From Clostridiales bacterium (GTDB taxonomy: Bacteria > Bacillota > Clostridia > Lachnospirales > CAG-274): 35,536 nt of DNA. The stretch is from the NCBI GenBank assembly GCA_021203425.1, contig JAJQBF010000078.1, positions 1 to 35,536 on the forward strand, given 5' to 3'. The translations under genes were made by a program, and so were the position numbers. Under the pieces are notes generated by a model. The model did no database searches. It was not told the DNA's origin and was given only the letters and a program-made list of their open reading frames with translations. Positions 1-35,536 of this stretch are shown here, piece after piece (position 1 is the stretch's first letter; each line of letters starts with the position of its first letter).

Positions 1-89
1 GGATTTCTTTCCGATTCCAGCAGGCGCTTTGCGAGTGATTTGGCTGAACTGTAACGATTTTTTTGTTTTCATTTTTTCAATAATTTCCG

Positions 90-118
90 TTGTATTATGT
101 AAAAAATTGATGTATAAT
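90..118 (+). promoter_or_regulatory. Putative sigma-A promoter (TTGTAT-17nt-TATAAT) for the tannase-like gene
   Basis: TTGTAT at 90-95, TATAAT at 113-118, 17-nt spacer, about 50 nt upstream of the ATG at 168. Confidence 0.6.
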
Positions 119-167
119 CATAATGATAAAGATATTATTGCACTTGTTTTTTAAAGGAGTTGAGTAT

Positions 168-2231
168 ATGAAGAGCAATAAAATTTTACTTTATTCGGCA
201 ATAACGGCAGTCAGCCTTAATATTCTGTCTGCATCTGCTGTTTACGGAGCCGATACACAGGAGGTTCCCGTTTATGTAAACGGAACACAGGCAGCGGTCG
301 GAGTAGTTGTTGACGGAAGAACGCTTGTCGGCTTAAGAGGCGTTTTTGAAACTGTGGGAGCAGAGGTCAGCTATGACGCCGAAGAAAAGAGCGCTGTTAT
401 TAAGACAGATGAAACCGAGGTTAAAATAACGGCAGGAAGTGATATTATGAAGGTTAACGATAATGAAATTGAACTTGACGTGGCGGCTCAAATTACAGAG
501 GGTTCTATGATGATTCCCGTAAGAGCCGTAAGCGAGGCAATAGGCGCCGAGGTGGGCTATGACCCCGAAACAAAAGCAGTCAGCATAACCACAGAGAGCG
601 CTGAAGAGACTGAAACGGCATTTTCGAAAATCGACAGCACGAAATGGCAGTATAACGAGGAAAGCGGTGTTTACTGGCAGATAGGGATTCAATATTGCGC
701 TGACCCCGTTGATTTGACATATGAAACACTGGGTATATTTGTTTCCGAGGCATATATGGACGCTGAGGATAACGGCGACGGAACCTACACCTGTAAGGTA
801 AACACAACAGGAGAGGTAAAGGGCTATACAAGCGAAACAGCGCCTATGGTTATTCCCGTAAATACTCCGGGCTACAGTGCTATGTCGGCGCCGACGGCTT
901 ATGTCAGCGGAGCCGAAAGCTATACAAATGAGGGTTTTATTTATGTTAATGCCGGCTGCAGAGGAAGAGATCACGGTGCACCGACGGGAATAACAGACCT
1001 TAAGGCAGCTGTAAGATTTATAAGATATTCGGGAGAAAATATCCCCGGAAGTACAGACCGTATTTTCACCTTCGGTATGAGCGGCGGCGGAGCACAGAGC
1101 GCCCTTATGGGAGCAACGGGAAACAGCGAACTTTATACACCTTATTTACAGGCGATAGGGGCTGTGGAAGGTTACAGTGACGCTGTTGCCGGGTCTATGT
1201 GCTGGTGTCCCATAACAAATCTTGACTATGCAGATGCGGCATATGAATGGAATATGGGTGTTACAAGAGAGGGTTTAACCGAAGAAGAACAGGCGCTTTC
1301 AGACGGGCTTGCCGAGGCTTACGGCAAATATATAAACAGCTTGGGTCTTAAAGACAGCGACGGAAATGTTCTTACACTTGAAGAATCGGAAAGCGGAATT
1401 TATCAGGCAGGCAGCTATTATGACTATATTAAGGAGGTTATAGAAACGTCTCTTAACCATTTCTTAAGTGATACAGAATTTCCCTACACGCCTTCTTCAG
1501 GCGGCGGCGGTTTCGGCGGCGGCAGAGACTTAGGCGGAAATTTCGGAGGAGACTTCGGCGGAGAACATGAAGGCGGCAATATGAGAATAGAAGATATGGA
1601 TGGTATTGCACGTACGGAAACAGCTGAAGAAACAGATGAAAGCACATATGAAACCGCCGAAGACTATATAGATTCATTAAACAGCGAAGGCGAATGGATT
1701 ATATATGACAGCGAAACAAATACGGCAAGGATAACAAGCGTTGAAGACTTTGTTAAAAACTGTAAGAAGGCATCAAAGAAGCTAGGCGCTTTTGACCAGC
1801 TTGATAAGGGTCAGGGCGAAAACACACTTTTTGGTTACGGCGACGGAAACGGCGCTCATTTTGACAGCGTTATGTCAGAACTTTTAGCCGGAACGGAATA
1901 TGAGGCTGCTTTTGAGGAGGATCTTTCCAAAACCGATTCTGTGGGGAATACAGTTGACACAAGGCTTGATATGTATACACCTCTTTATTATGTAAGCGAG
2001 GCTTACGACGGATACGGCACGGCAGATGTTGCCGAATTTTGGAGAATCAGAACAGGCATAAACCAAAGTGACACAGCCCTTTCTACAGAGGTGAATCTTG
2101 CCCTTGCTCTTCAAAACTACGGCAGAGATGTCGACTTTGAAACCGTTTGGGCACAGGCTCACGTTGAGGCGGAAAGAACAGGCAGTTCAAGCGAAAATTT
2201 TGCGGAATGGGTAAACAGCTGTCTTAAGTAA
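168..2231 (+). CDS. Secreted protein: signal peptide, copper-amine-oxidase-like stalk domain, tannase-like (subtype B) alpha/beta hydrolase
   Basis: ORF 123-2231 but the best start is ATG 168 (AAAGGAG just upstream; MKSNKILLYSAITAVSLNILSASAVYGA signal peptide). Stalk-domain pattern GRTLVGLRGVFETVGAEVSYD...MMIPVRAVSEAIGAEVGYD. Nucleophile motif GMSGGGAQSALMG after GCRGRDHGAPTGITDLKAAVRFIRY; C-terminal WRIRTGINQSDTALSTEVNLALALQNYG...VWAQAHVEAERTG. Confidence 0.75.
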   Translation: MKSNKILLYSAITAVSLNILSASAVYGADTQEVPVYVNGTQAAVGVVVDGRTLVGLRGVFETVGAEVSYDAEEKSAVIKTDETEVKITAGSDIMKVNDNEIELDVAAQITEGSMMIPVRAVSEAIGAEVGYDPETKAVSITTESAEETETAFSKIDSTKWQYNEESGVYWQIGIQYCADPVDLTYETLGIFVSEAYMDAEDNGDGTYTCKVNTTGEVKGYTSETAPMVIPVNTPGYSAMSAPTAYVSGAESYTNEGFIYVNAGCRGRDHGAPTGITDLKAAVRFIRYSGENIPGSTDRIFTFGMSGGGAQSALMGATGNSELYTPYLQAIGAVEGYSDAVAGSMCWCPITNLDYADAAYEWNMGVTREGLTEEEQALSDGLAEAYGKYINSLGLKDSDGNVLTLEESESGIYQAGSYYDYIKEVIETSLNHFLSDTEFPYTPSSGGGGFGGGRDLGGNFGGDFGGEHEGGNMRIEDMDGIARTETAEETDESTYETAEDYIDSLNSEGEWIIYDSETNTARITSVEDFVKNCKKASKKLGAFDQLDKGQGENTLFGYGDGNGAHFDSVMSELLAGTEYEAAFEEDLSKTDSVGNTVDTRLDMYTPLYYVSEAYDGYGTADVAEFWRIRTGINQSDTALSTEVNLALALQNYGRDVDFETVWAQAHVEAERTGSSSENFAEWVNSCLK

Positions 2232-2272
2232 CTCTTTTTCTGTGGATTTTTTTGAAAAAACAAAAAAAGTGC

Positions 2273-2301
2273 TTGTAATCGTCGGGAAAATGTGGTATTA
2301 T
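2273..2301 (+). promoter_or_regulatory. Putative promoter of rpsB-tsf (TTGTAA-17nt-TATTAT)
   Basis: TTGTAA 2273-2278, TATTAT 2296-2301. Confidence 0.5.
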
Positions 2302-2346
2302 TATTTTTGCGTATAAATTTTCGTATGTTTAACGCTTATTACACAC

Positions 2347-2409
2347 ACAGCTTTTTTCTGCGGCGCCGTGCTTAAGGGCTTATGTCTTTAGGTTGCCGCT
2401 GTATGCTGT
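2347..2409 (+). promoter_or_regulatory. Candidate structured 5' leader of rpsB (nested stems)
   Basis: Nested complementary segments ACAGC(2347-2351)/GCTGT(2405-2409), GCGGC(2360-2364)/GCCGC(2395-2399), CTTAAG(2371-2376)/CTTTAG(2386-2391, one mismatch), just upstream of the RBS. Confidence 0.45.
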
Positions 2410-2437
2410 GGAGGTTTAACTAAAGGAGGATTTTAAA

Positions 2438-3175
2438 ATGAGTGTTATTACAATGAAACAGCTTTTGGAAACGGGCGTTCACTTCGGTCACCAGGCAAGA
2501 CGTTGGAACCCTAAAATGGCAGAATATATTTTTGCCGAAAGAAACGGTATCTATATTATCGACCTTCAGAAGACAGTTAAGATGGTTGAAGATGCTTACA
2601 ACGCAGTAGCCGAAATCACAAAAGACGGCGGTGAACTTCTTTTTGTAGGTACAAAGAAACAGGCTCAGGATTCTATCAGAGAAGAGGCAACTCGCTGCGG
2701 TATGAATTATGTAAGCGAAAGATGGTCCGGCGGACTTCTTACAAACTTTGAAACAACAAAGTCAAGAATCAAGAGACTTAAAGAGCTTGACACAATGATT
2801 GAAGACGGAACAATGGACGTACTTCCCAAGAAGGAAGTTGCCAAGCTTATGCATGAAAAGGAAAAGCTTGAAAGAAGTATCGGCGGTATCAAAGAAATGA
2901 AGAGAGTTCCCGATGTTATCTTTATTGTTGACCCCCGGAAGGAACACCTTGCTGTTGCCGAGGCTCATAACCTTGATATTCCCATTGTTGCTATTGTTGA
3001 TACAAACTGCGACCCTGAGGAAGTTGATTATGTTATCCCCGGAAATGACGATGCAATTCGTGCCGTAAAGCTTATTTCTTCAAGAATGGCTGACGCTGTT
3101 ATCGAATCACGTCAGGGTACTGCAAATGACGCAGGCGAAAACACAGAAGAATCAGACGCTGCTGCTTCTGAATAA
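2438..3175 (+). CDS. rpsB: 30S ribosomal protein S2
   Basis: [57 protein letters not shown]; followed by tsf. Confidence 0.98.
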
Positions 3176-3209
3176 TTGATATAATTGATTTAACGGAGGT
3201 ATAAATATT

Positions 3210-4142
3210 ATGGCTGTTACTGCTGCTATGATTAAAGAATTAAGAGGTTTATCCGGAGCAGGTATGAGTGCCTGCAAGAGTGCTCTTGTTGAGGCTGACG
3301 GAAATATGGACGCTGCATTTGACATTCTTCGTAAGAGGGGTGCTGCTACAGCTGAAAAGAAAGCCGGCAGAATTGCCGCTGAAGGTTTAAGCCTTCCTTA
3401 TATAACAGAAGACGGAGAGGTTGCTGTTGTTGTAGAAGTAAACTCGGAAACAGACTTCGTTGCCAAAAACCAGAAATTCCAAGACTATGTTCTTGATGTT
3501 GCTAAGCAGGCTGCATCTTCAAAGGCTGCTGATGTTGACGGACTTCTTACGGAAACATGGATTGGCGACAGCTCAAAAACAGTAAACGAAGCTCATATCG
3601 AAATGATTTCGACAATCGGTGAAAAGCTTGCTATCAGACGTTTTGAAAGACTTGTAAACGACGGTTCAAGCCTTTTTGTAAGCTATGTTCACGCAGGCGG
3701 AAAAGTTGCTGTTCTTCTTGAAGTTACAACAGACGTTAAGAATGATAATGTTGTTGAGATGGGTAAAAATATCTGTATGCAGATTGCCGCAATGAGCCCT
3801 AAATTTGTTGACAGAGGAGAAATCTCCGAAGACTTTATAGCTAAAGAAAAGGCTATTCTTATCGACCAGGCTAAGAACGACCCCAAGAATGCCAATAAGC
3901 CCGAAAATATTATCGAAAAGATGATTATCGGTCGTCTTAACAAGGAATTCAAGGAAATGTGTCTTGTTGATCAGGAATATGTTAAAGATGATAAAATGTC
4001 TGTAGGTCAGTATGTTGCGTCTGTAGCTAAAGCAGAAGGCGGCAGCATCGCCCTTAAGAAATTTATCCGCTATGAAACAGGTCAGGGTCTTGAAAAGAAA
4101 AACGAAGACTTCGCTGCAGAAGTAGCAAAGGCTATGGCTTAA
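3210..4142 (+). CDS. tsf: Elongation factor Ts
   Basis: IKELRGLSGAGMSACKSALVEADGNMDAAFDILRKRG...VEVNSETDFVAKN. Confidence 0.98.
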   Translation: MAVTAAMIKELRGLSGAGMSACKSALVEADGNMDAAFDILRKRGAATAEKKAGRIAAEGLSLPYITEDGEVAVVVEVNSETDFVAKNQKFQDYVLDVAKQAASSKAADVDGLLTETWIGDSSKTVNEAHIEMISTIGEKLAIRRFERLVNDGSSLFVSYVHAGGKVAVLLEVTTDVKNDNVVEMGKNICMQIAAMSPKFVDRGEISEDFIAKEKAILIDQAKNDPKNANKPENIIEKMIIGRLNKEFKEMCLVDQEYVKDDKMSVGQYVASVAKAEGGSIALKKFIRYETGQGLEKKNEDFAAEVAKAMA

Positions 4143-4159
4143 AAATAAAAACAGATGTT

Positions 4160-4196
4160 AACAAAGAGCAGCTTTAAAAGGGCTGCTCCTTTTGTT
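4160..4196 (+). terminator. Rho-independent terminator after tsf
   Basis: aacaaaGAGCAGC-tttaaaagg-GCTGCTCcttttgtt inverted repeat with a T-rich 3' arm. Confidence 0.8.
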
Positions 4197-4270
4197 ATGA
4201 AAGAAATCCGACTTGTTTCGGGCTGAACAGTAACGATTTCATAAATGAGTATTAAAAATAATTTAAATTA

Positions 4271-4298
4271 TTGACTTTTTCGGGATTTATAGTATAAT
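4271..4298 (+). promoter_or_regulatory. Putative promoter of the polysaccharide cluster (TTGACT-16nt-TATAAT)
   Basis: TTGACT 4271-4276, TATAAT 4293-4298. Confidence 0.65.
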
Positions 4299-4359
4299 TG
4301 AGGTTATGATGGTTTTTGTATATGTTTTGGGATATACAATGTTTTAAGGAGTGGAGAAT

Positions 4360-7101
4360 ATGGAGCAGAGTTCCGGTAAAGGGGCTATGGCTAAGGATAC
4401 GGTTATATATATGCTTGCAAAGGGCTGTGAAGGTATAGTCGGGGTTTTAACTGTTTCGGCTATGTCGAGAATTTATGTCGCCGAGCAAATGGGTGTGTAT
4501 GCGGCGGTTAATATAGCCGTTACGACAATAGCTATGTTTGCCTGTCAGTGGCTTGTGCAGTCTGTTATGCGATATATAAACAAATATGAAATGAGCGGCT
4601 CACTTCGTGAATTTTACTCAACGGCTTTTTTCTCTTGGGTCAGAGTAAATTTGGCTATTATATTCTTAGCGGCTGTCTTCCTTATTTTTATAAAAAACAC
4701 CGGAGGCAGCTTTCTTGAAACCTACAGTATGCCCGTTTTAATTTCTGCCAGCTTTATGTTTATAACCTACAGCTCCGCCCAGCTCGTTATAGCTATGCTT
4801 GCGGCTGTAAGGCGTGCCAAAACAAACCTGTTTTTGTCTGTTGTAAACATATGCGGAAAACTTATTCTTCTTGTTTTGTTTAACAAGCTTTGGGGACCGA
4901 GGGTTGAATTCATATTTATAAGCTATTGTCTCTTAGATATGTTTTCCACAGTCTTCGGTGTATATAAGCTGGATATGTTTAAATATATCGACCCCAAGGG
5001 CTTTGACAAAGAGGTTTTCGGCGATCTTTTCGCCTACGGATTTCCCCTTATGGGGAACCTTATAACAACCCAGATTTTAAATAAATCGGATATATATATA
5101 ATTACCTTTTTTAAAGGTGAAAGTTCAGCGGGAATTTATTCCACAAACTATTCTCTTGTTTCCTCAGCCCTCACTATGCTTTCGGCGGCGGTTATGAGAG
5201 GAAGTTATCCTACAATACTGCGCACTTGGTCGGAGGGAAAGAAGGAACAAGCCGGAAAGCTTGTAAACGAAGCCGTCAGAATGTACCTTGTTTTAGGGGT
5301 GCCTGCTGTCTGCGGAGTTTTTGCCCTTCAGGACGTCATAAGCGGGGTTTTGTTTGCTCCCGAATATCACAGCGGAAATATAATAATGGGACCTGTTGCC
5401 TTAGGTATGTTTTTTCTTGCGGTGACGGAATACAGTATTAAGGGCTGGGAGCTTAACGCTATGACGAAACAGATTTTTTACAGAAGTCTTATCGGCGGTG
5501 TTATAAACGTAGCCGTAAATATTATATTCGTGCCGGTTTTCGGAATCATAACAGCCGCTGTTTCTACGTTTATAGGCTTTTTTGCTTATTTTCTTCTTGC
5601 ACGTTTCGGCACGAGAAAGCTGCTTAAATTCAAACTTCCCATGAAGACCTATATAAGAATAATAGGCAGCGGACTTATTATGTGGCTTGTGCTTATGATT
5701 ATAAAAAATATTTTGCCTGAAAATATTATTACTTTGGGAGTAATGGTTGTTTTGGGTATGATTATATATTCTGGAACACTTATTTTGAGCGGTGAGGTAA
5801 AAGAGGAGCTTGCTGCTGTTTTAAAAAAAGAAAGGAAGGTCAGTATGAAAAGTATTTGTGTAATAGGTATAGGCTATGTGGGTCTGCCCACAGCGGCAAT
5901 GTTTGCATCAAAAGGTCACAGGGTTGTCGGCTTTGATGTAAACAAAAAAGCCGTCAATGCACTTAATAAAGGTAAAATTATAACAGAAGAACCGGGGCTT
6001 GCAGAGCTTGTAAAGGAAGTTGTTTCTTCCGGAAATCTTGTGGGTTCGACAGAGTGCCCCGAAGACTGCGATGTTTATATCATTGCCGTTCCCACACCTA
6101 TTAATCCCGATAAAACAGCGGATATGAGATATGTTGAATCCGCCACAAGGTCAATCGTTCCCTGTTTAAGAGAGGGAAATGTTGTTGTTCTTGAGTCTAC
6201 ATCACCTCCGAGAACAGTTGAAGATCTTATGCTCCCCATACTTTCCGAATCCGGATTTAAAATGGGCGAAGACGTTTACGTTGCCCATTCTCCCGAGAGA
6301 ATTCTGCCCGGTCAGATTTTATATGAGCTGAGAACAAACAGCCGTATTGTCGGCGGCATAAACGAAAAGTCATCACAGGTTGTTAAAGAGCTTTACGAAA
6401 GTATCTGTGAGGGAGAAATATGTCTTACAACAGCCACAACTGCGGAAATGTGTAAGCTTATGGAAAATACATTCAGAGACGTAAATATAGCTTTGGCAAA
6501 CGAGCTTGCCAAAATGTCAGAAGAACTGGGTGTAAACGCATGGGAGGTTATAAGCCTTGCCAACAAACACCCCAGAGTAAATTTACATCAGCCCGGACCC
6601 GGTGTAGGCGGTCACTGCATAGCCCTTGATCCATGGTTCCTTGCTGAAAAGAGCGAAAATGCCCACCTTATTCACCAGGGAAGACTTATAAACGACTCTA
6701 TGCCTAAGTATGTTCTTGAAAAAATGAGAACGGCTTTGGGAGGCTTTAACGGTCAGCTTGTAACTCTTTTGGGTGTTACATACAAGCCCAACATCGATGA
6801 CGTAAGAGAATCACCTATTATGAAACTGTGGAGTCTTTTGAAAAAAGAAAATGTTGCTGTAAATGCCTGTGATTCTCACGCAAATGAAAAAATCGGCTGT
6901 ATAAATGACATCTATTCGGCCTGTTACAGAGCGTCAATGGTTGTTCTGTGTGTAAACCATAACGAATTTAAGAATATTGATTTTGATAAATTGAAGGAGG
7001 TTATGTCGGGAGACATAATACTCGATACCCGTAATTTCTTTGACAAAGATTTGCTCGAAAGCAAGGGCTTCAATTATATACTCCTCGGCAACGGAAGATA
7101 A
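4360..7101 (+). CDS. In-frame fusion: N-terminal Wzx/MATE-like polysaccharide flippase (about 4360-5844) plus C-terminal UDP-N-acetylmannosamine/UDP-glucose 6-dehydrogenase family enzyme (about 5845-7101)
   Basis: ORF 4351-7101; ATG 4360 preferred because GTG 4351 lies in the RBS. N-half is multi-TM (KDTVIYMLAKGCEGIVGVLTVSAMSRIYVAEQMGVYAAVN). C-half begins MKSICVIGIGYVGLPTAAMFASKGHRVVGFDVNKKAVNALNKG and includes HSPERILPGQ and GPGVGGHCIALDPWF. An internal RBS-like AAGGAAGG lies 5 nt before ATG 5845. Confidence 0.85.
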   Translation: MEQSSGKGAMAKDTVIYMLAKGCEGIVGVLTVSAMSRIYVAEQMGVYAAVNIAVTTIAMFACQWLVQSVMRYINKYEMSGSLREFYSTAFFSWVRVNLAIIFLAAVFLIFIKNTGGSFLETYSMPVLISASFMFITYSSAQLVIAMLAAVRRAKTNLFLSVVNICGKLILLVLFNKLWGPRVEFIFISYCLLDMFSTVFGVYKLDMFKYIDPKGFDKEVFGDLFAYGFPLMGNLITTQILNKSDIYIITFFKGESSAGIYSTNYSLVSSALTMLSAAVMRGSYPTILRTWSEGKKEQAGKLVNEAVRMYLVLGVPAVCGVFALQDVISGVLFAPEYHSGNIIMGPVALGMFFLAVTEYSIKGWELNAMTKQIFYRSLIGGVINVAVNIIFVPVFGIITAAVSTFIGFFAYFLLARFGTRKLLKFKLPMKTYIRIIGSGLIMWLVLMIIKNILPENIITLGVMVVLGMIIYSGTLILSGEVKEELAAVLKKERKVSMKSICVIGIGYVGLPTAAMFASKGHRVVGFDVNKKAVNALNKGKIITEEPGLAELVKEVVSSGNLVGSTECPEDCDVYIIAVPTPINPDKTADMRYVESATRSIVPCLREGNVVVLESTSPPRTVEDLMLPILSESGFKMGEDVYVAHSPERILPGQILYELRTNSRIVGGINEKSSQVVKELYESICEGEICLTTATTAEMCKLMENTFRDVNIALANELAKMSEELGVNAWEVISLANKHPRVNLHQPGPGVGGHCIALDPWFLAEKSENAHLIHQGRLINDSMPKYVLEKMRTALGGFNGQLVTLLGVTYKPNIDDVRESPIMKLWSLLKKENVAVNACDSHANEKIGCINDIYSACYRASMVVLCVNHNEFKNIDFDKLKEVMSGDIILDTRNFFDKDLLESKGFNYILLGNGR

Positions 7102-7102
7102 G

Positions 7103-8341
7103 ATGAAAAAAGTTCTTATAATCGCTAACCAGTTTCCCCCTATGGGAGGTTCGGGAGTTCAGCGCAGCGTTAAATTTGTAAAAAATTTAAGATATTTTGA
7201 CTATGAGCCGGTTGTTCTCACACGAGAAGTGGGAAATATGCCCGTTAAGGACGAAACTCTTCTTAAGGATATTCCCGAAGGGGTTAAAATTTACAGAACA
7301 AAAGCCTATGAGGCGCCGGAGCTTAAGGGTATATTCAGAATTCCCGGAAAGGTTTTGGGAAAGCTGACAATTCCCGATTCTGCTTATTACTGGTATAAGG
7401 CGGCAAGGAAAAAAGCCCTTAAAATAATAAAGGACGAAGGTATAGAAATAGTTTACACAACCTCCGCTCCCTATTCCGGCCATCTTTTGGGACTGTATAT
7501 TAAAAAGAAAACAGGCTTGAAGTGGGTTGTAGACTTCAGAGACGAGTGGACGAACAATCCCTATACTCTTGACAGCCCTTATAACCCTATAAGGACGAAA
7601 ATAGAAAAGGGAATGGAGAAAAAGGTTGTTACAAGGGCAGACAGAATTATAGCAAATTCTTCTGTTATGCGTGCCAACTTTATAAAAAACAATCACTTAA
7701 ACGGCGACAACTTCTATGTTATATCAAACGGCTATGACAAAGAAGACTTTGAACACCTTGACTTAACGCCCCCCGATAATTCCGAATTTACTCTTGTCTA
7801 TACCGGCGCTCTTTACGGCAGAAGAAAGCTGGACGTCTTCTTTCAGGCTCTTTCCGAGCTTATAGCCGAAAACAAAATAGACAAAAATAAGATAAAGGTT
7901 CAGCTTATAGGAAATTATCACAAGGATAAGCTGCAGGCGCAAATCGACAGTTTCGGTCTTACGGGGGTTATTGAAATCGTAGGCTATGTTCCCCATGACG
8001 AATGTATAAAGAAACAGCTTTCAGCCGACTGCCTTCTTTTAATAGAAGGCGGCGGCAGAGGAGCCGATGCTTTCTATACGGGAAAGGTTTTCGAATATAT
8101 GAACACAGGCAGACCCGTTCTTTCCCTTCTTCCCGAGGGAGTAGCCAAAGACTTGGTTATTAAAAGCGGAATCGGGCTTGTTTCCGAAACTTCAGATGTA
8201 AACGGAGCAAAAAGCAATCTGCTTAAATATTATAAAGACTGGGAAAAAGGAAAATTAACCTTTAAAGGAAACAGAAAGGTTATTGACAGATATGAGAGAA
8301 AGGTTTTGACGTGTAAACTGGCAAAAATATTTGATAAGTAA
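7103..8341 (+). CDS. Glycosyltransferase family 4 protein
   Basis: Start ATG 7103 (MKKVLIIANQFPPMGGSGVQRSVKFVKNL); GT-B features ...VISNGYDKEDF...TLVYTGALYGRRKLDVFFQAL...AFYTGKVFEYMNTGRPVLSL. Confidence 0.85.
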   Translation: MKKVLIIANQFPPMGGSGVQRSVKFVKNLRYFDYEPVVLTREVGNMPVKDETLLKDIPEGVKIYRTKAYEAPELKGIFRIPGKVLGKLTIPDSAYYWYKAARKKALKIIKDEGIEIVYTTSAPYSGHLLGLYIKKKTGLKWVVDFRDEWTNNPYTLDSPYNPIRTKIEKGMEKKVVTRADRIIANSSVMRANFIKNNHLNGDNFYVISNGYDKEDFEHLDLTPPDNSEFTLVYTGALYGRRKLDVFFQALSELIAENKIDKNKIKVQLIGNYHKDKLQAQIDSFGLTGVIEIVGYVPHDECIKKQLSADCLLLIEGGGRGADAFYTGKVFEYMNTGRPVLSLLPEGVAKDLVIKSGIGLVSETSDVNGAKSNLLKYYKDWEKGKLTFKGNRKVIDRYERKVLTCKLAKIFDK

Positions 8342-8358
8342 GACAGAAGGCGGTTTAT

Positions 8359-8826
8359 ATGAAAAAATATAAAATTTTGCTGTGGATATTGATAATTATT
8401 ATGCTTGCCATTATTTTCGCTTTTTCATGTCAGTCAAGTGAAAAGTCGGTTGCTTTAAGCCGTGCCGTTGCACAGGAGCAGCAGAATATTACCGCTAAAA
8501 TTGTTGAAACCGACACAACGGAAATAACCGACTTTATTGTTAAACATATAAGGTCTATGGCTCACTGTATATTATATTTATGTCTTGCCATACTTGTTTT
8601 TATGCAGTGCAGATTTTACGGGCTTAAACCCGTTTATGCCTTTGTTCTTTCTTTGTCATGCTGTTTTTTGTACGGCTTAACCGATGAATTTCACCAAAGA
8701 TTTACAGAGGGCAGAACATCTTGTATGGAAGATGTAATTAAAGATACTTTCGGCGCCTTTGTCGGCAGCACTCTGTGCTGTATTAAGGAAAAACTGTTTA
8801 AAATTTTTAAGGGAGTAAGGAAATGA
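8359..8826 (+). CDS. VanZ family protein
   Basis: Multi-TM with FSCQSSEKSVALS...HCILYLCLAILVF...YGLTDEFHQRFTEGRTSCMEDVIKDTFGAFVG. Confidence 0.85.
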   Translation: MKKYKILLWILIIIMLAIIFAFSCQSSEKSVALSRAVAQEQQNITAKIVETDTTEITDFIVKHIRSMAHCILYLCLAILVFMQCRFYGLKPVYAFVLSLSCCFLYGLTDEFHQRFTEGRTSCMEDVIKDTFGAFVGSTLCCIKEKLFKIFKGVRK

Positions 8827-9956
8827 AGGTAATTCATTTTATATCGGGAGGAGACACCGGAGGGGCAAAAACCCATGTTCTTTCTCTTCTGAAAAATCTT
8901 TTAAAACTGAATATAGATGTTTCCCTGCTCTGTATTATGGAGGGGGTTTTTACAGAGGAAGCAAAGGAACTGGGTATTCCCGTAAAAATTATTCCTCAGG
9001 AAAAACGCTATGATATTACTGTTTTCGGGAAAATCGCCGAATATATAAACAACAGCGGCGCCGACCTTGTTCACTGTCACGGCGCAAGGGCAAATTATAT
9101 AACTCTGTTTATAAGACACAAGGTTAAAATCCCTATGATTACAACCCTTCACAGTGACTATAAGCTTGACTTTGCGGGGAATTTCAAGAAAAATCTTATA
9201 TACACCCCTATGAATGCCTTTGCACTGAGAAAATTTTCCTATATACTGACTATTACGAAGTCTTTCAGAGATATGATGGAAAAAAGAGGTTTCAAGGCTG
9301 AAAGACTTAAAGTTATTTATAACGGCATAGATATGGAAAATGTTCCTCCGGTTATAAGTAAGACGGAATTTTTGGAAAAATACTGCCCGGGTGAAGTCAA
9401 AAATAAACTTCTTGTAGGCATAGCCGCAAGATTTCAGGCTGTTAAAGGCGTCGATGTTTTCATAAAGGCAGCCGAAAGAGTTTTAAACAAAAGAAATGAC
9501 ACAGCCTTTCTTATCGCCGGCGACGGCGATGACAGCGAAACTCTCAAGAACTATGTTAAGGAGCATAATATAAAGGGGATTTACTTTTTAGGTCAGCTGC
9601 CCTATGACGTTATAGACAGCTTTTACAATGCCCTTGACATAAACGTGCTTTCAAGCTATTCCGAAAGCTTTCCCTATGCCCTGTTAGAGGGAGGACGAAG
9701 AAAAAGAGCCTCTGTTTCAACCCTTGCCGGGGGAGTTGCGGAGATGATAGACAACGAAAAAACAGGTCTTTTGTCCCCTGTGGGAGACTTCGAAAAGCTT
9801 GGGGACAACATAGACAGACTTTTAAGCGACGAGGGCTTAAGAAATATGCTGGGGAAGAATTTTTACAACAAAATAAACAGCGATTTTTCCCTTGTGTCTA
9901 TGGCTAAAAGACACGTTAAAATATACAGCGAGGTAATTGAAAATGAAAAAGCATAA
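8823..9956 (+). CDS. Glycosyltransferase family 4 protein
   Basis: MKVIHFISGGDTGGAKTHVLSLLKNL...VGIAARFQAVKGVDVFIKAAERVL...YSESFPYALLEGG; 4-nt ATGA overlap with the upstream gene. Confidence 0.88.
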   Translation: MKVIHFISGGDTGGAKTHVLSLLKNLLKLNIDVSLLCIMEGVFTEEAKELGIPVKIIPQEKRYDITVFGKIAEYINNSGADLVHCHGARANYITLFIRHKVKIPMITTLHSDYKLDFAGNFKKNLIYTPMNAFALRKFSYILTITKSFRDMMEKRGFKAERLKVIYNGIDMENVPPVISKTEFLEKYCPGEVKNKLLVGIAARFQAVKGVDVFIKAAERVLNKRNDTAFLIAGDGDDSETLKNYVKEHNIKGIYFLGQLPYDVIDSFYNALDINVLSSYSESFPYALLEGGRRKRASVSTLAGGVAEMIDNEKTGLLSPVGDFEKLGDNIDRLLSDEGLRNMLGKNFYNKINSDFSLVSMAKRHVKIYSEVIENEKA

Positions 9957-10488
9957 ATTTAATATTGTAGATATTATAGTTTTGATTGTGGTTATAGCGG
10001 TTATTGCCGCCGTAATTTACAGAGTTTTCAGTACAAGTCACAATGTAGGGGACAATAATCTTCTTTCGGAAGAACAGTATATGTATGTAGAGCTTTACGC
10101 AAACCAGGTTGTTCCCGAGGCTGTGGATACATTACAGCCCGGAGATCTTCTCGTGGCAAACGGAAAGCAGACGACAGGCGAAATTGTATATGTTGAGGCT
10201 GAGCCTGCCGCATATATAGGTGTAGACTCCGACGGAAACACTGTCCTTACGCAGCACCCCCTTTGGAAGGATCTTCACGTTATAATAAGAGATAAGGTAA
10301 ACCCCTCAGAGGTAACATTAAAGGCAGGAGAACAGGAAGTCAGAGTAAACTACACTTATATTCTGAAAACACAGCAGTTTGAAGGCAATTCAAAGGTTAG
10401 AAATATTGAGTTTGTTCCCGTTGATGAGGCTGAAAGCATAAATCCGGAAACAATGTTCGGAGATATGTCAAGCTATACAGAGGAATAA
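9943..10488 (+). CDS. DUF4330-like single-TM protein
   Basis: ATG 9943; MKKHKFNIVDIIVLIVVIAVIAAVIYRVF N-terminal anchor followed by a soluble beta-rich domain. Confidence 0.65.
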   Translation: MKKHKFNIVDIIVLIVVIAVIAAVIYRVFSTSHNVGDNNLLSEEQYMYVELYANQVVPEAVDTLQPGDLLVANGKQTTGEIVYVEAEPAAYIGVDSDGNTVLTQHPLWKDLHVIIRDKVNPSEVTLKAGEQEVRVNYTYILKTQQFEGNSKVRNIEFVPVDEAESINPETMFGDMSSYTEE

Positions 10489-10510
10489 AGCCTGACTTCG
10501 GGGTGATTTT

Positions 10511-12040
10511 ATGAATTTTAAAGAAAGCTTAACAGGCAGCTTTATATTTTGGCTTTTGGGCGCCTACGGCGAAAGCAAATTTAAAAAAAATTGCGAAAAC
10601 TTTGCCGGACTTGTTAAAAGCAGATTAATTTACAGGGCTTTGCGGAAATATGTACATTCCGGTGCCTATGTTTTAGACAGCGGAATTGTCGGCATGTTTA
10701 ACAGCATACTTGCCGCTTTCGGAAAGCTCTGCGATAAAGCCGAGGGTCTTTTAGAGGACAGCTTTATATGCCGCCTTTTAAAGAAAGTTACAGGCTGTAA
10801 AGAGATATTTTTATATATTCTTATAGCCTACCCTTTTTCCGACCTTATTATAAGAAAAACAGCCGGAATTTTAGCCGGTCCCTGGGACGAGCTTTATTTT
10901 TTCGAACTTATCCTTTTGCTTGTTCTTGACTTTATATATAACCATAAGGGCAGAAAATATGTTGTTTCTCCGCTGAACTTACCTGTAATTATATTTTTGG
11001 CGGTTATGTTCGGCTGTTACTTTGTTGTTTCTCCCGACAGAACAATCGGCTTTGAGGGAATGAGAGCAGTCTGTGAATATATATTTTGGTTTTTCCTTGT
11101 ACTTAAGCTCTGCGACAGTGACAAAATCGGCAAAAGGCTGTGTATCTGTCTTTTTATTGTTATAGGCATAATGGCTATACATGGAATTTATCAATATATC
11201 GTTGCTGTGCCTATGCCCTCTTCATGGGTAGACCACAACGAAGCCGGAGTAAGAACAAGAGTTTACTCTATTCTTACAAGTCCCAATGTTTTGGGAAGTC
11301 TTTTTACACTGACAATTCCCATAGGTGTCGGACTGTTTTTAGAAGAATCAAACAAGGTTAAAAAAGCCTTTTACGGCTGTTTGCTTTTATGTATGCTTAC
11401 GTCTCTTGCTTTTACATTTTCAAGAGGGGCTTGGATGGGTTTTATGGCGGCGGTCATTGTGTTTGTATTATTTTATGATGCAAGACTTCTTCTTCCGGTT
11501 TTGGCTTTGGCAGCTTTGGCTGTTTTCCTTGTTCCCGAGGTGGGAAACAGAATAAGCTATATGCTCAGCGCCGATTATATAGAATCCTCTATGAACGGAG
11601 GAAGACTTATAAGATGGATAGACGGACTTGCGGTTTGGTCATACGGAAAGCTGACAGGTGTAGGCTTAGGTCATTTCGGCGGTGCCGTTGCCATAAATCA
11701 CGGTATGCAGTATTTAGTGGGTGAAGACTATGTCGAAACCTTTTATATGGATAACTATTATTTAAAAACGATGATAGAAACGGGAATTGTGGGGCTTGCC
11801 GCCTTTATATTCCTTATGTATCAGGTGTTTATAAGCTCCATAAGAGCCGTAAAAATCTCTTCGGAGAACAAATATTTAAAAATCGGCATAATGTCGGGAC
11901 TTTTCGGAATAATTATTCACAACCTTGTTGAAAACATTTTCGAGGTTCCCCTTATGTCAACGGAATTTTGGGTTTTTGCTGCGGTTTTGATGTCCTTCTG
12001 GTACAGAAAGGCGAATGAAAGCAAAGATAAAGCCGCATAA
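10511..12040 (+). CDS. O-antigen ligase / polymerase (Wzy/WaaL-like) family membrane protein
   Basis: Multi-TM; RVYSILTSPNVLGSLFTLTIPIGVGLF...AFTFSRGAWMGFMAAVIVF...GVGLGHFGGAVA...DNYYLKTMIETGIVGL. Confidence 0.85.
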   Translation: MNFKESLTGSFIFWLLGAYGESKFKKNCENFAGLVKSRLIYRALRKYVHSGAYVLDSGIVGMFNSILAAFGKLCDKAEGLLEDSFICRLLKKVTGCKEIFLYILIAYPFSDLIIRKTAGILAGPWDELYFFELILLLVLDFIYNHKGRKYVVSPLNLPVIIFLAVMFGCYFVVSPDRTIGFEGMRAVCEYIFWFFLVLKLCDSDKIGKRLCICLFIVIGIMAIHGIYQYIVAVPMPSSWVDHNEAGVRTRVYSILTSPNVLGSLFTLTIPIGVGLFLEESNKVKKAFYGCLLLCMLTSLAFTFSRGAWMGFMAAVIVFVLFYDARLLLPVLALAALAVFLVPEVGNRISYMLSADYIESSMNGGRLIRWIDGLAVWSYGKLTGVGLGHFGGAVAINHGMQYLVGEDYVETFYMDNYYLKTMIETGIVGLAAFIFLMYQVFISSIRAVKISSENKYLKIGIMSGLFGIIIHNLVENIFEVPLMSTEFWVFAAVLMSFWYRKANESKDKAA

Positions 12041-12066
12041 ACGCTTAAAAGAAAAGAGAGAATGCT

Positions 12067-13173
12067 ATGACAGAGGTACTTATAACGGGATACCACGGTT
12101 ACGGAAATTACGGCGATGAAGCCACTCTTTTGGCTATAAAAGAGGGCATAGAAAAAATGAATGCAGACGTCAAAATTACCGCACTTTCTTATAATCCCGA
12201 ATTTACAAAAACTGAATATGGTATAAATGCCGTACAGAGATTTAATGTTTTTAAAGTATTTTGGGCAGTTTTTAAGAGCAAGGTTGTAGTTTCCGGAGGA
12301 GGCACTCTTCTTCAGGATATTTCAAGCACACGTTCTCTTTTCTATTATCTCGGTATAATTAAGCTGGCAAAACTCTTGGGCAAAAAGGTTATGGTTTATG
12401 CCAACGGAATCGGTCCCGTAAATAAAGAGTCAAACCGAAAGCTTATAGGCAGAATCGTAAACAAGGTAGACATTATAACCCTGAGAGAAGAGCCCTCTTT
12501 AAATGATTTGGTAAGTATGGGGGTAACAAAACCGCCTACCTACGTTACGGCAGACCCTGCCTTTAATCTTACTTCGGAATCGGACGAAAGAGCCGAAGAG
12601 ATTCTTTTGCAGGAGGGAATACCCACAGACAAACCCCTTGTGGGGGTTGCCGTAAGAGACTGGAAGAAGGCTAAATACGGCGATGAATATATAAGAGAAA
12701 TTGCCATAGCCTGCGACAGCCTTATAAGAAACGGAAACAATGTTCTCTTTATACCTATGCAGTATAAAACAGACTCCGAATTTTCACGAAAAGTAATGGA
12801 CAATATGGAAGAAGAAAGCTATATTTTAAAACAGCCTTATAAGCCCAAGGAAATTATGGCTGTTATAGGAAAGCTTAAACTGACTATAGGTATGAGACTT
12901 CATTCTCTTATTTTCAGCAGCGTTAAAAACGTGCCTATGCTGGGAATTATATATGACCCCAAGGTGGAATATTATATTGATGTTTTGGGAATGGACACAG
13001 CGGCGGATATAAGAAACGAAAGACTTTTGGGAGCCGATATTGTCAGGCTTGCAGACAATATATTTAAAAATTACGATGATTATAAAAAATTATTAAACGA
13101 CAGAACAGCGCCCCTTTTGGCAAAGGCTAAGAAGAACGACAAGTTTTTGAAGGAGCTTATAAAAAAAGCATAA
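12067..13173 (+). CDS. csaB: Polysaccharide pyruvyl transferase, CsaB-like
   Basis: MTEVLITGYHGYGNYGDEATLLAI...VVVSGGGTLLQDISSTRSLFYYLGII...GMRLHSLIFSSVKNVPMLGIIYDPKV. Confidence 0.88.
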   Translation: MTEVLITGYHGYGNYGDEATLLAIKEGIEKMNADVKITALSYNPEFTKTEYGINAVQRFNVFKVFWAVFKSKVVVSGGGTLLQDISSTRSLFYYLGIIKLAKLLGKKVMVYANGIGPVNKESNRKLIGRIVNKVDIITLREEPSLNDLVSMGVTKPPTYVTADPAFNLTSESDERAEEILLQEGIPTDKPLVGVAVRDWKKAKYGDEYIREIAIACDSLIRNGNNVLFIPMQYKTDSEFSRKVMDNMEEESYILKQPYKPKEIMAVIGKLKLTIGMRLHSLIFSSVKNVPMLGIIYDPKVEYYIDVLGMDTAADIRNERLLGADIVRLADNIFKNYDDYKKLLNDRTAPLLAKAKKNDKFLKELIKKA

Positions 13174-13194
13174 CTTTTTACGAAAGGAGAAAAT

Positions 13195-14073
13195 ATGTCA
13201 GGAATTTGTACAATTATGGATGTACCCTTTAACAACCTGAGTATGACAGAGGCTGTGGGTATTACATTAATCAACTTAAAAGAAAGAAAAAAGACTATTA
13301 TATATACCCCTAACCCGGAAATGGTTATGGCGGCGCAAAAAGACAGAGAACTTATGCAGGTTTTAAACTCCGCCGATTTACTTATTCCCGACGGAATAGG
13401 CGTGGTTAAGGCATCAAAGTTTTATCACAACCCCATAAAAGAGAGAGTTGCCGGCTGTGACCTTATCGAAGAGGTTTTTGCCAGAGTAAAGACAACGGTA
13501 AACACTGTTTATTTCCTCGGCGGTGCAGAGGGAGTTGCTGAAAAAGCCAAGCAGAAAATGCAGAGAAAATACAGAGGACTGACAATTTCGGGAACTCATC
13601 ACGGCTATTTTAAAGACGGTTCTCCCGAAGAAAGGGAAGTAATCGATGAAATAAACAGACTTAACCCCGAAATTCTTCTTGTAGGCTTAGGTTTTCCCAG
13701 ACAGGAAAAATGGATAGCCAAACACAGGGACAAGCTTAACTCAATTATAATAATGGGTGTAGGCGGCAGCTTTGACATTTTAAGCGGAAACACAAAAAGA
13801 GCGCCGGAGTTCTACAGAAACCACGGTCTTGAGTGGTTTTACAGACTTATTACACAGCCCACACGTTTTAAAAGAATGCTTGTGCTGCCTGTATTTTTAG
13901 TAAGAGCCATAGGCGAAAGAATCGGCGCAAAAATCGAATTTAACGGCGATAAGGTGTCTATAAAAAGGGCAAACAGCAAAAAACGCAAAAGAAGTTCCGG
14001 CTCTTCAAAGAGCACAAATAACAGAGAAGGAAACAGAGAGAGAACTCCAAGGAGAACAAAAGGAAGTAAGTAA
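13195..14073 (+). CDS. WecG/TagA/CpsF family glycosyltransferase with a basic C-terminal tail
   Basis: YTPNPEMVMAAQKDRELMQVLNSADLLIPDGIGVV...LVGLGFPRQEKWIAKHR...GVGGSFDILSGNTKRAPEFYRNHGLEWFYRLITQPTRFKRM; tail KRANSKKRKRSSGSSKSTNNREGNRERTPRRTKGSK. Confidence 0.92.
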   Translation: MSGICTIMDVPFNNLSMTEAVGITLINLKERKKTIIYTPNPEMVMAAQKDRELMQVLNSADLLIPDGIGVVKASKFYHNPIKERVAGCDLIEEVFARVKTTVNTVYFLGGAEGVAEKAKQKMQRKYRGLTISGTHHGYFKDGSPEEREVIDEINRLNPEILLVGLGFPRQEKWIAKHRDKLNSIIIMGVGGSFDILSGNTKRAPEFYRNHGLEWFYRLITQPTRFKRMLVLPVFLVRAIGERIGAKIEFNGDKVSIKRANSKKRKRSSGSSKSTNNREGNRERTPRRTKGSK

Positions 14074-14075
14074 AA

Positions 14076-14921
14076 ATGGAAATATGGGTTTTACTTGTTA
14101 TATTATACGGAATTTTAAAGGGCTTAAGGGATCTTTTTAAGAAAAAAGCCCTTGAAAAAAGCGAGGTTATGGAGGTTTTGTTCTTCTTCTCACTCCTCGC
14201 TTTTTTATTTGTAACCCCAAGCGCAAAGGAAGCCTTTAAGCTTGATATGTCATACATAGGGTTTATAGCCCTTAAGACATTTTTCGTTTTCAGTGCTTGG
14301 ATATGCGACTTTAGGGCAATTAAGAAAATTCCCGTAAGCCTTTACGGTGTGTTGGATTTATCGGGAGTTTTATTTTCAACCTTTATGGGTGTAGGGCTTT
14401 TAAACGAGTCTTTAAGCGTAAATCAGATTATAGGTCTTTGTATAGTGCTTATAGGTTTGTTTTTAGTTAACTACCAAAAGAACGAAACAGGGGAGAAGGC
14501 AAAACCGAAATATGTTATTATGGCTGTTTTAAGCTGTGTTTTAAACGCATCAAGCGGAGTTATGGATAAGGTTCTTATGCAGCATATGGAAAGTGCCCAG
14601 CTGCAGTTTTGGTTTATGTTTCTTATGCTTGTATTCTACGGGCTTTACATAATTGTTACAAGAACCAAAATAAGCCTTAAGTCGGTTTATAAAAACTACT
14701 GGATTCTTTTAATAGCCCTTACTTTGGTTATAGGTGACAGAGCGCTGTTTTATGCAAACGCCGCAGAGGGCAGCAGCGTCTCCGCTATGACCCTTATAAA
14801 ACAGTCTGCCTGTTTTATAACTATTTTAGGCGGCAGGTTCATTTTTAAGGAAGAAAATATACTTAAAAGACTTCTCTGTGCAGCGCTTATTCTTTTCGGC
14901 ATAGTTATTTCGGTTATTTGA
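14076..14921 (+). CDS. EamA/DMT-superfamily transporter
   Basis: Predicted multi-TM protein with DMT-like SLYGVLDLSGVLFSTFMGVGLLNESLSVNQIIGLCIVLIGLFLVN and a repeated half SVSAMTLIKQSACFITILGGRFIFKEENILKRLLCAALILFGIVI. Confidence 0.82.
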   Translation: MEIWVLLVILYGILKGLRDLFKKKALEKSEVMEVLFFFSLLAFLFVTPSAKEAFKLDMSYIGFIALKTFFVFSAWICDFRAIKKIPVSLYGVLDLSGVLFSTFMGVGLLNESLSVNQIIGLCIVLIGLFLVNYQKNETGEKAKPKYVIMAVLSCVLNASSGVMDKVLMQHMESAQLQFWFMFLMLVFYGLYIIVTRTKISLKSVYKNYWILLIALTLVIGDRALFYANAAEGSSVSAMTLIKQSACFITILGGRFIFKEENILKRLLCAALILFGIVISVI

Positions 14922-15026
14922 AGCGGTGGTTTGCAAAAGTTACAATTAAGCCTAAATATCGGCGCTGTTTTACAGCTGAATTGTAACCGGTCTTATCCTA
15001 TTTATAAATTTTTTGTGAATTTTTTA

Positions 15027-15055
15027 TTGACTTTTATTTTAATATAAGTTATAAT
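15027..15055 (+). promoter_or_regulatory. Putative tRNA promoter (TTGACT-17nt-TATAAT)
   Basis: TTGACT 15027-15032, TATAAT 15050-15055, 12 nt before the tRNA 5' end. Confidence 0.75.
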
Positions 15056-15067
15056 ATTTTCCTGTGA

Positions 15068-15148
15068 GCGGATATGGCGGAATTGGCAGACGCGCCGGAC
15101 TTAGAATCCGGTTCTTCATGAGTGCAGGTTCAAGTCCTGTTATCCGCA
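15068..15148 (+). tRNA. tRNA-Leu (anticodon TAG)
   Basis: Acceptor GCGGATA/TATCCGC, anticodon arm CCGGA-CTTAGAA-TCCGG, T-loop GTTCAAGTC; class II length; CCA not encoded. Confidence 0.93.
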
Positions 15149-15188
15149 GCTGAGGAAAATAGTTGTTCTCATTAATATATATTAATAT

Positions 15189-15276
15189 GCAGACGTATCG
15201 AAGCGGTCATAACGAGCTTGACTCGAAATCAAGTAGCCTTCTTTTAGGCTCGTGGGTTCGAATCCCACCGTCTGCG
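15189..15276 (+). tRNA. tRNA-Ser (anticodon CGA)
   Basis: Acceptor GCAGACG/CGTCTGC, anticodon arm CTTGA-CTCGAAA-TCAAG, long variable arm, T arm GTGGGTTCGAATCCCAC; CCA not encoded. Confidence 0.93.
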
Positions 15277-15288
15277 TTTTTAAACAGG

Positions 15289-15327
15289 GCTGTTGATTCA
15301 TAGCTGTTTTTGAATCGACAGCTTTTA
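15289..15327 (+). terminator. Terminator after the tRNA pair
   Basis: GCTGTTGATTCA(15289-15300) / TGAATCGACAGC(15311-15322), 12 bp with one G-T, followed by TTTTATAG. Confidence 0.8.
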
Positions 15328-15393
15328 TAGTATGCGGTTTATACGTTTACTTGCCGAAATCCTTAATTCATAAGTAAAAAAATTTGAAATCTA

Positions 15394-15422
15394 TTGCAAA
15401 CATACCTTTTTTAGATTATAAT
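15394..15422 (+). promoter_or_regulatory. Putative tgt promoter (TTGCAA-17nt-TATAAT)
   Basis: TTGCAA 15394-15399, TATAAT 15417-15422. Confidence 0.6.
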
Positions 15423-15457
15423 GTATTAAGAAATATTTTAGGAGAGGCAGGAGAACT

Positions 15458-16585
15458 ATGTTTGATGTTTTGAAAACAGAGGGACGAGCCAAAAGAGGGC
15501 GGCTTACCACTGTTCATGGGGTTATTGAAACCCCTGTGTTTATGAATGTAGGGACTTTGGCGGCTATTAAGGGAGCCCTCAGCTCAATAGATTTAAAGGA
15601 AATAGGTACTCAGGTTGAGCTTTCCAATACTTATCATCTTCATCTCCGCCCGGGAGACAAGGTTATAAGACAGCTGAGAGGTCTTCATAAGTTTATGAAC
15701 TGGGACAGACCTATTTTAACCGACAGCGGAGGTTTTCAGGTTTTTTCCCTTACTTCTCTGAGAAAAATTAAGGAAGAGGGGGTTTATTTTAACTCCCATA
15801 TTGACGGCAGGAAAATTTTTATGGGTCCCGAAGAAAGTATGACAATTCAGTCTAACTTAGGCTCTACTATTGCAATGGCTTTTGATGAATGTCCTCCTTC
15901 TGTGGCAGATAAAAAATATATTTCCGACTCCGTCGACAGAACCACAAGATGGCTTGAAAGATGTGTCAGAAAAATGAAGGAGCTTAATTCACTTGAAGAC
16001 ACCGTAAACCCCCATCAGATGCTTTTCGGCATAAACCAGGGGGGAGTTTATGAGGATATAAGAATAAGACACGCTAAAGAAATAAGTCAGTTTGACCTTG
16101 ACGGATATGCTGTGGGAGGGCTTGCCGTTGGGGAAAGCACAGAGGAAATGTACAGAATTTTAGAGGAAACCGTGCCTTATTTGCCTAAAAACAAGCCTGT
16201 ATATTTAATGGGCGTCGGTACGCCGGAAAATATACTTGAGGCTGTCGAAAGGGGAGTTGACTTTTTCGACTGTGTTCTTCCGGCAAGGAACGGAAGACAC
16301 GGAAATTTGTATACATCTAAGGGCAAGCTTAACCTTATGAATGCCAAATATGAGCTTGACGACAGACCTGTTGAAGAAGGCTGCGGCTGTCCCTGCTGTA
16401 AGAATTTCAGCAGAGCATATTTAAGACATTTGTTTAAGGCAAAGGAGATGCTTGCTATGCGCCTTGCCGTCCTTCATAATTTATATTTTTACAATAAGCT
16501 TACCGCCGAAATAAGACAGGCTCTTGATGAGGGGCGGTTTGCCGAATATAAAAGGACAAAATTAGAAGGGTTTAAGGAAAATTAA
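15458..16585 (+). CDS. tgt: tRNA-guanine transglycosylase
   Basis: GALSSIDLKEIGTQVELSNTYHLHLRPG...LTDSGGFQVFSL...GINQGGVYEDIR...GGLAVGES...DFFDCVLPARNGRHG. Confidence 0.97.
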   Translation: MFDVLKTEGRAKRGRLTTVHGVIETPVFMNVGTLAAIKGALSSIDLKEIGTQVELSNTYHLHLRPGDKVIRQLRGLHKFMNWDRPILTDSGGFQVFSLTSLRKIKEEGVYFNSHIDGRKIFMGPEESMTIQSNLGSTIAMAFDECPPSVADKKYISDSVDRTTRWLERCVRKMKELNSLEDTVNPHQMLFGINQGGVYEDIRIRHAKEISQFDLDGYAVGGLAVGESTEEMYRILEETVPYLPKNKPVYLMGVGTPENILEAVERGVDFFDCVLPARNGRHGNLYTSKGKLNLMNAKYELDDRPVEEGCGCPCCKNFSRAYLRHLFKAKEMLAMRLAVLHNLYFYNKLTAEIRQALDEGRFAEYKRTKLEGFKEN

Positions 16586-16621
16586 AGGAAGGGGTGTCCG
16601 GTTCGGGCGTGGTACCGCAAG

Positions 16622-16672
16622 CATCTCTCCGTCACACTGCCGTGTGACACCTCCCCTATTAAGGGGAGGCTT
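16622..16672. repeat. Two-hairpin palindromic intergenic repeat (dispersed-repeat-like)
   Basis: CTCTCC then GTCACAC-TGCC-GTGTGAC (16631-16648) then CCTCCCC-TATTAA-GGGGAGG (16650-16669); resembles, from memory, a family common in gut Clostridia genomes. Confidence 0.7.
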
Positions 16673-16698
16673 GAAAAAATGAAAAAGGAGAAAACACT

Positions 16699-19600
16699 AT
16701 GGCTGAAATTAAAAGAATTTATGTTGAAAAAAGAGAGGGCTGCAATATTGAGGCAGCAAGCTTTTTTGAAGATGTTAAGGAAAATCTTGAGCTTAAGGGG
16801 CTTAAGGGTGTCAGAATTTTAATCAGATATGACGTTGAGGGCATAAGTGACGAATATTTTGACGAGTGTAAAAACACTATTTTTTCCGAACCCCCTGTTG
16901 ACATACTTTATGAGGAAAAATATGAAAAAGCAGATGACGAAGTGAGCTTTGCCGTTGAATATCTTCCCGGTCAGTTTGACCAGAGAGCAGACTCTGCTAT
17001 GCAGTGTGTTCAAATTGTAACGGGAGAGGACAGACCTCTTATAAACTGTGCCAAGGTATATGTTTTAAAAGGCGATTTAACAGCAGATGAGGTTACGGCT
17101 GTCAAAAAATACTGCATAAACCCTGTTGATTCAAGAGAGGCAGCACTTGAAAAGCCCAAGAGTCTTAAGCTGGAACACCCCGAGGCTGAAGACGTAAAGT
17201 ACTTTGAGGGCTTTACGGATATGAGCGAAGAAGAAATCGTTAAAATGAGAAACGATTTGGGTCTTGCTATGAGCGACGAAGATCTTCTTTTCTGCCGGGA
17301 GTATTTCAGAGATACTGAAAAGAGAAACCCGACGGTTACGGAAATAAGGGTTATTGACACATATTGGTCAGATCACTGCCGCCATACTACATTTGCTACG
17401 AATTTACAGAATGTTAAAATAGAAGAAAGCAAATACAAAGAAAAAATCGAAGAGGCTTTTAAGCTTTATTTAAGCGAAAGAGAGCGTCTGGGCAGAACAA
17501 AGCCTGTTTGTCTTATGGATATTGCCACACAGGGGGTAAGATCTCTTAAAGAAATGGGCAAGCTGCCGGCGTTAGATGAAAGCGAGGAAATTAATGCCTG
17601 TTCAATAGAGGCAAAGGTTAATATTGACGGACATGACGAAGACTTTCTTATAATGTTTAAAAATGAAACCCATAACCACCCGACGGAAATTGAGCCTTTC
17701 GGTGGGGCGGCTACCTGTCTCGGCGGCGCTATAAGAGATCCTCTTTCGGGCAGAGCCTATGTTTATCAGGCTATGAGAGTTACGGGCTGCGCCGACCCCA
17801 GAAAAGCCGTTAAAGACACAATCCCCGGAAAGCTGCCTCAGAGAAAGCTTACAAGAGGGGCTGCCGCCGGTTATTCTTCATACGGAAACCAAATCGGTCT
17901 TGCTACAGGTCAGGTTGTTGAAATCTACGATGAGGGCTATGTGGCTAAAAGAATGGAAATAGGAGCTGTTATTGCGGCGGCTAAGAAGGAAAACGTTATA
18001 AGACTTCGCCCCGAGGCAGGAGATGTAATTATTATGACAGGGGGCAGAGCCGGACGTGACGGCTGCGGCGGTGCTACAGGCTCATCAAAGGAGCATACTG
18101 AGGATTCCATAAACACCTGCGGAGCAGAGGTTCAAAAGGGTAATGCACCTACGGAAAGAAAGCTGCAGAGGCTTTTCAGAAACGACGAAGCCGCTAAAAT
18201 GATAAAGCGCTGTAACGATTTCGGCGCCGGCGGAATTTCCGTTGCTATAGGAGAGCTTGCCGACGGTCTTGTTGTAGATTTGGACAAGGTTCCCAAGAAA
18301 TATGAAGGTCTTGACGGTACGGAAATTGCCATTTCGGAGTCACAGGAGAGAATGGCGGTTGTTGTTGACAAGGAAAACGCAGAAAGATTTGTAGAAATAG
18401 CAAACAGTGAAAACCTTGAGGCTACGGCTGTGGCTGTTGTTACAGATGACAGACGTCTTAAGATGATTTGGAGAGGAAAGCCTATTCTTGATATTTCAAG
18501 AGATTTCCTTGATACAAACGGAGTTATGCAGAAGGCAGACGTTCTGGTAAAGGCGCCGGCAGAACTTAAGCAGGCAGAGCCGGAGGGGGCTGACATAAAG
18601 GAAAAATGGCTTAATAACCTTAAGGATTTAAATGTTGCTGCGCAGAAGGGTCTTTCCGAAAGATTCGACTCTACAATCGGCGCAGGAACGGTTCTTATGC
18701 CCTTCGGCGGCAAAAATCAGCTTACTCCCGTTGAGGCTATGGCGGCTAAGGTGCCCGTTTTGAAAGGTGAAACCGATACGGTTACTCTTATGAGTTTCGG
18801 TTATAATCCCAAACCGGCAAAGGCAAGCCCATTCCACGGGGCAGTTTATGCAGTTGTGAAATCAGTTGCCAAAATTGTAGCGGCAGGAGGTAATTATGAA
18901 AATATTTACCTTACCTTCCAGGAATATTTTGAACATTTGGGAAAGAATCCCGAAAAATGGGGCAAGCCCTTTGCAGCCCTTATGGGTGGATTTTTAGCCC
19001 AGATGGAACTTGGTTTGGGATCAATAGGCGGAAAGGACAGTATGAGCGGAACATTTATGGATTTAACTGTTCCTCCCACACTTGTTTCCTTTGCTGTTGA
19101 TGTTGACAAGGTTCAAAATGTCATTTCTCCCGAGTTTAAAAAGGCAGGTTCTGTTATTGCAAGAATAAATGCTGAATATGACGAAAACGATTTGCCCGTA
19201 TTCTCCAAGCTGAAAGATGAATTTGCAAAAGTTACAGAGCTTATAAGAAAGGGCAGTATTATTTCAGCAGCAACTATCGGACAGGGCGGAACAGCCGCTT
19301 GTATCTCAAAAATGAGTTTCGGAAACGACATAGGAGCCGAAATAAGCCTTGACAAGGCATTTGACCACAGCTACGGTTCATTTGTTGTTGAGTTTGACGG
19401 AAGTGAAGAAGAGGCTGAGAAGGCGCTTACGGGGCTTAAATATGACATTTTGGGAAGGACAGCGGAAAGCAGCAATATTATTGTAAACGGCTGTGAGATT
19501 TCAGGAGAAGAGGCTAAAAAGGTTTGGATAAAGCCTATTGAGAAAGTCTTCCCCACAAAGCTGTATGATAAATTCAGTGATAAAGATTTAAGCCTTAAGA

Positions 19601-20442
19601 GTTTTAACATTATAGAAAAGGTAGGAAACGGAGCCGGAATTGCGGCGCCCAGAGTTATAATCCCCGTTTTCCCGGGAACAAACTGTGAATATGACACAAT
19701 GAGACGCTTTGAAAAGGCAGGGGCTAAGGTTGAAACCTTTGTTATAAGAAATCTTAAAACAGCGTGGCTTAAAGAGTCGGCGGAGACTTTGGCAGGGCTT
19801 ATAAACAATTCTCAGATTGTTATGCTGCCCGGCGGTTTTTCAGCCGGTGATGAACCTGAGGGTTCCGGTAAGTTTATAGCGGCTGTCTTCAGAAATCCGG
19901 CTATTAAAGATGCCGTAAATGAACTTCTTAAGAATCGTGACGGTCTTATGCTCGGTATATGCAACGGTTTCCAAGCTCTTATAAAGCTGGGTCTTGTGCC
20001 TTACGGCGAAATAAGAGATATTGAAAGCAGCGGTCCCACACTTTCATTTAATACAATAGGCAGACATATTTCCTGCCTTGCCAATACAAAAATTGTTTCA
20101 AACAAGTCTCCGTGGCTTTGGAACACAAAACCAGAAGATATGTTTAATGTAGCTGTATCTCACGGCGAAGGACGTTTCCTTGCAAGCGAGGCTGTTATAA
20201 GAGAGCTTGAGGCAAAGGGACAGATTGCCACACAGTATGTCGACTTTAACGGCAAGCCAAGTTATGACATTAAGTATAACGTAAACGGTTCACTTTACGC
20301 TGTTGAAGGCATAACAAGCCCCGACGGACACGTTTTGGGTAAGATGGGTCACAGTGAGCGTATCGGTTCGGGACTTTACAAAAACGTACCCGGAGAAAAG
20401 GATCAGCTTATATTTGAAGTCGGAGTAGCTTATTTCAAATAA
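16699..20442 (+). CDS. purL: Phosphoribosylformylglycinamidine synthase (single-chain, with C-terminal glutamine amidotransferase domain)
   Basis: VIDTYWSDHCRHTTF, FKNETHNHPTEIEPFGGAATCLGGAIRDPLSGRA, PGGFSAGDEPEGSGKF, GICNGFQALIKLG. Confidence 0.97.
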   Translation: MAEIKRIYVEKREGCNIEAASFFEDVKENLELKGLKGVRILIRYDVEGISDEYFDECKNTIFSEPPVDILYEEKYEKADDEVSFAVEYLPGQFDQRADSAMQCVQIVTGEDRPLINCAKVYVLKGDLTADEVTAVKKYCINPVDSREAALEKPKSLKLEHPEAEDVKYFEGFTDMSEEEIVKMRNDLGLAMSDEDLLFCREYFRDTEKRNPTVTEIRVIDTYWSDHCRHTTFATNLQNVKIEESKYKEKIEEAFKLYLSERERLGRTKPVCLMDIATQGVRSLKEMGKLPALDESEEINACSIEAKVNIDGHDEDFLIMFKNETHNHPTEIEPFGGAATCLGGAIRDPLSGRAYVYQAMRVTGCADPRKAVKDTIPGKLPQRKLTRGAAAGYSSYGNQIGLATGQVVEIYDEGYVAKRMEIGAVIAAAKKENVIRLRPEAGDVIIMTGGRAGRDGCGGATGSSKEHTEDSINTCGAEVQKGNAPTERKLQRLFRNDEAAKMIKRCNDFGAGGISVAIGELADGLVVDLDKVPKKYEGLDGTEIAISESQERMAVVVDKENAERFVEIANSENLEATAVAVVTDDRRLKMIWRGKPILDISRDFLDTNGVMQKADVLVKAPAELKQAEPEGADIKEKWLNNLKDLNVAAQKGLSERFDSTIGAGTVLMPFGGKNQLTPVEAMAAKVPVLKGETDTVTLMSFGYNPKPAKASPFHGAVYAVVKSVAKIVAAGGNYENIYLTFQEYFEHLGKNPEKWGKPFAALMGGFLAQMELGLGSIGGKDSMSGTFMDLTVPPTLVSFAVDVDKVQNVISPEFKKAGSVIARINAEYDENDLPVFSKLKDEFAKVTELIRKGSIISAATIGQGGTAACISKMSFGNDIGAEISLDKAFDHSYGSFVVEFDGSEEEAEKALTGLKYDILGRTAESSNIIVNGCEISGEEAKKVWIKPIEKVFPTKLYDKFSDKDLSLKSFNIIEKVGNGAGIAAPRVIIPVFPGTNCEYDTMRRFEKAGAKVETFVIRNLKTAWLKESAETLAGLINNSQIVMLPGGFSAGDEPEGSGKFIAAVFRNPAIKDAVNELLKNRDGLMLGICNGFQALIKLGLVPYGEIRDIESSGPTLSFNTIGRHISCLANTKIVSNKSPWLWNTKPEDMFNVAVSHGEGRFLASEAVIRELEAKGQIATQYVDFNGKPSYDIKYNVNGSLYAVEGITSPDGHVLGKMGHSERIGSGLYKNVPGEKDQLIFEVGVAYFK

Positions 20443-20472
20443 TTTTAGGCATACGTTTTACAAAATAATATT

Positions 20473-20525
20473 TCACATAAAAAGCCCCGGATTTTATTAC
20501 GAATCCGGGGTGAATTTTTTATGTG
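20473..20525. terminator. Bidirectional terminator between convergent purL and the oadA-like gene
   Basis: cacataaaaagCCCCGGATT-ttattacg-AATCCGGGGtgaattttttatgtg. Confidence 0.85.
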
Positions 20526-20536
20526 AATATTTATAA

Positions 20537-21940
20537 TCAGATGGGGTAAACGCCGCTTTCCACATGGGCAAGGGTGGGGTCTATTCCGTATTTTTGCGCC
20601 TGACGGAACTTGAAGTAGTCTGTGGCTACCTGTGGGAAGAGAACATAGCTTAATACGTCCTCGTCCTGTTCCTTGAAGTCTATGATTTTCTTTTCCGCCT
20701 CGGAAAGCTCAGGCTTAAGAAGATCTGCCGGGCGGCAGGTAACGGGCTTTTCGTCCCCTATAATTTTCTTTCTTATTTCTTTTGAAATGGATACGGGTGT
20801 TTTGCCGTACATACCTCTTACGAGATCTTTTGTTTCTTTGGTGGTCATTTTATAGCGCTCACCCATAAGTACGTTTAAAACAGCCTGTGTGCCTACGATT
20901 TGGCTTGAAGGAGTTACAAGAGGAGGATAGCCTAAATCTGCTCTTACTCTGGGAACCTCCTCCAAAACCTCTCTGTATTTGTCTTCGGCGTTTGCCGTCT
21001 TAAGTTGTGAAACAAGGTTTGAAAGCATACCGCCGGGAACCTGATAGAGAAGTGTGGCTATATCAACGGAAAGAACCTTCGTGCTTAAAAGTCCGCTTTC
21101 AAGGGCTTTTTCTCTTAAGGGCACAAAGTAGTCGGCGATTGTCTTTAAAAGATGTTCATCAAGCTCGGGGTCATACTTTGTTCCCTTAAGGGCTGCGTTC
21201 ATAACCTCTGTGGCAGGCTGTGACGTACCCATTGAGAATGGGCTCATATCAGTATCAATTATGTCTGCGCCGGCCTCTATTGCCTTCAAGTAAGTCATTG
21301 ATGCAACACCGCTTGTGTAGTGGCTGTGAACCTCTATGGGCAGCTTAACCTCTGACTTTATTGCTTTAACAAGATTGTAAGCCGGGTCGGGAAGAAGAAG
21401 ACCTGCCATATCCTTAATACAGATTGAATCTGCGCCTATGTCTCTGAACTGCTTTGCCAGCTTAACGAAATAGCTTTCCGTATGAACATCGCTTAATGTG
21501 TAGGAAATTGCAAGCTGAGCGTGACCTTTTTCCTTTTTACAGGCCTTTACGACTGTTTCCAAATTTCTTTCATCGTTTAAGGCATCGAAAATTCTTATAA
21601 TGTCAATTCCGTTTTCTATGCTTTTTCTTACAAACATTTCAACAACATCATCGGCATAATGTCTGTAGCCCAGTATGTTTTGACCTCGAAGGAGCATCTG
21701 GAGCTTTGTGTTGGGGGCTGCCTTGCGGATTGCCCTGAGTCTGTCCCAAGGGTCTTCCTTTAAATATCTTAAACAGCTGTCATATGTTGCGCCGCCCCAA
21801 ACCTCCATTGCGCCGAAACCGACCTTGTCCATTTCGCTTACTATAGGCAGCATATCCTTTGTTGAAAGTCTTGTTGCTATAAGTGACTGCTGACCGTCAC
21901 GAAGAGTACAGTCGCAGATTTTTATTTTTTTACTACTCAT
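20537..21940 (-). CDS. oadA: Pyruvate/oxaloacetate carboxyltransferase subunit (OadA/PycB/5S-like), without a biotin domain
   Basis: Start at CAT 21938-21940 (MSSKKIKICDCTLRDGQQSLIATRLSTKDMLPIVSEMDKVGFGAMEVWGGATYDSCLRYL) with a GGAGGC RBS; ends ...DPTLAHVESGVYPI with no MKM biotinyl motif. Confidence 0.92.
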   Translation of the reverse strand: MSSKKIKICDCTLRDGQQSLIATRLSTKDMLPIVSEMDKVGFGAMEVWGGATYDSCLRYLKEDPWDRLRAIRKAAPNTKLQMLLRGQNILGYRHYADDVVEMFVRKSIENGIDIIRIFDALNDERNLETVVKACKKEKGHAQLAISYTLSDVHTESYFVKLAKQFRDIGADSICIKDMAGLLLPDPAYNLVKAIKSEVKLPIEVHSHYTSGVASMTYLKAIEAGADIIDTDMSPFSMGTSQPATEVMNAALKGTKYDPELDEHLLKTIADYFVPLREKALESGLLSTKVLSVDIATLLYQVPGGMLSNLVSQLKTANAEDKYREVLEEVPRVRADLGYPPLVTPSSQIVGTQAVLNVLMGERYKMTTKETKDLVRGMYGKTPVSISKEIRKKIIGDEKPVTCRPADLLKPELSEAEKKIIDFKEQDEDVLSYVLFPQVATDYFKFRQAQKYGIDPTLAHVESGVYPI

Positions 21941-21953
21941 ATATTGCCTCCTG

Positions 21954-22190
21954 TTATAAAATTTCCGTACGTTTGCCTGTCTGGCTATTGACAACGCTTT
22001 CATTGCAAAAGATGCTGAAAATCAAAAGAGCGGACTGACCGTAAAGACCTGTTTCGTCATCGGCAAAGGCTGCGGCTGTTCCCGAGGTATAAAACCTGTC
22101 AAGAGCCTCGTCTTCGGTTATGTTATATTTTTCGGAAATCAGCTTTACAATTTCGGGAACCAAAATAGCTCTTACTACAGCGTGTGACAT
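21954..22190 (-). CDS. DUF3791-like small protein (78 aa)
   Basis: MSHAVVRAILVPEIVKLISEKYNITEDEALDRFYTSGTAAAFADDETGLYGQSALLIFSIFCNE. Confidence 0.7.
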   Translation of the reverse strand: MSHAVVRAILVPEIVKLISEKYNITEDEALDRFYTSGTAAAFADDETGLYGQSALLIFSIFCNESVVNSQTGKRTEIL

Positions 22191-22192
22191 TA

Positions 22193-22687
22193 TTACACCT
22201 CCACGGTATAGCTTTTAATAAATGTAAGTTCATAAAGGGCATTATCACTGCAAAAAGCAATTTGATTGTTTATTTTTTCAAACTTAAGTCTTTCAACAGC
22301 GTCTTCCTTACGCATAATACCCTGAACTACATATGAAACGGTTTCACCTACATTATCATTAGCAATTTTCCCTTTTACAACATCAAATTCGTGCTTATAA
22401 TAGGGGTTGCTTCTGCAGTTTACAATCATTTCAAGCCAGTCAAGCGAAGCCTCATTGAATATTTTTTCCTTGAGAGTTCCGCTTTGTTTCCATTCATATA
22501 CATTCACTATAGGCAGAACGGAGGGCTTTAATGTTCGTGATGCAATTTTGGCTCGCCGAAGTGCCCAGCGCTCTGCTTGCTCTTTAATGTCTGTTGTATA
22601 AAAAGCAAAACCGAAATCTCTGCCAAGTTCATTTTTTATGATTTTGGGATTTTTTATTTCAAGTGTTGTTCCGTGATAAACTATCAT
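22193..22687 (-). CDS. DUF3990-like protein (possible ADP-ribosyltransferase fold)
   Basis: Preferred start CAT 22685-22687: MIVYHGTTLEIKNPKIIKNELGRDFGFAFYTTDIKEQAERWALRRAK...EFDVVKGKIANDNV...NNQIAFCSDNALYELTFIKS. Confidence 0.75.
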   Translation of the reverse strand: MIVYHGTTLEIKNPKIIKNELGRDFGFAFYTTDIKEQAERWALRRAKIASRTLKPSVLPIVNVYEWKQSGTLKEKIFNEASLDWLEMIVNCRSNPYYKHEFDVVKGKIANDNVGETVSYVVQGIMRKEDAVERLKFEKINNQIAFCSDNALYELTFIKSYTVEV

Positions 22688-22883
22688 TAACTGCATCTCC
22701 CAAATAATTGTCAATCAGCTGCATAAGATATTCCTTTCCCATTCCATGGAGATCGCCGTAATCTTCTCTGAGAAAATCAACAAGCCCCTCCCGTTTGAAA
22801 AGTTCATATACCTTATTGCCCGGCATACTGATATGTTCTGCATAATGTTCAATACAAAACGGAATAAACGAAAGCCTGCTCAT
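22659..22883 (-). CDS. DUF3791-like small protein (74 aa)
   Basis: MSRLSFIPFCIEHYAEHISMPGNKVYELFKREGLVDFLREDYGDLHGMGKEYLMQLIDNYLGD; 3' end overlaps the DUF3990 start. Confidence 0.78.
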   Translation of the reverse strand: MSRLSFIPFCIEHYAEHISMPGNKVYELFKREGLVDFLREDYGDLHGMGKEYLMQLIDNYLGDAVNDSLSRNNT

Positions 22884-22906
22884 ATTGAATTACCTCTCTT
22901 CAATAA

Positions 22907-24067
22907 TTACTGAAAAATCGCCAAGAATATACCCGACGCAACAGCGGAGCCTATAACTCCGGCTACGTTGGGACCCATAGCGTGCATAAGGAGATAGTTA
23001 TTGGGGTTTTCTTCCTTGCCTACGTTTTGAGCAACTCTCGCCGCCATAGGAACAGCGGAAACACCTGCCGCACCTATAAGGGGATTGATTTTTCCGCCTG
23101 AAAGCTTGTACATTACCTTACCTAAGAGAACACCGCCGGCTGTGGAAACCATAAATGCGAAAAGTCCCAAGATTACGATTTTAAGGGTGTCCGCTGTTAA
23201 GAAGGTTGCGGCGTCTGTTGTTGCCCCTACGGATATACCTATGAAAAGGCTTAATATATGCATAAGAGCCTCTGAGGCGTGGTTTGCTATTTTTTCGGTA
23301 ACTCCGCATACCTTTAAGAGATTTCCCAGCATAAGCATACCTATAAGTGAGGCTGTAGAGGGAAGAATAAGAATTACCAATATGGAAACCATTACGGGGA
23401 ATATAATCTTTTCGGTTTTTGAAACGGGACGCAACTGTTCCATTTTAACGGCTCTTTCTTTTTTTGTTGTCAACAGTTTCATAATAGGGGGCTGAATTAT
23501 GGGAATAAGCGCCATATATGAATAAGCCGCAACGGCAACCGTACTTAAAATATGGGGAGCCAGCTTTGTTGTTGTGTAAATGGCGGTGGGGCCGTCTGCT
23601 CCGCCGATTATGCCTATTGAGGCGGCCTCCTGTGGTGACATACCCAAGGCAAGGGCGCCCAAGAAGGCTATGAATATACCAAGCTGAGCCGTAGCCCCTA
23701 AAAGAAGGGCAGTGGGGTTAGCTATAAGGGGACCGAAGTCCGTCATAACACCTACACCTAAGAAAATAAGGGGAGGGAATATGCCCAAGGCGTCGCCCTG
23801 ATAAAGGTAATATAAAAGTCCGCCGACGGCGTCTTCCGTAGGCTCCGCCATAAGTCCTGCCCCGGGGAGGTTTGCCAAAAGCATACCGAAGGCTATAGGC
23901 AGAAGAAGAAGTGGTTCATATTTTTTAACAATGGCAAGATACATAAAGAAAATTGCCACACATATCATAATTATATATTTATAGCCGTCACCTTGAAAAA
24001 GAAGGAGAAAGCCGGAATCCGCAAGCAGACCGGAGAAAATTTCAAAAAGTCTGTTAATAAATAACAT
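22907..24067 (-). CDS. oadB: Sodium ion-translocating decarboxylase beta subunit
   Basis: Multi-TM; LIANPTALLLGATAQLGIFIAFLGALALG..EAASIGIIGGADGPTAIYTTTKLAPH...GVSAVPMAARVAQNVGKEENPNNYLLMHAMGPNVAGVIGSAVASG. Confidence 0.95.
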   Translation of the reverse strand: MLFINRLFEIFSGLLADSGFLLLFQGDGYKYIIMICVAIFFMYLAIVKKYEPLLLLPIAFGMLLANLPGAGLMAEPTEDAVGGLLYYLYQGDALGIFPPLIFLGVGVMTDFGPLIANPTALLLGATAQLGIFIAFLGALALGMSPQEAASIGIIGGADGPTAIYTTTKLAPHILSTVAVAAYSYMALIPIIQPPIMKLLTTKKERAVKMEQLRPVSKTEKIIFPVMVSILVILILPSTASLIGMLMLGNLLKVCGVTEKIANHASEALMHILSLFIGISVGATTDAATFLTADTLKIVILGLFAFMVSTAGGVLLGKVMYKLSGGKINPLIGAAGVSAVPMAARVAQNVGKEENPNNYLLMHAMGPNVAGVIGSAVASGIFLAIFQ

Positions 24068-24084
24068 AAAATTACCTCCGTTTC

Positions 24085-24501
24085 TTATGCAACGGTTATA
24101 AGAACAGCATCTGTATTTACTGACTGACCTTTTGAAACGGCAACAGAGGTAACTGTTCCGCTTACGGGTGTTACTATTTCGTTTTCCATCTTCATTGCCT
24201 CAAGTATAACAACTACCTGATTTTCGGCTACGCTGTCCCCTGCGGCAACCTTTACGTCAAGTATAGTTCCGGGCATAGGAGCCTTTACGGGGGTTCCGCT
24301 TGCAGCTACTGCCGGAGCCGGAGCGGGTGCGGGAGCTGCTGCCTGAACCGGAGCTGTAGGAGCGGCAGGTGCGCTCGGTGCTGCCGCCGGAGCGCTGTTT
24401 CCGTTTGTTTCTTCTACTGTTACTTCATAGGGTGTTCCGTTTACGGTTACTCTGAAGGTTTTAACTGCGGAATTTCTTGAATTATTTGACTTTATATTCA
24501 T
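24085..24501 (-). CDS. Biotin carboxyl carrier (gamma) subunit with Ala/Pro linker
   Basis: VNGTPYEVTVEE...AAPAPAPAPAVAASGTPVKAPMPGTILDVKVAAGDSVAENQVVVILEAMKMENEIVTPVSGTV. Confidence 0.95.
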   Translation of the reverse strand: MNIKSNNSRNSAVKTFRVTVNGTPYEVTVEETNGNSAPAAAPSAPAAPTAPVQAAAPAPAPAPAVAASGTPVKAPMPGTILDVKVAAGDSVAENQVVVILEAMKMENEIVTPVSGTVTSVAVSKGQSVNTDAVLITVA

Positions 24502-24534
24502 ATTATAATGCCTCCTGAATTTTGTGCATCTGTG

Positions 24535-24966
24535 TTATAAGCCGGCTTTAAAGCCTGCGCTGTGATATATCTGTTCCTGTATAGCCTCGTTCTGCCAGTT
24601 TTTGGGACGGCGGAAACTTCTTACAATAAGTCTGTTCGGTGATATGTTCATGCTTGCCGCAATGGCTGCCGTTATAGCGGCAACAAGCTCTTTATCGTCC
24701 TGTAAGGGAAGGGGAGCCTCGGAAACCGCAGCCGGTTCAGGCACAGGCGCCGCAGGAGCGTGAACCTCGGGCTGAGCCGCTTTTTTGCGGAGAATTTCCT
24801 TTTCGCCCTTATGTTCGAAGAAGTAGATTATTCTTGCCGAAACAGAGATGCAAATCGATATTATGAAAAGTATCAGTATAACGGTCAGAATACCTGCTGC
24901 AGCCACAACACAGCCGTCAAAAAAGGTAAAGTTTTCCGTTGATACGGCCAATAAAAATAAATTCAT
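24535..24966 (-). CDS. OadG-family (delta) small membrane subunit
   Basis: Start CAT 24964-24966 (MNLFLLAVSTENFTFFDGCVVAAAGILTVILILFIISICISVSARIIYFFEHK); C-term AAITAAIAASMNISPNRLIVRSFRRPKNWQNEAI. Confidence 0.88.
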   Translation of the reverse strand: MNLFLLAVSTENFTFFDGCVVAAAGILTVILILFIISICISVSARIIYFFEHKGEKEILRKKAAQPEVHAPAAPVPEPAAVSEAPLPLQDDKELVAAITAAIAASMNISPNRLIVRSFRRPKNWQNEAIQEQIYHSAGFKAGL

Positions 24967-24982
24967 ATTTTCACCTTCCTTA

Positions 24983-26356
24983 TCAGATGCTGCCGTGTTT
25001 CTTAGCCACTGTCTGAACTCTCTTTGTATAGAGCATCTCAAGAGAAACGATTATGTGTTTTCTTGTAGCAGAGGGTATAATAATATTGTCGATATAGCCG
25101 TCTTCCGCCGACTTATAGGCTGAGCTGGCTTCGTCATATGTTTTGTCTGTATATTTGTGCATAATTTTTACATAGCCTGTTCTGTTAAGAAGAGAAATCT
25201 CCGCTGTAGGCCAGGCAAGAACGATGTCGGCGCCTATATATTTTGAATTCATAAGCATAAAGCCGGAGCCTATTCCGTTTCTTATGACAACATTGACACG
25301 GGGAATAGAGCTTTCCGCAAGCTTTGAAAGGAGCTGTGAAGAATAAAGCATAAGAAGGTTCTGTTCCGCTATGTTTATTTTTTCATATTCCTTAATATCC
25401 GTAAGGCTTACAAGGGGAATATTAAAGGCATCGCAAAGCTTTACAAAGCGGCCTGCCTTATGGGTTCCGCTTATGCCTATAGGACCGTTGTTAGCCATAA
25501 CGCCTACCGTATAGCCGTTTATCCTTAAGAAGGCGCAGATCATTTCCTTGCCGTATCTGGGCTGAATTTCGAAATATGCGTAGTCGTCTGAAAGACTGCT
25601 TATAATATAGTGCATATCTATAGGGGAGTCTTCGTCAACTACTATTGTGTTTAAGTTTTCGTCTTCTCTGTTAAGGTCGCTGTCTGTGGGAATATAAGCC
25701 ATATCCGTATTATTTGAAGGGAGAAGGTCTACAAGGCGCCTTGCTGCTTCAAGACAGTCTTCCTCTGTTTTATAGCTTCTGTGAACAAGACCTGTTTTTG
25801 TGGCATGAGCCTCTCCCGAGCAAAAATCGTCATAGTTTAAGGCTATTTCATCTGCTCCTTTTAAAACGGCAGGGCTTTTGAGAAACATATTTGAATTCTC
25901 GTCCTTCATAATTCTTATATCCGAAAGCATGGGGATATAGGTCGCTGTTCCCAAACATTTGCCCAAAACTACGGAAATTTGGGGAACAAGACCGCTTGCC
26001 GCCGTTATCTTTTGGAAAAGAAGACCGTAGACCTCAAGAGCCTTTTGACCGTCCTTAATTTCGATTCCCGTTGAATCTAAGATAGCAACTATGGGAGCGC
26101 CCATATTTATTGCCTTGTCATATAAATTTGCTACTTTGTCAGCGTGTTTTTTATTTACGGGGCCGTCTTGTGAATAAGCAAAACAGAGCTTGTCGTTTAT
26201 TATTCCGTAGCCCGTAATTACGTTTGCACCTTTTGTAAAGCTTTCAAGCTCAACAAAGCTGTTTTCGTCAAACAGCGTTTCAAGGCGCATTCTTGCTGCA
26301 GTTGGTTCTGCCGACTTGATTTTTAATAATTCTTCAATTTTTCCCGGCGTATCCAT
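24983..26356 (-). CDS. Carboxyl transferase (MmdA/acyl-CoA carboxyltransferase family, divergent)
   Basis: IEELLKIKSAEPTAARMRLETLFDENSFVELESF...LDSTGIEIKDGQKALEVYG...MANNGPIGISGTHKAGRFVKLCDAFNIPLVSLTDIKEYE. Confidence 0.88.
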   Translation of the reverse strand: MDTPGKIEELLKIKSAEPTAARMRLETLFDENSFVELESFTKGANVITGYGIINDKLCFAYSQDGPVNKKHADKVANLYDKAINMGAPIVAILDSTGIEIKDGQKALEVYGLLFQKITAASGLVPQISVVLGKCLGTATYIPMLSDIRIMKDENSNMFLKSPAVLKGADEIALNYDDFCSGEAHATKTGLVHRSYKTEEDCLEAARRLVDLLPSNNTDMAYIPTDSDLNREDENLNTIVVDEDSPIDMHYIISSLSDDYAYFEIQPRYGKEMICAFLRINGYTVGVMANNGPIGISGTHKAGRFVKLCDAFNIPLVSLTDIKEYEKINIAEQNLLMLYSSQLLSKLAESSIPRVNVVIRNGIGSGFMLMNSKYIGADIVLAWPTAEISLLNRTGYVKIMHKYTDKTYDEASSAYKSAEDGYIDNIIIPSATRKHIIVSLEMLYTKRVQTVAKKHGSI

Positions 26357-26417
26357 TAATATACCTCCAAAATTTATAAAAAATCTTCCTTAAAACAGTT
26401 GAAATCCAATCAATTTT

Positions 26418-26445
26418 ATTGTACTATAAATATAAAAATATTCAA
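26418..26445 (-). promoter_or_regulatory. Putative promoter of the decarboxylase operon (minus strand TTGAAT-16nt-TACAAT)
   Basis: Reverse complement: TTGAAT (26440-26445), TACAAT (26418-26423). Confidence 0.5.
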
Positions 26446-26532
26446 GCACTAATTTTTTTATAATAGTTATAACATTTTTCCTATAGATAGCAGCGGTACA
26501 AACCGATATTATACATAAGAAGGGGTGATTTT

Positions 26533-27444
26533 ATGGATAACAGACAATTTGATTATTTTATAAAGGTAGTAGAGGAAAAAAGTATTTCAAAGGCGGCGAA
26601 ACAGCTTTATATTTCACAGCCTTCTTTAAGCCAGTATATAAACAGGCTTGAAAACTCTTTGGGAACAACTCTCTTTGACAGGAGTACCTCTCCTCTTACA
26701 CTGACATATGCCGGTGAGATATATCTTGACACAATTCTCAAAATAAAAGCTCTTCAGTCTGAAATGATAAACAAGCTGGAGGATATTGAAGATTTAAAAA
26801 CGGGATATTTGAAAATAGGGCTTACTCCCTCAAAGGCCAATTATTATCTTCCTACGATTTTGCCTATTTTTAAAAGCAAATATCCCGGAATAGAAATAAA
26901 AATTTCGGAAGGAACCTCGGCGGAGCTTGAAACACTTTTGGGTAAAGGCGTGGTGGATTTATGCCTTATGAATATGTCCATAGAGAAGTCTCCCTATGAG
27001 ATTGAATATGAGCCTTTTTATGAGGAAGAAATTTATCTTGCGGCGCCCTCCGACTTTTTCGTGCCGGCCAAGCCTTCCTTGGCGGTTTATCCCGAGGTGA
27101 AGATGCATGAGCTTAACGACAAGCCCTTTATACTTCTTAAACAAGAGCAGAGATTAAGACAGGTTTCGACTTATGTCTTTACAAAAAGCGGAATTAAGCC
27201 TAAAATAATATTGGAAACAAGAAGTATTGAAACATCTTTAAGACTTTGCGCCGTGGGAATGGGCTTTTGTTTTGTTCCCAGATCTGCTATGGGCTATACA
27301 ACGGGAAACAACAGACCTAAGTTTTTTACAATAGGCAGTCCTTCCCTTACATGGAAGATGGCTATTGCTTATAAGAAAAACGCACACAGGTCAAAGGCGG
27401 CTTATGCCTTTGCCGATATTGTTAAAGATACAGTTTTACAGTGA
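26533..27444 (+). CDS. LysR family transcriptional regulator
   Basis: MDNRQFDYFIKVVEEKSISKAAKQLYISQPSLSQYINRLENSLGTTLFDRSTSPLTLTYAGEIYL; divergent from the decarboxylase operon. Confidence 0.95.
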   Translation: MDNRQFDYFIKVVEEKSISKAAKQLYISQPSLSQYINRLENSLGTTLFDRSTSPLTLTYAGEIYLDTILKIKALQSEMINKLEDIEDLKTGYLKIGLTPSKANYYLPTILPIFKSKYPGIEIKISEGTSAELETLLGKGVVDLCLMNMSIEKSPYEIEYEPFYEEEIYLAAPSDFFVPAKPSLAVYPEVKMHELNDKPFILLKQEQRLRQVSTYVFTKSGIKPKIILETRSIETSLRLCAVGMGFCFVPRSAMGYTTGNNRPKFFTIGSPSLTWKMAIAYKKNAHRSKAAYAFADIVKDTVLQ

Positions 27445-27459
27445 TATATGAGGTAAATT

Positions 27460-28068
27460 ATGAACTATATTTCACTTGATCTTGAATTTAACGGAGCCTT
27501 TGATTTTGAAAGGGGCGAGTGTATTCATACAAATGATATCTGCCGCCACGAAATTATACAAATCGGCGCCGTTAAAATGAATAGTAAAAAGAATATTCAG
27601 GACAGCTTTAACGCTTATGTTAAGCCCGTAATTTATCCACGGCTGAATCCTTTTATTGCCGATGTTATAAAAATGAAAACAGAGGACTTCAGCAGTGCCG
27701 GAGGGTTTGAGGAGAATTTTGCAAAATTCAGAGAATTTGCCGGCGGCAGGGATATTATGTTTGTTGTATGGGGAGATTCCGATCTGCCTGTGCTTTATGA
27801 AAATTTAAGCTACTATAATTTAGTATCCGAACCTCTTATTTTAAAATATATAAATATACAGCCCTGTGTAAGCAGTCTGTTTAATAAGGGCGCAGGACAG
27901 CAGATAAGCCTTAAACACGCTATAGAGGCTTTGGAAATAAAGGCTGACGAAAATTTTCACAATGCCCTTAACGATGCATACTATACCGCAAGAATTTTTC
28001 AGACTGTAGACACAGACTCTGTGCCTGTGAAAATATTCTGTTCGGGACATTACAGAAATCTTAAATAA
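27460..28068 (+). CDS. 3'-5' exonuclease (DEDDh / RNase T-like)
   Basis: MNYISLDLEFNG (DxE), IIQIGAVKM, FVVWGDSDLPVL, LKHAIEALEIKADENFHNALNDAYYTARIF (HxxxxD). Confidence 0.85.
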   Translation: MNYISLDLEFNGAFDFERGECIHTNDICRHEIIQIGAVKMNSKKNIQDSFNAYVKPVIYPRLNPFIADVIKMKTEDFSSAGGFEENFAKFREFAGGRDIMFVVWGDSDLPVLYENLSYYNLVSEPLILKYINIQPCVSSLFNKGAGQQISLKHAIEALEIKADENFHNALNDAYYTARIFQTVDTDSVPVKIFCSGHYRNLK

Positions 28069-28180
28069 GGGCAGTGGTATTATGAAAAGAAGAATGAGCG
28101 GTGTAAGGGCGGCTTATTAACTTCGTTTTTCAGATGAGATATTTATTAAAATTTTTGTGTTGAGACAGGAGGGAACAAAA

Positions 28181-28792
28181 TTGGCTTTGGAAAATAAATC
28201 AGTCATAACATATTCTTCCGAATTAGCAAGAAAAGAAGAGGAAATAAGTAAAAAAAGAGCCTTGGAATTATTTGAAAGCGGAAAGCTCGATTCTCTCGAA
28301 TGCGGAAAGTTTTCATCTCTCAGGGAAATACACAGATTTTTATTCGGAGACATTTATGATTTTGCCGGTGAAATAAGAAATGTGAACCTTGCAAAGGGCG
28401 GTTTTAGGTTTGCTCCCGTTATGTATTTAAATGAGTCACTTAAAAACATTGATAAAATGCCCCAGAGCAGCTTTGAGGAGATAACGGAAAAATATGTTGA
28501 GATGAATATAGCCCACCCTTTCAGAGAGGGAAACGGCAGAAGTATGAGAATTTGGCTGGATTTGATGTTTAAAAAAGAGATAAACAGAGTTGTCGACTGG
28601 AGCAAGGTTGATAAAGATGATTATCTGCTTGCTATGGAGCGAAGTCCGGTTAGAGATACAGAAATAAAGTATGTGCTGAAACAGGCTCTTACAAAAGATA
28701 TAAATAATAAAAATGTTTATATGAAAGGTATAGATAACAGTTACTATTATGAGGGCTATAATACAATCAGCATAGAGGATTTAAAACAGTAA
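28181..28792 (+). CDS. fic: Fic family protein adenylyltransferase, class III-like (C-terminal SYYYEG inhibitory motif)
   Basis: Likely TTG start 28181 after an AGGAGG RBS; catalytic HPFREGNGRS (28514-28543); C-terminal SYYYEG (28739-28756) matching [S/T]xxxE[G/N]. Confidence 0.9.
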   Translation: MALENKSVITYSSELARKEEEISKKRALELFESGKLDSLECGKFSSLREIHRFLFGDIYDFAGEIRNVNLAKGGFRFAPVMYLNESLKNIDKMPQSSFEEITEKYVEMNIAHPFREGNGRSMRIWLDLMFKKEINRVVDWSKVDKDDYLLAMERSPVRDTEIKYVLKQALTKDINNKNVYMKGIDNSYYYEGYNTISIEDLKQ

Positions 28793-28810
28793 AAATTTTA
28801 GAGGATAACT

Positions 28811-29179
28811 ATGAACAGGCAGATTTTAATCGATTATGCAAAAGAAAAATACAAAACAGAGCCGGAATATTTGTGGCTTAAATATCCTTCTTATGCCGTT
28901 TTTCGTCACAGCGACAGTAAAAAGTGGTACGGTCTTATTGCAGACGTTCCCAAGAATAAGCTTGGGCTTGAAGGGTCGGAGAAGGTTGATGTTCTCAATG
29001 TGAAGTGTGAAGGTCTTGTGGCGGATATGCTTAAGCAGAACAGGGGTTTTCTTCCAGGCTGGCATATGAACAAAAAATACTGGATAAGTATTTTGTTAGA
29101 CGGAACAGTGGAGAACGAAAAAATTTTTGACTTGCTTGATATGAGTTTTGAACTTACGGCAGATAAAAAGAAGAGGTAA
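28811..29179 (+). CDS. MmcQ/YjbR family DNA-binding-like protein
   Basis: YKTEPEYLWLKYPSYAVFRHSDSKKWYGLIADVPKNKLGLEGSEKVDVLNVKC...FLPGWHMNKKYWISILLDGTV. Confidence 0.85.
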   Translation: MNRQILIDYAKEKYKTEPEYLWLKYPSYAVFRHSDSKKWYGLIADVPKNKLGLEGSEKVDVLNVKCEGLVADMLKQNRGFLPGWHMNKKYWISILLDGTVENEKIFDLLDMSFELTADKKKR

Positions 29180-29182
29180 TAT

Positions 29183-29923
29183 ATGAAAAGAATGCTGCTT
29201 AAAATAGCCTATGACGGAACGGAGTATTTCGGCTGGCAGAGACAGAATAATTTTATAACGGTTCAGCAAAGGCTTGAGGAGGCTTTGTCTGAGCTTTTAG
29301 GGCAGGAAATAACAGTGAGAGGTTCAAGCCGAACAGATACGGGGGTTCATGCCTTAGGTCAGGGGGCTGTTTTTAAAGCGGATTTTACAATACCCGTTGA
29401 CAGGTTTCCCCTTGCTCTTAACTCATTTTTGCCGGGCGATATTGTGTGCCGGGGGGCAAGGCTTGTAGACGAGAACTTTCACCCTCAGTACAGCGTTGTA
29501 AAAAAGACATACAGATACAGAATTTTGAATGACAGATTCAGAAATCCGCTTATGGGCAGATATTCTGAATTTATCCCCAAAGAGCTTGATTTTGAAAAAA
29601 TGGCGGAATGTTGTCATTATTTCTTGGGAGAACACGACTTTAAAGCTTTTTGCGCCAGCGGTTCTACGGCAAAAACCACAAACAGAATAATTTATGACTT
29701 GACGGCAGTTAAAAACCAAAATATAATAGATATAGAAGTTACGGGAAACGGCTTTCTTTATAATATGGTAAGGATAATAGCGGGAACTCTCACAGATGTG
29801 GGACTCGGAAAAATTCCCGTCGGCGACATTGAAAAAATAATTGCGGAGGGCGACAGAACCAAAGCGGGAAAAACTCTTCCGCCGGGCGGTCTTACCCTTA
29901 TGAACGTTGTGTACGACTTTTAA
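29183..29923 (+). CDS. truA: tRNA pseudouridine(38-40) synthase TruA
   Basis: LLKIAYDGTEYFGWQRQNNFITVQQRLEEALSELLGQEITVRGSSRTDTGVHALGQ...FLYNMVRIIAGTLTDVGLGK. Confidence 0.97.
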   Translation: MKRMLLKIAYDGTEYFGWQRQNNFITVQQRLEEALSELLGQEITVRGSSRTDTGVHALGQGAVFKADFTIPVDRFPLALNSFLPGDIVCRGARLVDENFHPQYSVVKKTYRYRILNDRFRNPLMGRYSEFIPKELDFEKMAECCHYFLGEHDFKAFCASGSTAKTTNRIIYDLTAVKNQNIIDIEVTGNGFLYNMVRIIAGTLTDVGLGKIPVGDIEKIIAEGDRTKAGKTLPPGGLTLMNVVYDF

Positions 29924-29950
29924 GGAATAAGGATAAAAAAGGAGAAAGAC

Positions 29951-31459
29951 ATGGATAAAAACACAGACAAAAACCAAGAGGATAAAAGACGGCGGATAGG
30001 AGATGCCGGAAGGGCGAGAGAAAAAAGGGAGCAAAGACAGGCGGCGAGGCTCGAGGCAAAGTTAAACAGAAATGCGGAAACCGAACAAAAAACAGAGGTC
30101 AAGACCGATGAAAAGCCTGAAAACGTCTCCAAATCCAAACTTAAATCTATATCGAAACCGAAAATAAGTCTTAAATCCCTGCCGAAACCTAAAATCGAGC
30201 TTAAGTCTGTACCAAAACAGAGCTCAAAGCCTAAGCCTTCGTTTAGGACGGAACCCAAATCGGCACCTAAGACGGAGTCCAAGCCGGTATCGAAGACGGA
30301 AATAAAGGCTGAGCCGAAAGCGGAAGTCAAAGCCGAGTCAAAGCCCGAATTGAAATCTGTGCCTAAAATCAAAATAAAACAGAGCGCTGAAAGGAAGAAC
30401 GGTGCAAATTCCTTTAAAACAGGCTGTTTGGTTATGTTTTTGGTTATATTTGTCTTTGCCTTTTCTTTTTGCGTAAAAACATACACACATTATTCCCACG
30501 CTAAAGAGGGAATTTTAAACACAGACGAAGAAAAGGGCATAGAGGAAATTACGGCTGTTATTGAAATTCCCGAAGGGGCGAGTCTTAAGGTTATTTCGGA
30601 AACACTGTATGAGGCAGGAATAATAGAATCTCCTTTCTTTTTCAGATGGAAGTGTAATGTTGAAGACATAAGCTATGATTTTAACTACGGAACATTTACG
30701 GTTTCAAGCTATATGACTTTTGACGAACTTACAGAGTGTTTAATGAGTGCGGCGGAAGAAGGAGATTATTACAGACTTACTGTAATCGAAGGTGACAGCA
30801 TATATGACATAGCGGAAAATGTTGCCTCATTTGGCATATGTACGGAAGAGGAATTTTACGAGGTCTGCGACAGCGGCGAGTTTGACTATGAATTTATAGT
30901 GGATATTCCCGAAAGAGAAAACCGCCTTGAAGGCTATCTTTTCCCTGATACATATTTTGTGGGTTATGATATGGACGCATGGGACGTTACAAATATGATG
31001 CTTTCGAATTTCAATTCAAAGGTATATGAGGGTATTTACAAGTCTTCCGTTACAGATTATTCTCTTGACGATATTGTTATAATAGCATCGATTATCGAAA
31101 AAGAAATAAAATACGATGACGAGCGAAGAATTGCCGCATCTGTTATTTATAACCGCCTGAATATCGGTATGAAACTGCAGATGGACGCAACTGTTTTGTA
31201 TGCACTTAATGAGCATAAAGACAGGGTTATGGAGTCCGATACACAGGTTGAGTCGGAGTATAATACATATTATGTTGAGGGGCTGCCTGCAGGGCCTATA
31301 GGCAACGCCGGTCTTAACTCTTTTGACGGCGCCCTTAACCCGGCTGATACCGATTACATTTATTATGTTCTTCAGAATACCGAAACAGGGCAGCATTATT
31401 TTACGGCGGATTATGACGACTTTTTGAGAGCCAAAGAACAATATATTTCGGGGTTATGA
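29951..31459 (+). CDS. mltG: MltG/YceG-like endolytic transglycosylase with a long Lys/Pro-rich N-terminal region
   Basis: C-term ...RLEGYLFPDTYFV...IIASIIEKEIKYDDERRIAASVIYNRLNIGMKLQMDATVLYAL...GLPAGPIGNAGLNSFDGALNPADTDYIYYV; TM TGCLVMFLVIFVFAFSFCVKTY. Confidence 0.92.
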   Translation: MDKNTDKNQEDKRRRIGDAGRAREKREQRQAARLEAKLNRNAETEQKTEVKTDEKPENVSKSKLKSISKPKISLKSLPKPKIELKSVPKQSSKPKPSFRTEPKSAPKTESKPVSKTEIKAEPKAEVKAESKPELKSVPKIKIKQSAERKNGANSFKTGCLVMFLVIFVFAFSFCVKTYTHYSHAKEGILNTDEEKGIEEITAVIEIPEGASLKVISETLYEAGIIESPFFFRWKCNVEDISYDFNYGTFTVSSYMTFDELTECLMSAAEEGDYYRLTVIEGDSIYDIAENVASFGICTEEEFYEVCDSGEFDYEFIVDIPERENRLEGYLFPDTYFVGYDMDAWDVTNMMLSNFNSKVYEGIYKSSVTDYSLDDIVIIASIIEKEIKYDDERRIAASVIYNRLNIGMKLQMDATVLYALNEHKDRVMESDTQVESEYNTYYVEGLPAGPIGNAGLNSFDGALNPADTDYIYYVLQNTETGQHYFTADYDDFLRAKEQYISGL

Positions 31460-31460
31460 T

Positions 31461-32108
31461 ATGATTATTTCAGATGAAAAGCTGACAGAATATATAAACA
31501 GCGTTCTTCCTTTAAGAAAGGGCGCACTTGGGGAAATTCAAAAATACGGCTATGAAGAGGGCTACCCCATTATACCTAAAGACAGTGTGGCTTTAATGGC
31601 TGTTTTGCTGTCTTTGGTTAAGCCTAAGGAGATTTTGGAGCTGGGAACGGCTATAGGCTTTTCCGCCTGTTTTATGTCGGATTATCTTGAAGAGTGCGGA
31701 AAGGTTACCACAGTTGACAGATATCCTCTTATGATAGAGGAGGCAAAGGAAAATATAAAAAAACTGGGGAAAACCGACTCCATAAGAATGATAGAAGGGG
31801 ACATAAACGAGGTTGTGTCACAGCTTGAAGGTGAATTTGATGTTATTTTTATGGACGGCGGAAAGGGGCAGTATATAAATATACTTCCCGACTGTTTAAG
31901 GCTTTTAAAAACAGGGGGTCTGCTTATTGCAGACGATATACTTCTTGACGGAGAAATAGGAAAGGAAAGGCTTGATGTAAAACGGCGCAACAGAACCACA
32001 TGGACAAGGCTCAGGGAGTTTACAGAGGCTCTCTGCAGTAATGACAGCCTTGAAACAAGTATTTTGACCATCGGCGGAGGTATGGCCGTTTGCAGAAAGC
32101 AGAGGTGA
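31461..32108 (+). CDS. trmR: O-methyltransferase, likely tRNA 5-hydroxyuridine methyltransferase (TrmR/YrrM-like)
   Basis: ILELGTAIGFSACFMSDYLEECGKVTTVDRYP...FDVIFMDGGKGQYINILPDCLRLLKTGGLLIADDIL; synteny mltG-trmR-trhP as in B. subtilis yrrL-yrrM-yrrN/O. Confidence 0.8.
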   Translation: MIISDEKLTEYINSVLPLRKGALGEIQKYGYEEGYPIIPKDSVALMAVLLSLVKPKEILELGTAIGFSACFMSDYLEECGKVTTVDRYPLMIEEAKENIKKLGKTDSIRMIEGDINEVVSQLEGEFDVIFMDGGKGQYINILPDCLRLLKTGGLLIADDILLDGEIGKERLDVKRRNRTTWTRLREFTEALCSNDSLETSILTIGGGMAVCRKQR

Positions 32109-32112
32109 CAAT

Positions 32113-33342
32113 ATGAAAAAACCGGAGCTGCTTGCTCCTGCGGGAGATTTGGAAAAACTTAAAATTGTTATAAATTACGGGGCTGACGCTGTTTATATGG
32201 GCGGCGAAAGCTACGGTCTTAGGGCAAAGGCAAAAAATTTCAGCCTTGAGGAAATGGCAGAGGGTATAAAATATGCCCACGAACACGGGGCAAAGGCTTA
32301 TATAACAGCTAACATATTTGCTCATAATGAAGACTTAGAGGGAATGAGGGAATATTTTAAGGCACTTGAAAAAATAGGGGCTGACGCTGTTCTTGTGGCT
32401 GACCCCGGAGTGTTTTCTGTTGTAAGAGAAACGGCGCCGTCACTTCCCGTTCACATAAGTACACAGGCAAACAACACAAACTATATGACAGCGGAGTTTT
32501 GGAAAAGCTTGGGAGCCTCCAGAATTGTTGCGGCAAGGGAGCTTTCAGCGGCTGAAATAAAGGATATAACCTCAAAGACAGATGTTGAAGTCGAGGCTTT
32601 TGTTCACGGGGCAATGTGTATTTCCTATTCGGGAAGGTGTCTTCTTTCGGCTTATTTTACAGGCAGAGAGGCCAATAAAGGCGCCTGTACTCACCCCTGC
32701 AGGTGGAAATATTATATAACCGAGGCAACAAGGGAAGGGGAGTATTTGCCCGTAAACGAAGATGACCGAGGAACATATATTTTCAACTCTAAGGATTTGT
32801 GTATGATTGAACATATTCCCGAGCTTGTGGAAAGCGGAATTGTCAGCTTTAAAATAGAAGGAAGAATTAAAACAGCCTATTACGGCGCTGTTGTTGTTAA
32901 GGCATACAGAGAGGCAATCGACGATTATTTTACAGACAAGGTTCTTTACGAAAGCAAGAAAGAATTCTACCTTGATGAGCTTAAAAAGGCAAGCTACAGG
33001 GGTTTTACAACAGGTTTCTATTTCGGAAAGCCTGACAAGGAAGGGCAGGTTTATACCAATTCCGCATATATTAAGGATTATGACTTTGTGGGAGTTGTAA
33101 GAGAATATGACAGTGAAAGCGGAATTGCCCTTATCGAACAGAGAAACAAGTTCTCCGGAGGAGACGAGGTTGAATTCTTAAGAGCCGGAGCGGAAAATTT
33201 TAAGCTTAAAATAGAAAATATTGTTGACCTTGAAGGAAACAGCAGAGAGTCGGCTCCTCACGCCCAAGAGCTTGTTAAAATAAAGACGGGCAGAGAGGTT
33301 AGACCTATGGATATAATGAGGAAGGAAACAGTGAAAAAATGA
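32113..33342 (+). CDS. trhP: U32 family peptidase-like protein, likely tRNA hydroxylation protein TrhP
   Basis: KPELLAPAGDLEKLKIVINYGADAVYMGGESYGLRAKAKNFS...AFVHGAMCISYSGRCLLSAYFTGREANKGACTHPCRWKY...SFKIEGRIKTAYYGAVVVKAYREAIDDY. Confidence 0.88.
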   Translation: MKKPELLAPAGDLEKLKIVINYGADAVYMGGESYGLRAKAKNFSLEEMAEGIKYAHEHGAKAYITANIFAHNEDLEGMREYFKALEKIGADAVLVADPGVFSVVRETAPSLPVHISTQANNTNYMTAEFWKSLGASRIVAARELSAAEIKDITSKTDVEVEAFVHGAMCISYSGRCLLSAYFTGREANKGACTHPCRWKYYITEATREGEYLPVNEDDRGTYIFNSKDLCMIEHIPELVESGIVSFKIEGRIKTAYYGAVVVKAYREAIDDYFTDKVLYESKKEFYLDELKKASYRGFTTGFYFGKPDKEGQVYTNSAYIKDYDFVGVVREYDSESGIALIEQRNKFSGGDEVEFLRAGAENFKLKIENIVDLEGNSRESAPHAQELVKIKTGREVRPMDIMRKETVKK

Positions 33343-33527
33343 CATTGAAAAAGATGGGGAAGTTTCAGAAGATTGTTTTTGTTTTGGGTATTCTTGTTAC
33401 GGTTTATGCCCTTGATTATTGGCGGAGAAGTAATTTTAATATAGGAAATATTCTTATTTTGGCTGTGGGGCTTATAATGGTTCTGTGGTTTTTTTGTTCC
33501 CGAAACAAGGGTTATAATTTGGCTTAA
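33339..33527 (+). CDS. Membrane N-terminal fragment, probably of a YdcF-family protein interrupted by a frameshift
   Basis: MTLKKMGKFQKIVFVLGILVTVYALDYW...GNILILAVGLIMVLWFF then a short non-homologous tail; ATGA overlap with trhP; the +1 frame continues as VPETRVIIWLKRLILAGFAVYFALAAFIFMQGKTE without a stop. Confidence 0.6.
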   Translation: MTLKKMGKFQKIVFVLGILVTVYALDYWRRSNFNIGNILILAVGLIMVLWFFCSRNKGYNLA

Positions 33528-33582
33528 AAGGCTTATTCTTGCAGGTTTTGCGGTTTATTTTGCCCTTGCCGCTTTTATATTT

Positions 33583-34086
33583 ATGCAGGGAAAAACAGAA
33601 ACGGCGGATTTTACGGAGGACGCCGCCGTTGTTTTGGGCTGCGGAGTAAAGGGCACAAAGCTCACCGTAAATTTAAAACAGCGGCTGGATAAGGTCTGTG
33701 AATATTATGAGGAAAACCCGAACTGTATAATTTGTGTAACAGGGGGCAGGGGTCCTCAGGAGGATATTGCCGAGGGAGAGGCTATGGGAAATTATCTCGA
33801 AGAACAGGGCATACCCTCTGAAAAAATAATAAGAGAAACGCAGACCTCAAGTACGGAAGAAAATTTTGCTTTTTCAAAGACACTTTTAGACGATTATTTT
33901 GAGAATAAAGAGTATTCTGTTGTTTACATAACAAATGATTTTCACAGCTACAGAGCCGGGCTTTATGCTGGGGAAACAAGCTTTTATGAGGTTCACAGCT
34001 TTTCGGCGCCAAGCAGTATAAGATCACTTCTGCCTAATTATATGAGAGAGGTTTTGGCTGTTGTGGAAAAATGGGTTTTCGGCTGA
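33583..34086 (+). CDS. YdcF/SanA/ElyC (DUF218) domain protein, probably the C-terminal part of the frameshifted gene
   Basis: AAVVLGCGVKGTKLTVNLKQRLDKVCEYYEENPNCIICVTGGRGPQEDIAEGEAMGNYLEEQGIPSEKIIRETQTSSTEENFAFSKTLL...TNDFHSYRAGLYA; the nominal ATG lacks an RBS. Confidence 0.85.
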   Translation: MQGKTETADFTEDAAVVLGCGVKGTKLTVNLKQRLDKVCEYYEENPNCIICVTGGRGPQEDIAEGEAMGNYLEEQGIPSEKIIRETQTSSTEENFAFSKTLLDDYFENKEYSVVYITNDFHSYRAGLYAGETSFYEVHSFSAPSSIRSLLPNYMREVLAVVEKWVFG

Positions 34087-34119
34087 GAATGTTTTCTTGA
34101 ACAATAAAATATAACTATG

Positions 34120-34158
34120 CAAAATGAGCCTTCCGCATGATTAAAGGAAGGCTTTGTT
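34120..34158. terminator. Terminator between the YdcF-family gene and convergent murA
   Basis: caaaatgAGCCTTCC-gcatgattaaa-GGAAGGCTttgtttg. Confidence 0.8.
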
Positions 34159-34177
34159 TGATGTTGCAAAATATTGA

Positions 34178-35425
34178 CTAATTATTTATAATACTTATTT
34201 CGCCGCCTAAATCACTGATTTTTTCGCCGAAATTTTTATATCCTCTGAAAATATAATCGGCATTTTTTATACGGCTTTCCCCCTCTGCCGCAAGAGCGGT
34301 CATACAAAGGGCGGCGCCGCCACGAAGGTCGAAGGCTGTCACATCGGCGCCCTTAAGCTTTTTTGTTCCGGTTATAATAAAGCCCTTATTTTCTTCTATA
34401 TCCGCTCCGAATTTTAAAAGTTGACTTATATGTCTGTTTCTGCCTTCAAAAACCGTTTCTTTGATAATACTTTTTCCCTTGGCAATAGAAAGCATTGCCG
34501 TAAGCTGTGGCTGAAGGTCAGTAGGAAAGCCGGGGTAGGGCTTTACAACAATTTCATCTATGGCTTTCAGTCTTTCGATTGATTTTAAGCTGATATAATC
34601 CCGTCCGTATTTCAATTCACAGCCTGTTTTTCTCAAGATGTCCCAAACAATCCCCAGTTCCGTCGGGCTTATTCCCCTAAGACTTATTTTGCCCCCTGTC
34701 ATAGCCGCCCCGAAAAGGTAGGTTCCGGCTTCTATTCTGTCGGGCATAGTACAGTAGGGCTTTGACTTAAGGGTTCTCTCGCCCTCTATATAAATGCAGC
34801 TGTTTTTAACCTTTATGCCGGCGCCGCAGGTGTTAAGAAATTTGATTAAATCAAGGGTTTCCGGCTCAAGAGAAGGGTTTTCGATAACCGTCTGCCCCTT
34901 TGCATAACAGGCGGCAATTATTATATTTTGAGTAGCTCCCACACTGGGATATCGGAGATTTATTTTTGTACCTTTAAGTCTCCCTTTAACCCTTATAAGC
35001 CCTTCGGTTTCTTCTGTTTCGGCGCCCAAGGCTTTAAAGCCGTATAAATGAAGGTCGATTGGTCTTTCCCCCAAAATACAGCCGCCCGGTTTGGAAAAGA
35101 CTGTCTCACCGAATCTGCCCAAAAGTCCGCCGCAGAAGGTTATTGAGGATCTCATTTTACAGCCCGGTTCAGAGGGTATTTCATAGCTGTTTATGCCGTT
35201 TAAGTCAGCATAAAGGGTGCCCTTCGAAAGCTCTGCCTTTCCTCCCAAATACCTTATGATGTCAACAGATGTTTTTATGTCTGTAATGTCCGGGCAGTTA
35301 TATATAACCCCCGTTCCGTTCATTCCCGCAAGAGCAGCAAGCTCCGGCAGGACGGCATTTTTTGCTCCGGAAACTGTTATTTCGCCCCTGAGCCTTCTGC
35401 CTCCGCTTATTTTAATTTCAGCCAA
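34178..35425 (-). CDS. murA: UDP-N-acetylglucosamine 1-carboxyvinyltransferase
   Basis: SGAKNAVLPELAALAG; KPGGCILGERPIDLHLYGFKALGAE (active-site Cys); YPGFPTDLQPQLTAM. Confidence 0.95.
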   Translation of the reverse strand: MAEIKISGGRRLRGEITVSGAKNAVLPELAALAGMNGTGVIYNCPDITDIKTSVDIIRYLGGKAELSKGTLYADLNGINSYEIPSEPGCKMRSSITFCGGLLGRFGETVFSKPGGCILGERPIDLHLYGFKALGAETEETEGLIRVKGRLKGTKINLRYPSVGATQNIIIAACYAKGQTVIENPSLEPETLDLIKFLNTCGAGIKVKNSCIYIEGERTLKSKPYCTMPDRIEAGTYLFGAAMTGGKISLRGISPTELGIVWDILRKTGCELKYGRDYISLKSIERLKAIDEIVVKPYPGFPTDLQPQLTAMLSIAKGKSIIKETVFEGRNRHISQLLKFGADIEENKGFIITGTKKLKGADVTAFDLRGGAALCMTALAAEGESRIKNADYIFRGYKNFGEKISDLGGEISIINN

Positions 35426-35536
35426 ATTTTTCGCCGCCCTTACAAAAGCATATTGTTATAATATGGGAAATAAAACAAAATGTGAAGTATTAATGAAAAA
35501 TATTTAAAAAACGTTGCTTTTTGATTCCGTAAAAAT

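What the first reader, a model, noticed from the sequence alone, without database searches (positions are those of the whole stretch)
21954..22883. DUF3791-DUF3990-DUF3791 cassette: candidate ART-type toxin-antitoxin-like or modification module
Three tightly packed minus-strand genes: a DUF3791-like ORF (22659-22883) overlaps the start of a DUF3990-like ORF (22193-22687), which is followed 2 nt later by a second, divergent DUF3791-like ORF (21954-22190). DUF3990 has features recalling ADP-ribosyltransferases (YHGTT, FxFYTT, late QIxF motif). Two small paralogs flanking one enzyme with overlapping frames suggest stoichiometric control or neutralisation. To my knowledge the family's function is uncharacterised.
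Basis: partly seen in the sequence, partly recalled or inferred. Interest (0 to 1): 0.75.

Follow-up and report, generated by a model that had tools for sequence, protein, structure and literature searches.

The report
ART-fold toxin with two-part antitoxin
A gut bacterium has picked up a three-gene cassette, wedged inside a metabolic operon, whose middle gene very probably makes an NAD-using toxin and whose two small flanking genes probably make a matched pair of proteins that hold it in check; it belongs to a catalogued but untested group of candidate phage-defence genes.

Summary
Genes U (22659-22883, DUF3791), D (22193-22687, DUF3990) and S (21954-22190, no Pfam hit) are packed on the minus strand. 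PADLOC already lists this trio as 'phage defence candidate' PDC-M13; I found no experimental study.

D is predicted with high confidence (pLDDT 92). Its best solved-structure matches are ART-fold proteins, led by the RES toxin of a Xre-RES toxin-antitoxin pair, with an invariant H5-Y30-Q142 set. S is a divergent homologue of U. In relatives the gene order permutes (U-D-S, D-S-U, S-U-D), U and S fuse into one 150-aa partner (PDC-M10), U fuses to D, or a partner carrying an XRE DNA-binding domain replaces both (PDC-M42).

The best functional evidence is asymmetric loss. In 76 loci chosen by S alone, D is broken or gone while U and S stay intact 19 times; the reverse was seen once. In one relative D was excised cleanly, leaving a fused U-S gene.

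The cassette is a lineage-specific insertion between oadB and oadA, which are neighbours in all eight other genomes of the genus. Relatives sit between leuC-leuD or inside R-M and BREX-like operons.

Most likely: an ART toxin with a two-part antitoxin. Toxicity, target and binding are untested.

The parts
22659..22883 (-). U: DUF3791 protein, 74 aa; first half of the proposed two-part antitoxin
   Evidence: PF12668 E 4.7e-18; PADLOC PDC-M13A/C; start 23 nt after the oadB stop with a GAGAGG ribosome-binding site
22193..22687 (-). D: DUF3990 protein, 164 aa; predicted ART-fold toxin with H5, Y30 and Q142
   Evidence: PF13151 E 7.7e-44; AlphaFold2 pLDDT 92; Foldseek to Xre-RES toxin, ParT, cholix and tankyrase; invariant H5, Y30, Q142
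21954..22190 (-). S: divergent DUF3791-like protein, 78 aa, four predicted helices; second half of the proposed antitoxin
   Evidence: PADLOC PDC-M13B E 5.8e-14; homologous to U; model pLDDT 86
22907..24067 (-). oadB-like sodium-pumping decarboxylase beta subunit; upstream flank of the insertion
   Evidence: PF03977 E 2e-155; next to oadA in 8 of 8 other genomes of the genus
20537..21940 (-). oadA-like carboxyltransferase; downstream flank; its own Shine-Dalgarno (CAGGAGGCAATATATG) is kept
   Evidence: PF00682 and PF02436; junction comparison
21941..22906 (-). Extent of the inserted block (about 0.95 kb), with no promoter above chance and no terminator inside it
   Evidence: Empty sites in relatives; promoter/terminator scan

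Best explanation
The cassette is a mobile toxin-antitoxin-type module. D is an ADP-ribosyltransferase-fold toxin that uses NAD+, either modifying a cellular target or hydrolysing NAD+. U and S are two homologous small helical proteins that act together, probably as a heterodimer, to bind and hold D inactive. Release of D, for example when infection or gene loss removes the less stable partners, would stop growth. Shown here: gene content, ART fold (predicted), U-S homology, near-obligate association, fusions, selective loss of D, and recent insertion between oadB and oadA. Inferred: toxicity, direct binding, the target, the trigger, and expression from the host operon's transcript.
For: ART fold: pLDDT 92; top PDB match is the RES toxin of P. 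putida Xre-RES (E 1.6e-3, prob 1.0, TM 0.5), then ParT, cholix, exotoxin A and tankyrase. H, Y and Q are invariant in 80 sequences; HY-[E,D,Q] is the triad named for the mRNA-modifying toxin CmdT (PMC11618068). U and S are homologous, and the 150-aa partner of two-gene relatives is U plus S fused. Of 148 distinct D genes with full flanks, 123 have both partners in some order or fused, and 8 have an XRE-type partner. In five loci U is fused to D in one protein. With S-chosen loci, D is lost with U and S intact 19 times versus once for the reverse: P 0.008 after correcting for gene length, 0.021 at one per genus. In G024, D is excised at a GGAGGY repeat at a locus where G023 and G025 keep it. 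Plasmid copies lie beside a zeta toxin or ParA genes.
Against: No toxicity, binding or enzymatic data exist here. Foldseek E-values are modest and TM is about 0.5. One family of bacteria keeps a U-S fusion with no D, so U and S may have a role of their own. One locus has lost U but kept D. The counts rest largely on metagenome-assembled genomes, in which some frameshifts may be assembly errors.
Confidence: 0.77

Rival explanations
1. The module is primarily an anti-phage abortive-infection system: U and S keep D silent and one of them senses a phage component, as CmdC does in CmdTAC.
For: PADLOC lists PDC-M10, M13 and M42 as phage defence candidates; some copies lie inside BREX-like or type I R-M operons; three-component ART defence has a precedent in CmdTAC.
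Against: PDCs were proposed by 'guilt by embedding' and most are untested (PMC12988326). The same kind of module is embedded in metabolic operons here and at leuC-leuD, and sits next to plasmid stability genes. This is compatible with the best explanation and differs only in biological role.
Confidence: 0.4
2. A selfish addiction module that is maintained because losing the partners is harmful, with no host benefit.
For: Patchy, horizontally spread distribution: D is 76% identical to one in an Oscillospiraceae MAG and 71% to one in Treponema, but about 35% to those within the genus; plasmid and phage copies; frequent toxin decay.
Against: Plasmid stabilisation is not tested, and patchy distribution is equally typical of defence genes.
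Confidence: 0.4
3. D is an ART that modifies a host protein for regulation and U and S are activators or targeting subunits, not antitoxins.
For: Fixed three-gene association, U-D fusion, and purifying selection on D (dN/dS about 0.05 between L122 and L123 or L124).
Against: Activators should decay once the enzyme is gone, yet intact U-S pairs outlast D. XRE-type proteins replace the pair.
Confidence: 0.12
4. The cassette is an assembly artefact or a non-functional gene remnant.
For: The genome is a draft in 307 contigs.
Against: Both flanking genes are complete, boundaries fall exactly between them, all three frames are open, and all invariant residues are present.
Confidence: 0.03

Closest known systems
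PADLOC PDC-M13 (phage defence candidate)
   Same: All three genes match PDC-M13 models at E 1e-13 to 1e-43.
   Different: PDC-M13 is a catalogue entry without a stated mechanism in the sources I could read. The ART fold, the U-S homology and the toxin-loss pattern are added here.
PADLOC PDC-M10 and PDC-M42
   Same: Same D family. The M10 partner is a fused U plus S. M42 is D plus an XRE-type partner, and the window's genome has one at C82 with a frameshifted D.
   Different: Two genes instead of three; the M42 partner shows only weak, non-significant similarity to U or S.
Xre-RES / ParST toxin-antitoxin family
   Same: Best solved-structure match of D is a RES toxin; ART fold; some relatives of D have an XRE partner.
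   Different: D has no RES Pfam hit. The RES partner is one Xre protein, whereas here there are two small proteins without a recognisable DNA-binding domain.
CmdTAC
   Same: Three-gene system around a small H-Y-[E,D,Q] ART toxin.
   Different: No SecB-like chaperone here; U and S are homologues of each other.
Rhs5-CT of Serratia marcescens (DUF3990 at an effector C-terminus)
   Same: Same Pfam domain used as the C-terminal domain of a type VI secreted Rhs protein with an adjacent putative immunity gene (PMC4524185).
   Different: Predicted secreted interbacterial effector; the window protein is free-standing with two partners.

Membership tests
DUF3990 (PF13151) | Profile match above the curated cut-off over the full length | tested here: met
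   149.5 bits versus cut-off 32.2, positions 1-152 of 152
DUF3791 (PF12668) | Profile match above cut-off: U | tested here: met
   65.4 bits versus 25
DUF3791 (PF12668) | Profile match above cut-off: S | tested here: not met
   No hit for the window S; homology to U only by profile-profile comparison; S of relatives G001 and G047 does pass the cut-off
ADP-ribosyltransferase superfamily | ART fold | tested here: met
   Predicted model pLDDT 92; RES, ParT, cholix, exotoxin A and tankyrase among top PDB matches; ART-PolyVal phage protein in BFVD. Prediction only
ADP-ribosyltransferase superfamily | H-Y-[E/D/Q] catalytic residues | tested here: met
   H5, Y30, Q142 invariant in 80 sequences. Their spatial arrangement was not inspected
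ADP-ribosyltransferase superfamily | NAD+-dependent transfer or hydrolysis | not testable with these tools
   Needs an enzyme assay
PDC-M13 | D flanked by two DUF3791-like genes, all matching PADLOC models | tested here: met
Type II toxin-antitoxin | Compact operon with small partner gene(s), overlapping or adjacent frames | tested here: met
   29-nt overlap and 2-nt gap; 4-nt overlaps common in relatives
Type II toxin-antitoxin | Toxin inhibits growth when alone | not testable with these tools
   Indirect only: selective loss of D
Type II toxin-antitoxin | Antitoxin binds and neutralises toxin | not testable with these tools
   Indirect only: natural U-D fusions; no co-fold possible with the structure tool
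RES toxins (Xre-RES) | RES domain and single Xre antitoxin | tested here: not met
   No RES hit for D and no HTH hit for U or S in Pfam
CmdTAC | SecB-like chaperone gene | tested here: not met
   U has only a DUF3791 hit and S has no Pfam hit

The most novel reading that the evidence does not exclude
Three separately catalogued defence candidates (PDC-M10, M13, M42) are variants of one toxin-antitoxin family built on an H-Y-Q ART. Its signature is a split antitoxin of two homologous proteins that must both be present, and the promoterless module spreads by inserting between genes of host operons of any kind. Its presence inside immune operons would then not by itself indicate a defence role.
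Probability: 0.45. Interest if true: 0.65.

Novelty: new variant of a known kind. Interest (0 to 1): 0.5.

Why it matters
The DUF3990-DUF3791 module is common: 161 of 392 sampled genomes of the order carry DUF3990, and PDC-M13 was counted 3,324 times in rumen genomes (PMC13356809). Yet neither family has a published function in the library I could search. The evidence here turns it into a concrete, cheap bench test: one toxin, two named partners, three candidate catalytic residues, and natural toxin-less and fused versions as controls. It also warns that 'guilt by embedding' can mislead for modules that also insert into metabolic operons.

Tried and rejected
Direct sequence search of D, U and S against PDB chains found nothing significant for D or S and only marginal, unrelated hits for U. 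The S model has no meaningful PDB match. A link between the XRE-type partner and U or S was not supported. A mobile-element boundary was sought at the insertion: no target duplication or terminal inverted repeats were seen. Enrichment of the module in operon-internal sites was considered but not claimed: 7 of 72 neighbourhoods have close same-strand genes on both sides, with no proper null. The first U-chosen survey was set aside as biased and replaced by the S-chosen one. A first version of the architecture count had labelling errors and was redone.

Full report
WHAT IS THERE. The three minus-strand ORFs are exactly as described. U (22659-22883, 74 aa) is DUF3791, D (22193-22687, 164 aa) is DUF3990, and S (21954-22190, 78 aa) has no Pfam match. 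PADLOC models named PDC-M13A/B/C match all three, so this trio is already catalogued as a phage defence candidate. One held paper counts 3,324 PDC-M13 systems in rumen genomes (PMC13356809). Searches for DUF3990 and DUF3791 found four papers and one paper; I saw no functional test of this module in them.

WHERE IT SITS. The cassette interrupts a sodium-pump decarboxylase operon: a carboxyltransferase-like gene at 24983-26356 (named from its sequence by eye, not scanned), the gamma chain, the biotin carrier, oadB, then the cassette, then oadA. In all eight other genomes of the genus oadB and oadA are neighbours. In seven of them only tens of bases separate the two genes; one has an unrelated 0.27-kb spacer with a dispersed repeat. 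The inserted block starts right after the oadB stop and ends right before oadA's own ribosome-binding site, which is identical to that of the nearest relative. I saw no duplicated target or inverted repeats. Promoter-like sites are at chance level, so expression from the operon transcript is likely but not shown. Flanking genes have G+C of about 0.45; D has 0.36.

WHAT D IS. A model from 80 aligned relatives has mean pLDDT 92 and pTM 0.87. The best solved structures are the RES toxin of Pseudomonas putida Xre-RES (E 1.6e-3, prob 1.0, TM about 0.5), then ParT, cholix toxin, exotoxin A and tankyrase, mixed with low-probability unrelated hits; the high-probability matches are ART-fold enzymes or a phage ejectosome protein. 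The viral library gives a close unnamed protein and an ART-PolyVal phage protein. Pfam's own ART clan includes DUF3990 (PMC7955679). H5, Y30 and Q142 are invariant across 80 sequences. [quoted passage not shown] I could not inspect the geometry. Intact close relatives are under purifying selection (dN/dS about 0.05).

WHAT U AND S ARE. Profile comparison aligns U with S over 58 columns (prob 92, P 7e-7). A first version with fewer sequences scored 36, against at most 12 in 40 column-shuffled controls. The 150-aa partner found in two-gene relatives matches U in its first half and S in its second (controls), and PADLOC calls that pair PDC-M10. S is predicted as four helices.

THE THREE TRAVEL TOGETHER. 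Among 148 distinct D genes with enough flank, 123 have both U and S: U-D-S 77, D with the fused 150-aa partner 25, D-S-U 14, and rarer orders including S-U-D. Eight have an XRE-domain partner, catalogued as PDC-M42. Most of the rest are divergent phage proteins. In five loci U is fused to D in one protein of about 235 aa, followed by S. Relatives occur in Bacillota, Spirochaetota, Fibrobacterota, Bacteroidota and others, on 71 plasmid records and in viral contigs. D of the window is 76% identical to one from an Oscillospiraceae MAG and 71% to one from Treponema, but only about 35% to the free-standing ones of its own genus, so it moved horizontally.

NATURAL EXPERIMENTS. In a related genus, three genomes share one locus. 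Two (G023, G025) carry U-D-S. The third (G024) has lost exactly D between two GGAGGY repeats, leaving U and S fused in frame. To see whether this is general without bias, I chose loci by S only. Of 76 loci away from contig ends, 52 have all three intact, 19 have D broken or absent with U and S intact, and one has D intact with U lost. One has both broken and three have S alone. With gene lengths taken into account the imbalance has P 0.008, or 0.021 if each genus counts once. Even the window's own genome carries a second, PDC-M42-type locus in which D is frameshifted and the XRE partner is intact. This is the pattern expected of a toxin and its antitoxins.

CONTEXT ARGUES FOR CAUTION ABOUT DEFENCE. 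Plasmid copies lie beside a zeta toxin (pBF9343) and ParA genes. Chromosomal copies lie between leuC-like and leuD-like genes, next to hsdM, between BrxC/D and a helicase, and inside a polysaccharide operon. A Moraxella plasmid has one between hsdM and hsdS. PDCs were proposed because they are embedded in immune systems and most await validation (PMC12988326). Finding the same kind of module in metabolic operons weakens that inference for this family.

VERDICT. The most likely reading is a toxin-antitoxin-type module with an ART toxin and a two-part antitoxin. The fold is predicted; toxicity, binding, target, trigger and benefit are inferred or unknown. It is a member of the catalogued PDC-M13 group; the mechanism proposed, with the split antitoxin, appears not to have been described in the literature I could search.

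Noticed in passing
L328-L332 (family f17 genomes, e.g. L330:1988-2401, L331:2009-2419): A conserved fused U-S protein of about 135-138 aa with no DUF3990 gene nearby occurs in many genomes of one family; in two loci it lies beside genes that look like cobalamin biosynthesis genes. It may be a domesticated antitoxin.
   Followed up: partly
L002:1300-2752 (window's own genome, contig C82): A second DUF3990 locus of PDC-M42 type: D is frameshifted between the YHGS motif and the DYGLGFY motif, while its XRE-domain partner is intact.
   Followed up: yes
L010:2655-2930 (G003): The same oadB-oadA junction in another species of the genus holds an unrelated insert of about 0.2 kb. It contains a dispersed repeat: related copies occur in G000, G003 and G004.
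   Followed up: partly
window 24983-26356 and 20537-21940: The decarboxylase operon appears to carry two different alpha-type genes: an acyl-CoA carboxyltransferase-like gene at its start and an oadA-like gene at its end.
   Followed up: no
L052 and L062 (upstream ORFs): An unrelated small protein (GNYEYYYLKYR...GKTVTDYIGRDEKKI) takes the upstream position next to DUF3990 in two loci, one of which has a truncated D.
   Followed up: no
L101-L115 (viral contigs): Phage-encoded D proteins are longer (about 190-220 aa) and mostly lack recognisable U or S, but several have an unknown 66-82 aa ORF overlapping their end.
   Followed up: no
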